A stretch of DNA of 64,000 nucleotides, taken from contig NZ_CP014989.1 in assembly GCF_001685415.1 (NCBI RefSeq), forward strand, positions 2,232,001 to 2,296,000. Direction: 5' to 3'. A program made the position numbers and the translations under genes. Source of the DNA: Serinicoccus hydrothermalis. GTDB lineage: Bacteria > Actinomycetota > Actinomycetes > Actinomycetales > Dermatophilaceae. Position 1 is the first letter of the stretch; each line of letters starts with the position of its first letter. Below are positions 1 through 64,000 of this stretch, piece by piece. The notes under the pieces were generated by a model, which had not been told where the DNA came from, ran no database searches, and saw nothing but the letters and a program-made list of their open reading frames with translations.

Positions 1-542
1 CGCAGGAGGCGCCGGCGGGCCAGCGGGTGCGCGGAGGGCAGCGCGGCCATCCGGTCCTCGTGGCCGAGGAGAGCGCTCGCCAGCTGGGAGACGCCGGGGT
101 CGCGCCGGACGACGGCCACCTCGGCGATGCCCTCGGTCAGCCCGGCGAAGCGGGTGGCGCTGTTGACGAAGGTGAGCTCGGAGCCGGGGTGGCGGCGCGC
201 CCACTCGCGCTGCACCGTCGCGGTGTGCCCGCCGAGGGCGGCCCAGGCATACCCCACCCGCACCTCGCGTCCCTCGTCCTGCGCGGCGCGGAGCACCGCC
301 TCCGCCTCGTCCTGCAGCCGGCGCGCGTGGGCGACGACCCGGCGGCCGGCGACGGTGAGGGTCACGATCCGGCCGCCGCGCTGCAGCAGCCGCACCCCGA
401 GGGCACGCTCGAGCGCTCCGACATGCCGCGAGACCGAGGCCTGGGTGGTCCGCAGCGCGATCGCGGCGTCGGTGAACGTTCCCTCGTCGACGACGGCGAG
501 GAAGGAGCGCAGGTCCCGCAGCGAGAGGTCGGCCGGAGGCAT
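1..542 (-). CDS. LysR-family transcriptional regulator (C-terminus beyond window)
   Basis: This is the N-terminal 180 codons of a LysR regulator running off the left edge of the window. The start is ATG at 542-540, read leftwards. The winged helix-turn-helix lies at about residues 8-65: it reads LRDLRSFLAVVDEGTFTDAA, then TTQASVSRHVGALE and the usual LGVRLLQRGGR wing. The effector domain begins near residue 95 (VRVGYAWAALGG). It is divergent from an EamA exporter with a 68-bp gap, the usual arrangement when a LysR protein controls its neighbour. The ligand cannot be inferred. Confidence 0.9.
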   Translation of the reverse strand, partial: MPPADLSLRDLRSFLAVVDEGTFTDAAIALRTTQASVSRHVGALERALGVRLLQRGGRIVTLTVAGRRVVAHARRLQDEAEAVLRAAQDEGREVRVGYAWAALGGHTATVQREWARRHPGSELTFVNSATRFAGLTEGIAEVAVVRRDPGVSQLASALLGHEDRMAALPSAHPLARRRLL

Positions 543-553
543 ACGAGAAGTGT

Positions 554-575
554 ATGCAGATCCGCTCGCGTGCAT
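554..575. promoter_or_regulatory. Inverted repeat in the LysR/EamA divergent promoter
   Basis: ATGCA at 554-558 is repeated inverted as TGCAT at 571-575 with a 12-bp spacer, in the 68-bp gap between the divergent starts. A TATAGA hexamer at 582-587 could be the -10 of the EamA gene. Spacing and symmetry fit a LysR site, but part of this sequence also coincides with the window-wide GTATGC motif. Confidence 0.4.
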
Positions 576-610
576 TTCCCGTATAGAACTGGTCCTCGCA
601 GACTGCTGGT

Positions 611-2053
611 ATGTCGGTCACGCAGCCCCCCGCCCTCGCCACGGCGCCCCGGTCCCGCACCAGCCCGCGGGACGTGCTGCTCATGCTCACCGCGGCGGCG
701 AGCACGCAGACGGGGGCCGCGTGGGGCAGCCACGCCTTCCCCGCGATCGGCCCGGCCGGCGTGGTCGCGGTGCGCCAGCTCGTGGCCTCCGCCGTGCTGC
801 TGCCGCTCACCCGGCCGGCGGTCCACCGGCTGACGCGCGCGCAGTGGCTCCGGGTGCTGTGGCTCGCGGCGATGTTCGCCGGGATGAACCTCGGGCTCTA
901 CGCCGCGGTCGAGCGGATCGGCCTCGGCCTGGCGGTGACCCTGGAGTTCCTCGGCCCGCTGGCGGTCGCCCTGCTCGGCTCGCGCTCGGTACGCGACCTC
1001 GCGCTAGCTGTGGTCGCCGGGATCGGCGTGTACGTGCTCGTGCTGCCCGGGCCGAGCAGCGACTACCTCGGCGTCGCCTTCGGCCTCGTCGCGGCCGCCT
1101 GCTGGGGCGGCTACATCCTGGCCAACCGCGCGGTGGGCCAGGCGCTGCCGGGGGTGCAGGGGACGGCGCTCGCGACCGCGGTCTCGGCGACGGCATACCT
1201 CCCGGTGCTCGTGTGGCTCAGCGTCACCGGCCGGTTCACGACCGAGGCCTTCGGGTATGCCGTCGTCGCCGGCGTCCTGTCCACCGTCGTGCCCTACACC
1301 CTCGACCTGCTCGTGCTGCGCCGCGTGCCGGCCAGCGTCTTCGGCATCGCGATGAGCGCCCATCCGGTGCTCGCCGCGCTCGTCGGGATGGTCCTGCTCG
1401 GGCAGCTCCTCGCGCTGCACGAGTGGGTCGGCATGGCGGTGATCGTCCTCGCCAACGCCGTGACCATGTCCGGCCTGGGGCGGGGACCGCGGCGCCGCAG
1501 CCCGCGCGAGCGCACCGCCCGACCGGGCACCCCTTCCGTCCGTCGGGCATGCTGGGGTGCAGCCCCAGCCCCAGCCCGAGGAGGCGGATCGATGCGACCC
1601 CTGACCGATGAGGTCACCCTGCACATGGCGGCCCCGCCCGAGGAGGTGTGGGCGCTGGTCAGCGATGTCACGCGGATCGGGGAGTTCAGCCCCGAGACGG
1701 TGGCCGGGCGCTGGACCGGCGGCTCCACCGGGCCGGAGGAGGGCGCGACCTTCGCCGGCAAGGTGGTGCGCAACGGGCGGGGGCCGACCTACTGGACCGC
1801 GTGCAAGGTGACCCGCCTGGAGCCGGAGCGGTTCTTCGAGTTCTCCGTGGGCACGAAGAAGGTCGCCATCAACAACTGGGGCTACCGGCTGGAGCCCTCG
1901 GGCGAGGGCACCGACGTGACCGAGTACTACCGGCTCGAGCCGGTGCTGCCGCTGCGGATCTACTGGGCTCTGCTCGGGCGGCTGCGGGGCCGCACCAACG
2001 CGCAGGGGATGCGCACGACGCTGGAGCGGATCAAGGCCGTCGTCGAGGCCTGA
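611..2053 (+). CDS. EamA/DMT-family exporter running in frame into an SRPBCC domain
   Basis: The 480-aa reading frame holds two unrelated modules. Residues about 15-295 are an EamA (RhtA-like) metabolite exporter with roughly ten hydrophobic segments in two repeats. Residues 328-480 are a SRPBCC ligand-binding fold starting MRPLTDEVTLHMAAPPEEVW. The joint (about 296-327) is an Arg/Pro/Ala-rich stretch that looks like untranslated spacer: it contains a hairpin (1551-1569) and a GAGGAGG ribosome-binding site (1578-1584) placed 7 nt before ATG 1592. I infer two originally separate genes, with the exporter's stop lost; CGA at 1520-1522 is one transition from TGA. A real fusion or a sequencing error are the alternatives. 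Confidence 0.75.
   Translation: MSVTQPPALATAPRSRTSPRDVLLMLTAAASTQTGAAWGSHAFPAIGPAGVVAVRQLVASAVLLPLTRPAVHRLTRAQWLRVLWLAAMFAGMNLGLYAAVERIGLGLAVTLEFLGPLAVALLGSRSVRDLALAVVAGIGVYVLVLPGPSSDYLGVAFGLVAAACWGGYILANRAVGQALPGVQGTALATAVSATAYLPVLVWLSVTGRFTTEAFGYAVVAGVLSTVVPYTLDLLVLRRVPASVFGIAMSAHPVLAALVGMVLLGQLLALHEWVGMAVIVLANAVTMSGLGRGPRRRSPRERTARPGTPSVRRACWGAAPAPARGGGSMRPLTDEVTLHMAAPPEEVWALVSDVTRIGEFSPETVAGRWTGGSTGPEEGATFAGKVVRNGRGPTYWTACKVTRLEPERFFEFSVGTKKVAINNWGYRLEPSGEGTDVTEYYRLEPVLPLRIYWALLGRLRGRTNAQGMRTTLERIKAVVEA
1551..1569 (+). terminator. Small hairpin inside the exporter/SRPBCC joint
   Basis: GCTGGGG at 1551-1557 pairs with CCCCAGC at 1563-1569 across a 5-nt loop. It lies where an intergenic terminator or attenuator would be expected if the EamA and SRPBCC modules are separate genes. 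Confidence 0.4.
1578..1584 (+). promoter_or_regulatory. Strong internal ribosome-binding site for the SRPBCC module
   Basis: GAGGAGG sits 7 nt before ATG 1592, an ideal Shine-Dalgarno spacing. It argues that the SRPBCC protein (1592-2053, 153 aa) is translated independently even though the upstream frame is open. Confidence 0.65.
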
Positions 2054-2064
2054 CCCGGATCGTG

Positions 2065-2126
2065 GTGCGAGAACGGTGCGTCACATCCGTCGCCCGAGCA
2101 ACGGGTGTGACGCACCGTTCCTGCAC
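2065..2126. terminator. Long bidirectional hairpin between convergent genes
   Basis: A perfect 15-bp stem (2071-2085 with 2106-2120) is extended by GTGC/GCAC after a 2-nt internal loop. The 20-nt loop holds a second small stem, CCGT 2087-2090 with ACGG 2101-2104. It lies between the convergent SRPBCC and hydrolase genes and has no T-tract. Confidence 0.7.
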
Positions 2127-2134
2127 CAGGGTGC

Positions 2135-3013
2135 TCAGGCGAGCAGCTCGCGCAGGGCGACCGCGAACTCCTCCGGCTTGCCCGCGGGCTGGCCGTAGAC
2201 CTCGCCCATGAAGCCGCCGTGGTCGCCGGGCACGACCACGGCCTCCTGGCCCAGCGCCCGCGCCACCGACCGCGCACCACGGGCGGCGAAGGTCTCCCCT
2301 GAGTCCTCGCCCACGACCAGCACGAGCCGGTCGCCGAGCTCACGGAGCCGCTCCAGGTCGGGCTCAAGGGCGTTGCAGGCCGGCAGGTTGCGGAAGAGCG
2401 GGTCGTCGCGCGATCCGTCGTCCTCGGTCGGCATCTCGAAGGCCGCAGGGTCGGCGGCGGGCTGCTCGAGGTAGGCGGCGTCGATCTCCCCGGGCGTCAT
2501 GACCAGGGTGATGAACCCGGCCATCGCCGCCGCGTGGCCCTCGCGCTCGTAGGTCGCGCGCAGGTCCTCGCACGCGGCGAGCAGGGTGTCGCGGTCCGGC
2601 AGGAAGGTCGCGAGCGGCGGCTCGTGCACGACGACGCGCCGCACGTCCTGCGGGTATGCCGCCGCGTGCGCGAGCGCGTTGACCGCGCCGCCGCTGGAGG
2701 CGAAGACGTCGACCGGTCCCGCCCCGAGCGCCTCGATCACGCGGTGCAGGTCCTCGGCGTGCTGCTGCGGCGTCATCGGCTCGGTGCTCGTGGGGTTGCG
2801 GCCCGCGCCGCGAGGGTCCAGGGTCACGGCCGGCCGGTCGTCCAGCTCCCCGGCCAGCGCCAGGAACCCGACGGCGTCCATGGGCGATCCGACCGCCACG
2901 AGGACCGGCCGCTCGGGTGTGGCCTGCGCGAGGTCGCCGTGCACGTCGTAGGTGATGAGGTCGGCGCCCTCGCCGACGGTGCGGGTCTCGCTGCTGCGCT
3001 GCGCTGCGGTCAT
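2135..3013 (-). CDS. Alpha/beta-hydrolase
   Basis: A 292-aa alpha/beta-hydrolase fold protein, probably cytoplasmic. The nucleophile elbow is FASSGGAV (central Ser near residue 108). The acid is likely in the strand LVLVVGEDSG (about 232-241) and the catalytic His in PGDHGGF (about 263). The oxyanion region near residue 42 reads VAVGSPMDAVGF rather than the usual HG motif. No cap domain identifies a substrate. It is divergent from the SRPBCC gene at 3123 and convergent with the SRPBCC module at 2053, sharing the hairpin at 2065-2126. Confidence 0.85.
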   Translation of the reverse strand: MTAAQRSSETRTVGEGADLITYDVHGDLAQATPERPVLVAVGSPMDAVGFLALAGELDDRPAVTLDPRGAGRNPTSTEPMTPQQHAEDLHRVIEALGAGPVDVFASSGGAVNALAHAAAYPQDVRRVVVHEPPLATFLPDRDTLLAACEDLRATYEREGHAAAMAGFITLVMTPGEIDAAYLEQPAADPAAFEMPTEDDGSRDDPLFRNLPACNALEPDLERLRELGDRLVLVVGEDSGETFAARGARSVARALGQEAVVVPGDHGGFMGEVYGQPAGKPEEFAVALRELLA

Positions 3014-3122
3014 GGGTCCATCCTGTCCTGTCGGCGGACGACGTGCGCGTCCTGTGCAGGGTGGGACACCTGGGCCGGGCCGGACTCATCGCCCGGCGCC
3101 GACCGCGTGGTTGACTGCACCC

Positions 3123-3584
3123 ATGAGCAGCGAGAGGTCGCAGGACGAACCACGCGTCGTCACCGCCAGCCGCGAGATCGAGGCGCCGGCGGAGGTGATC
3201 TTCGAGCTCATCGCCGACCCGCGCCGGCAGCCCGGGTGGGACGGCAACGACAACCTCGCCGAGGTCGTCCACGGCGAACGGATCCACGCCGTGGGAGACG
3301 TCTTCTCCATGAGGCTCACCAACGGCAAGGTGCGCGACAACCACGTGGTGACCTTCGAGGAGGGACGCCGGGTCGCCTGGCGCCCTGCCAGCGAGGGGCA
3401 GGACCCGGCCGGGCACGAGTGGGGCTGGGAGGTCGAGCCGCTGGAGGAGGGCCGCAGCCGCGTCACGCACGTCTACGACTGGTCCGAGCTGACCGACGAG
3501 TCCCGCCTGGCGAGAGCGCGCGGCACCACCGCCGAGCACCTCCGTGCCTCGCTGGACCGGCTCTCGGAGGTCGCCCGGGGCTGA
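3123..3584 (+). CDS. SRPBCC-family protein
   Basis: A 153-aa START-like/polyketide-cyclase fold protein: SREIEAPAEVIFELIADPRRQPGWD is split over the first helix and strand (residues about 17-41), and the C-terminal helix ends RASLDRLSEVARG. These proteins bind hydrophobic ligands; the ligand here is unknown. I chose ATG 3123 because upstream in-frame starts would overlap the divergent hydrolase start at 3013. The 109-bp gap serves both genes. Confidence 0.85.
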   Translation: MSSERSQDEPRVVTASREIEAPAEVIFELIADPRRQPGWDGNDNLAEVVHGERIHAVGDVFSMRLTNGKVRDNHVVTFEEGRRVAWRPASEGQDPAGHEWGWEVEPLEEGRSRVTHVYDWSELTDESRLARARGTTAEHLRASLDRLSEVARG

Positions 3585-3716
3585 CGTGCGTGGGCCCGGG
3601 CGGCCCGCACCATCGGTAGACTGGGCGGGCCGCCGGCGGTGGGCCTCGCGCCCGGACCGGACCAGCGGCACACCTCCCTGACACCACCGACGATCCTGCG
3701 AGGACTCGCCCTGTCC

Positions 3717-5222
3717 ATGCTGCCTGCCCCCACGCCCCCGACCACCGCCGAGGACCCGCACTCGGTGCGCGCCGCCCTGCGCTCGCCCGCCCGGCTGCGC
3801 ACCGAGGTCCTCGCCGGCCTCGTCGTGGCTCTGGCGCTCATCCCCGAGGCCATCTCGTTCTCCGTCATCGCCGGCGTCGACCCGCGGGTCGGGCTCTTCG
3901 CGTCCTTCACGATGGCGGTGACGATCGCGATCGTGGGGGGTCGCCGGGCGATGATCTCCGCGGCGACGGGAGCGGTCGCCCTGGTCATCGCGCCGGTGGT
4001 GCGCGAGCACGGCATCGACCACCTCATCGCCACCGTGCTGCTCGCCGGGGTGCTGCAGATCGTGCTCTCGCTGGCCGGGGTCGCCCGCCTCATGCGCTTC
4101 ATCCCGCGGATGGTCATGGTCGGCTTCGTCAACGCGCTGGCCATCCTCATCTTCACCGCGCAGATCCCGCACCTCGTCGGCGTGCCGTGGCTGGTCTACC
4201 CGATGGTGGCCGCGGGAATCCTCGTCATGGTGGCGCTGCCCCGGGTCACGACCGCGGTGCCCGCGCCGCTCGTCGCGATCGTCGCGCTCACCACGCTCGC
4301 GCTCACCGCGCGTATGGGGCTGCCGGACGTCGGCGACGAGGGCCGGCTGCCGGACAGCCTGCCCTCGCTCGTCCTGCCCGACGTGCCGCTCACCTGGGAG
4401 ACGCTGCAGATCATCGCCCCGTATGCCCTCGCCATGGCGCTCGTGGGCCTCATGGAGTCGCTCATGACCGCCAAGCTGGTCGACGACATCACCGACACCG
4501 GCTCGGACAAGACCCGCGAGGGCTGGGGCCAGGGCGTCGCCAACGTGGTCACCGGCTTCTTCGGCGGGATGGGCGGCTGCGCGATGATCGGCCAGACGAT
4601 GGTCAACGTCAAGGCCTCGGGCGCCCGCACCCGGATCTCGACCTTCCTGGCCGGTGTCTTCCTGCTCGTCCTCGTCGTCGTGCTGGGCGACCTCGTCGCG
4701 GCCATCCCGATGGCGGCGCTCGTCGCGGTGATGGTCATGGTGTCGGTGGCGACCTTCGACTGGCACAGCATCGCGCCCTCGACCCTGCGCCGGATGCCCA
4801 GGAGCGAGAACCTCGTCATGCTCGCGACCGTGGCCACGACGATCGCCACCCACAACCTGGCGATCGGGGTCGTCGTCGGCGTGCTCACCGCCATGGTCGT
4901 CTTCGCCCGCCGGGTGGCCCACTTCACCCAGGTCGTCACGGTGCCCGACGAGGACCCGCAGGTCCGCACCTACAAGGTCGTCGGCGAGCTCTTCTTCGCC
5001 TCGAGCAACGACCTGGTGCACCAGTTCGACTACGCCGGCGACCCGCCGACCGTCGTCATCGACATGACCGACTCGCACATCTGGGACGCCTCGACGGTCG
5101 CCACGCTGGACGCGATCGAGCGGAAGTACGCCGCCCACGGCACCACCGTCGACATCCGCGGGCTCAACGACTCCAGCCTGGTGCGGCACCGCCGGCTCGC
5201 GGGGCACCTCGGGAGCATGTGA
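3717..5222 (+). CDS. SulP-family anion transporter with STAS domain
   Basis: A 501-aa inner-membrane SulP/SLC26 transporter. About 10-12 hydrophobic segments span residues 30-385, beginning with the family signature around LVVALALIPEAISFSVIAGV. A cytoplasmic STAS domain follows at about 400-500 (VGELFFASSNDLVHQFDYAG; VVIDMTDSHIWDASTVATLD). SulP proteins carry sulfate, bicarbonate or dicarboxylates; the substrate cannot be assigned. ATG 3717 is preferred over the earlier in-frame start because GAGGA lies about 12 nt upstream and the preceding residues are not transporter-like. It is convergent with the serpin-like gene, 3 bp away. Confidence 0.9.
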   Translation: MLPAPTPPTTAEDPHSVRAALRSPARLRTEVLAGLVVALALIPEAISFSVIAGVDPRVGLFASFTMAVTIAIVGGRRAMISAATGAVALVIAPVVREHGIDHLIATVLLAGVLQIVLSLAGVARLMRFIPRMVMVGFVNALAILIFTAQIPHLVGVPWLVYPMVAAGILVMVALPRVTTAVPAPLVAIVALTTLALTARMGLPDVGDEGRLPDSLPSLVLPDVPLTWETLQIIAPYALAMALVGLMESLMTAKLVDDITDTGSDKTREGWGQGVANVVTGFFGGMGGCAMIGQTMVNVKASGARTRISTFLAGVFLLVLVVVLGDLVAAIPMAALVAVMVMVSVATFDWHSIAPSTLRRMPRSENLVMLATVATTIATHNLAIGVVVGVLTAMVVFARRVAHFTQVVTVPDEDPQVRTYKVVGELFFASSNDLVHQFDYAGDPPTVVIDMTDSHIWDASTVATLDAIERKYAAHGTTVDIRGLNDSSLVRHRRLAGHLGSM

Positions 5223-5225
5223 GGC

Positions 5226-6368
5226 TCAGCGCGTCCCCACCGGGTCGACCCAGGCGGTGAAGACCGGGAGCCCGTGCCACGGGCTTCCGTCCGCCAGCGC
5301 CACCGCGACGACGGCGTGCGGGCGGTCCATCCGGACGTGGATGCGGCGCACCAGCACCTCCTGCTCCGGCGGCATCCCGGCGGCGCGCACCGCCATACCG
5401 GTCACCGCGGCCGCCTCGAAACCGGTCGCGGTGTAGGCCGCGACCGCGCTCTGGCGCACCTCGTAGTCGGCCGGTCGCCCGGCCGGGAGCACGAAGGCCT
5501 CCAGCGCGGCGCAGGCGGCCGCAAAGCCGGGTGCGCCGGTGAGGTCGTGGTCGCTCACGAGGCGCCACGATGGCACCCAGCCGGTCCACTCCTCGACGAC
5601 CTCGCGGAAGGACGGGCGCACCTCCCGGTGCTCGGTGAGCGTCCAGGCGTGGCCGTCGGAGGTGACCTCGGTCCCGTCGAGCGGGCCGGTCGCCCGCGCC
5701 GCGATCTCGTGCGCCGCCGCCAGCACCTGCTCCCGCGGCACCTGCGGGTCAGCGATGACGCTGAGCACGGCCAGCCCGGACGTGGACCGGGGTGTGATGA
5801 CCGCGACCGGTCCCGCCGCCTGCGTCTCGATGACGGTATGCCGGGCCGTGCCGCCCTCCGTCCCCAGCCCGCCGTCCTCGAGCTCGGTGAGCGGGCTGAG
5901 CCAGGAGATCCGGGTGGCCAGGGCGGAGGCCAGCACCAGCCGGGTCAGCTCGGTGATCTCCACCGGGAAGCGCTCGATGAGCCCGTCGGTCCGCTCGCTC
6001 GCCCACCGGTCGGCGCCCTCCTGGTCCGGCAACGGGCCGTCCTCGACCCGCTCCGGCACGGACCATTCGGCGAGGTCGCCGGTGAGGCTCTGCTCGTCGG
6101 CCCACCGCGCCACGGCCGCGGAGACGGCCGGGTGCGGATCGTCCAGGAGCCGGGTCAGTGCCTCCACCGCCTCGTCGGCGGGCAGACCGAGCGCCTGCTC
6201 CAGCTCCGCCAGGTCCGCGTCGGTGGCCCGCCCGCCGCCGGCCGCGAGAGCCAGGAGCAGCCACGCCCCCAGCCCCGAGCACACGCCCGGGCCGGTCAGC
6301 ACCTGCGTGTCCAGGGCGACGGCATACCGTCGCACCGCGTCCACCAGCTGGCCCGGGTCAGCGCTCAT
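5226..6368 (-). CDS. Serpin-like protein
   Basis: A 380-aa protein resembling degenerate actinobacterial serpins. The N-terminal part (about 20-75) matches the conserved serpin helix region: GVCSGLGAWLLLALAAGG followed by an Ala/Leu-rich helix. The last strand (RPHAVVAVALADGSPWHGLP, then VFTAWVDP at the C-terminus) matches the serpin breach/gate strand. The reactive-centre loop is not recognisable, so inhibition of proteases is unproven. There is no signal peptide. The start is ATG 6368; the longer frame would overlap the glutaminase promoter and ATG 6424. Confidence 0.6.
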   Translation of the reverse strand: MSADPGQLVDAVRRYAVALDTQVLTGPGVCSGLGAWLLLALAAGGGRATDADLAELEQALGLPADEAVEALTRLLDDPHPAVSAAVARWADEQSLTGDLAEWSVPERVEDGPLPDQEGADRWASERTDGLIERFPVEITELTRLVLASALATRISWLSPLTELEDGGLGTEGGTARHTVIETQAAGPVAVITPRSTSGLAVLSVIADPQVPREQVLAAAHEIAARATGPLDGTEVTSDGHAWTLTEHREVRPSFREVVEEWTGWVPSWRLVSDHDLTGAPGFAAACAALEAFVLPAGRPADYEVRQSAVAAYTATGFEAAAVTGMAVRAAGMPPEQEVLVRRIHVRMDRPHAVVAVALADGSPWHGLPVFTAWVDPVGTR

Positions 6369-6423
6369 GCGCCCGATCCTGCCACCCGTAGGCTCGCGGT
6401 GACGGACGTCAGGAGGAGGCGGT

Positions 6424-8217
6424 ATGCGCAACCCGGTGCAGGAGTACCTCGAGCAGATCGTGGCCCAGGGCGGCGACGCGGGCGGGGAGGTCGCGCCCTA
6501 CATCCCCGAGCTCGCCGCCGCCGACCCGGACCGGTTCGCGCTGTGCCTGGCGACGGTCGACGGGCAGGTCTACGAGGTCGGCGAGAGCGAGCACCGCTAC
6601 AGCATCCAGTCGATGTCCAAGCCGTTCACGTATGCCCTCGGCCTGCACGACCAGGGGATCGAGGCGGTGGCGCGCAAGGTCGACGTGGAGCCCTCTGGCG
6701 AGGCCTTCAACGAGATCAGCGTCTCCCCGGACACCGGCCGCCCGAAGAACCCGATGATCAACGCCGGGGCGATCACCGCGTCCTCCCTCGTCGCGGGCGA
6801 CTCCGGCGACGAGCGCTTCGCGCGGGCGCTGGAGTGGTACTCGCGCTTCGCCGGGCGGGAGCTGGAGCTGGACCCCTCGATCTACACCTCCGAGCTGGAG
6901 ACCGCCCACCGCAACCGGGCGATCGCCCACATGCTGCGCGAGTTCGGGATCCTCGACGGCGACCCGGAAGAGGTGCTGGACCAGTACATCCGGCAGTGCT
7001 CGGTCGCCGTGGACACCCGCGACCTCGCCCTCATGGCGGCGACGCTGGCCAACGGCGGGGTGCAGCCGCGCACCGGCGAGCAGGTCCTGGAACCTGCGCT
7101 GGTGGAGCACGTCCTGTCGGTCATGACGACGTGCGGGATGTATGACGCCGCCGGGGACTGGGTGACCGCGGTCGGCATACCGGCCAAGAGCGGGGTGAGC
7201 GGCGGCATCATCGGCGTCCTGCCCGGGCAGGTGGGGATCGCCGTGTTCTCCCCGCGGCTGGACCCGCACGGCAACAGCGCCCGGGGCGTGGCTCTGCTGG
7301 AGCGGATGTCGACCGACATGGAGCTGCACCTCATGCACGTCAGCCGGGGGTCGCGCAGCGCGCTGCGCAGCAGCTACTCGCTGGAGACGGCGCGCTCGAC
7401 CACGCGCTGGCAGGGCGCGGACCAGGAGGTGCTGGAGCGGGTGTCGGACCGGGCGCGGGTCTACGAGATGCAGGGCGACATCCTCTTCGCGGGCGCCGAG
7501 TCGGTCGCAAGGCAGGTGGTGCAGGACGCGCCCGAGCTGGCGATCTTCGACCTCACCCACGTCAACGAGATCGCCCAGGTGAGCCGGCTGACGCTGCTGT
7601 CGCTGCGCGACCGGCTGCGCGAGCAGGGCGCGGAGGCGATCGCGGTCGACCCGGACGGCGTCTTCCCGGACCCCCGGGCCGGGACCGACGAGGCCTCGCC
7701 GATCTTCACCGACCTCACCTCGGCGATCGAGTGGTGCGAGCGGATGCTCATCCGCACCCACTGCGGGCCGCGCCCCGAGCCGGACCCGGTCGAGGACCAC
7801 CCGCTCGTGCGCGACCTCGAGGGGGCCTCGCTGGAGGCCGTGCGCTCGGCGATGACCCGGCGGAGCGTGCCGGCGGGAGAGGTCGTGCTGGAGGCCGGCG
7901 GCGACTTCGCCGGCATCCACCTCATCGTCAGCGGCCGGGCGGTGGCGCAGGACGACGCCCCGGGCGGCGGGACGATGACGCTGGTGACCATGGGTCCGGG
8001 CACCTCCTTCGGCGAGCTGGCCCTCGGCACCGACGGCGTGCAGGAGACGAGGGTCGTGGCCGTGGACGACCTCGAGCTGCTCGTGCTCTCCGCCGCCGAC
8101 CTGCAGCGGATCACCGAGGAGGACCCCGCGGTGGCGCTGCCGATCTGGCGGGCCATCGCCGAGGACGGCTACCGCGTCGCCGACCGCGCCCTGCGCCGCA
8201 GCGCCGTCCGCGCCTGA
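6424..8217 (+). CDS. glsA: Glutaminase A fused to STAS and cyclic-nucleotide-binding domains
   Basis: A 597-aa cytosolic glutaminase (glutamine to glutamate plus ammonia). The catalytic domain (about 1-310) shows the serine-dependent motif SIQSMSKPF with the S-x-x-K pair at 63/66, then NPMINAGAI, and a GVSGGI substrate loop. A STAS domain follows (about 345-450; VYEMQGDILFAGAESVARQV, IFDLTHVNEI) and a cNMP-binding fold (about 475-590; GIHLIVSGRAV, FGELALGT). The added domains suggest control by anti-sigma-like partners or a nucleotide (inference). AGGAGG lies upstream of ATG 6424. It is divergent from the serpin-like gene. Confidence 0.93.
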   Translation: MRNPVQEYLEQIVAQGGDAGGEVAPYIPELAAADPDRFALCLATVDGQVYEVGESEHRYSIQSMSKPFTYALGLHDQGIEAVARKVDVEPSGEAFNEISVSPDTGRPKNPMINAGAITASSLVAGDSGDERFARALEWYSRFAGRELELDPSIYTSELETAHRNRAIAHMLREFGILDGDPEEVLDQYIRQCSVAVDTRDLALMAATLANGGVQPRTGEQVLEPALVEHVLSVMTTCGMYDAAGDWVTAVGIPAKSGVSGGIIGVLPGQVGIAVFSPRLDPHGNSARGVALLERMSTDMELHLMHVSRGSRSALRSSYSLETARSTTRWQGADQEVLERVSDRARVYEMQGDILFAGAESVARQVVQDAPELAIFDLTHVNEIAQVSRLTLLSLRDRLREQGAEAIAVDPDGVFPDPRAGTDEASPIFTDLTSAIEWCERMLIRTHCGPRPEPDPVEDHPLVRDLEGASLEAVRSAMTRRSVPAGEVVLEAGGDFAGIHLIVSGRAVAQDDAPGGGTMTLVTMGPGTSFGELALGTDGVQETRVVAVDDLELLVLSAADLQRITEEDPAVALPIWRAIAEDGYRVADRALRRSAVRA

Positions 8218-8232
8218 GCGCCGGCCCCTCCC

Positions 8233-8266
8233 GTTGTCCCCAGGGTGTGCACATCCTGTGGAGAAC
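8233..8266. terminator. Imperfect inverted repeat downstream of glsA
   Basis: GTTGTCCCCAGG (8233-8244) and CCTGTGGAGAAC (8255-8266) form a 12-bp stem with two mismatches and a 10-nt centre. It starts 15 nt after the glsA stop. The arms resemble DnaA boxes by chance similarity; a terminator role is more likely. Confidence 0.45.
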
Positions 8267-8325
8267 TACATGCGTGTAACTCGGGCCCTGCGTGCCGGTC
8301 GGCGGGCACACCTTCGGCGGGGGCG

Positions 8326-8345
8326 GGCATACCCTCCGGTATGCC
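8326..8345. repeat. GGCATACC/GGTATGCC mini-hairpin
   Basis: GGCATACC at 8326-8333 and GGTATGCC at 8338-8345 are exact inverted copies with a 4-nt loop, placed in the noncoding gap between glsA and the serine hydrolase. Both arms are the window's overrepresented octamer. Confidence 0.6.
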
Positions 8346-8436
8346 TCGATGTGCACGCCGGGCGGTACGCACCCACCGATGAGTCGGGGCCCGGCCGGTG
8401 GTCGGACCGAGGACGACGCCACGAGAGGGGACGCCG

Positions 8437-9543
8437 ATGAGTGACCTGACCGACCTGCTGGAGCGACACTGGAACGCGGGCACCGCGCCCGGGCTCGTCG
8501 CGGCCCTGGGGGATGCCGACGGGGCGCTCGAGGTCGCCGCCGTGGGCGAGCTGGCGCAGGACGCCGTCGTGCGGATCGCGTCGATGACCAAGCCGGTCCT
8601 CGCGGTCGCGACGCTCCGCCTCGTGGACGCGGGCGCGCTCGCCCTGGACGACCCGGTTGACCGCTGGCTGCCCGAGCTCGCCGACCGGCAGGTGCTGCGC
8701 ACGCCCGACGCGGCGCTCGACGACACCGTGCCCGCGACCGGGCCGATCACGCTGCGGCACCTGCTGACCTGCACCTCGGGCTACGGGATGATCCTCGCCG
8801 AGTCGCCGCTGCAGGAGGCGATGGAGGGCGCCGGGGCCGCGGCGGGCCCGGAGCCGCTCGCCCCGTCCTCGCAGGAGTGGCTGGACGCGCTCGCCGCCCT
8901 GCCGCTCGTGGGCCAGCCCGGCGAGGTCTGGCGATATCACCACTCCTTCGGCCTGCTCGGCATCATGCTGGAGCGCGCGGTCGGCCGGCCGCTCGGCGAG
9001 CACCTCGCAGAGGACCTGCTCGGGCCGCTGGGCATGCACGAGACGGGGTATGCCGTCCCGCCCGCCGACGCGCACCGGCTCCCTGCGGCATACCGCCGGC
9101 AGGAGGGCGGTGACCTGGTCGAGATCGAGCCGGCGGGTGCGGGGCACTACGTCGCCGACGAGGTCCGGGACCGGGCGCACGACGAGCTGGTCTCGACGGT
9201 GCGCGACTACGCCGCCTTCGCCCGGATGCTCGCCGCCGGTGGTGTGCACGAGGGGGATCAGGTCGTGGCGCCCGAGCTGCTCGCGCAGATGCGGGTCGAC
9301 CAGGTGCCCGAGCGGGCCAAGGACCCGGGCAGCTTCTTCCCCGGCTTCTGGGAGGGCGCGGGATGGGGCTTCGGTGTGGCCGTCGAGAGCGGCGGCGAGC
9401 ACGCCGGGCGCTTCGGCTGGTCCGGCGGCCTCGGCACGGACTTCTGGGCCGACCCCGCCACCGGACGGTATGCCGTGATCCTCACCCAGGCGGAGATGGA
9501 CGAGCAGGTGATGCGGCTCTTCGCCGCCGGCCGGCAGCTCTGA
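8437..9543 (+). CDS. Serine hydrolase, beta-lactamase/esterase EstB type
   Basis: A 368-aa penicillin-binding-protein-like serine hydrolase (class C beta-lactamase fold). The S-x-x-K motif is SMTK at residues 49-52 within VVRIASMTKP; the Tyr motif appears as YHHS near 167-170 in place of Y-x-N; the third motif region is FGWSGGLGTDFW. No signal peptide is seen, so an intracellular esterase or peptidase is more likely than a periplasmic beta-lactamase. ATG 8437 follows GAGAGGGG at a good distance. Confidence 0.88.
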   Translation: MSDLTDLLERHWNAGTAPGLVAALGDADGALEVAAVGELAQDAVVRIASMTKPVLAVATLRLVDAGALALDDPVDRWLPELADRQVLRTPDAALDDTVPATGPITLRHLLTCTSGYGMILAESPLQEAMEGAGAAAGPEPLAPSSQEWLDALAALPLVGQPGEVWRYHHSFGLLGIMLERAVGRPLGEHLAEDLLGPLGMHETGYAVPPADAHRLPAAYRRQEGGDLVEIEPAGAGHYVADEVRDRAHDELVSTVRDYAAFARMLAAGGVHEGDQVVAPELLAQMRVDQVPERAKDPGSFFPGFWEGAGWGFGVAVESGGEHAGRFGWSGGLGTDFWADPATGRYAVILTQAEMDEQVMRLFAAGRQL

Positions 9544-9550
9544 GCGGGGC

Positions 9551-9973
9551 TCAGCCCTGGGCCACCCCGTAGACGTGGTCGACCGAGAGCCGGACGACCA
9601 GCCTCCGGTCGGCGACCATGGCCCGCCGGTAGTCGTCCCAGTCGGGGTGCTCGCCGTTCGCGTCACGGTAGAGCTGGACGAGGGACTCGACCGTCGGGTC
9701 GTCGGGCGCCGCTGCGACGGGCGACAGCTCGACGGTGCCCTGGGCGACGGCATACGACCAGCCGGAGGAGCTCGTCACGAACAGGCTCGAGCGCGGGTCC
9801 CGGCGCAGGTTGGCGACCTTGGCCCGCCCGTCGGTCGTGGAGACGCGCACCAGGGTCGCCTCGGGGTCGATGGCGTAGGTCACCATCGACAGCTGCGGCT
9901 GCCCGTCGCGCTTGATGCTCGTGAGGGCGCCGGTGCCGCCGGAGGTGAGGATCTCGCGCAGTGCTGGGTCCAT
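9551..9973 (-). CDS. PPOX-class F420/flavin-dependent enzyme
   Basis: A 140-aa split-barrel protein of the pyridoxamine-5-phosphate-oxidase-like superfamily. It shows the strand order GTGALTSIKRDGQPQLSMVT, then VRVSTTDGRAKVANLRRDPR, SLFVTS and GTVELSPVAA typical of actinobacterial F420-dependent family members with the C-terminal helix YRRAMVADRRLVVRLSVDHV. The start is ATG 9973 (MDPALREIL); an upstream extension encodes nothing family-like. It is convergent with the serine hydrolase and its stop is 8 bp away. Substrate unknown. Confidence 0.88.
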   Translation of the reverse strand: MDPALREILTSGGTGALTSIKRDGQPQLSMVTYAIDPEATLVRVSTTDGRAKVANLRRDPRSSLFVTSSSGWSYAVAQGTVELSPVAAAPDDPTVESLVQLYRDANGEHPDWDDYRRAMVADRRLVVRLSVDHVYGVAQG

Positions 9974-10036
9974 GCCCCCACTATGCCGCGCCTCGGTCCG
10001 GCCCAGGGGCCACAGAGCTCCCGTCCCCACCACGAT

Positions 10037-10092
10037 GCCAGGAAATCGTGAGACGCCGATGCGGTGACGTGCGCGCCTACCGATTTCCTGGC
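10037..10092. repeat. Hairpin repeat, copy 1 (upstream of the AbiEi/DUF559-like gene)
   Basis: GCCAGGAAATCG (10037-10048) pairs perfectly with CGATTTCCTGGC (10081-10092) around a 32-nt loop. A second hairpin, CCGTGAG 10094-10100 with CTCACGG 10111-10117, abuts it. A diverged copy of the whole block lies at 11191-11260, on the other side of the gene. It sits in a divergent gap, so it is not an obvious terminator. Confidence 0.65.
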
Positions 10093-10185
10093 GCCGTGAG
10101 ACGCGTGTGACTCACGGTGAGCGCGGCACTCATGCCCTGTGGACAGCGCCAGCGGCCTGCGCCCGCTCCTGGGCATGCTGAGCAG

Positions 10186-11118
10186 ATGCGCGAAGAGGTG
10201 GGGACGTTGCTCGGTGCTCTCGGGCAGGTCTGCGCCACGCGGGACCTGCGAGCCCTGGGCCTGGGGAGCACGGAGGCCGAGGGGCTGGTCCGCAGCGGGG
10301 ACCTGGTTCGTGTGCGCCGGGGCGCGTTCGTCAGCGGTCCGGTATGGCGTGCCGCACCTCCCTGGGAGCGCCACGACCTGCGGGCCCGCGCGGTGTTGCG
10401 CGGGCTCGCCCCGGGGGCGAGGGTCGCGCTCAGCGACCACAGCTCGCTCGCGGTCCAGGGCGTCGACCTTCACGGCGTGGATGAGCGGGTCCACCTGTGC
10501 CGCACCGACGACGGCAGGTCGCGGCAGGACGCCGGTGTCAGGGTCCACGGCCGGGTGCCGGACGCCTTCGTCGTCGACCTCCACGTCGGGCCGGTGGTGA
10601 CCATCGCCCTGGCGGTGCTGCAGGTGGCAGCCCGCTCCGGCGTCGAGGCCGGCCTGGTCAGCGCTGACGCCGCGCTGCGCGAGCGCCGGACGACCCGCGC
10701 CGAGCTCGAGGCCGCCCTGGCGTGCATGACCGGTTGGCGCGCCCACGCGGCGGCGGCACGGGTGGTGGAGCTCGCCTCCCCCCTGAGCGAGTCGGCCGGG
10801 GAGTCCCGGACCCGCTGGGTGCTGCTCACCCTGGGCCTGGGCATACCGGAGCAGCAGGCGGAGATCGCCGACGAGCACGGCTTGCTGGTCGCGCGGGTCG
10901 ACTTCCTCTTCAGGGCGGAGAAGGTGGTCGTCGAGTTCGACGGGATGCTGAAGTACGACGACCCCTCCGTCCTGCGGAGCGAGAAGCTGCGCGAGGACCG
11001 CCTCCGCGAGCTCGGCTATGAGGTCGTCCGCCTGACCTGGGCCGACCTCGCGAACCCGGCGCTGGTCGACCGCCGGCTGCGCGCCGCCTTCGCCCGGGCC
11101 CGGGCGCGTCGGTCCTGA
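10186..11118 (+). CDS. AbiEi-like/DUF559 protein
   Basis: A 310-aa protein common in actinobacteria. Residues about 5-60 resemble the AbiEi-type winged-helix antitoxin N-terminus (CATRDLRALGLGSTEAEGLV, followed by RRGAFVSG). The C-terminal part resembles DUF559/Vsr-like nuclease folds: ARVDFLFRAEKVVVEFDG, then LREDRLRELGYEVVRLTWAD. The Asp/Glu pair in RVDFLF and VVEFDG is consistent with a PD-(D/E)xK-like site. No partner toxin lies nearby. ATG 10186 is preferred; an earlier in-frame ATG is inside the hairpin repeat. Paired hairpin repeats bracket the gene. Confidence 0.75.
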   Translation: MREEVGTLLGALGQVCATRDLRALGLGSTEAEGLVRSGDLVRVRRGAFVSGPVWRAAPPWERHDLRARAVLRGLAPGARVALSDHSSLAVQGVDLHGVDERVHLCRTDDGRSRQDAGVRVHGRVPDAFVVDLHVGPVVTIALAVLQVAARSGVEAGLVSADAALRERRTTRAELEAALACMTGWRAHAAAARVVELASPLSESAGESRTRWVLLTLGLGIPEQQAEIADEHGLLVARVDFLFRAEKVVVEFDGMLKYDDPSVLRSEKLREDRLRELGYEVVRLTWADLANPALVDRRLRAAFARARARRS

Positions 11119-11190
11119 CCCCGGAGGCTGCGCCCGGCGCGCGCCTGACCGCGGCCCCACTGGTCACATAGTTCGCATGGGTCACGAGCT

Positions 11191-11256
11191 GTCACGAAAT
11201 CGTGGGACGCCTCTGCAGCAACGGGCGCGGACCGGGATTTCCTGGCGGTCCGTGAC
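11191..11256. repeat. Hairpin repeat, copy 2 (downstream of the AbiEi/DUF559-like gene)
   Basis: This block shares GAAATCGTG-GACGCC and GATTTCCTGGCG with copy 1 at 10037. It has its own outer stem, GTCACG 11191-11196 with CGTGAC 11251-11256. The two copies lie about 1.15 kb apart on either side of one gene. Confidence 0.55.
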
Positions 11257-11358
11257 GGGTGTGAACCGAGTGTCTCCGGACCCCCAACCTGGGAGGCGCC
11301 CCACAGGTTCCCGGCTACCATTGGAAGGGCACCCGAAACCCCTCTGCGAGAGCGAGCG

Positions 11359-12030
11359 ATGGAGACCGTCCAGCGCAGCCGCGACGGCAGCGTCCACGTG
11401 ACCGACGAGCGGATCAACACGATCTCCCACCTCGTCGCGTCGTGCTTCGCCGTGCTCGGGTCCGCCCTGCTCATCTCCCAGGCCGCGGTGGGCGGCGATC
11501 CCTGGCGCGTCGTCGGCCTCTCGGTGTATGCGGCCTCCCTCGTCACCCTCTTCGTCGCCAGCACCGCGCACCACGGCCTCGACCAGGGCCCGAAGGTCAA
11601 CGAGGTGCTCCGGACGCTGGACTACACCTCGGTCTTCTTCCTCATCGCCGGCACCGTCACGCCGCTCGTGCTCGTGCTCGACCGCACCGCCTTCGGCTGG
11701 GCCGTGCTCGGCACCGTCTGGGGCATCGCGGCGCTCGGCATCGCGGCCCGCTCGGTGTGGCGCGAGCTGCCCAAGTGGGTCACCAACACCCTCTACATCG
11801 TGCTCGGTTGGATGCCCGTGGTGCTCGTCCTCGGCGGCATGGACCTGCCGGTCGGCGCGCTCGCGCTCATGGCGGCCGGGGGCGTGGTCTACAGCGTGGG
11901 CTTCGTCATCTTCATCGTGGAGCGCCCCAACCCCGTGCCCGGCGTCTTCGGCTTCCACGAGATCTGGCACCTGCTCGTCGCGATCGCGGCCACCTTCCAC
12001 TTCCTCCTCATGTACCTCTACCTCCTGTGA
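11359..12030 (+). CDS. trhA: PAQR-family membrane homeostasis protein TrhA (hemolysin III-like)
   Basis: A 223-aa seven-helix membrane protein. It carries the family's conserved polar residues: ERINTISHL near the N-terminus, ASTAHHGL (Ser/His of the metal site), LDYTSVFFLIAGTVTPL, and FHEIWHL near the C-terminus. Bacterial TrhA proteins affect membrane-energy homeostasis; hemolysis is not established for this family in actinobacteria. The stop codon overlaps the GTG of the following hydrolase, so the two are probably translationally coupled. Confidence 0.92.
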   Translation: METVQRSRDGSVHVTDERINTISHLVASCFAVLGSALLISQAAVGGDPWRVVGLSVYAASLVTLFVASTAHHGLDQGPKVNEVLRTLDYTSVFFLIAGTVTPLVLVLDRTAFGWAVLGTVWGIAALGIAARSVWRELPKWVTNTLYIVLGWMPVVLVLGGMDLPVGALALMAAGGVVYSVGFVIFIVERPNPVPGVFGFHEIWHLLVAIAATFHFLLMYLYLL

Positions 12031-12671
12031 GGCCCCGCCTCCGCACGGTGCGCCGGCACACGGACGAGCGCGCGCACGTCCTCGTCCTGCACGGCGGCCA
12101 GCAGCACAGCACCGAGCCCACGAGCTGGCGCCAGCTCTCGGTCCTGCGCAGCCGTCTCTTCGCCGCGGCGGTCGCGCGGGCCGGGAGGCAGGACCGGATC
12201 GGCGTCTCCTTCCTCCGGTATGCACAACGCGGCTGGAACGACGGCGCGCCGCTGCGGGACGCCACCTGGGCGCTGGCCCGGGTGCGCGAGGAGCACCCGG
12301 GCATACCGGTGGGGCTGCTCGGCTACTCCATGGGCGGCCGGACCGCCCTGCACCTGGCCGGCGAGGTCGACGCCCTCGTCACCGCGGCCGCCTGGGTGGA
12401 GCAGGCAGACCTCCCGGCAGTCCACCCGCCCACGAGCGGCCGTGCCCTGCTGCTGCACGGCACGGAGGACCAGATGACCTCCCCCGAGGGGACGCTGCGC
12501 GCGGCCGAGCGGCTGCGCGAGCAGGGGGCCGAGGTGGACGTCCGGACGGACCTCGCGGACACCCACGGCATGATGCGCCACCGCGCCGACTGGCACCGTC
12601 TCGCCGGTGCTCACCTGGTCCAGACGCTCCGGACGTCGACATGCGACGCCGGAGGTCGCGGGGCAGACTGA
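12027..12671 (+). CDS. Small alpha/beta-hydrolase (dienelactone-hydrolase-like)
   Basis: A 214-aa alpha/beta-hydrolase. It shows LVLHGGQQHS after the first strand, the nucleophile motif LGYSMGGRTAL (Ser near residue 100), the acid strand LLLHGTEDQMTSPE (Asp near 153), and the catalytic His in ADTHGMM (near 183). The GTG start overlaps the TGA of trhA by one GTGA, and there is no other good start. The substrate is not predictable. The aldehyde oxidoreductase operon follows after 4 bp. Confidence 0.85.
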   Translation: MRPRLRTVRRHTDERAHVLVLHGGQQHSTEPTSWRQLSVLRSRLFAAAVARAGRQDRIGVSFLRYAQRGWNDGAPLRDATWALARVREEHPGIPVGLLGYSMGGRTALHLAGEVDALVTAAAWVEQADLPAVHPPTSGRALLLHGTEDQMTSPEGTLRAAERLREQGAEVDVRTDLADTHGMMRHRADWHRLAGAHLVQTLRTSTCDAGGRGAD

Positions 12672-12675
12672 GGTG

Positions 12676-13257
12676 ATGGACCACGACACCGGGGGGGCGA
12701 GCACGCTCTCCACCAAGATCGTCGTCAACGGCACACCCCAGGAGCTCACGCACGACGTCCGCATGACCTTGCTGGACGCGCTGCGCGACCATCTCGGCGT
12801 GACCTCGGCCAAGAAGGGATGCGACCACGGCCAGTGCGGGGCCTGCACCGTCCTCGTCGACGGGCGCCGCGTCGTCTCGTGCCTCTCCCTCACCGCCTCC
12901 CTGGACGGCTCCGAGGTGGTCACCGCCGAGGGTCTCGGCACCCCGGACGACCTCAGCGACCTGCAGCAGGCCTTCGTCGACCGCGACGGGCTGCAGTGCG
13001 GCTACTGCACGCCCGGGCAGGTCTGCTCGGCGCAGGCGATGCTCGCCGAGGTCGCCTCGGGTATGCCGAGCCACGTCACCGACCCCTCGGCGCTCGCCGA
13101 CCCGGACGTCGCGGTCGAGCTCAGCGACGCGGAGATCCGGGAGCGGATGAGCGGCAACCTGTGCCGGTGCGGCGCCTACGTCAACATCGTCGCCGCGATC
13201 CGCGACACGGCGGCGCAGCGGGCGGCCGCTGCCGGCTCTGCGGAGGAGCGCCCGTGA
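12676..13257 (+). CDS. paoA: Aldehyde oxidoreductase, [2Fe-2S] subunit (PaoA/YagT-like)
   Basis: A 193-aa iron-sulfur subunit of a xanthine-oxidase-family molybdoenzyme. The plant-type ferredoxin cluster is KKGCDHGQCGACTVL with a fourth Cys in VVSCLSL (about 48-75). The second cluster comes from CGYCTPGQ and NLCRCGAY (about 112 and 160). E. coli PaoA has a Tat signal; none is visible here, so a cytoplasmic enzyme is inferred. The GTGA overlap with the FAD subunit indicates an operon of three subunits. Confidence 0.92.
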   Translation: MDHDTGGASTLSTKIVVNGTPQELTHDVRMTLLDALRDHLGVTSAKKGCDHGQCGACTVLVDGRRVVSCLSLTASLDGSEVVTAEGLGTPDDLSDLQQAFVDRDGLQCGYCTPGQVCSAQAMLAEVASGMPSHVTDPSALADPDVAVELSDAEIRERMSGNLCRCGAYVNIVAAIRDTAAQRAAAAGSAEERP

Positions 13258-14252
13258 AGCCCTTCACCTACGAGCGCGCGACGAGCGTCGCCGACGCGCT
13301 GCGCCGGACCGCCGGGGCGACGCAGGACGGCGCGAGCGCGGCATACCTCGCCGGCGGCACCAACCTCGTCGACCACCTGCGCCTGGGGATCCGCGAGGCC
13401 GACCGGCTCATCGACGTGAGCCACCTCGACCTCACCGAGGTCACCGAGCTGGACGACGGCACCGTGCGGATCGGCGCGCTGGCCCGCAACGCCGACGTCG
13501 CCGCGCACCCGCTGGTGCGCCGCCGCTTCCCCGTCGTGAGCGCGGCCATGCTCGCCGGCGCCTCCGGCCAGCTGCGCAACATGGCGACCATGGGCGGCAA
13601 CCTGCTCCAGCGCACGCGGTGCGTCTACTTCCAGGACCTCAGCACCCCCTGCAACAAGCGCGAGCCGGGCTCGGGCTGCTCGGCGATCGAGGGCTTCGGG
13701 ACCTACAACGCGCTCATCGGCGCCTCCGACGCCTGCGTCGCCGTCCACCCCTCCGACCTGTGCGTGGCGCTGGCGGCCCTGGACGTCACCGTCGTCGTCG
13801 AGGGGCCGCTCGGCGAGCGCCGCATCGACTTCGGCGACCTCCACCGCCTCCCCGGCGACCGGCCCGACCAGGACACCACCCTGGAGCGCAGCGAGCTCAT
13901 CACGGCGCTGGAGATCGCGGGCCCGGGCTTCGCCGACCGCTCCCGCTACCGCAAGCTGCGCGAGCGCGCCTCCTACGCCTTCGCCACCGTGTCCGTCGCC
14001 GCCGCCCTCGACGTGCGGGACGGCCAGATCGACGACGTGCGCATCGGCCTCGGCGGCGTGGCGCACAAGCCCTACCGGGCGCGGCGCGCGGAGGACGCCC
14101 TGCGCGGCGGCCCGGCCACCCACGAGGCCTACGCCGCGGCGATCGCCACCGAGCTGGAGCAGGCCAGGCCCGGTCCGGACAACGCCTACAAGATCCTCCA
14201 GCTGCAGCGGGCCGTGCCCGCGGTGCTGGACGCGCTGACGGAGGCGGCATGA
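13254..14252 (+). CDS. paoB: Aldehyde oxidoreductase, FAD subunit with [4Fe-4S] insert (PaoB/YagS-like)
   Basis: A 332-aa FAD-binding subunit of the CO-dehydrogenase flavoprotein type. FAD-contact motifs are AYLAGGTNLVDHLRLG (about 32-47) and TMGGNLLQRTRC (about 112-123). The stretch CVYFQDLSTPCNKREPGSGC (123-142) supplies closely spaced cysteines like the [4Fe-4S] insert that sets PaoB/YagS apart from ordinary xanthine dehydrogenases. GTG 13254 overlaps the preceding TGA. Electrons would pass from the molybdenum subunit through the iron-sulfur subunit to this FAD. Confidence 0.9.
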   Translation: MKPFTYERATSVADALRRTAGATQDGASAAYLAGGTNLVDHLRLGIREADRLIDVSHLDLTEVTELDDGTVRIGALARNADVAAHPLVRRRFPVVSAAMLAGASGQLRNMATMGGNLLQRTRCVYFQDLSTPCNKREPGSGCSAIEGFGTYNALIGASDACVAVHPSDLCVALAALDVTVVVEGPLGERRIDFGDLHRLPGDRPDQDTTLERSELITALEIAGPGFADRSRYRKLRERASYAFATVSVAAALDVRDGQIDDVRIGLGGVAHKPYRARRAEDALRGGPATHEAYAAAIATELEQARPGPDNAYKILQLQRAVPAVLDALTEAA

Positions 14253-16387
14253 GCGACGCGGCGACCGAGCAGGGTCGGGACCGGGCGCGGGTCGACGGCC
14301 CGCTCAAGGTCGCGGGCCTGGCGCCCTACGCCTACGAGCACGAGGTCGGCGAGGCCCTCTTCCTGGCGCCGGTCCTGTCGACCGTCGCCACCGGCGAGAT
14401 CACCGGCATCGACACCGACGCCGCGCGGGCGGTGCCGGGGGTGCACCTCGTGCTCACCCACGACAACGCCCCGCGCCTTGCGCTCCCGACGCTGCCCACG
14501 CTCGCCGTCCTGCGCAAGCCCCGGGTGCGCTACCGCGGCGAGATCGTCGCCGCCGTGGTCGCCGACACCCTCGAGGCCGCCCGCCACGCCGCCTCGCTCG
14601 TGCAGGTGGGGTATGCCCCGGGCGAGGCCGACGTCCGGGTCGACCAGCACGGGCGCGACGTCCGGTCCGTGCGCCGGGTCATGGGCGTCTACCCCGGCCA
14701 GCACGCCGTCGGTGACGTGGACGCCGCCCTGGCGGGGGCGGCATACCGGGTCGAGGGCGACTACGCGACGCCCGTGAACCACCACAACCCCATCGAGCCG
14801 CACAGCGCCGTCGCTCTCTGGCACGAGGGGGTCGGGCGCCTGGCCGGTCCGCGCACGACCCGGCTGACCCTCTGGGACAGCAACCAGGGCGTGGTCGCGC
14901 CGCAGGGCGTGCTCGCCGGGGCGTTCGGGCTGCTGCCGACCCAGGTCGAGGTGATCTCGCCCTACGTCGGGGGCTCGTTCGGCACGAAGGGTATGCCGCA
15001 CCCGCACCTCGTCGTGACGGTCATGGCGGCGCGGATGCTGCCCGGCCGTGCGGTCAAGGTCGCGCTCACCCGGCCGCAGATGTTCTCCGGCACCGGCTAC
15101 CGCCCCGAGACGCGCCAGCGGGTGACGCTCGCCGCGGACGAGCAAGGGCGGCTGCAGGCGGTCGACCACGAGGTCTTCGCGCCCGTCTCCCGGGTCATCC
15201 CGTGGCTCGACCCGACCGCCGGCCCCAGCCTGTCGATGTATGCCTCAACCACCCGGCGCGTGGGCTACCGGGCCCAGCACCTCGACATCGCGCCGGGCAC
15301 CTTCATGCGCGCGCCGGGGGAGTACACCGGGATGTTCGCGCTGGAGAGCGCCATGGACGAGCTCGCGCGCGACAGCGGGATCGACCCGATCGAGCTGCGG
15401 CTGCGCAACGAGCCGGAGACCGACCCCGAGTCGGGCAAGCCGTGGAGCAGCCGGCACGTCACCACCTGCCTCACCGAGGGGGCGCGGGTCTTCGGCTTCG
15501 AGCAGCAGCAGGAGCCGGGCGGGCGGCGCGAGGGCGAGTGGCTGCTCGGGATGGGCGTCGCGTGCGCGAGCTTCCCGCAGATGGGGATGGGCCCGAGCCT
15601 GGCGCGGATCACCTTCACCGGCGGCCGCTACGTCGTGAGCATGCAGGCCAGCGACATCGGCACCGGCGCGTGGACCGTGCTGGCGCAGATCGCCGCGCAG
15701 GCGCTCGACGTGCCGCAGGACCAGGTCGAGGCGCAGATCGGCCGCTCCGACGCGCCCTACGCGATCATCGCCGGCGGCAGCACCGGGACCTTCGGCTGGG
15801 GCTCCGCCGTGGTCGAGGCGGCGGTGGCGTTCCGGGAGGAGCACGGGAGCGACCCGGCCGAGGGCGCGACGGCCCGGGCCCGGGGCCGTATGCCGAAGGG
15901 CGTGCGCGGGGTGACCCGGATGGCCTTCGGTGCGCACTTCGCGGAGGTCGCCGTGAGCGAGGTCTCGGGCGAGGTCCGGGTGCGGCGGCTCTACGGCCAC
16001 TTCGACGGCGGCCGGATCATGAACCCGCGCACCGCGCGCAGCCAGCTCGTCGGAGGCATGACGATGGGACTCTCGGGCGCGCTCTTCGAGGAGTCCTACC
16101 GCGACCCGCGCTTCGGCCACGTCGTCAACGCCGACCTCGCGGGATACCACGTCGCGGCGCACGCCGACGTCGTCGACGTCGAGGTCGGCTGGATCGGCGA
16201 GCCCGACCCGTGGATGGGGGCGACCGGCGCCAAGGGCATCGGCGAGGTCGGGATCGTCGGCGTGCCCGCCGCCATCGGCAACGCGATCTTCGACGCGACC
16301 GGGCTGCGCCTGCGCGAGCTGCCGTTCACCCCGGGGCGCGTCCTGGAGGCCTGGGACGGAGCTTCCGTCGCCGGGGCCCGCGCCTAG
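14249..16387 (+). CDS. paoC: Aldehyde oxidoreductase, molybdopterin-binding subunit (PaoC/YagR-like)
   Basis: A 712-aa catalytic subunit of the xanthine dehydrogenase family. The N-terminal a/b hammerhead domain is at about 1-130. Moco-binding landmarks include PYVGGSFGTKG, FMRAPGEYTGMFALESAMDE, and the active-site Glu in GAKGIGEVGIVG near the C-terminus. ATG 14249 overlaps the paoB stop by ATGA. Substrate is likely aromatic or aliphatic aldehydes by analogy with E. coli PaoABC (inference). No XdhC/PaoD-type cofactor-insertion gene is present in this window. Confidence 0.92.
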   Translation: MSDAATEQGRDRARVDGPLKVAGLAPYAYEHEVGEALFLAPVLSTVATGEITGIDTDAARAVPGVHLVLTHDNAPRLALPTLPTLAVLRKPRVRYRGEIVAAVVADTLEAARHAASLVQVGYAPGEADVRVDQHGRDVRSVRRVMGVYPGQHAVGDVDAALAGAAYRVEGDYATPVNHHNPIEPHSAVALWHEGVGRLAGPRTTRLTLWDSNQGVVAPQGVLAGAFGLLPTQVEVISPYVGGSFGTKGMPHPHLVVTVMAARMLPGRAVKVALTRPQMFSGTGYRPETRQRVTLAADEQGRLQAVDHEVFAPVSRVIPWLDPTAGPSLSMYASTTRRVGYRAQHLDIAPGTFMRAPGEYTGMFALESAMDELARDSGIDPIELRLRNEPETDPESGKPWSSRHVTTCLTEGARVFGFEQQQEPGGRREGEWLLGMGVACASFPQMGMGPSLARITFTGGRYVVSMQASDIGTGAWTVLAQIAAQALDVPQDQVEAQIGRSDAPYAIIAGGSTGTFGWGSAVVEAAVAFREEHGSDPAEGATARARGRMPKGVRGVTRMAFGAHFAEVAVSEVSGEVRVRRLYGHFDGGRIMNPRTARSQLVGGMTMGLSGALFEESYRDPRFGHVVNADLAGYHVAAHADVVDVEVGWIGEPDPWMGATGAKGIGEVGIVGVPAAIGNAIFDATGLRLRELPFTPGRVLEAWDGASVAGARA

Positions 16388-16400
16388 CGGCTCGGGCGCG

Positions 16401-16490
16401 CCACCCCGGCCCCACGCATACCTGTGCACGCCACGCTGGCCCCACGCATACCTGTGCACGCCACGCCGGCCCCACGCATACCTGTGCACC
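16401..16490. repeat. Three tandem 30-bp direct repeats
   Basis: Three head-to-tail 30-bp units (16401-16430, 16431-16460, 16461-16490) share the core GGCCCCACGCATACCTGTGC and differ at only a few positions. They begin 13 nt after the paoC stop and each contains the GCATACC motif. No spacer diversity is present, so this is not a CRISPR array. Confidence 0.9.
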
Positions 16491-16498
16491 GTTGCTGG

Positions 16499-16530
16499 AG
16501 CAGAGCCGAGGATATTTCCTCAGCTCTGCT
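16499..16530. terminator. Hairpin after the paoABC operon and tandem repeats
   Basis: AGCAGAGC (16499-16506) pairs with GCTCTGCT (16523-16530). An inner AGGA/TCCT stem follows after a 2-nt internal loop, with an AT-rich tip. It is the best terminator candidate for paoABC. Confidence 0.65.
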
Positions 16531-16649
16531 TCCATCAGCGTGTTCAGGTTCTCCCACGACCGCGGCGGTGACCGAACGAGGGATCACGGACCGACGGCAG
16601 CGCCCTGGGTGCTGGTACCTTCACCGTGCCGGATGAGGGGAGATGACCG

Positions 16650-17162
16650 ATGGGTGATGACGCGGGGACGGTGGTCGGCGGGTTCGACCGTGGGGGTCGG
16701 GTGTTCGTGGTCGGTGGCTTCGCGGTGGCCGGGATCGTCGCCGGCTTCGTGCTGCCGCTGCTGGCTCGGTGGGCAGCAGGGTTGCCGTGGGTGCCCTTCC
16801 AGGGTCCGCTGGAGCTGATCTCCTCCTTCGACGCGACCTGGCTGGTGTGGGGTCGCCCGCTCATCGGCGCCCTGCTCGGCCTCGCCTTCGGGCTGTATGT
16901 CGTCGCGGGCACCCCCGTGCTCGAGATCAGGGACGACGCCCTGGAGGTGCGCAGGAACGGCCAGGTCCAGCGCGTCATCCCCCGGGAGACGGTGGGCGGC
17001 GTGCACCTCCGGGGCAGCAAGACGGTCGTCGAGGCCAAGGAGGGCCGCGTGCTCTTCGAGGACGACGTCGAGGGCGGCAAGGACGCCATCCGCCAGGCGT
17101 TCGTCGACCACGGGTACCCCTGGGAGGGAGGCCCCGCGACGCGGTCCGACGGGAGCTCCTGA
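16650..17162 (+). CDS. YqeB-like membrane protein with PH-type domain
   Basis: A 170-aa protein with two hydrophobic segments (about 16-45 and 68-90) followed by a small soluble domain beginning TPVLEIRDDALEVRRNGQVQ (about 89-165). The arrangement matches YqeB/PH-domain proteins of actinobacteria and bacilli, whose role is unknown; it is shorter than the roughly 230-240 aa I associate with YqeB. ATG 16650 follows AGGGGAGA. It is a single gene after the paoABC operon. Confidence 0.65.
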   Translation: MGDDAGTVVGGFDRGGRVFVVGGFAVAGIVAGFVLPLLARWAAGLPWVPFQGPLELISSFDATWLVWGRPLIGALLGLAFGLYVVAGTPVLEIRDDALEVRRNGQVQRVIPRETVGGVHLRGSKTVVEAKEGRVLFEDDVEGGKDAIRQAFVDHGYPWEGGPATRSDGSS

Positions 17163-17189
17163 CGCCCGACCCGGGCGTCGGCCGACTCC

Positions 17190-17546
17190 TCACCAGGCTG
17201 AGTCCGCGGGTTCGTAGACGGTCACACCGCCCGCCTCGAGCGCCGCGCGCAGCTCGGGGCTGGGCGTCCCGCATACCTCGCCAGTCATCGTGCACACCTG
17301 CGACAGCTCCTCCATGAGGGCGCCGATGTTGTCCATGTGCTCCAGGCCGGCCGCCGAGTCCCGGTAGCGCTCGTGGACCAGCCAGTGCGTGCCGTCCGCG
17401 TCCAGGTAGAAGGCATACTCCAGCGTCCCGGGCTCCTCCGCCCGCACGATCTCGACGCAGCGTGCGGCGAGGCGTCGGAACTCCTCGAGCCTGCCCTCGT
17501 GGATGGTGATGCGGGCGGTCCCACGGATCTGCTGCGACGTCGACAT
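17190..17546 (-). CDS. Antibiotic-biosynthesis-monooxygenase (ABM) family protein
   Basis: A 118-aa dimeric ferredoxin-like-fold protein. The ABM pattern is visible: ARITIHEGRLEEFRRLAARC, then EEPGTLEYAFYLDADGTHWL and HERYRDSAAGLEHM. Such proteins act as small cofactor-free monooxygenases or quinone-modifying enzymes; the substrate is not assignable. It is convergent with the YqeB-like gene and lies downstream of a MarR regulator on the same strand (46 bp gap), which may control it. Confidence 0.88.
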   Translation of the reverse strand: MSTSQQIRGTARITIHEGRLEEFRRLAARCVEIVRAEEPGTLEYAFYLDADGTHWLVHERYRDSAAGLEHMDNIGALMEELSQVCTMTGEVCGTPSPELRAALEAGGVTVYEPADSAW

Positions 17547-17592
17547 GTCTGGACGATAGTGAGCGGGGGGCGCGAGCGCCCGCGATGAGACG

Positions 17593-18063
17593 TCAGGCTC
17601 CGCCGCGCTCGATCTCCTCCAGCGCGAGCAGCATCTGCCGCAGCACCCGCAGGGTCGCGTCGAGCTCGGGCCCGGTGAGATCTCCGCCCACCGCGCGCAG
17701 CAACCCCTGCTCGCGCTCGTGGACCGCCTCGATCGCCTGCGCCCCGGCCGGGGTGAGCTGGACCAGCCGCGAGCGCCGGTGCGCGGGGTTGTCGACCAGG
17801 CGCACGAAGCCGGCGTCCTGCGCGTCGTTGACCATCCGCTGGACGAACTGCCTGCTCAGCGCCTGCTCCCGCGCCATCGCCGGCACCGGCAGGTCCCCCT
17901 CCTGCCGCAGCTGGTCGAGGACCGCGCGCACCCCCACGGACATGCCCATGACCTCCTGGTCGCGCTCCACGATCCGGGCCACGCGGCGGTATACCGGGCC
18001 GAGCACGCCGTAGACCTCGGCCAGGCGGGGGGCCAGGTCGGCGGGGGTGAGGGGTTCGTCCAC
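17593..18063 (-). CDS. MarR-family transcriptional regulator
   Basis: A 156-aa winged-helix regulator. The DNA-binding core spans about residues 40-100 (VLDQLRQEGDLPVPAMAREQ, LSRQFVQRMVNDAQDAGFVR) with the wing RRSRLVQLTPAG. Helices at both ends form the dimer interface. A palindrome (18075-18091) sits immediately upstream of its ATG, consistent with autoregulation. The ABM gene follows in the same direction. Confidence 0.92.
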   Translation of the reverse strand: MDEPLTPADLAPRLAEVYGVLGPVYRRVARIVERDQEVMGMSVGVRAVLDQLRQEGDLPVPAMAREQALSRQFVQRMVNDAQDAGFVRLVDNPAHRRSRLVQLTPAGAQAIEAVHEREQGLLRAVGGDLTGPELDATLRVLRQMLLALEEIERGGA

Positions 18064-18074
18064 GGGACCGAGTA

Positions 18075-18091
18075 TGACACCTGGGTTGTCA
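18075..18091. promoter_or_regulatory. Putative MarR operator
   Basis: TGACA (18075-18079) and TGTCA (18087-18091) form an inverted repeat with a 7-bp spacer, 12 bp upstream of the MarR start codon. On the minus strand it contains TTGACA, a good -35 element, so binding would block the promoter. Confidence 0.6.
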
Positions 18092-18229
18092 ATGCCTCAC
18101 CGCAGCGGAGCCCCGTCCTCCGAGACCTGCCCACCTCACCCCCGAGGGTGGGGCGGGGAGGTCTACCCCTTGGTAACTTTCTCCTGCCCGGGACCCCGGT
18201 GTCACCCACCGCTCGTCCTGGAGGCCCCC

Positions 18230-18712
18230 ATGTTCTCGACCCCTGCCCGACTTCTCTCCGCCCTCGGTGCCACCACGGTGCTCACCGCTGCGCTCGCGCT
18301 CGGCGCCGGTCCCGTGCCGAGCGTCGAGGCCGCCTCCGCGCTCCGGTTCACGACCTTCGTCGCGGACCCGGCGGGCAAGGACGACCGCACCAACGCCCAC
18401 ATCAACCGGGAGAAGATCTCGGTGAAGAACACCGGGCGCAGCACGGTTACCCTCTCCGGCTACACCATCCGGGACAAGCAGAACCACTCGTTCACCTTCC
18501 CGAAGAACACCACGGTCAAGCCCGGCAAGACCGTCACCGTGCACACCGGCAAGGGCACGAACGGCTCGGGCAGGTTCTACTGGGGCCAGGGCAACTACGT
18601 GTGGAACAACACCCCCGGCGACACCGCCACGTTGCGCAGCAGCGGGGGCTCGGTCCAGGACACCTGCACCTTCACCGCGTCGAAGCACCCCTCGGGCACC
18701 ACGACCTGCTGA
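18230..18712 (+). CDS. Secreted lamin-tail-domain protein
   Basis: A 160-aa exported protein. Residues 1-35 form a Sec signal peptide (LLSALGATTVLTAALALGAG then PSVEAASA). The rest is one lamin tail (LTD) immunoglobulin-like domain: EKISVKNTGRSTVTLSGYTI, KQNHSFTFPKNTTVKPGKTV, GSGRFYWGQGNYVWNN. It ends with a Cys pair at DTC and TTC that could form a disulfide. LTDs occur on secreted nucleases and surface proteins; this one stands alone, so its role is unknown. ATG 18230 gives the complete signal peptide. Confidence 0.85.
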   Translation: MFSTPARLLSALGATTVLTAALALGAGPVPSVEAASALRFTTFVADPAGKDDRTNAHINREKISVKNTGRSTVTLSGYTIRDKQNHSFTFPKNTTVKPGKTVTVHTGKGTNGSGRFYWGQGNYVWNNTPGDTATLRSSGGSVQDTCTFTASKHPSGTTTC

Positions 18713-18785
18713 CTCGCGGCGCCACCCGGTCGGTGGCGGACCTCGCCCGGGGGCCCTAGCGTGGGCATACCCGAGGAGAGGACCG

Positions 18786-18948
18786 ATGGTGGGACCGACG
18801 CGAGTCTGGCCCCGGCTGAAGGTGGCCGACTGGACCGACACGCGCGGCACGCTGCACCTACTCCGCCGCCGCGGACCTCGGTCGTTGGGATCGGGCCAGC
18901 CTCGAGGACGACCCGGGACGGTGGCCTCAGCACCGGCCGGGCCGGTGA
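18786..18948 (+). pseudogene. DUF5996 remnant with large internal deletion
   Basis: ATG 18786 opens with RVWPRLKVADWTDTRGTLHL, the N-terminus of DUF5996 proteins (about 300 aa). Immediately afterwards, in a different frame, comes TYSAAADLGRWDRASLEDDP ending at TGA 18946-18948, which matches the family's C-terminus. The roughly 260 central residues are missing and the two ends are out of frame across 18856-18862. Family matches are from memory, but both ends fit the same family in the right order. Confidence 0.65.
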
Positions 18949-18954
18949 CCCGCC

Positions 18955-19257
18955 TCAGAAGTCGAAGGCGGTCTCCGTGCCCGACCCGGCCGGGCGGTAG
19001 CGCTGCAGGTGCACCCGGCGCACCAGCCGGATCACCGGGCGGATGAGCATCTCGACCGAGCCGATGACGAAGAGCCAGGTGCCGATCGTCACCGTCGCGT
19101 CGCTGAAGAAGAGGAAGCTGCCGACGAGGAACCACAGCGCGATGAGCACGTCGTTGACGATGCTGAGGATCTCGTAGCGCTGCCGGATCACCAGCTCCTC
19201 GTGGCCCAGGTGGAGCACCACGTCGCCGGACCCCGATGTGTTCGTGTCGCTTGCCAT
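18955..19257 (-). CDS. YrhK-family membrane protein
   Basis: A 100-aa protein. Residues about 15-95 form a YrhK domain: HEELVIRQRYEILSIVNDVL, a first hydrophobic hairpin (LIALWFLVGSFLFF), then TIGTWLFVIGSVEMLIRPVI and the basic tail RLVRRVHLQRY. Two transmembrane helices are likely. ATG 19257 is used; the longer open frame upstream is noncoding shadow. It is convergent with the DUF5996 remnant. No function is known for YrhK. Confidence 0.8.
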   Translation of the reverse strand: MASDTNTSGSGDVVLHLGHEELVIRQRYEILSIVNDVLIALWFLVGSFLFFSDATVTIGTWLFVIGSVEMLIRPVIRLVRRVHLQRYRPAGSGTETAFDF

Positions 19258-19322
19258 CCGCCCGACACTACGCAGCCCCGGGCGGGTCGGGCACGGTGCT
19301 GGCGGGCCGGTCGTGCGGGGCG

Positions 19323-20113
19323 TCAGCCGGCGAACCCGCGACCCAGCTCGCCCAGCGCATCCCGCAGCCGCGCCACGGCGACCGGACCGACGCCGTGCAG
19401 CGCGGCCAGGTCGTCCTCGGTCCACCCGGTGAGCTGCTCCAGCGACTCGATGCCCTCGGCGCGCAGCGCCCGGGTCGCCGGGGCTCCGATGGTCCGGGGC
19501 AGCGGCGTGCCGAGCGGACGCGGCGGCCGCGCGCGCCCCGGCCCGCCGTGGTCCAGGACCGCCTCGCCGCGCGGGGAGAGGCGGTAGCCGATCGCGAGGG
19601 ACTCGGTGACCCCTTCCCCTTGAGCTTGCGGACGTCCGCCTTCCACGGCAGCGTCTCCCGCCCGAGCTCCTCGGCGAGCTCGGGCGCCCGGACGCCGGGG
19701 TTCTCGTCGATGGCGCGCAGGGTCTCGCGCGTCCACGGGCCGTGGCCGGACGCGGCGTCCAGCCGGTCCATCCAGGCGCGCAACCGCCCGATCTCCTCGG
19801 TGTCGGGGATCTGCTCCCGGAGCTGGGTGCGCGGGTCGGGACCGGCATACCTCAACCCCACCCGGTATGCCGGGCGCTCGGCCCTCGCCGCGAGCCCGGC
19901 CCTGAGCGCGGCGAGGCTGGCGGCGCCAGCCCGGCGGGCGTCCTCCGCCTGCAGCGACGAGGCGGCGACCTGCTCCACCGAGGTGACCTCGATCAGACCC
20001 ACCGCGGTGCGCAGCCGGGTGCCGACCTTGACACGGGGCCGGTCCCAGCGGCGGAAGGCCAGGTCGATCTGTCCCTCCCTGATCGCCGCCAGCTCGGCGG
20101 GGCGGATCATCAT
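19323..20113 (-). pseudogene. ASCH-like/winged-helix/HhH protein interrupted by a frameshift
   Basis: Two overlapping minus frames carry one protein. The first (from ATG 20113) encodes an ASCH-like start, IREGQIDLAFRRWDRPRVKV and GLIEVTSV, then a winged-helix part ending RETLPWKADVRKLKGKG. The protein resumes one frame over as VTESLAIGYRLSPRGEAVLD and a helix-hairpin-helix end, DDLAALHGVGPVAVARLRDA. The break is at a run of four G in a GGGGAAGGGG tract (about 19617-19626); one extra G would restore a single 264-aa frame. It overlaps the DUF2461 stop by ATGA. A sequencing slip is as likely as a true mutation. Confidence 0.7.
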
Positions 20114-20772
20114 CGGCCGGCGCCTGCCCGGGGGCCCGTGTCCGTGGCCGCGAGCCACTCGACGAGCGGTCGCACCTGCTCCCACCGGTCCCGCACCTCC
20201 GCGAGCAGACGGGGCGTGGTGACGACGTCGCCGTCCTGCTCCCAGCGCATACAGGTCAGGGTCTTGTGCCGCAGCAGCTCGATCCGCTCGTGCTCGCGGT
20301 CCCAGCCGCGCGGTGCGGTCTTGACCCGGTCGCCGCCGATCTCCCAGCCGCCCTCGCGCAGGGTCGCCACCAGCGACTCCAGCTGCTGGCCGGTGCCCGG
20401 TGAGTCCACGGCGGCGCGGTATGCCCGCAGCCGCGCGGGGTCCATGTGGTAGCAGCCACCCCCGAGCAGGAGCCCGTCGGCGGAGACCTGGACATACCAG
20501 CCCGTCGCCTCGGCCACCGAGACGTAGGCACCCTGGTGCGTCTTGTAGGGGCTCTTGTCCTTCGAGAAGCGCACGTCACGGTGTGGGCGGAAGAGCTTGG
20601 CCTCGCCGAAGTCGTCGGCCAGCTCGTCGGTGAGGGCGCGCAGCGGCCCGGCGACGTCGCGCTCGTGCTCCTCCTTGTGCGCGGCCCAGAACTCCTTGGT
20701 GTTGTCCTGCTCCAGCCGCTCGTAGAAGTCGGTCGCGGCGTGGGGTATGCCTGTGAAGGGGGACATGGTCAT
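20110..20772 (-). CDS. DUF2461-family protein
   Basis: A 220-aa protein of family DUF2461. Recognisable features are FYERLEQDNTKEFWAAHKEE near the N-terminus, LFRPHRDVRFSKDKSPYKTH (about 60-80), and YVQVSADGLLLGGGCYHMDP (about 93-112). The biochemical role is unknown. Start is ATG 20772 (or 20766, two codons on). Its stop overlaps the start of the downstream frameshifted ASCH/HhH gene, so they form a transcriptional unit. Confidence 0.88.
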   Translation of the reverse strand: MTMSPFTGIPHAATDFYERLEQDNTKEFWAAHKEEHERDVAGPLRALTDELADDFGEAKLFRPHRDVRFSKDKSPYKTHQGAYVSVAEATGWYVQVSADGLLLGGGCYHMDPARLRAYRAAVDSPGTGQQLESLVATLREGGWEIGGDRVKTAPRGWDREHERIELLRHKTLTCMRWEQDGDVVTTPRLLAEVRDRWEQVRPLVEWLAATDTGPRAGAGR

Positions 20773-20932
20773 CAGTGTGCCGCTCGCGGACGTCGGCGGC
20801 CCTCCGGATCCTCCACCTCCCCGCGCTTCGTTGCTCTCCCCCACCCTGCAGGGCGGGGGCGGGCGAGAAAGCGTGGGGCGGGCGTGGAAAAGCGGTGGCG
20901 TCGGCATACGTAGGGGCGGGAGCCTGTCGGCC

Positions 20933-21667
20933 ATGACGACCAGCGACCTGTGGGACGAGAAGACGGCGGCGGCGTATGACGAGGCGTCCGCGGCGATGTT
21001 CGCCCCCGACGTGCTCGACCCGGCGGTGGACCTGCTGACCGAGCTCGCCGGGGACGGGCGCGCGCTGGAGCTGGCCATCGGGACCGGGCGCGTGGGCATA
21101 CCCCTGGCGCAGCGCGGGATCGAGGTGGTCGGGATCGAGCTCTCGCCGCCGATGGTGGACCAGCTGCACCGCAAGGCCGCGGACCTGCCGGTGACCGTGG
21201 GCGACATGGCGACGACGCAGGTCGAGGGCACCTTCGCGCTCGTCTACCTCGTCTTCAACACCATCGGCAACCTCACGACGCAGGAGGAGCAGGTCGCGTG
21301 CTTCGCCAACGCCGCGCGCCACCTGGAGCCCGGCGGTCGCTTCGTGGTCGAGGTGGGGGTGCCGGCGCTGCGGCGGCTGCCGCCGGGTCAGGCGGCGGTG
21401 CCCTTCGACGTCGGCGAGGAGCATGTCGGGCTCGACACCTACGACCCGGTGACCCAGCAGGCGATGTCGTACCACTACTCGAGGGAGGCGGACGGGTCCT
21501 GGAGCTACTCCCCGCACCACTTCCGTTACGTCTGGCCCAGCGAGCTGGACCTCATGGCGCGGCTCGCGGGCCTGCGGCTGGAGCGCCGGACCTCGGACTG
21601 GCGCGGCGCGCCGTTCACCGCGGAGAGCGAGAGCCACGTCTCGGTGTGGCGGCGCGAGGGTCAGTGA
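20933..21667 (+). CDS. Class I SAM-dependent methyltransferase
   Basis: A 244-aa Rossmann-fold methyltransferase. Motif I is ALELAIGTGRVGIPLAQRGI (about 43-62), motif II VVGIELSPPMVDQL, and motif IV FALVYLVFNTIGNLTTQEEQ. The C-terminal half has the YWPSELDLMARLAGLRL pattern (here YVWPSEL). Substrate unknown. The start at ATG 20933 matches the family start (DLWDEKTAAAYDE); the frame is open further upstream but noncoding. It is divergent from DUF2461. Confidence 0.9.
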   Translation: MTTSDLWDEKTAAAYDEASAAMFAPDVLDPAVDLLTELAGDGRALELAIGTGRVGIPLAQRGIEVVGIELSPPMVDQLHRKAADLPVTVGDMATTQVEGTFALVYLVFNTIGNLTTQEEQVACFANAARHLEPGGRFVVEVGVPALRRLPPGQAAVPFDVGEEHVGLDTYDPVTQQAMSYHYSREADGSWSYSPHHFRYVWPSELDLMARLAGLRLERRTSDWRGAPFTAESESHVSVWRREGQ

Positions 21668-21692
21668 CCGAGGGGTGAGGCACCATGAAGGT

Positions 21693-22346
21693 ATGCCGCT
21701 CGCTCCCGACGTCCTCGACCTCGCCGAGTCGCTCGTCCCGTCCGGAGGGCGTGGCCTGCTCGGGATCGCGGGGCTGCCCGGTTCGGGCAAGTCGACCTTC
21801 GCCGAGGACCTCATCGCGGCCCTGGCGGAGCGGCACGGGGACGGGCGCGTGGGTCACGTGCCGATGGACGGCTTCCACCTCGCCGACGTCCAGCTCGAGC
21901 GCCTCGGGCTCCGGGAGCGCAAGGGTGCCCCGGAGACCTTCGACGTCCACGGCTATGCCGCGACGCTCCGGCGGCTCGGGGAGGACACCGACCAGCCCGT
22001 CTACGTCCCGGGTTTCGAGCGCACCCTGGAAGAGCCCGTCGCCGCCAGCCTGGTGGTGCCGCCGACGGCCCGGCTGGTCGTCAGCGAGGGCAACTACCTC
22101 CTCGACCCCGACCCGGCCTGGCGCGCGGCGCGCGCCCGGCTCGACGCGGTCTGGTGGGTCGAGGTGGACGAGGAGCTGCGGCATACCCGGCTGGTGGAGC
22201 GGCACGTGCGGTTCGGCAAGAGCCCGCGGGAGGCGCGTGACTGGGTCGAGCAGGTCGACGAGGCCAACGCCCGCCTGATCCGCGAGCGCTCCGACCCGCC
22301 CGACCAGGTCGTCAGCGCCGCCGACGACGGCTGGGTTCTCGCTTGA
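21693..22346 (+). CDS. Nucleoside/nucleotide kinase-family protein (uridine-kinase-like)
   Basis: A 217-aa P-loop kinase. The Walker A motif is GIAGLPGSGKSTFAEDLIAA (residues about 23-42); an acidic pair and HVPMDGFHLADVQLERLGLR follow, as in the pantothenate/uridine kinase group; YVPGFERTLEEP and VVSEGNYLLDPDPAW are also typical. The phosphate acceptor is not identified. ATG 21693 is favoured; GTG 21675 is an in-frame alternative with a better-placed GAGGGG. Confidence 0.85.
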   Translation: MPLAPDVLDLAESLVPSGGRGLLGIAGLPGSGKSTFAEDLIAALAERHGDGRVGHVPMDGFHLADVQLERLGLRERKGAPETFDVHGYAATLRRLGEDTDQPVYVPGFERTLEEPVAASLVVPPTARLVVSEGNYLLDPDPAWRAARARLDAVWWVEVDEELRHTRLVERHVRFGKSPREARDWVEQVDEANARLIRERSDPPDQVVSAADDGWVLA

Positions 22347-22367
22347 CCTGGCTCGGTAGCCGGCCGG

Positions 22368-22634
22368 TCAGGAGCCGGTCTTCTCCCGGTGGCTGCAGCC
22401 GGGCCAGCAGCACGGGCGGCGCATACCGTCCTGCAGCTCCTCCCGGGTCCGACGGATGCGGTGGGCGCGGGTCGGCTCCTTCTTGGCGTCCTCGACCCAG
22501 CAGATGAACTCGTTGCGGGCCAGCGGCGTGATGTCGAGCCAGGCCTCCAGCGCGTCGTCGTGCGCGGTCAGCTCGGCGCGCAGGTCGTCGGGCAGCTCGT
22601 GCACCGCGCCCCCCGGGACCGTCGTCGTCGCCAT
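22368..22634 (-). CDS. YdeI/OmpD-associated-like small protein
   Basis: An 88-aa protein matching the C-terminal YdeI/OmdA segment: ELPDDLRAELTAHDDALEAW, TPLARNEFICWVEDAKKEPT, RAHRIRRTREELQDG, and the distinctive RRPCCWPGCSHR at the C-terminus. Full YdeI proteins add an upstream domain absent here. Proposed roles include peptide (bacteriocin) protection; unproven. It is divergent from a PPOX gene across a 138-bp gap holding a 32-bp perfect palindrome. Confidence 0.85.
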   Translation of the reverse strand: MATTTVPGGAVHELPDDLRAELTAHDDALEAWLDITPLARNEFICWVEDAKKEPTRAHRIRRTREELQDGMRRPCCWPGCSHREKTGS

Positions 22635-22674
22635 GGCGAGACGCTAGCAGTGCCGACGACCCGCCCGCCCCGAG

Positions 22675-22706
22675 CGGCTCCGGCGTTCACGTGAACGCCG
22701 GAGCCG
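22675..22706. promoter_or_regulatory. 32-bp perfect palindrome in a divergent gap
   Basis: The two 16-bp arms, 22675-22690 and 22691-22706, are exact reverse complements with no spacer; the centre is TTCACGTGAA. It lies between divergently transcribed genes, so an operator or extruding cruciform fits better than a terminator. Confidence 0.7.
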
Positions 22707-22772
22707 ACGCCGACCGGCGCGTCGTCGGGACGTGACCTGACGGAGGCATACCCCACCGGGCATCCTGGCACC

Positions 22773-23438
22773 ATGACCGACCTGTCGACCCCGACCCGCA
22801 AGCCCGAGCGCTACACCGACGAGCGCGCCCGTCTCGACGAGCTGCTGGACGGCGTCCCGGTGGGTGTGCTGTCCACGGTGCACGAGGGGCTGCCCTGGTC
22901 GGTGCCGATGCTCGTCGCGCGGGACGGAGACCGGGTGCTGCTGCACGGCTCCACCGGGGCCGGTGCGCTGCGGCACCTGCGCGTGGGCGCGCCGATCACC
23001 CTGACCGTGATGGCGCTGGACGGCCTCGTCGTGGCCGAGAGCGCGTTCGACTCCTCGGCGAACTACCGCAGCGCGGTGCTGCGCGGCACCGCGGTCGAGC
23101 TCGCCGGCGACGAGGCCGCGGCCGCACTGGAGCGGCTCACCGACCGGCTCCTGCCAGGTCGCACGGACGAGATCCGCGGCAGCACCCGGCGCGAGCTCGC
23201 CGCCACGACGTGCCTGGTGCTCCCCATCGAGGAGGGGTCGTGGCTGTTCAAGGAGCGGACCGGGGGGACCGACCCGTCGACCGACCCGGAGGTCTGGTCC
23301 GGCGTGGTGCCGCTGCGCCTCGTCGCGGGTATGCCCGAGCCCACCGCCGGCGTCACCGCACCGACCCCCGGCTCGGTCCAGGCGGTGGGGGAGGCATACC
23401 CGGGCTTCCCGGAGGAGGTCAGCGCACCACCGCGTTGA
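22773..23438 (+). CDS. Pyridoxamine-5-phosphate-oxidase-like protein
   Basis: A 221-aa FMN-binding split-barrel protein. It shows DGVPVGVLSTVHEGLPWSVP (about 28-47), LVARDGDRVLLHGSTGAGAL, a conserved middle (YRSAVLRGTAVELAGDEAAA), and the partner helix ERLTDRLLPGR. The family often carries haem or flavin; its role here is unknown. The start is ATG 22773. It is convergent with the TetR gene, overlapping it by 20 bp at the 3' ends. Confidence 0.9.
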   Translation: MTDLSTPTRKPERYTDERARLDELLDGVPVGVLSTVHEGLPWSVPMLVARDGDRVLLHGSTGAGALRHLRVGAPITLTVMALDGLVVAESAFDSSANYRSAVLRGTAVELAGDEAAAALERLTDRLLPGRTDEIRGSTRRELAATTCLVLPIEEGSWLFKERTGGTDPSTDPEVWSGVVPLRLVAGMPEPTAGVTAPTPGSVQAVGEAYPGFPEEVSAPPR

Positions 23439-23997
23439 CCGCCTGCTCGAGCGTGGGCTGCACGTCCTCGCCGGCGAAGATCGTGCCGGGGGTGATGAGC
23501 TGGACGCACATCCCGTCGAGCACGGTCAGCAGGAGCAGCATCGCCGCACCGCGGTCGACGAGCAGGGCACCCTCGGACTCCAGCTGCACCAGCCAGCTCT
23601 CGATCCGGTCGCGCGACACGGCCGACATCCGCTCCAGGGTGTGCGTCCCGTGCTCGGTGGCGGACGGGCCGACCGCGGCGGCGTAGGCGGAGAACCACAT
23701 CGAGGTGAACTCCGTGCGCATGAAGTCGCCGGGGAAGTACTGCATGAGGCACTCGGTGAGGCGGCGTCGCGGTGCCACGCGGCGGTCCGCGATGCGCAGG
23801 TCGGGGAGCATCCGCTCCAGCGCCGGCTCGATGAGCACGTCGAAGAGGTCGGCCTGGGTGGGGAAGTAGTGCCGCAGGGTGCTGGCCCCGATCCCGGCCT
23901 CCCGCGCGACGCTGCGCACGCTGATCGACTCGATGCCGGAGCGCTCGACGAGGCGACGGGCGGCGTCGACGATCTCCTGACGACGTTCCTGGCTCAC
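23419..23997 (-). CDS. TetR-family transcriptional regulator
   Basis: A 192-aa repressor. The N-terminal helix-turn-helix is complete: RQEIVDAARRLVERSGIESI, SVRSVAREAGIGASTLRHYF (about 5-45). The remaining helices form a ligand and dimer domain of unknown specificity. It is divergent from a small multidrug-export gene (90-bp gap) with two matching palindromes between them, so it probably represses both itself and that gene. Confidence 0.92.
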   Translation of the reverse strand: MSQERRQEIVDAARRLVERSGIESISVRSVAREAGIGASTLRHYFPTQADLFDVLIEPALERMLPDLRIADRRVAPRRRLTECLMQYFPGDFMRTEFTSMWFSAYAAAVGPSATEHGTHTLERMSAVSRDRIESWLVQLESEGALLVDRGAAMLLLLTVLDGMCVQLITPGTIFAGEDVQPTLEQAVNAVVR

Positions 23998-24011
23998 GTG
24001 ATCTCCTTGTC

Positions 24012-24063
24012 TAGCACAGCGTACCGGTACAGTGTGCTAATCTATCTCTAGTACACCGTGCTA
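24012..24063. promoter_or_regulatory. Paired TetR operator boxes
   Basis: Box 1 is TAGCACA (24012-24018) with inverted TGTGCTA (24033-24039) around a centred ACCGGT. Box 2, TAGTACACCGTGCTA (24049-24063), repeats the same half-sites. Both lie between the TetR gene and the exporter and are AT-rich relative to their surroundings. Confidence 0.75.
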
Positions 24064-24087
24064 ACCAACGACGAGAGGGGCAGGACC

Positions 24088-24564
24088 ATGGTCGAGGGAC
24101 TCCAGGAGTGGACCGCCGGGCTGCCGGCCGTGCTGCAGTGGCTGGGGGTGATGGCGGCGGGCGCGATCCCCTTCGTGGAGAGCTACCTTGGGTCGGCCAT
24201 CGGCGTCGTCGCCGGGCTCAACCCGGTCGTCGCCGTCCTGGCCGCCGTGGTCGGCAACGTCATCACCATGACCCTCGTCGTGCTCTCGGCGGACCGGCTG
24301 CGGCGGCGACGCGGCACCGAGGCGCCCGAGGAGATGTCGCCGCGCAAGCAGCGCCTGCGGGGGATCTTCGACCGCTTCGGCGTGCCGGGCGTGAGCCTGC
24401 TCGGCCAGACGGTGCTGCCCAGCCAGATCACCTCCGGCGCACTGGTGGCCTTCGGTGCCAACACCCGCGGGGTCATCGTCTGGCAGATCGTCTCGATCAT
24501 CCTCTGGGGCGTGCTCTTCGGCGCGCTCGCGGTCCTGGGCGTCGACCTGTTCGCCAGCGCCTGA
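24088..24564 (+). CDS. Small multidrug-export-type membrane protein
   Basis: A 158-aa protein of the Sm_multidrug_ex family (PF06695). Hydrophobic stretches are LPAVLQWLGVMAAGAIPFVE (about 11-30), GLNPVVAVLAAVVGNVITMT, and VIVWQIVSIILWGVLFGALA (about 131-150), with a basic cytoplasmic loop RLRRRRGTEAP. Transport has been proposed from distant homology only. ATG 24088 follows GAGAGGGGCAGG; the upstream GTG lies within the operator. It is probably controlled by the divergent TetR gene. Confidence 0.8.
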   Translation: MVEGLQEWTAGLPAVLQWLGVMAAGAIPFVESYLGSAIGVVAGLNPVVAVLAAVVGNVITMTLVVLSADRLRRRRGTEAPEEMSPRKQRLRGIFDRFGVPGVSLLGQTVLPSQITSGALVAFGANTRGVIVWQIVSIILWGVLFGALAVLGVDLFASA

Positions 24565-24577
24565 CCGGGGCGGACCC

Positions 24578-24637
24578 GCATACACGACAGAGCACCCCGT
24601 GCGTCCGGTGACGCGCGGGGTGCTCCGTCGTGTATGC
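24578..24637 (+). terminator. Long perfect terminator-like hairpin
   Basis: An 11-bp outer stem (24578-24588 with 24627-24637) and a 10-bp stem (24590-24599 with 24616-24625) are separated by a single mismatch. An inner GCGTC/GACGC stem (24601-24605, 24610-24614) caps it. It directly follows the small exporter gene. The outer arms include GCATAC/GTATGC. Confidence 0.85.
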
Positions 24638-24644
24638 CCGGGGC

Positions 24645-24722
24645 TCAGGACTGCAGGAAGCTCAGCAGCGCCTGGTTGAACTCCTCGGGGTGGGAGACGT
24701 TGAAGCCGTGCGGCGCGGCCGG
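24645..24722 (-). pseudogene. C-terminal remnant of an alpha/beta-hydrolase
   Basis: The minus frame ending at the stop 24647-24645 reads PAAPHGFNVSHPEEFNQALL then SFLQS, the C-terminus of haloperoxidase/dehalogenase-type alpha/beta-hydrolases including the catalytic His. Nothing hydrolase-like precedes it; the sequence upstream switches to another gene's remnant. A deletion scar is inferred. Confidence 0.6.
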
Positions 24723-24728
24723 CCGCGA

Positions 24729-24882
24729 GGTGTATGCCGACAGCGACCAGGTGCAGTGCCGCCTCATGGAGGCGCTCGGGATGACCGAGGCGGAGGTGCA
24801 CGACCTGCAGCTCATGCTCCGGCGCGTCGTGAGCGCGCTGGACCAGCCCTCGGGGCAGGGGGACGCCGCACCACCCGGCTGA
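24729..24882 (+). pseudogene. C-terminal remnant resembling a MarR-type regulator
   Basis: The plus frame to TGA 24880-24882 encodes QCRLMEALGMTEAEVHDLQL then MLRRVVSAL, an amphipathic C-terminal helix pair of the MarR type, with no DNA-binding domain before it. It abuts the hydrolase remnant, suggesting both genes lost their larger parts in one deletion. The family assignment is tentative. Confidence 0.4.
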
Positions 24883-24976
24883 GCACCGGCATACCTCCTC
24901 GGCGGTGTATCTGCGGGGCAACCTTCCGCCTCTGCCGTGCGACATGAGAGCACCACCGCACGACGAGGAGGTCGTC

Positions 24977-25537
24977 ATGAGAACCACACCACGTGCCCTG
25001 CTCGCCAGCACGATGCTGGCCGGTCTGGCACTCACGCCCATCGCGGTCACGGCACCCGCCGCACAGGCCGCGCCCTACTGCGGCATCACCTGGGGTTCGC
25101 TGCCCAAGGTCACCGGGACCGACCTGGAGCAGGCGCCGCTGACCGACGTCCGCGCGGGACGGCACACCTGCTTCGACCGGGTCGTCCTGGACGTCTCGGG
25201 CGACGCGGGGGAGTACTCCGTGCGCTACGTCAGCACCTACAGCGCGCCGGGGAGCGGGGAGAGCCTGTCCCTGCGCGGCGGCGCGAAGATCGAGGTCATC
25301 GCCGGCAACCCCACCTACGACGACGACGGCGACCCGGTCTACGACCCGGCCCGCCCCGCTGAGCTGGTGAACACCTCGGGCTACCGGACGCTGCGCCAGG
25401 TCCGCCTGGGCGGCAGCTACGAGGGGCAGACCTCGGTCGGCCTCGGGGTGCGCGCCCGGCTCCCGATGCGGGCCTTCGTCCTCGACGGTCCCGGCTCCGG
25501 GCAGCGCCTGGTGATCGACGTCGCCCACCGCTGGTGA
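24977..25537 (+). CDS. Secreted AMIN-like-domain protein
   Basis: A 186-aa exported protein. Residues 1-31 are a Sec signal peptide (LLASTMLAGLALTPIAVTAP then AAQAA). The mature part resembles the actinobacterial AMIN-like domain: PYCGITWGSLPKVTGTDLEQ, VRAGRHTCFDRVVLDVSGDA, SVRYVSTYSAPGSG, ending AFVLDGPGSGQRLVIDVAHR. Two Cys (in PYCG and HTCF) may pair. Likely cell-wall associated; function unknown. ATG 24977 follows GAGGAGG at a close distance and gives the intact signal peptide. Confidence 0.85.
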   Translation: MRTTPRALLASTMLAGLALTPIAVTAPAAQAAPYCGITWGSLPKVTGTDLEQAPLTDVRAGRHTCFDRVVLDVSGDAGEYSVRYVSTYSAPGSGESLSLRGGAKIEVIAGNPTYDDDGDPVYDPARPAELVNTSGYRTLRQVRLGGSYEGQTSVGLGVRARLPMRAFVLDGPGSGQRLVIDVAHRW

Positions 25538-25544
25538 CGGCACG

Positions 25545-25612
25545 ACTGTGCGCCGGTTCGTCATGTGAAGGCCTGTTCCTCCAGGCTCACACATGACGAA
25601 CCGGCGCACAGT
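25545..25612 (+). terminator. Hairpin with 23-bp perfect stem
   Basis: Arms 25545-25567 and 25590-25612 are exact reverse complements. The 22-nt loop holds an inner GCCTG/CAGGC stem (25571-25575, 25582-25586). It separates the AMIN-like gene from the co-directional FGE-type gene. There is no T-tract. Confidence 0.8.
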
Positions 25613-25650
25613 GCGGAGAGCGACGACCGGCCATGGGCGAGGATGGGGCC

Positions 25651-26610
25651 ATGGACGCCGCCGCCGCTGACCCGGGCCGGCCGTGCTGCGCGCCGAGCTC
25701 GGCCCGCCCCGCCCTCGACCGCGAGCGGTCTGCCCCGACGGGCCCGCCGCCCGCGGACGGCCTCCTGGACCTGGTGCGCCTGGACGGGGGGACCTTCCGG
25801 ATGGGGTCCGACGGGCCGGACGTCAACCCGGGGGACGGGGAGGGCCCGGTCCGCGAGGTGCGGGTCGGCCCGTTCTCCATCGGCGCCACGGCCGTGACCA
25901 ACGCGCAGTTCGCCACCTTCGTCGAGGCCACCGGGTACCGCACCGGCGCCGAGCGCTTCGGCTGGTCCTTCGTCTTCGCGGGCTTCCTGCCCGGCCGGCT
26001 GCGCGGCGGCGAGCGGGTCCCCGGGGCCCCGTGGTGGTGCCGGGTGGACGGGGCCCTCTGGTCCGCGCCCGAGGGTCCGGGCAGCGACGTCTCCGACCGG
26101 CCCGACCACCCGGTCGTCCACGTGGACCACGACGACGCCCGGGCCTTCTGCGCCTGGGCCGGGGGTCGGCTCCCGACCGAGGCGGAGTGGGAGTTCGCGG
26201 CCCGCGGCGGGCTCGAGGGCGCGCGCTACGCCTGGGGTGACGAGCTGCTCGTCGACGGCGAGCACCGCTGCAACATCTGGCAGGGCACCTTCCCGGTGCG
26301 CAACACCCGGGAGGACGGCTGGGCGGGCACCTCGCCGGTGCGCACCTTCCCGCCCAACGGGTATGCCCTCTTCGACGTCGCCGGCAACACGTGGGAGTGG
26401 TGCTCGGACTGGTGGGGCACCGGGCATACCGGCGCCGCGACCGCGGACCCGCAGGGGCCGGCGGGCGGATCCGCGCGCGTGATGCGGGGCGGTTCCTACC
26501 TGTGCCACGACTCCTACTGCAACCGCTACCGGGTGGCCGCGCGGACGAGCAACGACCCCGACTCGGCCAGCGGCAACCTCGGCTTCCGGTGCGTCGTCCC
26601 GGCGGGCTGA
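25651..26610 (+). CDS. Formylglycine-generating-enzyme (SUMF1) family protein
   Basis: A 319-aa FGE-sulfatase domain protein. It has the family start GGTFRMGSDGPDVNPGDGEG (about 46-65), HPVVHVDHDDARAFCAWAGG then RLPTEAEWEFAARGG, NGYALFDVAGNTWEWCSDWW, and the C-terminal copper/active-site pair in GGSYLCHDSYCNRYRVAART with the two Cys four residues apart. That pair is what true formylglycine-generating enzymes need to oxidise a sulfatase Cys. No sulfatase gene lies in the window, so its target is elsewhere or different. ATG 25633 is an alternative start. Confidence 0.9.
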   Translation: MDAAAADPGRPCCAPSSARPALDRERSAPTGPPPADGLLDLVRLDGGTFRMGSDGPDVNPGDGEGPVREVRVGPFSIGATAVTNAQFATFVEATGYRTGAERFGWSFVFAGFLPGRLRGGERVPGAPWWCRVDGALWSAPEGPGSDVSDRPDHPVVHVDHDDARAFCAWAGGRLPTEAEWEFAARGGLEGARYAWGDELLVDGEHRCNIWQGTFPVRNTREDGWAGTSPVRTFPPNGYALFDVAGNTWEWCSDWWGTGHTGAATADPQGPAGGSARVMRGGSYLCHDSYCNRYRVAARTSNDPDSASGNLGFRCVVPAG

Positions 26611-26622
26611 GAAGATGGGTCC

Positions 26623-27867
26623 ATGGTCACCCCCTCCCCCGGCGCCGCCCGTCTGCTCGACCACGCCATCTGGTGGCACGTCTACCCGCTGCGGGCCCTG
26701 GGGGCTCCCGACGTCCTGGAGGGCGACCCGGGCGACGCCCCGGTGGAGCACCGGCTGCCCGACCTGGTCGGGTGGCTCGACCACGTCGTCGAGCTCGGGT
26801 GCTCCGGGCTGCTGCTGGGTCCGGTCTTCGCCTCGCGCAGCCACGGCTACGACACCCTGGACCACTCGAGCATCGACCCGCGGCTCGGTGACGAGGGCGA
26901 CCTCGACCGGGTGCTCGAGGAGTGCCGTGGCCGGGGGCTCGCGGTGCTGCTGGACGGGGTCTTCAACCACGTCGCCGCGGACCACCCCCTGACCCGGGAC
27001 GAGGCACGCGCCGGCATGCTCAAGCGCGGCGAGGACGGCCGGCCCGCCGCCTGGGAGGGCCACGAGGGGCTGGTCGAGCTGGACCACTCCAGCCCCGAGG
27101 TGGAGCAGCTCGTGGTCGACGTGATGCTGCACTGGCTGCGTCGCGGCATCTCCGGCTGGCGCCTCGACGTGGCGTATGCCGTGCCGACCGACTTCTGGGC
27201 GCGCGGCACCTCCAGGGTCCGCGAGGAGTTCCCCGACGCGCTCTTCGTGGGCGAGGTCATCCACGGCGACTACGCGGAGTTCGTGCAGGCCAGCGAGGTC
27301 GACACGGTCACGCAGTACCAGCTGTGGAAGGCCGTCTGGAGCTCGATCAAGGACACCAACTGCTGGGAGCTCGCGCACGCCCTCGAGCGTCACGACGCGT
27401 TGCTCGAGACCTTCGTGCCGCAGACCTTCGTGAGCAACCACGACGTGACCCGGATTGCGACGCAGGTGGGGGAGCCGGGCGCCGTCCTCGCGCTCGCCGT
27501 GCTCATGACCGTCGGGGGGATGCCCTCGGTCTACTACGGCGACGAGCGGGCATACCAGGGGCTGAAGGAGGAGCGCCTCGGCGGCGACGACGCGATCCGC
27601 CCCGCGCTCCCGTCCGGACCCGATGCGCTCGCCGAGGACGGCGCGTGGATGCAGTCGCTGCACCGCTCGCTCATCGCGCTGCGCCGGCAGCACCCCTGGC
27701 TCGCCCGGGCGCGCACGAGCGTCGACGAGCGCAGCAACGAGGCGATCACCTACACCTCCTCCGGCCAGGACAGGTGGGTGCGGGTGGAGCTCGTGCTCGC
27801 CCCGGAGGCCTCGGTGACGGTCACCGGCGCCGACGGCGAGCTCTTCCGCTGGGTGGCGGGCGACTGA
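26623..27867 (+). CDS. GH13 alpha-amylase-family glycoside hydrolase
   Basis: A 414-aa cytoplasmic GH13 (alpha/beta)8 barrel enzyme. Conserved regions are VLLDGVFNHVAADHP (region I), WRLDVAYAVP with the catalytic Asp (region II), FVGEVIHGDY with the catalytic Glu (region III), and FVSNHDVTRI with the transition-state Asp (region IV). No signal peptide or carbohydrate-binding module is present, so the substrate is probably an intracellular alpha-glucan or oligosaccharide. It follows the FGE-type gene by 12 bp, likely an operon. Confidence 0.92.
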   Translation: MVTPSPGAARLLDHAIWWHVYPLRALGAPDVLEGDPGDAPVEHRLPDLVGWLDHVVELGCSGLLLGPVFASRSHGYDTLDHSSIDPRLGDEGDLDRVLEECRGRGLAVLLDGVFNHVAADHPLTRDEARAGMLKRGEDGRPAAWEGHEGLVELDHSSPEVEQLVVDVMLHWLRRGISGWRLDVAYAVPTDFWARGTSRVREEFPDALFVGEVIHGDYAEFVQASEVDTVTQYQLWKAVWSSIKDTNCWELAHALERHDALLETFVPQTFVSNHDVTRIATQVGEPGAVLALAVLMTVGGMPSVYYGDERAYQGLKEERLGGDDAIRPALPSGPDALAEDGAWMQSLHRSLIALRRQHPWLARARTSVDERSNEAITYTSSGQDRWVRVELVLAPEASVTVTGADGELFRWVAGD

Positions 27868-27901
27868 CCGACCGGCGCGGGCGACGGCATACCGTGGAGG
27901 C

Positions 27902-28936
27902 ATGACCGAACTCGTCCTCGTGGCCAACGCCGCCGACAGCACGATCAGCACCTTCCGCGTCGACGCGGAGCGACCCTCGCTCGAGCGGATCGCCGTGAGC
28001 GAGGTGGGGCAGGGGTGCGGCACCTTCGCCGTCGACGTCGAGCGCGACCTCGTGTATGCCGCCGCGAAGGGCGACCCGCCCGGGATCGACGTCTTCGCTC
28101 TCGACCGGGAGAGCGGGCGGCTGGAGCACCTGTCGCGCACCGACGTCGAGGGCTCGATGAGCTATCTCGCGCTGGCGCACGGCGGGACCCTGCTCGTCGG
28201 CGCGTCCTACGGCGGCGGCAGCGCCGAGGTCTTCGGCGTCGACGGCGACGGCCACGTCGAGGAGCCCACCGCCTCGGTGAGCTGGCCCAACGCCCACTGC
28301 GTCGCGGTCGCGGGCGGCGGGCGCCAGCTCTACGTCGTCTCCCTCGGCGGCGACGTCGTGGCGCAGTACGCCCTCTCGCCGGCGGGCGGGCTGGCCCCGC
28401 TCGCGCCGCCGACCGCGGCCGCGCCCGACGGGTCCGGCCCGCGCCACCTCGTCCTCGACGAGGAGGAGGCGCACGCCTACGTCATGACCGAGTTCTCCGG
28501 CGAGGTGCTCGTCTACGACCGCGACGCCAGTGGTGATCTCGTGCTGCGGGGTCAGGTGCCGGCCTACGCCCAGGACCGGGGCCTGCGCCACAGCGAGCTC
28601 GGGGCTGACCCGGTGGAGGGGCACCTCGTCTGGGGGGCGGACCTGCACCTGGCGCGGGACGGACGGTTCCTGCTGGCCAGCGAGCGCTCGGAGTCGACCC
28701 TGGCGAGCTTGCCGGTCGAGGAGGACGGCTCGCTCGGCGAGCCGGTGTCGCTCATCGACACGGTCGCGCAGCCTCGCGGCTTCACCGTGCTGTCGGGCGG
28801 GACGTTCGCGGTGGTCACCGGGGAGAAGGACACCGACGTGGCCCTCGTCGCGGTCGCCGAGGACGGGACGCTGAGCGAGGTGGCCCGCTACGAGACCGGC
28901 GCCGGGGCCAACTGGGCCCGAGCGGTCACCGTCTGA
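27902..28936 (+). CDS. Lactonase-family beta-propeller protein (Pgl/YbhE-like)
   Basis: A 344-aa seven-bladed beta-propeller of the lactonase family (PF10282), whose best-known member is 6-phosphogluconolactonase of the YbhE type. Typical strands are ELVLVANAADSTISTFRVDA at the N-terminus, WPNAHCVAVAGGGRQLYVVS, GSGPRHLVLDEEEAHAYVMT, and a final blade at GAGANWARAVTV. It might open 6-phosphogluconolactone in the pentose phosphate pathway, but the family is broader. It is convergent with the epimerase, overlapping it by 11 bp. Confidence 0.85.
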   Translation: MTELVLVANAADSTISTFRVDAERPSLERIAVSEVGQGCGTFAVDVERDLVYAAAKGDPPGIDVFALDRESGRLEHLSRTDVEGSMSYLALAHGGTLLVGASYGGGSAEVFGVDGDGHVEEPTASVSWPNAHCVAVAGGGRQLYVVSLGGDVVAQYALSPAGGLAPLAPPTAAAPDGSGPRHLVLDEEEAHAYVMTEFSGEVLVYDRDASGDLVLRGQVPAYAQDRGLRHSELGADPVEGHLVWGADLHLARDGRFLLASERSESTLASLPVEEDGSLGEPVSLIDTVAQPRGFTVLSGGTFAVVTGEKDTDVALVAVAEDGTLSEVARYETGAGANWARAVTV

Positions 28937-29912
28937 GCGCGGCGCGGACCTCCTGCTCCTCCTCGTCCGTGAGGCCGGCGGCACGCGGGCTCTCGCGGGT
29001 CTCCTCCCAGGCCAGCGTGTCGGCGAGGGTTTCCGCCAGCGGCCGCAGCCGCAGCCCGGTGGCCAGCGCCCGCGAGATGTCCAGCGCGGCGAACTCCCGC
29101 AGGTCCGGGTCATCGATCCACAACGGCAGCGACCGCGGGCCCATCCACGGGGCGACGCCGAGCTCGGCCAGGGTGGCCAGCGACACGGGGCGCATCGGCA
29201 CGTCCGCGCCGGCCGCCTGGGCGGCGGCCGCCAGGACGTCCGCGAGCGCGACCACCTCGCCGGTCACGTTGTATGCCCCGTCCAGCCGCTGCTCGGCCGC
29301 GTCCACCAGCCAGCCGGCCAGGTCGCGCACGTCGACGACGGCGACCGGAAAGTCCGGGTCGTCCGGCACGATCACGTCCGGACCGCTGGGGTGCGCGAAC
29401 CGCCACGGCCAGTAGCCGAGTCGCCCCGAGACGTCGCCCGGGCCCCCGATGAGCCCGGCCCGGGCGAGCGTGGCGGTCCCGCCGGTGGCCGCCGTCCCCT
29501 CCCGCACGGCCTGCTCGCAGGCCACCTTCGCCGGCCCGTAGTCCTCCATCGACCCCATGACGTCACCGGCGAGCGGCTCGAGCAGCGGGTCGGTCTCGAC
29601 CGGACGGAGGCCCGGCGCGGGGGCATACACGTTGGCGGTGGAGACGAAGACCCAGTGCGGGGTGGTGAGCTCAGCCACCGCGCGACGCACCTGCCCCGGC
29701 TGCCGGGCGACGTCGACGACCGCGTCCCACTCCTCGTCGCGCACCTCTGCGAACGCGTCCGGCTCGTCGCGGTTGGCGGTTACGAAGGTGACGCCCTCCG
29801 GGGCCGGGGCGCTGCCCCGGGCCAGGCAGGTGACCTCGTGACCGCGGGCCACGGCCTCGGTGGCGACGGCCCTGCCCAGGAAGGCGGTGCCGCCGAGCAG
29901 CAGGAGTCTCAT
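28926..29912 (-). CDS. NAD(P)-dependent epimerase/dehydratase-family protein
   Basis: A 328-aa extended-SDR/NmrA-like Rossmann protein. The nucleotide-binding start is MRLLLLGGTAFLGRAVATEA with the G-x-x-x-F-L-G pattern. FVSTANVYAP and MEDYGPAKVACEQAVREG supply the Ser-Tyr-x(3)-Lys catalytic set (Y-G-P-A-K). The substrate (sugar nucleotide or reductase substrate) is not identifiable. It overlaps the convergent lactonase 3' end. Confidence 0.88.
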   Translation of the reverse strand: MRLLLLGGTAFLGRAVATEAVARGHEVTCLARGSAPAPEGVTFVTANRDEPDAFAEVRDEEWDAVVDVARQPGQVRRAVAELTTPHWVFVSTANVYAPAPGLRPVETDPLLEPLAGDVMGSMEDYGPAKVACEQAVREGTAATGGTATLARAGLIGGPGDVSGRLGYWPWRFAHPSGPDVIVPDDPDFPVAVVDVRDLAGWLVDAAEQRLDGAYNVTGEVVALADVLAAAAQAAGADVPMRPVSLATLAELGVAPWMGPRSLPLWIDDPDLREFAALDISRALATGLRLRPLAETLADTLAWEETRESPRAAGLTDEEEQEVRAALRR

Positions 29913-29949
29913 GCCTCAGGTCTACCAGCCACGGACTCCCCGCCCGGGT

Positions 29950-30357
29950 CTAGCCCTCGCGTGCGATGACCGAGTGCACGTTGCCGGCCGGGTCGGTGAA
30001 CCACGCGATGAGCGGTCCGCCACCGGTCATGACCCCGAGCTCGTCCTGCGGCATACCGTCGTAGCGCAGGAAGCTCAGCCCCCGTCCGGTCAGCTCGCGC
30101 ACCGTGGCGTGCACGTCGTCGCTGGGGAAGTTGAGCACGGTGTAGCTCGCGGGGACGTGCGCCGGGCCCTTGGGGTAGACCAGGACCGAGCGTGGGCCGA
30201 GCCGCAGCTGGAGCATGCCCATCGGCTCCTCGCTGCGGTCGACCGGTATGCCGAGGGTGTCGCGGTAGAAGACCTCGGCGGCGTCGAGGTCGTCGACGGA
30301 GAAGCCGTTGAAGGCGTCCTCCAGGCCGAACAGCGTGGGGTCCAGGTGTGTGCTCAT
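29950..30357 (-). CDS. VOC-family (glyoxalase-like) protein
   Basis: A 135-aa vicinal-oxygen-chelate protein with two beta-alpha-beta-beta-beta modules: GFSVDDLDAAEVFYRDTLGI and MLQLRLGPRSVLVYPKG, then LNFPSDDVHATVRELTGRGL and FTDPAGNVHSVI at the end. Metal ligands typical of active members are only partly visible, so binding or resistance roles are possible. Single gene between the epimerase and a divergent MarR-MFS pair. Confidence 0.9.
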   Translation of the reverse strand: MSTHLDPTLFGLEDAFNGFSVDDLDAAEVFYRDTLGIPVDRSEEPMGMLQLRLGPRSVLVYPKGPAHVPASYTVLNFPSDDVHATVRELTGRGLSFLRYDGMPQDELGVMTGGGPLIAWFTDPAGNVHSVIAREG

Positions 30358-30416
30358 GTCCGAGTGTGACCCGACGACGACCGGATCCTCATCGCGGAAG
30401 GCCCCGAACGATTTCC

Positions 30417-30428
30417 AACAGGGCTGTT
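30417..30428. promoter_or_regulatory. Inverted repeat upstream of the MarR-MFS pair
   Basis: AACAG (30417-30421) and CTGTT (30424-30428) form a 12-bp inverted repeat 12 bp before the MarR GTG. The surrounding bases are markedly AT-richer than the coding DNA; TACATT just after could serve as a -10. A MarR operator is plausible. Confidence 0.5.
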
Positions 30429-30439
30429 ACATTAGCGCT

Positions 30440-30943
30440 GTGACATCGCCGGACCCCACGCGCAGCAGCCACTTCAAGCAGCTCTTCGACGTCCTCGCCG
30501 ACATGGACGCCGCGATCACCGAGGTCTACCGCGCGCGCGGCGAGGGCGAGGTCAGGGCGCGCTTCATCCTGCCGCTGGTGCGGCTCGCGCACCTGGGTCC
30601 GATGACGATCACCGAGCTCGCCCGCGAGCTCGAGCGCACCCACTCGGCGCTGTCGCAGACCGTCGCCCAGATGCGCCAGGCGGGTCTGGTCGGCAGCGAG
30701 CCGGGGGAGGACGGCCGCACCCGGGTCATCACCCTCACCGAGCACGGCCGGGCGCTCGTGCCGCTGGCCGAGGCCGAGTGGCGCGCGACCGAGGCGGCGA
30801 TCGCCGAGCTGGACGCCGAGATCCCGTATGCCGCGACCCAGGTCGCCGCTGACCTGGCGTCCGCCCTGGGTCGCCGGTCGTTCGCCGAGCGGCTGGCCGA
30901 CCGGCTCGACGACGCGGAGCCCGGTTCGGCGGGTGCCGGGTGA
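30440..30943 (+). CDS. MarR-family transcriptional regulator
   Basis: A 167-aa winged-helix regulator. LPLVRLAHLGPMTITELARE and LERTHSALSQTVAQMRQAGL form the helix-turn-helix (about 40-80), and GEDGRTRVITLTEHGR is the wing. GTG 30440 is chosen because the inverted repeat and AT-rich promoter lie just upstream. It overlaps the following MFS gene by GTGA; that exporter is its likely target. Confidence 0.88.
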   Translation: MTSPDPTRSSHFKQLFDVLADMDAAITEVYRARGEGEVRARFILPLVRLAHLGPMTITELARELERTHSALSQTVAQMRQAGLVGSEPGEDGRTRVITLTEHGRALVPLAEAEWRATEAAIAELDAEIPYAATQVAADLASALGRRSFAERLADRLDDAEPGSAGAG

Positions 30944-32292
30944 GCCCCCGTGGTGCGCTGATCGACCTGACCCCGCTGCGGCACAGCCGTCCCTACCGTC
31001 GGCTCTGGGTCGGCGGGGCCCTGTCCGGGATGGGGTACCAGGTCGCGGCTGTGGCCGTGCTCTTCCAGGTCTGGGAGATGACGCGCAACCCCTTCGCGGT
31101 GGCGGCGATCGGCGTCGCGCAGGCGGTGCCGATGATCGTCTTCGGCCTGGTCGGCGGTCCGGTCGCCGACGTGCTGGACCGGCGCCGGGTGGCGCTCGCG
31201 GCGACGGCCGGTCAGTCGTTGGCGGCGACCGCGCTGGCGGCGCAGCTCGTCGTCGGGTCCTACCCGCTGCCGCTCCTGCTCGCCGTCCTCAGCCTGCAGA
31301 CGGCCTGCAGCGCGCTGGGTGCCCCGGCCCGGCGCACCTTCATCGTGCGGCTGCTGCCGCGCGTCCTCGTCCCCGCCGGCATCGCGCTGCACATGATCAG
31401 CTTCCAGGTCGCCATGATGGTCGGCCCGGCGCTGGGCGGGCTCGTCCTCGGCGTCGCCTCCCCGGCGGTGTGCTACCTCGTCAACGCCGTGGCCTTGGCC
31501 CTCAGCGCGTGGACCGTCTGGGCGCTGCCCGCGATGCCGCCGGAGCGTTCCGCCCCCGCCGGACCTGCCCCGTCCGGGCCTGCCCCGTCCGTCCGCCCCG
31601 AGCCCGCCGCCTCCGCGGCGGTCGCGACGGCATACCCCAGGGCGCGCGGCGCCCGGCTGCGCCGCCGGATGGGCACGGCGCTGACCCTGCTCGCGGAGGG
31701 CGTGGCGCAGGTGCGCCGCGACCCGGTGCTGCGGGGGTCCTTCCTGCTCGACCTGGCCGCCACGCTGCTCGCCTTCCCCGTGGCGCTCTTCCCCATGGTC
31801 AACGAGACGCTCTTCGACGGCGACCCGCGCACGCTCGGGCTCTTCCTCACCTGCGTCGCCATCGGGGGCGTCACCGCGGGCCTGGGCTCCGGCCTGGTCA
31901 CGCGGCGCCGGCGCCTCGGGGTGGTCCAGCTGCTCGCGGTCGGGGTCTGGGGTGTGGCCCTGCTCGGGTTCGGGCTCGCCTCGCTGACGGGGCTGGCGTG
32001 GGCGGCGCTGGCCGCGCTCGTCGTCGCCGGCGCCGCCGACACGGTGTCGGTGACCTCGCGCGCCGCCATGGTGCAGCTGGCCACGCCGGACAGCCACCTG
32101 GGGCGGGTGTCGGCGGTCGAGCACGTCATCGGGGTCGCCGGCCCCGACGTGGGCAACGCCCGTGCCGGCCTCGTGGCCGGCCTCACCACCCCGGCCTGGT
32201 CGGCGCTGCTCGGCTCGCTGGCCTGCCTCGGCGCCGCCGCCTGGGTCGCCCTCACGCACCGGCAGGTCGCCGAGTTCCGCGTCGCCGACTGA
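30940..32292 (+). CDS. MFS transporter (multidrug-type exporter)
   Basis: A 450-aa major-facilitator protein with about 12 transmembrane segments. Hallmarks are the loop-2/3 motif GGPVADVLDRRRVALAATAG (about 67-86) and a Pro/Ala-rich cytoplasmic linker between the two halves (about 195-230). Family-level similarity is to enterobactin exporter/EntS-type and macrolide efflux carriers. The GTG start overlaps the MarR stop, so the pair is a two-gene operon with local repression. Substrate unknown. Confidence 0.9.
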   Translation: MSPRGALIDLTPLRHSRPYRRLWVGGALSGMGYQVAAVAVLFQVWEMTRNPFAVAAIGVAQAVPMIVFGLVGGPVADVLDRRRVALAATAGQSLAATALAAQLVVGSYPLPLLLAVLSLQTACSALGAPARRTFIVRLLPRVLVPAGIALHMISFQVAMMVGPALGGLVLGVASPAVCYLVNAVALALSAWTVWALPAMPPERSAPAGPAPSGPAPSVRPEPAASAAVATAYPRARGARLRRRMGTALTLLAEGVAQVRRDPVLRGSFLLDLAATLLAFPVALFPMVNETLFDGDPRTLGLFLTCVAIGGVTAGLGSGLVTRRRRLGVVQLLAVGVWGVALLGFGLASLTGLAWAALAALVVAGAADTVSVTSRAAMVQLATPDSHLGRVSAVEHVIGVAGPDVGNARAGLVAGLTTPAWSALLGSLACLGAAAWVALTHRQVAEFRVAD

Positions 32293-32313
32293 CCCCCCTG
32301 GAGCCACTGGGGT

Positions 32314-32381
32314 CCGTCCCGAATTCGACTACTCGAAACGTCGCCATGGCGAGCAAAGGCAAGGTCGAATTCGGGGGACGG
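32314..32381. terminator. Bidirectional nested hairpin
   Basis: CCGTCCCGAATTCGAC (32314-32329) pairs with GTCGAATTCGGGGGACGG (32364-32381), with a two-G bulge. The loop contains the perfect 12-bp palindrome TCGCCATGGCGA (32341-32352). It lies between the convergent MFS and LLM genes. Confidence 0.75.
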
Positions 32382-32388
32382 GGCCGGC

Positions 32389-33405
32389 TCAGCGCCAGCC
32401 GAGCTCGGCGGCCACCTCCAGCACGCCCTCGATGACGTGCGCGCAGTAGTCGACGCCGAGCTGGTTCGGGACGGTCAGCAGCAGCGTGTCCGCCGCGGCG
32501 ACCGCCTCGTCGGCGGCCAGCTGGCGGGCCAGCTCGTCCGGCTCGGCGGCATACGTCTTGCCGAAGGTGGCGCGCACCCCGTCGATGATCCCGACCTGGT
32601 CCGCGCTGCGCCGCTCGAGCCCGAAGTAGGCGTGGTCCTGGGCGGTCCGCAGCGGGAAGACGCTGCGGCTCACCGAGGTCCGCGGCTCGCGGGTATGCCC
32701 CGCCGCCGCCCAGGCGTCGCGGAAGACCTGGATCTGCTCGGCCTGCAGCTGGTGGAAGGGGACGCCGGTGTCCTCGGTGAGCAGGGTCGAGCTCATGAGG
32801 TTCATGCCCTGCCCGGCCGCCCACTCGGCGGTGGCGCGGGTGCCGGCGCCCCACCAGATCCGGTCCCGCAGGCCCTCGGAGTGCGGCTCCAGCCGCAGCA
32901 GCCCGGGCGGGTTGGGGAACATCGGGCGGGGGCTGGGCTCGGCGAAGCCCTCGCCCGAGAGCGCGTCCAGGAAGCGGGAGGTATGCCGTCGCGCCATGTC
33001 CGCGTCGGACTCGCCCTCGGCCGGGTCTTGGCCGAAGTGGCGGTAGCCCTCGACCACCTGCTCGGGGCTGCCCCGGCTGATGCCGAGCTGGAGCCGGCCG
33101 CCCGAGATGAGGTCGGCGGCCCCGGCGTCCTCGACCATGTAGAGCGGGTTCTCGTAGCGCATGTCGATGACGCCCGTGCCGATCTCGATCCGGTCCGTCC
33201 GTGCGCCGACAGCGGCGAGCAGCGGGAAGGGCGAGGCGAGCTGCCGGGCGAAGTGGTGGACCCGGAAGTAGGCGCCGTCGGCGCCGAGCTCCTCGGCCGC
33301 CACGGCGAGGTCGATGGACTGCAGCAGGACGTCCGAGGCGGACTGCGTCGCCGACTGCGGGTGCGGCGTCCAGTGGCCGAAGGAGAGAAAGCCGATGCGC
33401 TTCAT
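32389..33405 (-). CDS. LLM-class flavin-dependent oxidoreductase
   Basis: A 338-aa luciferase-like monooxygenase (TIM-barrel, FMN or F420). It begins KRIGFLSFGHWTPHP, with SIDLAVAAEELGADGAYFRV and HHFARQLASPFPLLAAVGAR (about 30-70), ISGGRLQLGISRGSPEQVVE, and RIWWGAGTRATAEWAAGQGM. Members oxidise aldehydes, alkanesulfonates or chelators; this one's substrate is unknown. Divergent from a GntP permease. Confidence 0.9.
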   Translation of the reverse strand: MKRIGFLSFGHWTPHPQSATQSASDVLLQSIDLAVAAEELGADGAYFRVHHFARQLASPFPLLAAVGARTDRIEIGTGVIDMRYENPLYMVEDAGAADLISGGRLQLGISRGSPEQVVEGYRHFGQDPAEGESDADMARRHTSRFLDALSGEGFAEPSPRPMFPNPPGLLRLEPHSEGLRDRIWWGAGTRATAEWAAGQGMNLMSSTLLTEDTGVPFHQLQAEQIQVFRDAWAAAGHTREPRTSVSRSVFPLRTAQDHAYFGLERRSADQVGIIDGVRATFGKTYAAEPDELARQLAADEAVAAADTLLLTVPNQLGVDYCAHVIEGVLEVAAELGWR

Positions 33406-33448
33406 ACCGTCATCAACGCGCGAGGCTGCACGGCATTCCGCCCGCCGT

Positions 33449-33463
33449 ACGACACAGTGTCGT
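33449..33463. promoter_or_regulatory. Palindrome before the GntP permease
   Basis: ACGACAC (33449-33455) and GTGTCGT (33457-33463) are mirror complements around a single base, ending 1 bp before ATG 33465. It could be an operator for the divergent gntP/LLM pair or a translational hairpin. Confidence 0.4.
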
Positions 33464-33464
33464 C

Positions 33465-34832
33465 ATGGTCGACGTCATCATCCTCGTCGTCGTGGTCGCG
33501 CTGCTCGTGCTCGCCTCCTCGACCTTCCGCATCCACCCCTTCATCGCCCTGCTCGGCGCCGCGCTGGTCGGCGGCATCGCCTTCGGGCTGCCGCTGGTCG
33601 ACGGCGAGGAGACCGACGGTGTCGTCACCGTCATCGCCGGCGGCTTCGGCAACCTGCTCGGGGGGATCGGCCTGGTCATCGTGCTCGGCACGATCATCGG
33701 CGTGCTGCTCGAGCGGGCCGGCGCCGCGGTCACCATGGCCAATGTCATCATCCGGCTGCTCGGCGACCGCTTCCCGACCCTGACCATCTCGATCATCGGC
33801 TACTTCGTGTCGATCCCGGTCTTCTGCGACTCCGGCTACGTCATCCTCAACTCGCTCAAGGAGTCGCTGGCCAAGAGGACCATGACCTCCCCGATCGCCA
33901 TGTCGGTCGCGCTCGCCACCGGCCTCTACGCCACGCACACCTTCGTCCCGCCGACCCCCGGTCCGATCGCCGCCGCGGGCAACCTCGGCCTCGCGGACCA
34001 GCTCGGCCTCGTCATCCTCGTGGGTATGCCGGTGGCCGCGGTCACCGCGCTCGCCGGCCTGCTCTGGGCCAACCGGTTCCGCTCCGAGGAGCCGGCCGGG
34101 ATAGAGGCGGAAGAGGCGAAGGAGGCCTTCGAGGAGGTCAAGGAGCAGGCCGGTCCGCTGCCAGGGGCCGTCGCGTCCTTCGCGCCGATCCTCGTGCCGA
34201 TCGTGCTCATCATGCTCGGGTCGGTGGCGCAGCTGCCGGCCGCGCCCTTCGGCGAGGGCGTCGCGCTCACCGCCTTCGCCTTCCTCGGCCAGCCGATCGT
34301 CGCGCTGCTGGTGGGCCTGCTCATCGCGCTGCCGCTGCTGCGCGGGCAGGGTGGCGTGACCGCCTTCACCGACCAGGTTGCCGACGCCATCACCGCGGCG
34401 GCGCCGATCCTGCTCATCACCGGCGCGGGCGGGGCCTTCGGTGCGGTCATCCAGGCGACCGACCTCGGCGACTACCTCGGCACGACGCTGTCCGGGCTGG
34501 GCATCGGGATCTTCATGCCCTTCCTCGTCTCGGCGGCGCTGAAGTCGGCGCAGGGCTCGAGCACCGTCGCGCTCGTGACGACCTCCGCCCTCGTCGCGCC
34601 GCTGCTCGGCAGCCTGGGGCTCGACAGCGACCTCGGCCGGGTCCTCGTGGTCATGGCCATCGGCGCGGGGGCCATGACGGTCTCGCACGCCAACGACAGC
34701 TTCTTCTGGGTGGTCACGCAGTTCAGCCGGATGAGCGTCGCCCAGGCCTACCGCGCCCAGACCGCCGCCACCCTGGTCCAGGGCGTGACGGGCATCGTGC
34801 TCGTCTGGCTGCTGTCGCTCGTCCTCGTCTGA
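33465..34832 (+). CDS. GntP-family gluconate/organic-acid permease
   Basis: A 455-aa proton-coupled permease with about 12-14 hydrophobic segments. Family features are STFRIHPFIALLGAALVGGI, GFGNLLGGIGLVIVLGTIIG (about 62-81), PVFCDSGYVILNSLKESLAK, ATHTFVPPTPGPIAAAGNLG (about 163-182), and AMTVSHANDSFFWVVTQFS near the end. Probable substrates are gluconate or related aldonic acids. ATG 33465 lies directly after a palindrome. No gluconate kinase is adjacent. Confidence 0.9.
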   Translation: MVDVIILVVVVALLVLASSTFRIHPFIALLGAALVGGIAFGLPLVDGEETDGVVTVIAGGFGNLLGGIGLVIVLGTIIGVLLERAGAAVTMANVIIRLLGDRFPTLTISIIGYFVSIPVFCDSGYVILNSLKESLAKRTMTSPIAMSVALATGLYATHTFVPPTPGPIAAAGNLGLADQLGLVILVGMPVAAVTALAGLLWANRFRSEEPAGIEAEEAKEAFEEVKEQAGPLPGAVASFAPILVPIVLIMLGSVAQLPAAPFGEGVALTAFAFLGQPIVALLVGLLIALPLLRGQGGVTAFTDQVADAITAAAPILLITGAGGAFGAVIQATDLGDYLGTTLSGLGIGIFMPFLVSAALKSAQGSSTVALVTTSALVAPLLGSLGLDSDLGRVLVVMAIGAGAMTVSHANDSFFWVVTQFSRMSVAQAYRAQTAATLVQGVTGIVLVWLLSLVLV

Positions 34833-34909
34833 CAACGCGTGACGACGAATGGTGTCGCGACGACTCTCGTGGTCCGACGGGGCCTGTCGGCTCTCACTAA
34901 GGTGATCGC

Positions 34910-35572
34910 GTGATCGGGGTACTGGGCGCCGTGCTGCCCCTGGCGTTGCTCGGGGCGGTGTCGCCGCTGATCTTCCTCACGGTGGGGACGCTGCTCAGCA
35001 GCCGCGGCCCCGCCGCCGCCCTCCGGTATGCCCTCGGCAACGCCGTCGTGCTCGTCCTGGCCGTGGCGCTCGGCGCCGGGCTGCTGGGCCGGGGGCTCAC
35101 CGCCCTGCTCGAGCGCGAGCTCGCCTCGCGGCTGGTCGACGGCGTCCTCGGGCTCGTGCTGCTTGCGTATGCGGTGGTCCAGGCACGCGGGGTCGAGCGT
35201 CACGCCCGCACGGCCCAGCCCGCTGCCGGCGCGGCCGGCGCCCGGCGCGGGGACCCGTTCGTGCTCGGTCTCACGGCGATGGCGACCAACCTCACCACGC
35301 TGCCGCTCATGCTCTCCGCAGGTCAGCGCCTCGGGACCGCGCGCCTGCCGCTCGTGGAGTCCCTCCCCGTCCTGCTGCTCATCGTGCTCGTCGGCCTGGC
35401 CCCGGCCTGGCTGCCGTTCCTCCTGCGCCGGGTGGCTCCGCGCCGGCCGCGCAAGGCGCCAGAGCGGCATACCTCGCACCGGTTCGGCTCGGTGGGCGCC
35501 TGGCTGCCGGTGCTCGCCTGCGTGCTGGGAGCGGCGCTGCTCCTCGGTCGCGCGCTGGACCTCACGTCCTGA
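34910..35572 (+). CDS. GAP-family (Sap/LysE-like) membrane protein
   Basis: A 220-aa membrane protein with about six hydrophobic segments; the first half begins VLGAVLPLALLGAVSPLIFL with the P-x-x-x-x-G-A-x-x-P pattern of GPL-addressing (GAP/Sap) and LysE-like carriers, and LALGLTAMAT is replaced by VLGLTAMATNLTTLPLMLSA in the second repeat. Mycobacterial GAP proteins help export glycolipids; substrate here unknown. GTG 34910 follows AAGGTGA. Confidence 0.75.
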   Translation: MIGVLGAVLPLALLGAVSPLIFLTVGTLLSSRGPAAALRYALGNAVVLVLAVALGAGLLGRGLTALLERELASRLVDGVLGLVLLAYAVVQARGVERHARTAQPAAGAAGARRGDPFVLGLTAMATNLTTLPLMLSAGQRLGTARLPLVESLPVLLLIVLVGLAPAWLPFLLRRVAPRRPRKAPERHTSHRFGSVGAWLPVLACVLGAALLLGRALDLTS

Positions 35573-35593
35573 CGAGTATCCCGGTCCGCGACG

Positions 35594-36187
35594 TCAGCGC
35601 CGGGCGGGCAGACGGTCCCGGCGACCCAGCCAGACCGCGAGTGCCACGCCGGCGGCTGCCCCGAAGAGGTGGCCCTGCCAGGACACGCCCTCGCGCAGCG
35701 GCAGCACGCCCCAGAGCATCGACCCGTAGACGACGATGACGAGCACCCCGAGCAGCGCCTGCCAGATCCGCCGGGCGACGAAGCCGTAGACCGCGAGGAA
35801 CGCGGCATACCCGTAGACCACGCCGCTCGCGCCGATGTGCACCGTCCCCGGGCCGCCGAAGAGCCACACGCCCAGCCCCCCGATGAGGACGACCCCGCCG
35901 GTGACCAGCCAGAGGTGGCGTGTGGTCAGGGCGAGCAGCGAGCCGAGGACGAGCAGCGCCACGGTGTTGGCCATGAGGTGGCCGAAGCCCAGGTGGAGGA
36001 ACGGACTCAGCACGATCCCCTGCAGGTGGTCCAGCTGCCGCGGGCGGATCCCGAACTGGTCGAAGGACAGCGGCAGGATCAGGTCGACGAACTCGGCCAC
36101 CCACATCACGGCGACCAGCACCAGGACAGGTATGACGCGGTGCGCCCAGGCGGGGACGTCGACCCGGCGGGTGGCTGGCTGGCTCAT
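35594..36187 (-). CDS. Rhomboid-family intramembrane serine protease
   Basis: A 197-aa six-helix rhomboid. The catalytic Ser is in HIGASGVVYGYAAF (G-A-S-G, near residue 121) and the catalytic His in WQGHLFGAAAGVAL (near residue 179). HLGFGHLMANTVALLVLGSL (about 66-85) matches the conserved helix-2 H-x-x-x-N. Cleaves transmembrane substrates within the membrane; target unknown. ATG 36187 is used; upstream extension is encoded by low-complexity repeats. Confidence 0.93.
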   Translation of the reverse strand: MSQPATRRVDVPAWAHRVIPVLVLVAVMWVAEFVDLILPLSFDQFGIRPRQLDHLQGIVLSPFLHLGFGHLMANTVALLVLGSLLALTTRHLWLVTGGVVLIGGLGVWLFGGPGTVHIGASGVVYGYAAFLAVYGFVARRIWQALLGVLVIVVYGSMLWGVLPLREGVSWQGHLFGAAAGVALAVWLGRRDRLPARR

Positions 36188-36264
36188 GACCCCAGTCTCC
36201 CACCCTTGCCTGCAAGACGGGCCCGGTCGGCCGCGGGACAGGGGCGCCCTTCGCCGCGCCACCG

Positions 36265-36309
36265 GGAGCCACGCCGTCCGGAGCCACGCCACCCGGAGCC
36301 ACGCCGTCC
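36265..36309. repeat. Three tandem 15-bp repeats
   Basis: Units GGAGCCACGCCGTCC, GGAGCCACGCCACCC and GGAGCCACGCCGTCC run head to tail; a degenerate fourth unit follows. They lie upstream of the rhomboid gene. Confidence 0.85.
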
Positions 36310-36324
36310 GGACCGCGCCCACCC

Positions 36325-36410
36325 GGGGAGGATCGGTCCACCTGCACCGATCCTCCCCAGGATCTGGCCCGATCGCGGGGAGGGTCGGTCCAGCTGCACC
36401 GATCCTCCCC
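36325..36410 (-). terminator. Duplicated hairpin downstream of citrate synthase
   Basis: Hairpin 1: GGGGAGGATCGGT 36325-36337 with ACCGATCCTCCCC 36346-36358, 8-nt loop. Hairpin 2 repeats it at 36377-36389 with 36398-36410, with one G-T pair. The 52-bp offset shows a direct duplication. Both would follow the citrate synthase transcript. Confidence 0.75.
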
Positions 36411-36508
36411 AGGGGAGGGGCCGGAGGGGGCCGGAGGGGCCGGTTGGGGGCGGAGTGGCGGTGGGGGGCGATCCGCGATCCGAGACCCGGCCCGGCCCGG
36501 CCCGGTCC

Positions 36509-37651
36509 TCAGGGCAGCGGTGCCGGGGCCGGCGGCCCGACGTACTCCGCCGAGGGCCGGATGATCCGGGGGTCCTGCGCCTGCTCGAGGATGTGGGCGC
36601 CCCAGCCGACGACCCGGGCCACGGCGAAGGTCGGGGTGAACATCTCGCGCGGGATGCCGCACTGCTCCATGACGACGCCGGCGTAGTACTCGACGTTGGT
36701 GTGCAGCTCGCGGCCCGGCTTGAGCTCGGCGAGCGCGTCGACGACCTCCCGCTCGACCGCCACGGCCAGCTCGGCCAGCGGACCGCCGAGCCGTTCGGCG
36801 TGCTCGCGCAGGAGGACCGCCCGGGGGTCGGTGGTGCGGTAGACCGCGTGCCCGAAGCCCATGATCCGCTCGCCCCCGCCGACCCGCTCGCGCACCCACT
36901 CCCGGGCGCGGTCCGGCGTCCCGATCTCGTCGAGCGCGTCCAGGGCGCGGTCCGGCGCGCCGCCGTGCAGCGGACCGGAGAAGGTGCCGAGCGCCCCGCA
37001 GACCGCGGAGGCGACGTCGGCGCCGGCGGAGGTGACGACCCGCGCGGTGAAGGTCGAGGCGCTGAAGCCGTGGTCGACCGTGCTGATGAGGTATGCCGTG
37101 ACCGCCTCCGCGTGCTCGGGCGCCGGCTTCTCCCCGGTGAGCATCCACAGCCAGCTGCCCGCCGCGCCGAGCTCGGGTCGGGGCTCCAGCGGAGGCAGTC
37201 CGGCGCGCAGCCGGAAGAGGGCGGCCTGCAGCACGGGGACCGCCCCGACGAGCCGCACCACCCCGGCCCGCACCTGCTCGGGCGTGGCGCCGTAGGTCGG
37301 CGGGAAGTCCTCGACCGAGCCGAGCAGCGAGATCGCGGTGCGCAGCCGGGCGAGCGAGCCGCGGTCCGGGCCGGAGCGGGCGATGGCCAGCAGCTGCTCG
37401 AGCAGCTCGTGGGGCAGGGTCGAGGCGGCGGCCAGCTCCGCGGCGAAGGCGCGCGACTCCCGCTCGTCCGGCAGGTGTCCCTCGACCATGAGGTGGGCCA
37501 CGTCCTCGAAGGAGCGGTGCCGGGCGAGGTCGACGGCGGAGTACTCGCGGAAGTGGTAGAAGCCGTCCTGGCCCTTGACGTCGCCGGTGCTGGTCTCGGC
37601 GACGATCAGGCCCTTGAGGCCGGGTGGCGCGTGCTGCGGGTCGGTGGTCAT
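36509..37651 (-). CDS. citA: Citrate synthase (type II-like, CitA)
   Basis: A 380-aa citrate synthase (oxaloacetate plus acetyl-CoA to citrate). The three catalytic residues are visible: His in SGPLHGGAPDRALDAL (about 224), His in IMGFGHAVYRTTDPRA (about 263) and Asp replaced in position by the TPTFAVARVVGWGAHILEQ region, which normally supplies the third acid. N-terminal GLKGLIVAETSTGDVKGQDG matches the actinobacterial citrate synthase 2 group. Divergent from a HTH-citrate-synthase-like gene with a 52-bp operator region. Confidence 0.92.
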   Translation of the reverse strand: MTTDPQHAPPGLKGLIVAETSTGDVKGQDGFYHFREYSAVDLARHRSFEDVAHLMVEGHLPDERESRAFAAELAAASTLPHELLEQLLAIARSGPDRGSLARLRTAISLLGSVEDFPPTYGATPEQVRAGVVRLVGAVPVLQAALFRLRAGLPPLEPRPELGAAGSWLWMLTGEKPAPEHAEAVTAYLISTVDHGFSASTFTARVVTSAGADVASAVCGALGTFSGPLHGGAPDRALDALDEIGTPDRAREWVRERVGGGERIMGFGHAVYRTTDPRAVLLREHAERLGGPLAELAVAVEREVVDALAELKPGRELHTNVEYYAGVVMEQCGIPREMFTPTFAVARVVGWGAHILEQAQDPRIIRPSAEYVGPPAPAPLP

Positions 37652-37667
37652 GGCCTGAGCGTGACGC

Positions 37668-37692
37668 TAACGTTGATCTCATGTCAACGTTG
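37668..37692. promoter_or_regulatory. Two CAACGTTG-type boxes between divergent citrate synthase genes
   Basis: TAACGTTGAT (from 37668) and CAACGTTGAT (from 37685) are direct copies spaced 17 bp, each centred on the palindrome AACGTT, in an AT-rich 52-bp divergent gap. They are good candidate sites for the adjacent HTH protein and would cover both promoters. Confidence 0.7.
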
Positions 37693-37703
37693 ATTCGGTC
37701 AAT

Positions 37704-38879
37704 ATGAGCGGCGGTGCGGAGCTGCTGACCACGGCGCAGACGGCGGACTACCTCGGGGTCAAGGTGCAGACGCTGTATGCCTACGTCAGCCGCGGCGTCC
37801 TCGCGCCGGTGCGTCGGGAGGCGGGCACGGGCAGCCTCTTCGCCGTGGAGGACGTGCGGGCGCTCGCCGGTCGGCCGGGTCGGTCGGGGCACCGCGGCGG
37901 CCGGGACCGGACCCGCGCCACGAGCGACGACGTGCGCACCCGGATCACCGAGGTCGGCCCCGGCTCGCTGGCCTACCGCGGGCACGACGTGCGCGGGCTC
38001 GCGGGCACGTGGACCTTCGAGCAGGTCCGTGACCTGCTCACCGAACATACGGTCGTGAACGGAAGGGGACCTGGCTCCGAGCAGGCCGTCGCCGCCGTGA
38101 CGGCCGCGCTGCCCGCGGGCACTCCCGTGCTCGACCGCTTCAAGCACGCCGTGCTCGTGGCCGGCGGGTCCGACGTGGGCCGTTACGACCGCACGCCGGA
38201 GAGCTTCGCGGCAGCGGGGGAGCGGGCTGCCGCCGCGATGGTCGGCTCGCTCACCGGGAGCGCGGCGGACGGCCCGCTCGCGGTCGAGCTGGGGGCATAC
38301 CTCGACCTGCCGACCGACCTGCTGGACACCGCGCTCGTGCTGCTCGCGGACCACGACCTGGCGGTGTCGACGACCGCGGTGCGCGTGGCGGTGTCCGCGG
38401 GGAGCGACGCGTACTCCGCGCTGCTCGCCGGTCTGGCCGCGGCGGACAGCCCGCTGCACGTCCGGGCTGTCCTCCGCGCCGTCGACTGGCTGCGGGCCGC
38501 GATCCTGGACCCGCGCCTCGCGCTGGACGCGGCGCTCACCGACGGCCCGCCGCCCGGCTTCGGCCACGTGGTCTACACCGAGCAGGACCCGCGCGCCCAG
38601 GTTCTGCTCGAGCGGCTGCTCCCCGCCGCCGACCCGGCGGTGTGCGACGCCGTGGCCCTGCTGGAGGCCGAGCTGCTCGAGCGTCGCGGCTGGGTCCTCA
38701 CCGTCGACGCGGCCCTCGCCCTGCTCACCCTTCAGCACGACCTGCCGCGCGACGCGGGGGCAGTGATCTTCGCCTGCGCCCGGACCGCGGGGTGGACGGC
38801 TCACGCGATCGAGGAGCTCGCCGAGCCCGGTATGCGCTTCCGGCTGCGCGGGATCTACACCGGCCCCCGCCGGCCCTGA
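37704..38879 (+). CDS. Helix-turn-helix protein with citrate-synthase-like domain
   Basis: A 391-aa fusion. Residues about 5-55 are a MerR/excisionase-type HTH: LLTTAQTADYLGVKVQTLYA, YVSRGVLAPVRR, SLFAVEDVRAL. Residues about 75-390 follow citrate synthase. One catalytic His is kept in GFGHVVYTEQDPRAQVLLER, but the other site, LHGGA in CitA, reads SPLHVRAV here and lacks the Gly-Gly-Ala. A sensor-regulator using a degenerate citrate synthase fold is inferred. ATG 37704 has no ribosome-binding site and may be leaderless. Boxes upstream suggest control of itself and citA. Confidence 0.85.
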   Translation: MSGGAELLTTAQTADYLGVKVQTLYAYVSRGVLAPVRREAGTGSLFAVEDVRALAGRPGRSGHRGGRDRTRATSDDVRTRITEVGPGSLAYRGHDVRGLAGTWTFEQVRDLLTEHTVVNGRGPGSEQAVAAVTAALPAGTPVLDRFKHAVLVAGGSDVGRYDRTPESFAAAGERAAAAMVGSLTGSAADGPLAVELGAYLDLPTDLLDTALVLLADHDLAVSTTAVRVAVSAGSDAYSALLAGLAAADSPLHVRAVLRAVDWLRAAILDPRLALDAALTDGPPPGFGHVVYTEQDPRAQVLLERLLPAADPAVCDAVALLEAELLERRGWVLTVDAALALLTLQHDLPRDAGAVIFACARTAGWTAHAIEELAEPGMRFRLRGIYTGPRRP

Positions 38880-38963
38880 GCGACCCGGCTGAATTGTCTC
38901 CTTCCTCATGACCCGGACCCGAGGTCTCCCGGGGCACGTGTCGGGACCCGCGTGAGGCGCGGC

Positions 38964-39344
38964 TCAGGCCAGGACGCAGTCCACGACGTGCTGTGCCGCC
39001 CGCGCCAGGGGCCTGTCACGTGTCCACAGCTGAGCGTCGAGCCCCTCTGCCAGCGCGACGTAGCTCGCGTCGTACGCCGAGAAGTTGTGCGCGAGGTCGA
39101 GCATGCGGCTGCGCAGCTCTGGCGTGCTGGGCACGATCTCGATCCCGAGATCCATGTAGTCCTCGAGCACGGCCCTGGCCACGGCCGGTCCCACGTCTCC
39201 CCCGAGGAGGAGGCCTCTGACCACGGACACGATCTCGGTCTCCAGGAGTGCCGGCGCCAACCACTCCGCGTCCGCGGGCACGTGCGTCAGCGAGGTGGGC
39301 CGCACGAGGAGGTCGGCCACGAGCGAGCAGTCGACGACGATCAC
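38964..39344 (-). CDS. vapC: VapC-type PIN-domain toxin
   Basis: A 126-aa PIN ribonuclease. Acidic active-site residues: Asp5 in MIVVDCSLVADLL, Glu in LLETEIVSVV (about 36), Asp in FSAYDASYVALAE (about 92) and Asp in LWTRDRPLARAA (about 109). Such toxins cleave tRNA or rRNA until neutralised. Its ATG overlaps the VapB stop by ATGA, so antitoxin is made first and the pair is coupled. Confidence 0.92.
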   Translation of the reverse strand: MIVVDCSLVADLLVRPTSLTHVPADAEWLAPALLETEIVSVVRGLLLGGDVGPAVARAVLEDYMDLGIEIVPSTPELRSRMLDLAHNFSAYDASYVALAEGLDAQLWTRDRPLARAAQHVVDCVLA

Positions 39345-39607
39345 GGTTCGGTGGGTCGGTCCACACGCTCCAGCCGCTCGGCCCGCGCGGTCTCCAAGAC
39401 CTCCGCCGACGACGGCGCCGTCGAAGTGACCAGGTCGCCCCGGTCCAGAATCCGGGACACGATCTCTTCCCGCAAGGGAACGCGGGAGTCACGTTCCATG
39501 AGCTCGCGCAGGTAGGTGTTGAGGGACTGGCCTCGCCGGGCAGCCTTCAGCTTGAGTCGGTCCCGGACAGCTCTGTCCACATCTCGGACCTGCACGAGAA
39601 CGCCCAT
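39341..39607 (-). CDS. vapB: VapB/FitA-type ribbon-helix-helix antitoxin
   Basis: An 88-aa antitoxin. The N-terminal ribbon-helix-helix is VLVQVRDVDRAVRDRLKLKA and RRGQSLNTYLRELMER (about 3-40), typical of FitA-like VapB proteins. The disordered, acidic C-terminal tail (EVLETARAERLERVDRPTEP) would wrap the toxin. ATG 39607 lies 3 bp downstream of a palindrome; an ATG at 39622 within it is an alternative. Confidence 0.9.
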   Translation of the reverse strand: MGVLVQVRDVDRAVRDRLKLKAARRGQSLNTYLRELMERDSRVPLREEIVSRILDRGDLVTSTAPSSAEVLETARAERLERVDRPTEP

Positions 39608-39609
39608 AC

Positions 39610-39622
39610 ATGCATTGTGCAT
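39610..39622. promoter_or_regulatory. Palindrome at the vapBC promoter
   Basis: ATGCA (39610-39614) and TGCAT (39618-39622) flank a 3-bp centre, immediately upstream of the VapB start. Position and symmetry fit autoregulation by the VapBC complex. Confidence 0.6.
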
Positions 39623-39648
39623 GGCAGTGCCGCGATGCGCCACGGTCC

Positions 39649-40824
39649 TCATGCCAACCGCCCTCGATCACCCAGGTGCGCGCGCTCGGCAGCCGCCCGG
39701 CCGGAGCGGTAGCCCTCGCCGTCCCAGGTCGCCCTGGACCGGACCGTGCCGAGGTGCGGGAAGCGCTCCGTGACCGCGGCGTCGACCTTACGCTCCCGTC
39801 GGGCGAGCACCAGCGCCACGCCTGGCCGCGCACCGGTGTCACCATCGCGGGACGTGCCGGTGACGTGCGACTCGAGGCTCCCGGCCGCCTCGCCCTTCTC
39901 CTCCTCGGCGGCCTGCTCGAGGCGCTCCCCGACCCGGTAGGCGAAACCGGTGAGGAACGAGCTGCGGAAGGACCGGGTGCGCGAGCCGCCGTGCGCGCTT
40001 CGCCGGGGTCCTTCGGCCTGCATCGCCGAGGTGGCCTGCACCAGCAGCGAGGCATAGAGCAGCTCGACGGCCCGCAGGTCGACCGGGAACCCCACGACCG
40101 TGGCGCGACCGATGCCTTGGTTCCACACCGCGCGGCACCGGTTGGCCTCGGCGATCGAGGCCAGCAGCACGAACTTCGGCCGGTCGTAGGGTCGGTCGAC
40201 CCCCAGGCGCGTCGCCGTCGGTCCCCCGCGCCCTTGTGCCCGCTCCTCCACCCGCTCCGCCGCGTCCATCATGGCGCGGTCGATGCTGTGTCGGGCCATG
40301 AGCTTCTGCGCGGCCGCCGTGAAGGTGTCGGCCTCCTCCTCGAAGTCCGTGGACTCGGCCTTGGCCAGCAGCAGCCGGACCTTGGTCAGAAGCTTCTGGT
40401 CCACGTCGGAGGCGGAGGTCGCCTGCTCCCTCGCCTCACCGGGCGGTGCCGCGATCTGCTCCAGCGCCGGCAGCAGGCGCAGGAGCTGGAGCAGCACCGT
40501 CGCCGTCCTGTCGACGACGACCCACCCTCCCGGATCGTCCCGCGCCCGGGCGCTCAGGTGGTCCGTGCCCCGGTCCCACCACACGCCTGCGCCGATCTCC
40601 GCCAGCTGGTCGAACCACCTCTCCTCGACCGTGACCCGGGCGTGCGCCGCCAGGTCGGCGGCCATCGCGTCGTCCAGCACGGCCACGAAGAGGCCGTGCC
40701 GCTGCCGGCTCGCCCAGCCGTGCAGGTCGGCCGGCTCCCATCCCCGCCGCCACAGCTCGCCCAGCATCTCGGCCAGCTGCGCGCAGCGCGCCCTGGCCCC
40801 CTCGGTGTCCCAATCCCCCTCCAT
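39649..40824 (-). CDS. DUF2786-domain protein
   Basis: A 391-aa protein of unknown function. The DUF2786 domain is at about 145-185: LTKVRLLLAKAESTDFEEEA then DTFTAAAQKLMARHSID. A mixed alpha/beta region follows (RPKFVLLASIAEANRCRAVW, LLYASLLVQATSAM), and a basic C-terminus. DUF2786 genes often occur in mobile or defence-associated settings; next to VapBC this is suggestive only. ATG 40824 is chosen as the first start with coding-like sequence. Confidence 0.85.
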   Translation of the reverse strand: MEGDWDTEGARARCAQLAEMLGELWRRGWEPADLHGWASRQRHGLFVAVLDDAMAADLAAHARVTVEERWFDQLAEIGAGVWWDRGTDHLSARARDDPGGWVVVDRTATVLLQLLRLLPALEQIAAPPGEAREQATSASDVDQKLLTKVRLLLAKAESTDFEEEADTFTAAAQKLMARHSIDRAMMDAAERVEERAQGRGGPTATRLGVDRPYDRPKFVLLASIAEANRCRAVWNQGIGRATVVGFPVDLRAVELLYASLLVQATSAMQAEGPRRSAHGGSRTRSFRSSFLTGFAYRVGERLEQAAEEEKGEAAGSLESHVTGTSRDGDTGARPGVALVLARRERKVDAAVTERFPHLGTVRSRATWDGEGYRSGRAAAERAHLGDRGRLA

Positions 40825-40896
40825 GGATCCCCTCCCAGGTGACTCGTTCTCGTGGAGGACCTCACCCTCGCACCCGCGACCGACACACCCTCCGAC

Positions 40897-40905
40897 TTGT
40901 CCACA
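40897..40905 (+). other. Exact TTGTCCACA (DnaA-box-like) site
   Basis: An exact copy of the actinobacterial DnaA-box consensus lies in the 285-bp gap between the DUF2786 and DUF2087 genes. That gap (40825-41109) contains no recognisable gene. One isolated box does not make an origin. Confidence 0.4.
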
Positions 40906-41109
40906 GGCTCGGCGGATCTGCGTCGTCGCCGCACCCGCGCGGGTATGCTCGGGCCCACGGCGGCGCTGCACGCCGAGCCCGACCCGCCCCCAGCCGGCGG
41001 GTCGCCGGGGCGAAGGGGAGCGGATCCTCGCGGCGGTCCGACGGCATACCTGCGTGGCACCTGCACCAGGATCGACCGCGGCTGGGGCGACGATCCGGGA
41101 GCGAGTGAC

Positions 41110-41595
41110 ATGACGACCGATGCCGACCTCAAGGCCCGGGTGCGCGAGCGGATGGCCCGCACCGGCGAGAACTACACGACCGCCCGCACGGCCCTGCTGT
41201 CATCGCCACCGCCCCGTGCGCTCGTCGTCGACACCGACCTCGCCGCCGACCGGGCGGTGCGCTCGTTCTTCGACGGCGACCGGCTGCGCTCGATCCCGAC
41301 CCGGCGCCGCCCGCGCGCCGCCGTCCTCATGGAGCTGCTCACCCGCTTCGAGCGCGGTCGCGTGTATGCCGAGCGCGAGGTCAACGAGATCCTCGCCACC
41401 GCGCACGAGGACGTCGCGTCCCTGCGCCGCGAGCTCGTCGACTACCGCTGGTTCACGCGGGCAGACGGCGTCTACCGGGTGGCCGACGAGGTGCCGCACC
41501 GGCACCCCAACGAGGCCCAGGAGGTGCCGACCGACGAGGTGGCCCGGCTCGCCCGGGTGCCGCGGGCCGCCGCTGCCGCCCCCGGCCAGGAGTGA
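41110..41595 (+). CDS. DUF2087-domain protein
   Basis: A 161-aa protein. DUF2087 covers about residues 50-130: RAVRSFFDGDRLRSIPTRRR, LMELLTRFERGRVYAEREVN, EILATAHEDVASLRRELVDY and RWFTRADGVYRVAD, a winged-helix-like fold often found at the end of transcriptional regulators. The N-terminus, KARVRERMARTGENYTTART, resembles a basic helix seen before such domains. A DNA-binding role is inferred. ATG 41110 is chosen; the upstream open frame is unlike protein. Confidence 0.85.
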   Translation: MTTDADLKARVRERMARTGENYTTARTALLSSPPPRALVVDTDLAADRAVRSFFDGDRLRSIPTRRRPRAAVLMELLTRFERGRVYAEREVNEILATAHEDVASLRRELVDYRWFTRADGVYRVADEVPHRHPNEAQEVPTDEVARLARVPRAAAAAPGQE

Positions 41596-41685
41596 CTGAG
41601 GGTCCTGACCCGGGGGACAACCCCACCCCGAAGCCGGTGGAGCACCCGATGGTGGCGGGCGGCCCGCGCGTCTAGTTTGGTGTCC

Positions 41686-41874
41686 ATGGCTTCTGCACCC
41701 GCCCTCGTCCGCCCCCGTCAGGACCGCGTCATCGCCGGCGTCTGCGCCGGTCTCGGCCGCCGCTTCGGCATGAGCCCGATGCTGGTCCGGCTCCTCTTCG
41801 TGCTCTCCTGCCTGCTCCCCGGCCCGCAGGTCCTGGCCTACCTCGTGCTGTGGGTCATCATGCCCTCCGACTGA
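41686..41874 (+). CDS. Small PspC-domain membrane protein
   Basis: A 62-aa protein consisting of one PspC domain: PRQDRVIAGVCAGLGRRFGM, SPMLVRLLFVLSCLLPGPQV, LAYLVLWVIMPSD. Two hydrophobic stretches. PspC proteins link membrane stress to regulation in phage-shock systems. TAGTTT about 10 nt before ATG and no ribosome-binding site suggest a leaderless transcript. Confidence 0.9.
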   Translation: MASAPALVRPRQDRVIAGVCAGLGRRFGMSPMLVRLLFVLSCLLPGPQVLAYLVLWVIMPSD

Positions 41875-41971
41875 CGGACGGCCTCCCGGTGCGCGGCGAG
41901 GTGTGGGAGCCCGGCCGGTCGGTCGTCGTAGCCTGAGCCTGCTGCTCGCACCCGACCGCTAGGAGGCCCGC

Positions 41972-42604
41972 GTGCCCGTCTACCGCAAGGACGGCCGGTC
42001 CGTGCTGTTCATCCACGTCCCCAAGACGGGTGGCACCTCGGTCGAGCACCTCTTCCGGGCCAACGGCTGGCAGCAGTCCTTCTTCGACGCGAAGTACGGC
42101 CCCGGCACCCGCAACGCGCTCATGTGGTGCGGCCCGCAGCACCTGCACGGCGAGCCGCTGCAGCAGCTCTTCCGGGTCGACCGCTTCGACCTCGTCTTCA
42201 CCGTCGTCCGCGACCCGGTGGCGCGCTTCCGCTCGGAGTACGTCTGGCGCCACCGCAAGAAGGACGAGGTCGACATGGGCGGCCGCGCGGTCCAGTCGTG
42301 GTTCGCCCGCACCCTGCTGCGGTACCGGCGCAACCACTACCTCTTCGACAACCACGTGCGGCCGCAGCACGAGTTCCTCGTCCCCGGCACCACGGTCCTG
42401 CGCCTCGAGGACGGTCTGGGCGCGGCGATGAAGAAGCTGAGCCGCGAGCACGACCTCGGCCTGGAGGGCACCCCCGAGCAGTTCAAGGACAGCAGCTCGG
42501 GCCCGCGCCGCTCCTCCGACGTCGAGATCACCCGCGTCACCCGACGCATGATCCGCCGTTTCTACCGCCAGGACTTCCGCGAGTTCGGCTACCGCAAGCC
42601 CTGA
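41972..42604 (+). CDS. Sulfotransferase-family (type 2) protein
   Basis: A 210-aa PAPS-dependent sulfotransferase-like enzyme. The 5'-phosphosulfate loop is LFIHVPKTGGTSVEHLF (about 12-28) and the 3'-phosphate site is FTVVRDPVARFRSEYVWRHR (about 75-94). The acceptor (a sugar, lipid or peptide) is unknown; in this class, cell-surface glycans are common. GTG 41972 follows AGGAGG at good spacing. Confidence 0.9.
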   Translation: MPVYRKDGRSVLFIHVPKTGGTSVEHLFRANGWQQSFFDAKYGPGTRNALMWCGPQHLHGEPLQQLFRVDRFDLVFTVVRDPVARFRSEYVWRHRKKDEVDMGGRAVQSWFARTLLRYRRNHYLFDNHVRPQHEFLVPGTTVLRLEDGLGAAMKKLSREHDLGLEGTPEQFKDSSSGPRRSSDVEITRVTRRMIRRFYRQDFREFGYRKP

Positions 42605-42614
42605 CCGCGGGCCC

Positions 42615-43361
42615 TCAGGGCAGCGGCACGAGCTCGCGCGCGCCGAGCACGAGCGCGGCGACGCACACCAGCCAGAAGAGCCCGAACCACACCGCACCCG
42701 GCACCCCGGTCAGCCGGGCGAGCTGGTCGACGTCGCTCCCGCGCGCGCCCCGGCGCCGCTGCCGCTGCACCTCGACCACGGCCCGCGGCGCGGCGAGCAG
42801 CACCGACCACACGACGAGGTATGCCGCCGCGGACAGCACCGTGCCGGTCGCCGACCACGACAGCAGCGCGACGCTGGCGCCGGTCGCGGCGACCACCCAC
42901 AGCCCGTAGAGGTTGCGGATGAGCACGAGCATGAGGGCGCAGGTGAGGACGAGCGCCCAGAGCAGGCCGGCGGCATACCCCTGCCCGAGCAGCAGCGCCC
43001 CACCGAGGCCGACGAGCGCCGGCGCCGGGTAGCCGGCGAGCACCGTCGCCACCATCCCCGGGCCGCGGGGCCGCCCGCGCGAGACGGTGACCCCGGAGGT
43101 GTCCGAGTGCAGCTGGATGCCGGTCAGCCGCCGGCCCACGAGCGCGCCGACCAGCGCGTGCCCCGCCTCGTGGATGAGGGTGACCAGGTGTCTCACCAGG
43201 CGATAACCCGCCGGGCTCCACGTGACCAGGAGCGCGAGCACGCCCAGGAGCAGGCTGACCTGCCACGACAGCGGCGGCTGCGTGGTGGTCGCGCGGTCCC
43301 ACAGGTCGACGAGCACCCGCCGAGCGTGCCAGAGGAGGCTGAGCGGTTGCGGGGAGACCAC
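42615..43361 (-). CDS. M50-family (site-2-protease-like) membrane peptidase homologue
   Basis: A roughly 248-aa membrane protein with the zinc-binding motif TLIHEAGHALVGALVG (HExxH) in the first membrane region, followed by RRLTGIQLHSDTSGVTVSRG. Six or so hydrophobic segments follow. Active S2Ps also need a distal Asp (N/DPDG), which I cannot locate, so activity is uncertain. The start is unclear: the longest frame begins at 43397, only 15 bp from the divergent fdhA start; I use GTG 43361, which leaves room for a promoter. Confidence 0.8.
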   Translation of the reverse strand: MVSPQPLSLLWHARRVLVDLWDRATTTQPPLSWQVSLLLGVLALLVTWSPAGYRLVRHLVTLIHEAGHALVGALVGRRLTGIQLHSDTSGVTVSRGRPRGPGMVATVLAGYPAPALVGLGGALLLGQGYAAGLLWALVLTCALMLVLIRNLYGLWVVAATGASVALLSWSATGTVLSAAAYLVVWSVLLAAPRAVVEVQRQRRRGARGSDVDQLARLTGVPGAVWFGLFWLVCVAALVLGARELVPLP

Positions 43362-43411
43362 GCGCCGGTCCACGCTGGAGGGCCCACCCCCCGACACAGG
43401 AGTCGAGAGCC

Positions 43412-44626
43412 ATGGCAGAAGGAAATCGCGTCGTCGTCTACACCGGGCCGGGGGAGGTGGCCGTGGAGACGATCGACTACCCCAAGCTGGAGATCCCCGC
43501 CGAGGTCGCCGACCACTTCGGCATCGCCAAGGCCGCCCCGCACGCGGCGATCCTCAAGCTGGTCACCACCAATATCTGCGGCTCGGACCAGCACATGGTG
43601 CGCGGCCGCACCACCGCCCCGGTCGGCCAGAGCCTGGGCCACGAGATCACCGGCGAGGTGGTCGCGAAGGGTGACGACGTCCTCTTCGTCGACGAGGGCG
43701 ACATCTGCTCGGTGCCGTTCAACATCGCCTGCGGCCGCTGCCGGATGTGCAACGAGGGGCATACCGGTGTCTGCCTCAACGTCAACCCCGCCCGCGCCGG
43801 CGCCGCCTACGGCTACGTCGACATGGGCGGCTGGATCGGCGGCCAGGCGGAGTACGTCATGATCCCCTACGCCGACTTCAACCTGCTGAAGTTCCCGGAC
43901 CGGGACCAGGCGCTGGAGAAGATCCTCGACCTCACGATGCTCTCCGACATCTTCCCGACCGGCTACCACGGCGCCTACACCGCCGGGGTGACCACCGGGT
44001 CGACGGTGTATGTCGCGGGCGCCGGCCCGGTCGGCCTCGCGGCGGCGCACGCCGCCCAGCTGCTCGGCGCTGCCGTCGTCATGGTCGGCGACCTGAACGC
44101 CGACCGGCTCAAGCAGGCGGAGAGCTTCGGCTGCGTCGGGATCGACCTGTCCAGCGGCGGTGAGCTCGTGGACAAGATCGAGCAGGTCGTCGGCGAGCGC
44201 GAGGTCGACGCGGCCGTCGACGCCGTCGGCTTCGAGGCCAGGGGCCACGGCGAGGGCGCGGACGAGGCGCCGGCCACGGTGCTCAACGACGCGATGACGG
44301 TGACCCGGGCGGCCGGCGGGATCGGCATACCGGGCCTCTACGTCACCGGCGACCCGGGCGCCGTCGACGACGCCGCCAAGGAGGGCACGCTCGGTGTCCG
44401 CCTCGGTCTGGGCTGGGCCAAGTCGCAGCACTTCACCACGGGCCAGTGCCCGGTCAAGCGCTACAACCGCAAGCTCATGAACATGATCCTGCACGACAAG
44501 GCCCAGATCGCGAAGGCCGTCAACGCCCAGACGATCAGCCTGGACGACGCGCCGCGCGGCTACGCCGAGTTCGACCAGGGTGCGGCGACGAAGTACGTCA
44601 TCGACCCGCACGGCATGGTCGCCTGA
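43412..44626 (+). CDS. fdhA: Glutathione-independent formaldehyde dehydrogenase
   Basis: A 404-aa zinc-dependent alcohol-dehydrogenase-family enzyme of the Pseudomonas FdhA type (formaldehyde to formate with NAD+, no thiol cofactor). It has TTNICGSDQHMVRGRTTAPV then GHEITGEVV for the catalytic zinc (Cys, His, Glu), the structural-zinc loop CGRCRMCNEGHTGVC, the Rossmann motif VYVAGAGPVGLAAAHAAQLL, and the long C-terminal insertion with GWAKSQHFTTGQCPVKRYNR typical of this subgroup. The start is ATG 43412 after AGGAG. A terminator follows. Confidence 0.93.
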   Translation: MAEGNRVVVYTGPGEVAVETIDYPKLEIPAEVADHFGIAKAAPHAAILKLVTTNICGSDQHMVRGRTTAPVGQSLGHEITGEVVAKGDDVLFVDEGDICSVPFNIACGRCRMCNEGHTGVCLNVNPARAGAAYGYVDMGGWIGGQAEYVMIPYADFNLLKFPDRDQALEKILDLTMLSDIFPTGYHGAYTAGVTTGSTVYVAGAGPVGLAAAHAAQLLGAAVVMVGDLNADRLKQAESFGCVGIDLSSGGELVDKIEQVVGEREVDAAVDAVGFEARGHGEGADEAPATVLNDAMTVTRAAGGIGIPGLYVTGDPGAVDDAAKEGTLGVRLGLGWAKSQHFTTGQCPVKRYNRKLMNMILHDKAQIAKAVNAQTISLDDAPRGYAEFDQGAATKYVIDPHGMVA

Positions 44627-44646
44627 CCCTGCCCTGACACCGCGGG

Positions 44647-44683
44647 GTGCCCGCGGCGGACATCGCCTGTCCGCCGCGGGCAC
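44647..44683 (+). terminator. Perfect GC-rich terminator after fdhA
   Basis: A 16-bp perfect stem (44647-44662 with 44668-44683) around a 5-nt loop ends 12 bp before the next ATG. No T-run follows. Confidence 0.85.
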
Positions 44684-44695
44684 TACTGTCCTGCT

Positions 44696-45265
44696 ATGAG
44701 CGACGAACCTCCCTGGGAGCCCCCGGTCGCGGGCGACGAGATCGGCCACCTGCTCGGCGCGCTGGACCGGCAGCGCATGACGTTCTGGTGGAAGGCCGAG
44801 GGGCTCGACGCCGCGGGGCTGAGCGCCCGGGTGGGGGCCTCGTCCCTCACCCTCGGTGGGCTGCTCAAGCACCTCACCGGCGTGGAGGTGACGGCCGGGA
44901 CGTGGCGGATGGACGGCTCCTCGCCCGGCAGCCCGTGGACCGACGTCGACTGGGAGGCCCAGCCCGACTGGGACTTCACGAGCGCGGCGGACGACAGCCC
45001 CGAGCAGCTCTATTCGGGGTATGTCGAGGCGGTGGCCGCGACGCGGGCCCGGCAGCGGGCATACATCGAGGAGCACGGCCTGGACCACATCATCGAGTGG
45101 GGCAAGCAATGGGGCGTCGACATGAGCCTGCGCCGGATGCTCTTCGACATCCTCGAGGAGTATGCCCGGCACACCGGCCACGCGGACCTGCTGCGCGAGG
45201 CGGTCGACGGCCGGGTGGGTGAGGACCCGCCGCCGGACTGGGCGCCGCCCGCGGAGTGGACCTGA
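44696..45265 (+). CDS. DinB-family protein (DUF664)
   Basis: A 189-aa four-helix DinB/DUF664 protein. Key parts are EIGHLLGALDRQRMTFWWKA, SLTLGGLLKHLTGVEVTAGT (metal-ligand His in LKHL), and the C-terminal HTGHADLLREAVDG in EYARHTGHADL (two more metal-ligand His). The family includes metal-dependent thiol transferases and damage-inducible proteins. It is followed one base after its stop by a TfoX-type gene. Confidence 0.9.
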   Translation: MSDEPPWEPPVAGDEIGHLLGALDRQRMTFWWKAEGLDAAGLSARVGASSLTLGGLLKHLTGVEVTAGTWRMDGSSPGSPWTDVDWEAQPDWDFTSAADDSPEQLYSGYVEAVAATRARQRAYIEEHGLDHIIEWGKQWGVDMSLRRMLFDILEEYARHTGHADLLREAVDGRVGEDPPPDWAPPAEWT

Positions 45266-45266
45266 G

Positions 45267-45596
45267 GTGGCCTACGACGAGGCGCTGGCGCAGCGCATCC
45301 GCGACCTGCTCGCGGGGGAGCCGGGGGTCACCGAGAAGGCGATGTTCGGCGGCCTGGCGTTCCTCGTCGACGGGCGCATGGCGGTCGCGGCCACGGGGGA
45401 CCAGGGGGTGATGATCCACGTCGAGGAGGCGATGGCGCGCGAGCTGTGCGCCCGCGAGGGCATCGCGCCCATGGAGATGCGCGGCCGTCCGATGCGGGAG
45501 TGGGTGCGCAGCGAGGACGTCGGGGCGGACGGCCACCTGCTGGAGGAGATGGTGTGGATGGGGGTCGGGTGGGCGCGGGCGCAGCCACCGCGGTGA
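45267..45596 (+). CDS. TfoX N-terminal-domain protein
   Basis: A 109-aa protein made of the TfoX/Sxy N-terminal domain only: LAQRIRDLLAGEPGVTEKAM, FGGLAFLVDGRMAVAATGDQ, then MIHVEEAMARELCAREG. Such stand-alone domains are common in actinobacteria next to DinB genes; competence is not implied. GTG 45267 follows the DinB stop by 1 bp and its AGG is in the preceding gene. Confidence 0.88.
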   Translation: MAYDEALAQRIRDLLAGEPGVTEKAMFGGLAFLVDGRMAVAATGDQGVMIHVEEAMARELCAREGIAPMEMRGRPMREWVRSEDVGADGHLLEEMVWMGVGWARAQPPR

Positions 45597-45613
45597 AGGT
45601 GCTCGCGCGCGGC

Positions 45614-46171
45614 CTACCCGGCGGAGGAGCGGTCCTCCTTGGCCCGGACCAGGTCAAGGGCGATGACCGTGCCCAGCACGACGAGGCGCTCCCTGGCCGC
45701 CAGCTCGGGGGTGAGGTGCACGACATACCTGCTGCGGCCGAGCAGCGCCCGGGTGACGCCGGACCAGCTGCGGGCGACCGTCGCCATCTGGCCGCGCGGG
45801 CCGGACATGGTGAAGTCGAAGCCCCAGACGCTGCCGGTCAGGTCGAGCGGCTGCCCGTCGAAGTCCACCGTGAACCGCGTCTTGAACAGCGAGAACCGCT
45901 TGACCAGCTGCGCCAGCGGCCCACCGGTGCCGTCGGTCATCACCATGCGCTCGCGCCCGAGGGTCATGGTGTCCTGCAGCCGCAGCAGCGGGGTCTCGTC
46001 ACGGTCGATCACGGTCAGCTCGCGGCTGCCCATGAGCATCCGCCCGAGCGCGCTCCCGCCGGTGCGGATCCGTCCGATCTCCTGACCGTCCGCGGCGTGG
46101 ATGACGAAGTCGTTGCCGAGGAAACCGGTGACCTGGTCCATCACCCAGACGTCGTGCTCGAGAAGGTGCAT
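45614..46171 (-). CDS. LURP-one-related (scramblase-like) protein
   Basis: A 185-aa tubby-like/LURP-one family protein: HLLEHDVWVMDQVTGFLGND, VIHAADGQEIGRIRTGG, VIDRDETPLLRLQDTMTLGR, and DFDGQPLDLTGSVWGFDFTM. These 12-stranded barrels bind lipids or proteins; bacterial roles are unknown. ATG 46171 fits the domain start; the frame upstream is noncoding. Convergent with the TfoX gene and divergent from a YcaQ-type gene. Confidence 0.85.
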   Translation of the reverse strand: MHLLEHDVWVMDQVTGFLGNDFVIHAADGQEIGRIRTGGSALGRMLMGSRELTVIDRDETPLLRLQDTMTLGRERMVMTDGTGGPLAQLVKRFSLFKTRFTVDFDGQPLDLTGSVWGFDFTMSGPRGQMATVARSWSGVTRALLGRSRYVVHLTPELAARERLVVLGTVIALDLVRAKEDRSSAG

Positions 46172-46233
46172 GCCCCGATCCTGGCACGTCTCCTGGGGGC
46201 CTCGCCCGCGGTCGCCCGGGCACCGCGGGGGGC

Positions 46234-47373
46234 GTGGTGACCGTGGTCCACCACCTCTCGAAGCGCGATGCCCGGCGGGTGGCCGTCCGCGCACAGCTGC
46301 TGACGGCGCAGCGGCCCGGCGACGTCGTGGAGACCGTGCGCGAGCTCACCCTGCTGCAGATCGACCCGGTCAAGGCGGTCGCTCCGGCCCAGCACCTCGT
46401 TCTGTGGAGCCGACTCGGCAGCGCGTACGACCCGGGCGAGCTGGACCGGCTCCTGGCCGAGCGCACCCTCGTGGAGATCCTCGGCTTCGTCCGGCCGGGC
46501 GAGGACGTCGCGCTCTACCGCGCCGAGATGGAGCGGTGGCCGACCCCGTCGCGCCGGGACGGCTCGCTGCGCCCCTGGCAGGAGTCGAACGCCCGGTGGG
46601 TCGAGGCCAACGACCGGGCCCGGCGCGAGATCCTGGCCCACCTGGAGGCCGAGGGGCCAACCCCCACTGGCGCGCTCCCGGACGCGACCGAGGTGCCGTG
46701 GCGCTCCAGCGGGTGGACCGACGACAAGAACGTCCAGCGGCTGCTCGACCTCATGGTCGCCCGCGGGGAGGTCGCCGTCTCCGGTCGCGAGGGAGGGCAG
46801 CGTCTCTGGGACCTGGCGCAGCGGGTCTACCCCGACGTGCCCACGTTGCCGCTGGAGCAGGCGCGGGCCGAGCAGGACGCCCGCCGGCTCGCGGCCCTGG
46901 GACTGCTGCGCTCCCGGGGTCCGGAGTGCCCGGTCGAGCCGGGCGACGCGCGCGTGGCCGGGGAGGAGGCGACCGTCGACGGGGTCACCGGGACCTGGCG
47001 GGTGCACCCGGCATACCTCGACCCGGACGACCGCTTCACCGGGCGGGCGGCGCTGCTGTGCCCGATCGACCGGCTGGTCTTCGACCGCGACCGGATGGCC
47101 GACCTCTTCGCCTTCGACTACGTGCTGGAGATGTACAAGCCCAAGGCCAAGCGCAGGTTCGGCTACTACGCGCTGCCCGTGCTCGACGGCGACGAGCTGG
47201 TCGGCAAGCTCGACGCCACGGCGGAGCACAAGCGTGGGGTGCTCCGGGTCGACGCCCTGCACGAGGACGGCGACTGGAGCGCGGCGCGACGCGACCGGGT
47301 GGTCGCCGAGATCCACGACCTGGCCACCTGGCTGGGCCTCGACCCCGACCTGCCCGCCCACCTCGGCGGGTGA
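46234..47373 (+). CDS. YcaQ/AlkZ-like winged-helix DNA glycosylase family protein
   Basis: A 379-aa protein of the HTH_42/DUF1006 family that includes the interstrand-crosslink glycosylases AlkZ and YcaQ. It starts LSKRDARRVAVRAQLLTAQR, with a QxD-type catalytic motif LLQIDPVKAVAPAQHLVLWS (about 40-59); WRSSGWTDDKNVQRLLDLMV begins a central winged helix; DRLVFDRDRMADLFAFDYVL and EMYKPKAKRRFGYYALPVL are strongly conserved. Likely removes alkylated or crosslinked bases. GTG start 46234. Confidence 0.88.
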   Translation: MVTVVHHLSKRDARRVAVRAQLLTAQRPGDVVETVRELTLLQIDPVKAVAPAQHLVLWSRLGSAYDPGELDRLLAERTLVEILGFVRPGEDVALYRAEMERWPTPSRRDGSLRPWQESNARWVEANDRARREILAHLEAEGPTPTGALPDATEVPWRSSGWTDDKNVQRLLDLMVARGEVAVSGREGGQRLWDLAQRVYPDVPTLPLEQARAEQDARRLAALGLLRSRGPECPVEPGDARVAGEEATVDGVTGTWRVHPAYLDPDDRFTGRAALLCPIDRLVFDRDRMADLFAFDYVLEMYKPKAKRRFGYYALPVLDGDELVGKLDATAEHKRGVLRVDALHEDGDWSAARRDRVVAEIHDLATWLGLDPDLPAHLGG

Positions 47374-47418
47374 CCGGTTCCAGGACTGACGCTCGTCGAC
47401 TCGACCTAGGATGAGGTC

Positions 47419-47574
47419 ATGAGCTCAGACATCGCTCGGGACGAGAGTGCGGGCACCGAACCCGCCGCGCATCAGCATGTCCAGGTGGTCTACGGCACCT
47501 TGGAGCTCGAGTACTCCGACGAGGAGTTCTCCGAGGCTGACGGCCACGTCGCCGAGCTCCTCGGCGCTCGGTGA
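47419..47574 (+). CDS. Possible 51-aa acidic protein of unknown function
   Basis: A small frame from ATG 47419 with AGGATGAGG upstream. It encodes an acidic peptide containing QHVQVVYGTLELEYSDEEFS then a helix EADGHVAELLGAR. Codons include TTG, TCA, CAT and AGT, less GC-rich than its neighbours. I recognise no family. It ends just before the cobalamin riboswitch. It may be real, since its start context is good, but conservation is untested. Confidence 0.45.
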   Translation: MSSDIARDESAGTEPAAHQHVQVVYGTLELEYSDEEFSEADGHVAELLGAR

Positions 47575-47600
47575 GCCGAGCGGCGCAGGCGCTGGAGTAG

Positions 47601-47795
47601 CATCGTCGCGTCGCGGTTCGACCCCCTCCGGAGGGTCGTCGCAAGAGGGAACCAGGTGCGAGTCCTGGACTGCCCCGCAGCGGTATGTGGGAACGAGCGC
47701 GTCACGAAAGCACTGGGCGGATGTGCCTGGGAAGCGAACGCCAGTAGGTGCCTTGCACGAGGCGAGCCCACGAGTCCGAAGACCTGCCGTGACCG
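47601..47795 (+). ncRNA. Cobalamin (B12) riboswitch aptamer
   Basis: The conserved core is visible in order: GGGAACCAGGTGCGAGTCCT beginning at 47647 (GGGAA...GGTG), then CTGCCCCGC, GGGAACGAGC, GCACTGGGCGG near 47710, CTGGGAAGCGAACGCCAGTA, and the B12 box AGTCCGAAGACCTGCC at 47773-47788. The P3 arm is the paired stretch around 47605-47645. A CAGGGCCCG/CGGGCCTGG hairpin at about 47796-47815, shortly before the ribosome-binding region, could be the expression platform. It precedes a B12-independent homocysteine methyltransferase, so B12 is expected to switch it off. Confidence 0.92.
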
Positions 47796-47846
47796 CAGGG
47801 CCCGTCCGGGCCTGGTGCCCGACGAGCTCGCGAGGGATGAGCACGG

Positions 47847-48932
47847 ATGACCGACACGCATACCCCCACCGACCCCACCACCACCCCTGCACCCGGCCTG
47901 GTCGAGCGCCTCGACCAGGGGCCGGTGATCTGCGCCGAGGGCTTCCTCTTCGAGCTCGAGCGGCGCGGCTACCTCACCGCCGGGGAGTTCGTCCCCGAGG
48001 TCGCCCTGGAGTTCCCCGACGCGCTGCGGGCGCTGCACCGTGACTTCCAACGCGCCGGCAGCGACATCGTGGAGGCGTTCACCTACAACGGCCACCGCGA
48101 GAAGATGCGGGTCATCGGCAAGGAGGAGCTGCTCGAGCCGCTCAACCGGGCCGCCCTGCAGATCGCCCGGTCCGTGGCCGACGAGAAGCCCGGCAACCTC
48201 GTGGCCGGCAACATCTCCAACAGCAACCTGTGGGACCCGAGCGACCCCGACGCCCAGCGCGAGGTGCGCTCGATGTTCGAGGAGATGGTCGGGTGGGCGG
48301 TCGAGGAGGGCGCCGACCTCATCATCGGCGAGACCTTCTACTACGCCGGTGAGGCGCAGGCCGCGCTGGAGATCGCCAAGGCCAGCGGGCTCCCCGTGGT
48401 CCTCACCGTCGCGCCCATGGCCGGCGAGCAGATGCGCGACGACGTGGGGATCGTCGAGCTCTGCCAGCGGCTGGAGCAGGGCGGCGCCGACGTCGTGGGC
48501 ATGAACTGCTTCCGCGGCCCGGCCACGATGCTGCCGTGGCTGCGGCAGATCCGGGAGGCCGTGAGCTGCCACGTCGCCGCGCTGCCGGTCCCCTACCGCA
48601 CCACGGACGCCGAGCCCACCTTCTTCAACCTCACCGACAACAACGGCGTGATGGTGCCCTCGCCGCACGGCCGCACCTTCCCGACCGCCCTGGACCCGCT
48701 GTCCTGCAACCGCTACGAGGTCGGGGCATTCGCCACCGAGGCCTTCGCGCTCGGCATCAACTACCTCGGGGTCTGCTGCGGTGCGTCCCCGATGCTCGTG
48801 CGCCAGGTCGCCGAGGCGGTCGGTCTGACCACAGAGGCCAGCCGGTTCTCGGAGAACATGCAGAACCACTTCATGTATGGCGACAACGTCCGGCTTCCCG
48901 AGCACATCAAGGCGCTCGGCGGGTCCGCGTGA
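47847..48932 (+). CDS. bhmT: Betaine-homocysteine S-methyltransferase-like enzyme
   Basis: A 361-aa homocysteine methyltransferase (TIM barrel) closest by eye to animal/marine-bacterial BHMT: ELERRGYLTAGEFVPEVALE, ALHRDFQRAGSDIVEAFTYN, IARSVADEKPGNLVAGNIS. Zinc-binding Cys are in VVGMNCFRGP and GVCCGASP (Cys-Cys), matching BHMT Cys217 and Cys299/300. It would remake methionine from homocysteine using betaine or another N- or S-methyl donor, without cobalamin. Upstream B12 riboswitch implies expression when B12 is scarce, as an alternative to MetH. The stop overlaps the next gene by GTGA. Confidence 0.85.
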   Translation: MTDTHTPTDPTTTPAPGLVERLDQGPVICAEGFLFELERRGYLTAGEFVPEVALEFPDALRALHRDFQRAGSDIVEAFTYNGHREKMRVIGKEELLEPLNRAALQIARSVADEKPGNLVAGNISNSNLWDPSDPDAQREVRSMFEEMVGWAVEEGADLIIGETFYYAGEAQAALEIAKASGLPVVLTVAPMAGEQMRDDVGIVELCQRLEQGGADVVGMNCFRGPATMLPWLRQIREAVSCHVAALPVPYRTTDAEPTFFNLTDNNGVMVPSPHGRTFPTALDPLSCNRYEVGAFATEAFALGINYLGVCCGASPMLVRQVAEAVGLTTEASRFSENMQNHFMYGDNVRLPEHIKALGGSA

Positions 48933-49441
48933 CGCCTGCCGGCAAGGCGCCGGAGGAGTCGCGGCTCACCCTGTCGCAGATCATGGGTGCCACCGACACC
49001 AACCTCCTCGGGACGGTGCACGGCGGTGTCCTCATGCGGCTGGCCGACTCGCTCGCCGGCGTCGTCACCGCACGTCACAGCGGTGGCCCGACCGTCACCG
49101 TGGCCATCGACGAGATGGTCTTCGTCACCCCGGTCCAGGTCGGCGACGTGCTGCACCTGCACTCCCAGGTCAACTGGGCGGGGACGAGCTCGATGGAGGC
49201 CGGGGTGCGGCTCATGGCCGACCGGTGGGACCGCACCGACCCGCCGATCCACGTGGCGAGCGCCTACCTCGTCTTCGTCGCGGTCGACGAGGAGGGCGGC
49301 TCGCGCCAGGTGCCTCCGCTGCTGCCGCAGACCGAGGAGGAGCGGCGACGCTTCCGGGAGGCGGAGATCCGGCGCTCGCACCGCCTCGCGCGCCGGGACG
49401 CCATCGTGAATTCGCGAGCGAACGACCCCGAGTCGGCGTAG
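48929..49441 (+). CDS. Acyl-CoA thioesterase, hotdog fold
   Basis: A 170-aa hotdog thioesterase of the YciA/BACH type: RLTLSQIMGATDTNLLGTVH then GGVLMRLADSLAGVVTARHS (catalytic-region HGG and Asp), PVQVGDVLHLHSQVNWAGTS, and the tail PQTEEERRRFREAEIRRSHR. It cleaves acyl-CoA esters of unspecified length. GTG 48929 overlaps the bhmT stop, so it is expected to share the B12-controlled transcript; a direct functional link to methionine synthesis is not obvious. Confidence 0.85.
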   Translation: MTPAGKAPEESRLTLSQIMGATDTNLLGTVHGGVLMRLADSLAGVVTARHSGGPTVTVAIDEMVFVTPVQVGDVLHLHSQVNWAGTSSMEAGVRLMADRWDRTDPPIHVASAYLVFVAVDEEGGSRQVPPLLPQTEEERRRFREAEIRRSHRLARRDAIVNSRANDPESA

Positions 49442-49507
49442 GGGTAGCGGGGACGAGCCGACTGCCAGCGCCCGGAGAGTGCCAACAGGGCATCCTCTTG
49501 ACCGATC

Positions 49508-49525
49508 GGTAACCATGTGGTTACC
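49508..49525. promoter_or_regulatory. ArsR-type operator
   Basis: GGTAACC (49508-49514) and GGTTACC (49519-49525) form an exact inverted repeat with a 4-bp spacer, ending 7 bp before the ArsR start codon. It probably autoregulates the operon. Confidence 0.75.
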
Positions 49526-49532
49526 TGTCCGC

Positions 49533-49937
49533 ATGGACGTCTTCGCCGCTCTGGCCGACCCGGTGCGCAGGGACCTGCTGGCGCACCTCGCGGAGGAGGG
49601 GACCAGCCGGGTGGTCGACCTGACGCGCGACCGCGGCATCTCCCGGCCCGCGGTCAGCCGGCACCTGCGGGTGCTCAGTGCGGCCGGGCTGGTCTCGGCG
49701 ACCGAGCGGGGGCGGGAGCGCCACTACGCCCTCGACACGACCCCGCTGACCCAGGTCGACGAGCTGCTCGGCCGGCTCCGCCACGGTGGCGGGTATGCCG
49801 CCGCGCAGCCGCCCGTGAGCGCCACCGCCCTCGACGCCCTCGACCTCGAGGTGCGCCGCACCGTCCGCGACCGCTCCCACCACGCGGGGGAGCGGCATAC
49901 CGACGACACCACCACGGACACCGAGGAGAGCGCGTGA
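49533..49937 (+). CDS. ArsR-family transcriptional regulator
   Basis: A 134-aa winged-helix repressor: VFAALADPVRRDLLAHLAEE, VVDLTRDRGISRPAVSRHLR, VLSAAGLVSATERGRERHYA (about 3-70). No cysteine metal site of the classic ArsR type is present, so it belongs to the SdpR/organic-ligand group often paired with SRPBCC genes. It overlaps the following SRPBCC fusion gene by GTGA; a palindrome lies directly upstream. Confidence 0.92.
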   Translation: MDVFAALADPVRRDLLAHLAEEGTSRVVDLTRDRGISRPAVSRHLRVLSAAGLVSATERGRERHYALDTTPLTQVDELLGRLRHGGGYAAAQPPVSATALDALDLEVRRTVRDRSHHAGERHTDDTTTDTEESA

Positions 49938-51001
49938 TCACCGGAGCACCCGAGACCGTCGACGGCCAGCTGCACCTGGTCCTCACCCGCACCTTCACCG
50001 CGCCGATCCAGGACGTGTGGGACGCGATCACGCAGAGCGAGCGGCTGGGCCGCTGGTTCGGCACCTGGACCGGCGACCCGGCGAGCGGGCGGGTGGAGGT
50101 CACCTGGGCCTACGAGGACGGGGCGCCCAGCGAGCCCTACGTCATCGAGGTGTGCGAGGAGCCGACCCGGCTGCGGGTGCACAACGAGGGCGACGACGCC
50201 GAGCAGCTCTGGACGCTGGACCTGCGACTGGCCGAGGAGGACGGGGTGACGACGCTGCGGTTCGCGCAGGTCCTCACCGACACCTCCTCCGTCCACCACG
50301 TCGGTCCCGGGTGGGAGTACTACCTGGACCGGATGGCCGACACCGTGCGGACCGGCGAGGTGGCCACGACCACCTGGGACGGCTACCTCGCGATGGGGTC
50401 GGAGTACGCCGCGGCCTTCGACCTGCCCGAGGCGCAGGTCGGCGAGGCGCTGCTCATGTCGGCGCTCGGGCAGCTCAAGGACCTGGTCAGGGCCGGCGCC
50501 GACGGCGACGCCGCCACCATGACCACCCCCTGCGAGGGCTGGGACGTGCGACGGCTGAGCGAGCACCTCGTCACGACGACCGAGGCCTTCACCCGCGGGG
50601 TGCGCGGCGAGGCGGTCGACTGGACCGCGTCGCCGCAGCCGGTGGAGGGCGAGGTGGCGCAGGCCTTCGCGCAGGCCGCCGACGAACTCTTCCACGCGAG
50701 GTCGACCGCGGGGGAGAGCGTGGATCCCCCGGACTGGCAGCTCGCGGAGTACGCCGTCCACACCTGGGACCTCGCGACCGCGCTCGGGCGCCCGACGGCG
50801 GACCTGGACCAGCGGGTCGCCGAGCGCGGCGCGGCCTTCATGCGGGTCAACCTCAGCGACGAGAACCGTGGCGAGGCCTTCGGGCCCGCTCGCCCCGAGC
50901 CGCAGGCCGGCGACGCGTATGCCGACCTCGCCGCCTTCGCGGGCCGCGACGTCGGACTGAGGTCACCCGGGAGGCGGCCGGCGGGCGCGACGCCGCCCTA
51001 G
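49934..51001 (+). CDS. SRPBCC (AHSA1-like) and maleylpyruvate-isomerase-like fusion protein
   Basis: A 355-aa two-domain protein. Residues about 10-165 are AHSA1/SRPBCC: LVLTRTFTAPIQDVWDAITQ, SERLGRWFGTWTGDP. Residues about 175-345 are a TIGR03086/mycothiol-dependent maleylpyruvate-isomerase-type DinB helical bundle: MTTPCEGWDVRRLSEHLVTT (metal-ligand His), and LAEYAVHTWDLATALGRPTA (second His pair). ArsR plus SRPBCC is a common toxin-free regulatory pair; the attached second domain suggests a mycothiol-linked transferase (inference). Confidence 0.88.
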   Translation: MITGAPETVDGQLHLVLTRTFTAPIQDVWDAITQSERLGRWFGTWTGDPASGRVEVTWAYEDGAPSEPYVIEVCEEPTRLRVHNEGDDAEQLWTLDLRLAEEDGVTTLRFAQVLTDTSSVHHVGPGWEYYLDRMADTVRTGEVATTTWDGYLAMGSEYAAAFDLPEAQVGEALLMSALGQLKDLVRAGADGDAATMTTPCEGWDVRRLSEHLVTTTEAFTRGVRGEAVDWTASPQPVEGEVAQAFAQAADELFHARSTAGESVDPPDWQLAEYAVHTWDLATALGRPTADLDQRVAERGAAFMRVNLSDENRGEAFGPARPEPQAGDAYADLAAFAGRDVGLRSPGRRPAGATPP

Positions 51002-51011
51002 GGTGAGCGTC

Positions 51012-51833
51012 ATGAGCGACCAGCCCGGCAGCCAGGCCGAGTACGACCGCCACATCGCCGTCCGCGCCACCGGCGACGGGGGGTATGCCGCCGACCTCAC
51101 CGACGGGTGGGCCGTCGGCGGCGGCCTCAACGGCGGCTACCTGCTCGCCGTCATCGGCAACGCCCTGCGGGCGGCCAACCCGGACAGGCCCGACCCGATC
51201 GCGATGTCGGCGTACTACCTCTCGGCCTCGGTCGCCGGCCCGGCGACCGTGCAGACCCGCACCGTGCGCGAGGGCCGGAGCACCACCACCGTCGCGGCCG
51301 ACCTGGTCCAGGGCGAGGAGGTGCGGATCACCGCGCTGGCGACCTACGGCGACCTCTCCCGGCTCACCGACGAGGTCGCCACGACCGCGGACGAGCTCGT
51401 CCTGCCCCCGCCCGAGGAGTGCGTGCCGAACACGATGGCGCCCGAGGAGCTGCGCCGGTTCGCGCCGCTCATGGCCCGGTTCGAGATGCTCTTCGACCCG
51501 GCATACGCCGGCTGGGCGGTGGGGGAGCCGAGCGGCCGGGGCGCGCTGCAGGCGTGGTTCCGCCTGAAAGATGGGCGCGAGCCCGACCCGGTCTCGCTGC
51601 TCACCGTCGTCGACGCGCTGCCCCCGGTGACCTTCGACCTCGGCCGGACGGGGTGGGCGCCGACCATGGAGCTCACCGTGCACGTGCGCGCCGTGCCGGC
51701 GCCCGGCTGGCTGCGGGTACGGCACGCGACGCGCAACATCGCGGGCGGGATGTTCGAGGAGGACTGCGAGGTCTGGGACTCCGCAGGTCGACTCGTCGCG
51801 CAGTCCCGCCAGCTCGCCCGGGTCCCGCGCTAG
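51012..51833 (+). CDS. Thioesterase-family protein (double hotdog)
   Basis: A 273-aa acyl-CoA thioesterase with two hotdog modules (TesB-like, PF13622): GWAVGGGLNGGYLLAVIGNA in the first and MELTVHVRAVPAPGWLRVRH, then GGMFEEDCEVWDSAGRLVAQ SRQ in the second (split here). The ATG at 51012 is preferred to GTG 51003. It follows the SRPBCC fusion gene and may belong to its operon. Substrate unknown. Confidence 0.88.
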   Translation: MSDQPGSQAEYDRHIAVRATGDGGYAADLTDGWAVGGGLNGGYLLAVIGNALRAANPDRPDPIAMSAYYLSASVAGPATVQTRTVREGRSTTTVAADLVQGEEVRITALATYGDLSRLTDEVATTADELVLPPPEECVPNTMAPEELRRFAPLMARFEMLFDPAYAGWAVGEPSGRGALQAWFRLKDGREPDPVSLLTVVDALPPVTFDLGRTGWAPTMELTVHVRAVPAPGWLRVRHATRNIAGGMFEEDCEVWDSAGRLVAQSRQLARVPR

Positions 51834-51840
51834 GGAGGGC

Positions 51841-52503
51841 TCAGCCGATGGAGTCGCGGGCCGCGGCGTTGGCGCGCCGGACGACCTCGTCGATGGTCGA
51901 GACCAGCGCGGACTCGCCCTCGCCGATGGTGTCCCGGATCGCGTAGGCCTGGCGGGCCACCTCGGGGCGCCGCTCCGAGGGGAGGCCGCCGCGCAGGTTC
52001 GGGCCGATGTCCACGACGCTGAAGAGCATCACCGAACGGGAATCGGGCTCGGTCTCGCCCTTGAAGGCGGCCCGAACCGTCGACCTGAGCGCGTCCCGCC
52101 CCGCGGCGGGCGTCGGGCGGTGCCGCTGGACCTTGAACAGCCCGAACTTGCGGTCCGACCCCTCGGTGACGGCGCCCTCGGCGACCAGGCGGTCGAGGAC
52201 CTGGTCGGACGTCGGCAGCATGGTGATGACCTTGGTGACCCGGATCGGCCCGTCAGCGGCACCGACCGTGCGCAGGGCCTCGTCCAGCAGGTCGTCGCCC
52301 ACGGGCGTCGGGTCGTGGACGGCGACCTCCAGCTGCTGCTGGCTGCCCGTGACCGTGAGTCGGCCGAGACGGGTCAGCTCGACCAGGAGCGCCGCCGCCA
52401 CCACGAGGTTGGCGTGGCTCCACAGCGTGCCCTTGGTCGGGCTGAGCATGACGACGACGGCGTCCAGCGCCAGCGGCCGGTCGACGACGAGACGATCGGT
52501 CAT
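51841..52503 (-). CDS. GPP34-family (GOLPH3-like) protein
   Basis: A 220-aa GPP34 protein. MTDRLVVDRPLALDAVVVML begins the family core; NLVVAAALLVELTRLGRLTV, PIRVTKVITMLPTSDQVLDR, and KFGLFKVQRHRPTP follow, ending with a long helix region IGEGESALVSTIDEVVRRAN. Eukaryotic GOLPH3 binds phosphatidylinositol-4-phosphate; actinobacterial roles are unknown. ATG 52503 follows GGAGGAG. It is divergent from a small membrane protein. Confidence 0.9.
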   Translation of the reverse strand: MTDRLVVDRPLALDAVVVMLSPTKGTLWSHANLVVAAALLVELTRLGRLTVTGSQQQLEVAVHDPTPVGDDLLDEALRTVGAADGPIRVTKVITMLPTSDQVLDRLVAEGAVTEGSDRKFGLFKVQRHRPTPAAGRDALRSTVRAAFKGETEPDSRSVMLFSVVDIGPNLRGGLPSERRPEVARQAYAIRDTIGEGESALVSTIDEVVRRANAAARDSIG

Positions 52504-52615
52504 GAGAAGTCTCCTCCCTCGTGGGGCCGCCCTCCCTGCGGGCCGCAGATCCGACCTGCCGGCCGTCCCCCGGTCTGCACGATATCGTGACCGCCAGATC
52601 CGAGGGAGGGGAAGA

Positions 52616-52957
52616 GTGACGACGCCGCAGAAGAGGTCGAGGCTCGCCGAGTGGGGCTCGCGCAAGTCGACACCGCTGGGGATCGCCGTCTTCGTCCTGG
52701 TCGGCCTGCTCCTGCTCGGTGCCGCCGGCGCGGTGGTGGTCTGGCTCGGTCGAGGGATCCAGGACGATCACGCCGCCCTCGAGCGGACGCTCAACGGGCG
52801 CTACGAGGAGTCGGTGACGATCCGCGTGACCGTCAACCGGAACCACACGCGCGAGGACGTCATCCTCGACGGGGTGGAGCGGTCGGACTGCGACGCCACC
52901 GACGAGGGATACCTGGAGTGCTCGCGCGACCCGCAACCCACGCTGGTGGACGAGTAG
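52616..52957 (+). CDS. Small single-span membrane protein
   Basis: A 113-aa protein of no recognised family. A basic N-terminus (PQKRSRLAEWGSRKS) precedes one transmembrane helix (LGIAVFVLVGLLLLGAAGAV, about 21-40), then a charged extracytoplasmic part with two Cys (SDCDATDEGYLECSRDP) that may form a disulfide. GTG 52616 is preceded by GAGGGAGGGG. The next gene starts 10 bp after its stop. Confidence 0.75.
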   Translation: MTTPQKRSRLAEWGSRKSTPLGIAVFVLVGLLLLGAAGAVVVWLGRGIQDDHAALERTLNGRYEESVTIRVTVNRNHTREDVILDGVERSDCDATDEGYLECSRDPQPTLVDE

Positions 52958-52967
52958 GAGGCGGCGC

Positions 52968-53501
52968 GTGCTGAGCGAGTTCCGCGACGTGATCTTCACC
53001 ACCGCGTGGTTCGGCCTCATGACCATGGTCTGGTGCGGCTGGGCGCAGGAGTCGCCCGCGCGCGGCTGGCGGGTGCCGCTCATCGTGGGCTCGGTGGCCG
53101 GGGTGCTGCTTGCCGCCGGCTTCGGCGTCTGGACCGGCCTGAGCTGGGGTATGCCGACCGCCCTGGAGGGCCGCTACGCCACCTTCGGGGTCGTCGTCGC
53201 CGCGGAGGTGCTGGCCGCGGGCGTCGGTGCGCTCGTCCTCGTGCGCCGTGGACAGAGCCGCTGGATCGCCTGGTGGGTCGCGATGGTCGTGGCCGTCCAC
53301 TTCCTGTCGCTGTCGGGCATCTTCGGCGGGTGGGTCCTCACCGCCCTGGCGATCGTGCAGGTGGTGGGCCTGGCCGCGCTCGTCGCCCCGCTGCGCCGCA
53401 CCGAGGCCCCGACCAGCCGCTGGGTCGGCCCGCTCATGGGCGTCACCATCTTCGCCGCGGCGCTCGTCCTGGGCGTGGGTGCCCTCGTCGGCGCGGCCTG
53501 A
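52968..53501 (+). CDS. Hypothetical membrane protein
   Basis: A 177-aa protein with about five transmembrane segments (RVPLIVGSVAGVLLAAGFGV, VVVAAEVLAAGVGALVLVRR, WIAWWVAMVVAVHFLSLSGI, WVLTALAIVQVVGLAALVAP, VGPLMGVTIFAAALVLGVGA). I recognise no family. GTG 52968 is preceded by AGGAGG. Probably co-transcribed with the small membrane protein before it. Confidence 0.75.
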   Translation: MLSEFRDVIFTTAWFGLMTMVWCGWAQESPARGWRVPLIVGSVAGVLLAAGFGVWTGLSWGMPTALEGRYATFGVVVAAEVLAAGVGALVLVRRGQSRWIAWWVAMVVAVHFLSLSGIFGGWVLTALAIVQVVGLAALVAPLRRTEAPTSRWVGPLMGVTIFAAALVLGVGALVGAA

Positions 53502-53542
53502 CGCCACCGCGCAGACCCGGCCGCACGCATACCCAAGACTTG

Positions 53543-53559
53543 GTGACCGTTTCGGTAAC
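53543..53559. promoter_or_regulatory. Inverted repeat at the siroheme gene promoter
   Basis: GTGACCG (53543-53549) and CGGTAAC (53553-53559) form an inverted repeat with one mismatch. It overlaps a possible -35 TTGGTG (53540-53545) and -10 CATGAT (53564-53569). A repressor or activator site for the siroheme genes is plausible. Confidence 0.5.
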
Positions 53560-53575
53560 GGTGCATGATGGTCCC

Positions 53576-54811
53576 ATGTCACCCGGTCCCTTCCTGCTCG
53601 GCCTGTCGCTGGGCGGGCGCCGGGTCGTCGCGGTCGGCGGGGGAGCCGTGACCGTGCGACGCGTGCGCGACCTCCTCGCCGAGGGCGCCGTGGTCGAGGT
53701 CCTCGCACCGCAGGTCGCGCCCGAGCTCGCGGCGTGGGCGGAGCGCGGGGAGATCACCTGGACCCCACGCCGGTATGCCGGTGCCCCCGACCTCGCCGGC
53801 GCCTTCCTCGTGCACACCGCGACCGGCGACCCTGACACCGACTGCCGCGTCGCCGCGGACGCGGAGGCGGCGCAGACGTTCTGCGTCAACGCCGGTGACG
53901 CGGCGGCCGGCAGCGCCCAGGTCCCGGCCCGGGCCGTCGTGCCGACCCCCACCGGGGAGGTGCGGGTCGCGGTCCACGCCGGGGGCGACCCGGCCCGTGC
54001 CGCCGCCGTGCGCAGCGGGCTCGAGGAACACCTGACCAGCGGCGTCGTCAACCTGCGGGGCCGCCGCCCGCACGGCGGCTGGGTCGCGCTCGTCGGCGCC
54101 GGCCCCGGGGACGAGCAGCTGCTCACCCGCCGCGCCGCCACGCTGCTGGCCGCGGCCGACGTCGTCGTCACCGACCGGCTCGTGCCCCGCGCCCTCCTCG
54201 CCCGCCTCCCGGAGAGCACGCGCGTCGTCGACGTGGGCAAGTCGCCGCACCACCACCCCGTCCCGCAGCACGAGATCAACCGGATCCTCGTCGAGGAGGC
54301 GCTCCGGGGCCGGGGCGTCGTGCGCCTCAAGGGCGGGGACCCCTACGTGCTGGGCCGTGGCGGCGAGGAGCGGGCCGCCTGCGAGGCCATGGGTCTCGCC
54401 GTCGAGGTGGTGCCGGGGATCACCAGCGCGGTCTCGGTGCCGGCCGCGGCGGGCATCCCCGTCACCCACCGCGGCCTGGCCCGCGGCTTCACCGTCGTGA
54501 CCGGCCACGAGGAGCTGCCCGGCCTCCCGACCGGCGGCGACCACACCCTCGTCGTGCTCATGGGTGTCGCCGGGCTGCGCGAGACCGCCGCCCGGCTCGT
54601 CGAGGCGGGCCGGCCCGCGAGCTGCCCCGTCGGCATCGTCGAGAACGGCTGGACGCCGCAGCAGCGGGTCACCCTCGGCACGCTCGCCGACATCGCGGAC
54701 CGCGCCGAACGCGTCGGCGTCGCCTCGCCCGCCGTCGTGGTGGTCGGCGACGTCGTCACCCTCGCGCACGGGTGGCCGGCCCGGGCGGAGGGCGCCGGGG
54801 CGGTCGCGTGA
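53576..54811 (+). CDS. cobA: Siroheme synthase-type uroporphyrinogen-III methyltransferase fusion (CysG-like)
   Basis: A 411-aa bifunctional enzyme. Residues about 1-155: precorrin-2 dehydrogenase-like Rossmann domain (LGGRRVVAVGGGAVTVRRVR, VVEVLAPQVAPEL). Residues about 165-400: uroporphyrinogen-III C-methyltransferase with WVALVGAGPGDEQLLTRRAA, VVRLKGGDPYVLGRGGEERA, VVPGITSAVSVPAAAGIPVT, and LPGLPTGGDHTLVVLMGVAG. It makes precorrin-2/sirohydrochlorin from uroporphyrinogen III. Its stop overlaps the chelatase gene (GTGA). The siroheme user (nitrite or sulfite reductase) is not in the window. Confidence 0.93.
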   Translation: MSPGPFLLGLSLGGRRVVAVGGGAVTVRRVRDLLAEGAVVEVLAPQVAPELAAWAERGEITWTPRRYAGAPDLAGAFLVHTATGDPDTDCRVAADAEAAQTFCVNAGDAAAGSAQVPARAVVPTPTGEVRVAVHAGGDPARAAAVRSGLEEHLTSGVVNLRGRRPHGGWVALVGAGPGDEQLLTRRAATLLAAADVVVTDRLVPRALLARLPESTRVVDVGKSPHHHPVPQHEINRILVEEALRGRGVVRLKGGDPYVLGRGGEERAACEAMGLAVEVVPGITSAVSVPAAAGIPVTHRGLARGFTVVTGHEELPGLPTGGDHTLVVLMGVAGLRETAARLVEAGRPASCPVGIVENGWTPQQRVTLGTLADIADRAERVGVASPAVVVVGDVVTLAHGWPARAEGAGAVA

Positions 54812-55500
54812 CCCGGCCGCTCGTCGTCGCCGCGCACGGCACCGCGAGCGCCGAGGGACAGGCCGTCGTGCGGGCCTGCGCCGCCCGCGCGGGCGAGGTG
54901 CTGGGTATGCCCGCCCCGCCCGTCGTCGGCTTCGTCGACGTGTGCGGGCCGACGCTGGCGGAGGTGCTCGTCGGGCTGGAGGACCCGGTCGTCGTGCCCT
55001 TCTTCCTCTCCTCGGGGTACCACGTCAACCACGACGTGCCCGCGGCGCTCGCCGACGTGCCCGGCGCGACGGCGACCCCGGCGCTCGGGACCGCCGACGA
55101 GGTCGTGCAGGCCCTGGCCGAGCGGGTGCGCGAGACGTTGCCCGCGGGGGAGCCACCCGACGCCGTCCTCGTCCTCGGCGCCGGGAGCAGCGACGACGAC
55201 GCGCGGGCCGAGGTCGCGACGGTCGCCGAGCGGGTCGCGGAGCACCTCGGCTGCGCCGCCGGCACCGCCTTCCTCAGCGGTCCCGGCCCCCGCCCCGAGG
55301 AGGAGCTGGCCCGGCTGCGGGAGGACGGGCATACCCGGGTCGCGGTCGCCGCGCACCTGCTCTCGCCCGGCCACTTCCTCGACAAGGCGCACGCCGCCGC
55401 CGAGGCCGCCGGCGTCGCCCGGACCCGGCCGCTGGCCACCCACGACCTGCTCGCACGCCTCGTCGCCCGGCGCTACCGCGAGGCCGTCGCCGCGTCCTGA
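54808..55500 (+). CDS. sirB: Sirohydrochlorin chelatase (CbiX/SirB-like)
   Basis: A 230-aa CbiX-family ferrochelatase inserting Fe2+ (or Co2+) into sirohydrochlorin. Two repeats each carry a metal-binding His: LVVAAHGTASAEGQAVVRAC and FFLSSGYHVNHDVPAALADV in the first, and VAAHLLSPGHFLDKAHAAAE in the second (about 187-206). GTG 54808 overlaps the preceding cobA stop. Together the two genes complete siroheme synthesis. Confidence 0.9.
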   Translation: MTRPLVVAAHGTASAEGQAVVRACAARAGEVLGMPAPPVVGFVDVCGPTLAEVLVGLEDPVVVPFFLSSGYHVNHDVPAALADVPGATATPALGTADEVVQALAERVRETLPAGEPPDAVLVLGAGSSDDDARAEVATVAERVAEHLGCAAGTAFLSGPGPRPEEELARLREDGHTRVAVAAHLLSPGHFLDKAHAAAEAAGVARTRPLATHDLLARLVARRYREAVAAS

Positions 55501-55509
55501 GACCACTCC

Positions 55510-55567
55510 TGCGCAGAAGCTGTTCCTCTGCCGTGATGCGTCACGACATCGGTGCACCTTCTGCGTA
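55510..55567 (+). terminator. Nested hairpin after the siroheme genes
   Basis: TGCGCAGAAG (55510-55519) pairs with CTTCTGCGTA (55558-55567), one G-T pair. The loop contains CGTGA/TCACG (55532-55536, 55541-55545) and CTGTTCCTC, also found in the loop of the 25545 hairpin. Confidence 0.7.
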
Positions 55568-55600
55568 GACGTTCCTCGCCGCGTGTCCGAGGATGCCGGT

Positions 55601-56074
55601 ATGCCCACCTCGCCACGGTCCTCGTCCGGTGCCCGTGAGTTCCACTTCCACGAGGACTGGACGCTGCCGGTCGAGCCCGCGACGGTGCTGGACCGCCTCG
55701 TCGACCTCGGGGCATACCCGAGCTGGTGGCGGCAGGTGCGCGCGGTCGAGCAGCTGGCCGAGGATCGCGCGCGGGTGCAGATCCGCAGCCGCCTCCCGGC
55801 CCCGCTGGAGCTGGTCCTCGTCCGCGAGCACGAGGACCGGTCTGCCGGACGGCTGCGGGTCGGCATCGAGGGCGACCTGCAGGGGTATGTCGAGGTGCAG
55901 GTCACGCAGGCCCCCGGCGGCTGCCGGATGGTCTGGGACCAGCGCGTGCTACTCACCAAGCCGGGCCTGCGCCACCTCGCCGCGCTCCCGCCCGCCCGCT
56001 GGGTGCTGCGCGCCAACCACGCCGCGATGATGCGCTCGGCCCGCGCCGGCCTGGACCGGCCCGCCGCCGCCTGA
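55601..56074 (+). CDS. SRPBCC-family protein
   Basis: A 157-aa polyketide-cyclase-like protein: EFHFHEDWTLPVEPATVLDR, LVDLGAYPSWWRQVRAVEQL, GGCRMVWDQRVLLTKPGLRH. A ligand-binding role is inferred from the fold only. ATG 55601 follows GAGGA at proper spacing; GTG 55583 is the alternative. It sits between the siroheme genes and the OFA carrier. Confidence 0.85.
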   Translation: MPTSPRSSSGAREFHFHEDWTLPVEPATVLDRLVDLGAYPSWWRQVRAVEQLAEDRARVQIRSRLPAPLELVLVREHEDRSAGRLRVGIEGDLQGYVEVQVTQAPGGCRMVWDQRVLLTKPGLRHLAALPPARWVLRANHAAMMRSARAGLDRPAAA

Positions 56075-56189
56075 CGCCGTCACGGCGCGCGTCGCAGACC
56101 GGCTGTGCGCCACCTGGACGTGCCGACACGCCGGTCGCGTGCGAGGGTGGAGTGTCCCGTACGTCACATCTGCAACGCCCAGGAACCTC

Positions 56190-57545
56190 ATGCTCGCCAT
56201 GCTCGACCGGGAGCGCACCGTCGCGGGTCCCGGTTTCAACCGCTGGTTCGTCCCCCCTGCAGCGCTCGCCGTGCACCTGTCCATCGGCCAGGTATATGCC
56301 TTCAGCGTCTTCAACATCCCGCTCGAGGAGCGCTTCAACGCCTCCGCGACCGCGGTCTCCATCATCTTCTCGATCTCGATCGTCATGCTCGGCCTCTCCG
56401 CCGCCATCCTCGGCACCTGGGTGGAGAAGAACGGCCCGCGCAAGACGATGGCCGTCTCCGCGGCGCTGTGGACCGCGGGCTTCCTCGTCTCGGCGCTCGG
56501 CATCGCCACCGGACAGCTGTGGATCGTCTATCTCGGCTACGGCGTCCTCGGCGGCATCGGCCTGGGCCTGGCCTACATCTCACCCGTCTCGACCCTCATC
56601 AAGTGGTTCCCGGACCGTCCCGGTCTCGCGACCGGGCTGGCGATCATGGGCTTCGGCGGCGGCGCGCTCATCGCCTCGCCGCTGAGCAACCGGCTCCTCG
56701 GCCTCTACGGGGGCGGCGACCCGGTGGCCGGTCTCGTCCCGACGTTCCTCACCCTCGCCGTGGTGTATGCCGTGCTCATGGGTCTGGGCGCCTACGTCAT
56801 CCGGGTGCCCGCGGACGACTGGAAGCCGGAGGGCTGGACCCCGCCGCAGAAGTCCGAGCAGACCTCGATGCGCACGACCGCCAACGTCACCGCCCGCAAC
56901 GCGCTGCGCACCCCGCAGTTCTGGCTGCTGTGGACGGTGCTCTTCTGCAACGTCACGGCCGGCATCGGCATCCTGGCCCAGGCCTCCCCGATCGTGCAGA
57001 ACTTCTTCTCCGGGGTCGACGCCGTCGCGGCCGCCGGCTTCGTCAGCCTGCTCAGCCTGGCCAACATGGCCGGGCGGATCGTGTGGTCCTCGACCTCCGA
57101 CGTCATCGGGCGCAAGCCGACCTACATGCTCTACCTCGGCGTGGGCGCGGTGCTCTACCTCGGCGTCGCCACCCTCGGCCGCTCCTCGCTGCTTCTCTTC
57201 GTGCTCATGAGCGTGGTGATCCTCAGCTTCTACGGCGGCGGCTTCGCGACGATCCCGGCATACCTCAAGGACCTCTTCGGCGGGATGCAGGTCGGGGCCA
57301 TCCACGGCCGCCTGCTCACCGCCTGGTCCGCCGCCGGCATCGCCGGGCCGCTCATCGTCTCCGGGATCCAGGACCTGCAGACCGCGCGCGGCGAGACCGG
57401 CGCCGATCTCTACCTGCTGTCCCTCTACATCATGGTCGGCGTGCTCGCCGTCGGCTTCGTCGCCAACCTGCTCGTGAAGCCGGTCGACGAACGCCACCAC
57501 GAGTCCGACCCCGACCAGCTCGAGACCGAAGGAGCCTCCTCGTGA
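56190..57545 (+). CDS. OFA-family MFS carrier (oxalate/formate antiporter-like)
   Basis: A 451-aa twelve-helix MFS protein of the OFA subgroup: FNRWFVPPAALAVHLSIGQV, YAFSVFNIPLEERFN, WVEKNGPRKTMAVSAALWTA, GLAYISPVSTLIKWFPDRPG, and ARNALRTPQFWLLWTVLFCN. Members exchange small carboxylates such as oxalate, formate or lactate. Start ATG 56190 (ATG 56199 possible). Its stop overlaps the 50-aa small subunit gene, and a formate-dehydrogenase-like molybdoenzyme follows, so a carboxylate (formate or oxalate) pathway is inferred. Confidence 0.88.
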   Translation: MLAMLDRERTVAGPGFNRWFVPPAALAVHLSIGQVYAFSVFNIPLEERFNASATAVSIIFSISIVMLGLSAAILGTWVEKNGPRKTMAVSAALWTAGFLVSALGIATGQLWIVYLGYGVLGGIGLGLAYISPVSTLIKWFPDRPGLATGLAIMGFGGGALIASPLSNRLLGLYGGGDPVAGLVPTFLTLAVVYAVLMGLGAYVIRVPADDWKPEGWTPPQKSEQTSMRTTANVTARNALRTPQFWLLWTVLFCNVTAGIGILAQASPIVQNFFSGVDAVAAAGFVSLLSLANMAGRIVWSSTSDVIGRKPTYMLYLGVGAVLYLGVATLGRSSLLLFVLMSVVILSFYGGGFATIPAYLKDLFGGMQVGAIHGRLLTAWSAAGIAGPLIVSGIQDLQTARGETGADLYLLSLYIMVGVLAVGFVANLLVKPVDERHHESDPDQLETEGASS

Positions 57546-57694
57546 GCGATTCCCCGACCAGCACCGCCGAGCGTCCCGAGGGCGCCGACGCGGCAGAGCG
57601 CACCGCGGCCATCGTGCTGTGGGTGGTCGTCAGCGCCGGCCTGCTCTACGGCGTGGGCGAGACCATCGCCCGCGTGACCCAGCTCTTCGGCTGA
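57542..57694 (+). CDS. MFS transporter small subunit (50 aa)
   Basis: A short gene missed by length filters. GTG 57542 overlaps the OFA-carrier TGA (GTGA). The 50-aa product has an acidic, flexible start (SDSPTSTAERPEGADAAERT) and one transmembrane helix, TAAIVLWVVVSAGLLYGVGE (about 21-40), ending TIARVTQLFG. It matches the small partner protein often encoded between OFA-type MFS carriers and FdhF/YdeP oxidoreductases. Likely an accessory subunit of the carrier. Confidence 0.85.
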   Translation: MSDSPTSTAERPEGADAAERTAAIVLWVVVSAGLLYGVGETIARVTQLFG

Positions 57695-57716
57695 CCGAAC
57701 GCGAGAAGGAGCGCAC

Positions 57717-60005
<2,289 letters not shown>

Positions 60006-60052
60006 GGCATACCCGGGGAACATCGGGGCGGGGTGCCGCTGTTGGACCAGGT

Positions 60053-60739
60053 ATGCGTATAGCCATCATCGGAGGACACGGCAAGGTCGCGATGCTGCTC
60101 AGCCCGCTGCTGGGCGAGCACGAGGTGAGTGCGGTGATCCGCAACCCGCAGCACGCGTCCGAGGTCGAGCAGACCGGGGCGACGCCCGTCGTCGCCGACG
60201 TGCAGGACATGAGCACCGAGGACCTCGCCGAGCTGCTCGGCGGGCACGACGTCGTCGTGTGGTCGGCCGGTGCCGGCGGCGGTGACCCGGAGCGCACCTA
60301 CGCCGTCGACCGCGACGCCGCCACCCGCACCATGGACGCCGCCGAGCAGGCCGGGGTCGGGCGCTACCTCATGGTCAGCTACCTCGGCGCCCGCCGCGAG
60401 CACGGGGTGCCCGAGGACAACGCCTTCTTCGCGTATGCCGAGGCCAAGTCCGCCGCCGACCAGCACCTTCGCGACTCCGGCCTGGGCTGGACGATCGTCG
60501 CGCCGGGCCAGCTGAGCCTGGACGAGCCCACCGGCTCGATCGAGGTGCGCGGCTCCGGGCCCGGGTCCGACCCGGCCGCCTCGGAGGGCGAGGAGCTCGC
60601 TCCCATCGCCCGCGCCGACGTCGCGGCCGTCATCGCCGCGGTCATCGGCCGCAGCGACCTGGACGGCACGATGATCGAGTTCATCGGCGGCGACACCCCG
60701 ATCGACCGGGCCCTGGACGAGGTCGCCAAGGGCGCCTGA
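60053..60739 (+). CDS. NAD(P)H-binding (SDR/NmrA-like) protein
   Basis: A 228-aa atypical short-chain dehydrogenase. The Rossmann start is MRIAIIGGHGKVAMLLSPLL (G-x-x-G-x-x pattern), then DVQDMSTEDLAELLGGHDVV, MVSYLGARREHG, and FFAYAEAKSAADQHLRDSGL with a Y-x-x-x-K pair. Similar proteins bind NAD(P)H as redox sensors or reduce flavins. ATG 60053 is inside a GTATGC motif. It lies after the YdeP-type gene but with 47 bp gap. Confidence 0.88.
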   Translation: MRIAIIGGHGKVAMLLSPLLGEHEVSAVIRNPQHASEVEQTGATPVVADVQDMSTEDLAELLGGHDVVVWSAGAGGGDPERTYAVDRDAATRTMDAAEQAGVGRYLMVSYLGARREHGVPEDNAFFAYAEAKSAADQHLRDSGLGWTIVAPGQLSLDEPTGSIEVRGSGPGSDPAASEGEELAPIARADVAAVIAAVIGRSDLDGTMIEFIGGDTPIDRALDEVAKGA

Positions 60740-60764
60740 GCTCAGGCACGGCGTCGTGCGGGTC

Positions 60765-60812
60765 GATGTGGACAAATCACACGAGTAAAAGTTTCCACAT
60801 CTGCCCTAAAGT
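60765..60812 (+). promoter_or_regulatory. Leaderless promoter and inverted repeat of the fic gene
   Basis: GATGTGGA (60765-60772) and TCCACATC (60794-60801) are exact inverted copies around an AT-rich 21-bp centre. TAAAGT (60807-60812) fits a -10 with transcription starting at or near the GTG 60819. The left arm is part of an exact DnaA-box sequence TGTGGACAA (60767-60775). Confidence 0.6.
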
Positions 60813-60818
60813 GACAGT

Positions 60819-62012
60819 GTGGACGTCGAAAGTTTCAAGAACAGCCCCACCGGGCACCTTGTGCCCATCGAGGGCTGGGTCGACGGTGAGGCGTGGAGGC
60901 ACGTCGCTTTCGTCACGGATCCACTGGGTGATGACAGCCCTGGCCTGAGTGGCGCCACCTATCGATCCGTGGCGGACGCCCGCGCAGCTCTCGCCTCGCT
61001 CGATGCCACAGCGCAGCGACTCCCCAACCCGAGGCTTTTCCGCGCCCCGACGCTGAGGATCGAGGCGCAGTCGACGGCAGCTCTGGAGGGGACCTACGAG
61101 CCGGTGGAGCGGGTGCTCACCACGAGCAGCCCCGATCTCCAGGACGCCTCGATGCGAGAGGTCCTCAACTATCTCGACGTCGCCGAACGGGCCTTTTCCC
61201 TGCTTGAGGGCGGTCGTTCCCTCACGGCATCACACCTCGAAGATCTGCAGGGCGTCCTCATGCTGGGCACCCGCCACGCGGCGGACGACTCGGGTCGGAT
61301 CCGCACCGTGCAGGTCGTCGTGGGGCGGCGCGCGAGTGCCGATCCCCAAGCCCTACCCGTCGCGGCGGCGCGGTTCGTGCCGCCCCCGCCTGGTGCAGAT
61401 CTGCGGATCCGCGTCGACGAGCTCCTCACCTGGATGCAGGCAGCTCACGCAGACATCGACCCGGTGGTGGCCGCCGCCATGAGTCACTACACCTTCGAGG
61501 CGTTGCATCCGTTCCACGACGGCAACGGCCGGCTCGGGCGACTGCTCATCGTGCTGTCCCTGGCCTGGACCGGCACCCTCAGGGAGCCTACGCTCTCGGT
61601 GTCACCGTGGTTCGAGGCTCGGCGTCAGGAGTACTACGACAGGCTGCTGGCCGTCTCCACCGAGGGGGACTGGTCGGGGTGGGTCCGATTCTTCGCGGAC
61701 GGACTTGCCGCGACAGCCGCTCAGACCGAGAGTCGGATGATGGCTCTTGTCGTCGTGCGTGACCATCTTCGCGACCTGATCCGTGACTCGCCGCTGAGGT
61801 CGGCCAGGGCCTACGATGTCGTCGACGTGGCGCTGGCCGCGACGACCGTCAGCGTCGCCGATGTCTCCCGTGAGCTCGGGATCACCAGGTCCGCCGCGAA
61901 GAAGCTCATCGACAATCTCGTCGGGATCGATGTCCTGGCTCCAGTGCATGGCCGCAATTACAACCGGCACTACTACGCCCCGATGGTGCTGGACGTGCTG
62001 CGCCGCGGGTAG
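60819..62012 (+). CDS. Fic-domain protein (AMPylator-type) with N-terminal inhibitory helix
   Basis: A 397-aa Fic protein. The catalytic motif HPFHDGNGRLGR (about 229-240) matches HxFx(D/E)GNGRxxR exactly, so adenylylation or a related transfer is expected. The inhibitory motif (S/T)xxxE(G/N) appears as STAALEG near 85-91, N-terminal to the Fic core, which keeps such enzymes autoinhibited. A C-terminal winged helix follows (VADVSRELGITRSAAKKLID, about 344-363), as in DNA-binding Fic proteins. GTG 60819 is leaderless. Codon use is slightly less GC-rich than its neighbours, so recent transfer is possible. Confidence 0.92.
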   Translation: MDVESFKNSPTGHLVPIEGWVDGEAWRHVAFVTDPLGDDSPGLSGATYRSVADARAALASLDATAQRLPNPRLFRAPTLRIEAQSTAALEGTYEPVERVLTTSSPDLQDASMREVLNYLDVAERAFSLLEGGRSLTASHLEDLQGVLMLGTRHAADDSGRIRTVQVVVGRRASADPQALPVAAARFVPPPPGADLRIRVDELLTWMQAAHADIDPVVAAAMSHYTFEALHPFHDGNGRLGRLLIVLSLAWTGTLREPTLSVSPWFEARRQEYYDRLLAVSTEGDWSGWVRFFADGLAATAAQTESRMMALVVVRDHLRDLIRDSPLRSARAYDVVDVALAATTVSVADVSRELGITRSAAKKLIDNLVGIDVLAPVHGRNYNRHYYAPMVLDVLRRG

Positions 62013-62025
62013 CCGGACAGGACCC

Positions 62026-63249
62026 TCAGCTGCCGGGCGAGGGCACCGGGACGCCGGGCACGTCCGCGTGGATCGGCTGCTTGGGCAGCTTGCGGACGCG
62101 CCGGGGGCGGCGGGAGCGGGCGGGGATGAGCGAGCGCATGTTCTCGTGCTTGCCGAAGCAGAGCAGCCGGTCGCCGTCCTCGAGGACCTTCTGGCCGGAG
62201 GGGTTGGGCACGACGCGGGTGCCGCGGTGCAGGGTGAGCACCTGGATGTCCTTCTCCCACAGGCCGGAGTCCTGCAGCGCCTGCCCGACCATGTCCGAGC
62301 CGGACATGACCGCGATCTCGGCGACGCCATACCCGGTCGAGACCGCGAGCCGCTGTCGCACGTCGATGTCGGGGAAGCCGGACTGGTCGGCGATGTAGTC
62401 GACGATCGCGCCGGCGACGTCCAGCTTGGTCGCGGCCTCGATGCCCTCCAGGCCCGGCGAGGAGTTGACCTCCATCACCAGCGGACCGTCGTTGCCCTCG
62501 AGCATGTCGACGCCGGCGACCCGCAGGCCCATGATCTGCGCCGCGCGCACCGCGATCTCCTGGTATGCCGGGTCCAGGTCGACCGGCTCGACCCGTCCGC
62601 CACGGTGCACGTTGGAGCGGAACTCGTCGCCCTGCGCCACCCGGCGCATCGCCGCGACGACGCGGTCGCCGACGACGAGGGCGCGCACGTCCTTGCCCTT
62701 GGACTCCTTGACGAAGCGCTGGATGAGCACCTGCTGGTTGGTGCCGTGCAGGGTCTCGATGATCGCCTCGGCGACCTTCATCGTCGGCGCGAGGATGACG
62801 CCGATGCCCTGGGTGCCCTCGAGCAGCTTGACCACGACCGGGGCGCCGCCGACCATCTCGATGGCGTGCGGGATCTCGGCGCGGTTGCGCACGAAGGCGG
62901 TCGCAGGCATACCGATGCCGTGGCGGGACAGGATCTGGCTCGCGCGCAGCTTGTCGCGGCTGTTCATGATCCCGTTGGACGTGTTGGGGGTGTAGACGTC
63001 CATCTGCTCGAACTGCCGCACGACCGCGGTGCCGAAGTAGGTCACCGACGCGCCGACCCGGGGCAGGACCGCGTCGTAGCTGGACAGCGGCTTGCCGCGG
63101 AAGTGCAGGTCGGGCTCGTCGCCGGCCAGGTCGATGCCGAAGCGGAGGGTGTCCAGGACCTTGACCTGGTGCCCGCGGTCGAGCGCCGCGGTGCGCAGCC
63201 GTTGGGTCGAGTAGGCGCGCAGGGACCGGGAGAGGATGGCGAGTTTCAT
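62026..63249 (-). CDS. rimK: RimK-type ATP-grasp glutamate ligase with C-terminal TrkA-C domain
   Basis: A 407-aa protein. Residues about 1-300 form an ATP-grasp ligase of the RimK family: MKLAILSRSLRAYSTQRLRT, YTPNTSNGIMNSRDKLRASQ, APVVVKLLEGTQGIGVILAP, and GPLVMEVNSSPGLEGIE with the metal-binding E-x-N. E. coli RimK adds glutamates to ribosomal protein S6. Residues about 315-385 are an RCK/TrkA-C-type domain (VAEIAVMSGSDMVGQALQDS, VVPNPSGQKVLEDGDRLLCF), unusual for RimK. Start ATG 63249 is divergent from the RimB-like gene. Confidence 0.92.
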   Translation of the reverse strand: MKLAILSRSLRAYSTQRLRTAALDRGHQVKVLDTLRFGIDLAGDEPDLHFRGKPLSSYDAVLPRVGASVTYFGTAVVRQFEQMDVYTPNTSNGIMNSRDKLRASQILSRHGIGMPATAFVRNRAEIPHAIEMVGGAPVVVKLLEGTQGIGVILAPTMKVAEAIIETLHGTNQQVLIQRFVKESKGKDVRALVVGDRVVAAMRRVAQGDEFRSNVHRGGRVEPVDLDPAYQEIAVRAAQIMGLRVAGVDMLEGNDGPLVMEVNSSPGLEGIEAATKLDVAGAIVDYIADQSGFPDIDVRQRLAVSTGYGVAEIAVMSGSDMVGQALQDSGLWEKDIQVLTLHRGTRVVPNPSGQKVLEDGDRLLCFGKHENMRSLIPARSRRPRRVRKLPKQPIHADVPGVPVPSPGS

Positions 63250-63274
63250 GGGGACGTCCTGAGAGGATGCGCGG

Positions 63275-63763
63275 GTGACAGGGTCCAACCATTCCATCAC
63301 GGAGCAGACGGTCGTCGGGTGGCGCGAGTGGGTGCAGATCCCGCAGGTCGACGTGCCGTGGATCAAGGCCAAGATCGACACCGGCGCCAAGACCTCGGCG
63401 ATCCACGCCTTCGACCTGCGCTCCTTCGACCGTGACGGGCGCGACTGGGTCAGCTTCGCCGTGCACCCGTGGCAGGCGACCGCGCAGGACGAGGTCGCCG
63501 TCGAGCTGCCGGTGCACGACTCGCGCTCGGTCCGGTCCTCCTCGGGGCACGAGGAGCAGAGGTATGTCGTGCGCCTGCCGGTGGTCCTCGGCGGGCGCGA
63601 GGTGCCGGTCGAGTTGACCCTGACCGACCGCGACGAGATGGGCTTCCGGATGCTCATCGGCCGTGAGGCGCTGGTGCAGGGCTACGTCGTCGACCCGTCG
63701 CTGAGCTATGCCGGGGGCCGGCCCGAGCGGGCGGTGCGCCGCCGGAACTGGGGGAAGCGATGA
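63275..63763 (+). CDS. rimB: RimB-like retropepsin-type protease (ATP-dependent zinc protease family)
   Basis: A 162-aa protein annotated historically as an ATP-dependent zinc protease but with an aspartic-protease-like core: VPWIKAKIDTGAKTSAIHAF (Asp-Thr-Gly at about 33-35), VVRLPVVLGGREVPVELTLT, DEMGFRMLIGREALVQGYVV. In Pseudomonas RimB cuts the polyglutamate tail made by RimK. Here it is divergent from rimK (25 bp between starts), supporting a joint role. GTG 63275 follows GAGAGGA. Its stop overlaps the next gene. Confidence 0.85.
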   Translation: MTGSNHSITEQTVVGWREWVQIPQVDVPWIKAKIDTGAKTSAIHAFDLRSFDRDGRDWVSFAVHPWQATAQDEVAVELPVHDSRSVRSSSGHEEQRYVVRLPVVLGGREVPVELTLTDRDEMGFRMLIGREALVQGYVVDPSLSYAGGRPERAVRRRNWGKR

Positions 63764-64000
63764 GGGGGCCGGTGAGCACGCAGACCAAGGAACGCTCGCG
63801 GGCGCGCAAGCTGCGGCCCTCCTTCCCCATCGGCATGGTCAAGGTCCGTTCCGGTAGCCGCCGCGAGGTGTCGCTGCCGATCTCCCGGCTGGTCACCGGT
63901 GCCGAGGTGAGCCTGCCGGTGCACGTGCTGCACGGGCGCGAGGACGGGCCGACGGTGTGGCTGTCCGCGGCGATCCATGGCGACGAGGTCGTGGGCATCG
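63760..64000 (+). CDS. Succinylglutamate desuccinylase/aspartoacylase-family protein (C-terminus beyond window)
   Basis: The first 80 codons of a zinc carboxypeptidase-like protein. The ATG at 63760 overlaps the rimB stop by ATGA. After a basic start (TKERSRARKLRPSFPIGMVK) comes SLPISRLVTGAEVSLPVHVL, then WLSAAIHGDEVVGI, containing the zinc-ligand His/Glu motif (H-G-D-E) of the AstE/AspA family. This family removes N-acyl groups from amino acids. Beside RimK and RimB it may act on glutamate adducts (inference). Confidence 0.85.
   Translation, partial: MRGPVSTQTKERSRARKLRPSFPIGMVKVRSGSRREVSLPISRLVTGAEVSLPVHVLHGREDGPTVWLSAAIHGDEVVGI

What the first reader, a model, noticed from the sequence alone, without database searches (positions are those of the whole stretch)
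47601..48932. B12 riboswitch controlling a B12-independent betaine-homocysteine methyltransferase
An unmistakable cobalamin aptamer lies 50 bp upstream of a BHMT homologue with the zinc-binding Cys/Cys-Cys set. In many actinobacteria the B12 riboswitch controls metE; here a BHMT-type enzyme seems to take that backup role, so homocysteine methylation would switch to betaine (or a similar donor) when B12 is absent. Riboswitch control of BHMT is not something I know as established.
Basis: partly seen in the sequence, partly recalled or inferred. Interest (0 to 1): 0.72.

Follow-up and report, generated by a model that had tools for sequence, protein, structure and literature searches.

The report
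B12 switch on backup methionine enzyme
A marine actinobacterium in which no usual vitamin-B12-free methionine synthase was found carries a B12-sensing RNA switch directly in front of a betaine-homocysteine-methyltransferase-like gene, which probably makes methionine from other methyl donors when B12 runs short; the same gene family sits behind B12 switches in a few unrelated bacteria.

Summary
A strong cobalamin riboswitch (RF00174, 94.7 bits, E 2.7e-22; window 47597-47805) lies 41 nt upstream of a 361-aa homocysteine S-methyltransferase (47847-48932) closest to BHMT in sequence and predicted fold. The genome (Serinicoccus, one 3.6-Mb contig) has MetH, no detected MetE, and two riboswitches over the cut-off: this one and one before class I nrdA. 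The gene thus occupies metE's usual place among B12-repressed, B12-independent isozymes. Relatives support this: cobalamin riboswitches precede the same family in Austwickia, Piscicoccus and three Rhodobacterales; the trait needs at least four changes on a tree. In Thioclava a ribonucleotide reductase cluster with its own B12 riboswitch follows; in a Solirubrobacterales MAG one riboswitch precedes metE, an unassigned ORF and this gene. But only 6 of 80 related loci have an adjacent one, and five of eight Serinicoccus carriers lack it. The donor is unsettled: mammalian betaine-site Tyr77 is Asn, and NCBI's BHMT equivalog cut-off is missed. SAM-riboswitch control of bhmT is already known in SAR11; I found no report of B12 control. 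New variant of a known kind; function inferred, not measured.

The parts
47597..47805 (+). Cobalamin (B12) riboswitch aptamer
   Evidence: RF00174, 94.7 bits, E 2.7e-22, full length. In an alignment of ten aptamers it shares details with the genome's own nrdA aptamer that the Austwickia, Piscicoccus and Rhodobacterales ones lack (read by eye).
47806..47846 (+). Leader between aptamer and start codon, presumed expression platform; candidate ribosome-binding site GAGGG at 47832-47836. A possible L5-L13 pairing (47658-47662 with 47827-47831) is not better than chance.
   Evidence: Sequence read; the stretch CGACGAGCTCGCGAGGGATGAGCA is identical in G021 and G026; pairing test: 451 of 1000 shuffles as good. 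The ribosome-binding site is by eye.
47847..48932 (+). BHMT-like homocysteine S-methyltransferase, 361 aa, same family as the bhmT-like gene of a Pelagibacter-labelled MAG; zinc cysteines C221, C310, C311
   Evidence: PF02574 E 2.8e-36; PDB best sequence hits BHMT; AF2 model pLDDT 83.9 with the first 14 Foldseek PDB matches all BHMT; 68% identity to L179

Best explanation
The leader is a cobalamin-sensing off-switch on the mRNA of a B12-independent homocysteine methyltransferase. With enough B12, the aptamer binds cobalamin, expression of the BHMT-like enzyme falls, and MetH makes methionine from methyl-folate. With too little B12, the enzyme is made and methylates homocysteine directly from a small methylated donor (glycine betaine, or a relative such as DMSP), bypassing both B12 and folate. 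It stands in for metE, which was not found in this genome. Shown here: the riboswitch, the gene and its family, MetH present and MetE not detected, and recurrence of the pairing in other lineages. Inferred: that the switch is an off-switch, at which level it acts, that the protein makes methionine, and which donor it uses.
For: Riboswitch and gene. Predicted fold closest to BHMT, ahead of MetH and MmuM. Own genome: MetH in a 1277-aa frame; no PF01717, although the same search finds it in 10 of 14 named control genomes; the only other riboswitch over the cut-off precedes a class I NrdA (PRK06539, 1489.7 bits, cut-off 988). Relatives: the aptamer lies within about 200 nt upstream in G021, G026 (Serinicoccus), Austwickia and Piscicoccus, and about 560-570 nt upstream in Oceanicola, Thioclava and Vannielia, with a ~100-aa ORF between in Thioclava and Vannielia and a similar stretch in Oceanicola. 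In Thioclava a second cobalamin riboswitch, a 215-aa ORF and a ribonucleotide reductase large- and small-chain pair follow. In L113 one riboswitch precedes full-length metE, an unassigned ORF and this gene on one strand. SAH riboswitches precede it in Vannielia and an Azospirillaceae MAG, a SAM-V in a Pelagibacter-labelled MAG. Of 55 genomes with the gene, full-length MetE was found in 5 and neither that nor the MetH reactivation domain in 32. Of the 8 genomes with an adjacent riboswitch, 0 have a TIGR01371 match. The riboswitch trait needs at least 4 changes on the tree. Literature: B12 repression of metE through a riboswitch in mycobacteria (PMC8088520, passages); Phaeobacter Bmt makes methionine from DMSP and betaine in vitro without B12 or folate (PMC12366255, abstract and passages).
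Against: Mammalian betaine-site residues are not kept: Tyr77 aligns with Asn81 and Phe76 with Tyr80; both are fixed in 27 of 27 members of A4. The protein scores 76 against a cut-off of 338 for NCBI's BHMT equivalog. Few family members have the riboswitch: an adjacent one in 6 of the 80 loci kept (67 loci scanned, the other 13 through their genomes, which gave no match). Five of eight Serinicoccus carriers lack the aptamer although all have MetH, so B12 control is dispensable there. Riboswitch and MetH domain are not significantly associated among the 55 genomes (p 0.11). The expression-platform pairing I proposed is not better than chance. The genome has another S-methyl_trans protein (410437-411324) that could be the backup. 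Betaine or DMSP supply in this strain was not tested.
Confidence: 0.72

Rival explanations
1. The protein is a free-standing homocysteine module, like MtgE/Bmt of roseobacters and Sinorhizobium, that takes methyl groups from a separate corrinoid protein, and so is itself B12-dependent.
For: Same PF02574 family and fold as the MetH homocysteine domain; mammalian betaine residues missing, as reported for Sinorhizobium Bmt (PMC12478193, passages); two further B12-binding domains over the cut-off in the genome besides MetH.
Against: PRK07534 score 76 against 338. Of the 32 gene-bearing genomes with neither full-length MetE nor the MetH reactivation domain, 31 were searched for cobalamin riboswitches and 24 had none; several are MAGs, and corrinoid proteins were not searched for there. 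None of the four PF02310 matches of the own genome lies in the window. B12 repression of a B12-dependent enzyme would be illogical.
Confidence: 0.1
2. It is a homocysteine methyltransferase with another donor (S-methylmethionine or a sulfonium or ammonium osmolyte) whose main job is salvage or osmolyte breakdown, and B12 control only balances homocysteine use.
For: Aligned donor-site residues differ from BHMT; many of the 80 best relatives are from Halomonas, Chromohalobacter, Salinicola and their kin, halophiles by name and recall.
Against: Neighbours and leaders point to methionine supply: metE next door in L113, a Cys/Met-metabolism PLP enzyme downstream in L179, with its own SAM-V element, SAH riboswitches.
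Confidence: 0.13
3. The riboswitch is a relic or inserted element that no longer controls the gene.
For: Sister Serinicoccus (5 of 8 carriers) lack the aptamer yet keep flanking leader sequence; 74 of 80 related loci have no adjacent one.
Against: The aptamer scores 91.6-98.6 bits over the full model in own, G021, G026 and Austwickia and recurs in separate lineages.
Confidence: 0.05

Closest known systems
Cobalamin riboswitch on metE (Mycobacterium, Priestia megaterium)
   Same: B12 riboswitch before a B12-independent methionine-forming enzyme in a genome with MetH; repression of metE shown in M. smegmatis (PMC8088520, passages) and by a SAM-Cbl tandem leader of P. megaterium tested in B. subtilis (PMC9600662, passages).
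   Different: The controlled protein is an unrelated BHMT-like one, presumed folate-independent; MetE was not found in this genome.
SAM-II/SAM-V riboswitch before bhmT in Candidatus Pelagibacter (PMC2704228, passages)
   Same: Probably the same protein family: a Pelagibacter-labelled MAG protein is 68% identical, with SAM-V upstream. Riboswitch-controlled bhmT.
   Different: Ligand is SAM, not cobalamin; SAR11 lacks MetE and MetH (PMC12478193, passages), whereas here MetH is present and B12 is sensed.
Cobalamin riboswitch on the B12-independent ribonucleotide reductase genes of actinobacteria (recalled for Streptomyces; own nrdA)
   Same: Isozyme-replacement logic; in this genome the two aptamers resemble each other.
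   Different: Different enzyme and pathway.
Bmt/MtgE of Phaeobacter, Ruegeria, Sinorhizobium (PMC12366255 and PMC12478193, passages)
   Same: Homocysteine methyltransferase; the Phaeobacter enzyme uses betaine and DMSP in vitro.
   Different: Probably a different subfamily (PRK07534 cut-off not met; that these enzymes are PRK07534 members is recalled); part of a split MetH there; no riboswitch named before it in the passages read.
Mammalian BHMT (1lt8, 4m3p, 1umy)
   Same: Closest fold and sequence in the PDB, zinc cysteines kept.
   Different: 30-32% identity in the structural match; Tyr77 and Phe76 of the betaine site changed; the sequence match ends at residue 315 of the 406-residue human chain.

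Membership tests
Cobalamin riboswitch (RF00174) | Score above the curated cut-off over the full model | tested here: met
   94.7 against 31.5 bits, positions 1-189 of 189
Cobalamin riboswitch (RF00174) | Binds a corrinoid and changes expression | not testable with these tools
   Needs binding or reporter assay
BHMT (betaine-homocysteine S-methyltransferase) | PF02574 domain with zinc Cys and Cys-Cys | tested here: met
   E 2.8e-36; C221, C310, C311 invariant in 27 of 27; that these bind zinc follows from alignment with BHMT
BHMT (betaine-homocysteine S-methyltransferase) | Closest solved fold is BHMT | tested here: met
   First 14 PDB matches are BHMT
BHMT (betaine-homocysteine S-methyltransferase) | Betaine-site residues Phe76 and Tyr77 (roles from PMC3871600, passages) | tested here: not met
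   Tyr80 and Asn81 in the aligned places, fixed in 27 of 27. Two more distant relatives outside A4 (54-55% identity) do have Tyr in the second place. Trp44 to Phe, Tyr160 to Thr and Asp26 to Glu are also read from the alignment; their roles are recalled
BHMT (betaine-homocysteine S-methyltransferase) | NCBIfam equivalog PRK07534 cut-off | tested here: not met
   76 against 338 bits
BHMT (betaine-homocysteine S-methyltransferase) | Methyl transfer from betaine to homocysteine | not testable with these tools
   Enzyme assay needed
B12-repressed isozyme of a B12-dependent enzyme (as metE to MetH) | B12-dependent counterpart in the same genome | tested here: met
   MetH with homocysteine, B12-binding and reactivation domains in one 1277-aa frame
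B12-repressed isozyme of a B12-dependent enzyme (as metE to MetH) | No other enzyme fills the role | tested here: inconclusive
   No PF01717 and no TIGR01371, but a second S-methyl_trans protein exists at 410437
MetE (TIGR01371) | Meth_synt_1 and Meth_synt_2 domains | tested here: not met
   Only PF02574 found in the protein
Split-MetH homocysteine subunit (MtgE) | Corrinoid partner protein | tested here: inconclusive
   Two non-MetH B12-binding domains over the cut-off elsewhere in the genome, their proteins not identified

The most novel reading that the evidence does not exclude
B12 supply switches the source of methionine's methyl group from the folate pool to methylated osmolytes. A SAR11-type, folate- and B12-independent homocysteine methyltransferase has taken MetE's place and has been captured by cobalamin riboswitches several times (Serinicoccus, Dermatophilaceae, Rhodobacterales), in places beside ribonucleotide reductase genes or metE, and the aptamer was later lost in a Serinicoccus sub-clade.
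Probability: 0.45. Interest if true: 0.7.

Novelty: new variant of a known kind. Interest (0 to 1): 0.56.

Why it matters
If true, genome-based predictions of B12 dependence that look only for metE and metH would misjudge organisms that use this gene: such a strain would look B12-dependent for methionine but would have a B12-free escape that draws on osmolytes. It would also link B12 scarcity to betaine or DMSP use in marine and saline bacteria, and the aptamer-free sister species give a natural comparison for what B12 control is worth.

Tried and rejected
Thioesterase (4HBT) gene 48929-49441, overlapping the stop codon: considered as part of the unit. In the frames read downstream of nine loci it is seen in own and G021 only, not in the other seven, so left out.

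Third riboswitch-like hit in the genome (2350977-2351037, 23.8 bits, below the cut-off): too weak, not followed.

Kissing-loop (L5-L13) proof of a translational switch: the 5-base match is found in 451 of 1000 shuffles; not claimed.

Association of riboswitch with MetH among gene-bearing genomes: 5 of 8 riboswitch genomes and 19 of 55 overall have PF02965, Fisher p 0.11; not significant. The Rhodobacterales may have split MetH without that domain (from PMC12478193; not tested here).

Small Meth_synt_2 protein: a hit at E 0.001 in 1 of 9 gene-bearing and 24 of 27 other genomes of the family (Fisher p 4e-5; one of the 24 is below the family's cut-off). Not used as main evidence: the genomes are not independent and many scores lie near the cut-off.

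Prevalence in Thioclava's family: of 295 genomes only Thioclava itself matched at E 1e-100, so no frequency of the pairing could be given there.

Riboswitches of the relatives: of 25 strong riboswitch loci looked at, 15 are followed by proteins of one BLAST cluster whose starts resemble the own NrdA, 3 by a lipoprotein-like protein, 3 by the gene of this report; 3 stand alone, and the own nrdA locus was picked in a wrong frame. None of the 25 was seen to lead to a MetE-like protein, but only the first long frame was read.

Papers PMC12456013 and PMC8123684 hold both a cobalamin-riboswitch term and betaine; the passages shown do not link them. Structural comparison by VIA-align 2 was not available.

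Full report
1. Observation. cmscan of the window finds a single Rfam match over a gathering score: a complete cobalamin riboswitch aptamer at 47597-47805 on the + strand (94.7 bits, E 2.7e-22). The gene behind it starts at 47847 and ends at 48932; it is a 361-aa PF02574 protein. Sequence search of the PDB ranks rat and human BHMT first (165 bits), and so does a profile of 23 family members. An AlphaFold2 model from 27 sequences (pLDDT 83.9, pTM 0.85) matches BHMT in the first 14 PDB ranks (TM by query length 0.69-0.78, 30-32% identity), then MetH of Thermotoga, then others with MmuM from rank 31. The three zinc cysteines are invariant.

2. Whole-genome context. The window lies in a one-contig genome of 3.6 Mb. 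PF02574 occurs three times: in MetH (1277-aa frame), in the window gene, and in a 341-aa frame at 410437. PF01717, the catalytic domain of MetE, is not found, nor is TIGR01371. Over the cut-off there are two cobalamin riboswitches. The other, at 573474-573713, precedes an 868-aa ORF that passes the cut-off of the ribonucleotide reductase alpha model PRK06539 (1489.7 against 988 bits) and stays below the B12-dependent NrdJ model (381.8 against 399.95). The second target is thus probably also an enzyme that does not need B12. Whether NrdJ itself is present was not tested.

3. Relatives in the family. Of 58 genomes searched (own included), 9 carry the gene at 81% identity or more: 8 of one genus and Austwickia (Austwickia named through L130, which has the contig length and place of G032). 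The riboswitch is next to the gene in own, G021, G026 and Austwickia. It is not found in the loci of the other five, G011, G017, G028, G029 and G030, even at E up to 10. Those five keep leader sequence on both sides of where the aptamer would be: GGAGTAGCATCG on the 5' side in five of five, and CGACGAGCTCGCGAGG before the start codon in three of five. On the tree the five aptamer-free rows form a sister group (94/94) of the three with the aptamer (99/87; the rows for G030, G017 and G028 are L103-L105). Loss of the aptamer is my preferred reading; insertion in the other clade is not excluded. All eight have MetH.

4. Beyond the family. Fifty of those genomes were searched for riboswitches; 67 of the 80 loci were scanned by cmscan, and the other 13 lie in genomes where one search found no match. 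An adjacent cobalamin riboswitch, upstream on the same strand, was found in 6 of 80: Serinicoccus kebangsaanensis (the same as G026), Austwickia (again G032), Piscicoccus, Oceanicola sp. m2, Thioclava sp. JE_KL1 and Vannielia litorea. Two more loci hold one that is not adjacent: L113 (below) and L166, 3.8 kb away on the other strand. L098 (77% identity) and the two loci at 54-55%, L099 and L100, have none. In the three Rhodobacterales the aptamer ends 561-570 nt before the start codon; Thioclava and Vannielia have a ~100-aa ORF between, without a Pfam match, 55% identical over 74 aa. Vannielia also has an SAH riboswitch (41.1 bits) directly before the gene, as has an Azospirillaceae MAG (44.7 bits); Thioclava and Oceanicola show similar letters there but did not reach the cut-off. 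In Thioclava the gene is followed by a second cobalamin riboswitch, a 215-aa ORF and ribonucleotide reductase large and small chains. In the Solirubrobacterales MAG (L113) a cobalamin riboswitch at 1471-1648 is followed by full-length metE (984 bits), an ORF with no Pfam match that aligns weakly (36.6 bits) with a Meth_synt_2 protein of a relative, and then this gene, overlapping.

5. Independent capture. On a maximum-likelihood tree of 60 family members (53 of the 80 loci and 7 others) the riboswitch label needs at least four changes, counted on well supported branches. The Serinicoccus aptamers share details with the genome's own nrdA aptamer and differ from those of Austwickia and Piscicoccus and from the Rhodobacterales ones (by eye). 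Together this argues for repeated capture, though gain and loss cannot be told apart fully.

6. Who else makes methionine. In 55 gene-bearing genomes, full-length MetE was found in 5 (three over the TIGR01371 cut-off, two at 905-908 bits just under it) and the MetH reactivation domain PF02965 in 19; 32 have neither. Two of the 32, G451 and G485, have matches to the N-terminal part of MetE (150 and 232 bits), the first near a contig end, so they may hold a MetE in pieces; others have core-MetE-like matches to the C-terminal part. Of the 31 among them searched, 24 had no cobalamin riboswitch, Nesterenkonia and Brevibacterium genomes among them. Split MetH and core-MetE proteins would be missed by these two tests, and some genomes are MAGs, so 'sole methionine synthase' is not claimed. 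None of the 8 genomes with an adjacent riboswitch has a TIGR01371 match.

7. The donor. Phe76 and Tyr77, betaine-site residues of mammalian BHMT (PMC3871600, passages), align with Tyr80 and Asn81 here, fixed in 27 of 27 members of A4; the two relatives at 54-55% identity have Tyr in the second place. The PNAS paper on roseobacters (PMC12478193, passages) states that SAR11-type Bhmt keeps the residues essential for betaine binding. The Pelagibacter-labelled relative found here (L179, 68% identical, SAM-V upstream) does not have Tyr77. I cannot resolve this without that paper's supplement, which was not read. Phaeobacter Bmt uses DMSP and betaine in vitro without B12 or folate (PMC12366255, abstract and passages), so betaine is not excluded.

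8. What is known. Cobalamin riboswitches on isozymes of B12-dependent enzymes are a known class (PMC3766115, passages), and B12 repression of metE is shown in mycobacteria (PMC8088520, passages) and for the Priestia metE leader (PMC9600662, passages). SAM-type riboswitches before bhmT are known in Pelagibacter (PMC2704228, passages), and bhmT is listed in MetR and SahR regulons of Proteobacteria (PMC4239095, passages). In the held library no paper holds both 'cobalamin riboswitch' and 'betaine-homocysteine'. Other searches pairing riboswitch terms with bhmT, betaine or homocysteine methyltransferase showed no report of B12 control of bhmT in the titles and abstract openings listed: 15 of 15 papers, 20 of 41, 6 of 6, 10 of 14; one search was too broad to help (10 of 1,567). 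Most subscription papers and the regulon databases were not searched, so the absence is weak.

9. Verdict. The gene appears to work like metE in the B12 switch logic but is not MetE. It is BHMT-like by fold and zinc site, but fails two BHMT tests and should be called a BhmT-like homocysteine methyltransferase until assayed.

Noticed in passing
L012-L016 leaders: Five Serinicoccus species carry the gene without the aptamer but with matching leader sequence on both sides, a natural comparison with and without B12 control.
   Followed up: partly
L118:4222-10191: Thioclava sp. JE_KL1: two cobalamin riboswitches frame the bhmT-like gene, the second leading to a ribonucleotide reductase pair.
   Followed up: partly
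L113:1471-6047: Solirubrobacterales MAG: cobalamin riboswitch, metE, unassigned ORF and bhmT-like gene in a row, the last two overlapping.
   Followed up: partly
L118:4550-4852, L125:4547-4855: Related ~100-aa ORFs without a Pfam match between the cobalamin riboswitch and the bhmT-like gene in Thioclava and Vannielia.
   Followed up: partly
L057 and similar loci: Small Meth_synt_2 (core-MetE-like) proteins have hits in 24 of 27 family genomes without the bhmT-like gene and in 1 of 9 with it; possible functional exchange, phylogeny not corrected.
   Followed up: partly
G032, G467, G484: The MetH reactivation-domain match contains one in-frame TGA in Austwickia, Piscicoccus and an Azospirillaceae MAG; may be only an alignment running past the stop.
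   Followed up: no
L143:3134-3473 and 9163-9571: Nesterenkonia sp. F: four SAM riboswitches around the bhmT-like gene, one on its strand about 1.5 kb upstream.
   Followed up: no
window 53579-55500: Siroheme synthase-like protein (uroporphyrinogen-III methyltransferase plus NAD-binding part) followed by a CbiX-type protein; no link to the riboswitch seen.
   Followed up: no
L119, L132: MAGs labelled Desulfobulbaceae carry the gene at 76-79% identity; mis-binning is possible.
   Followed up: no
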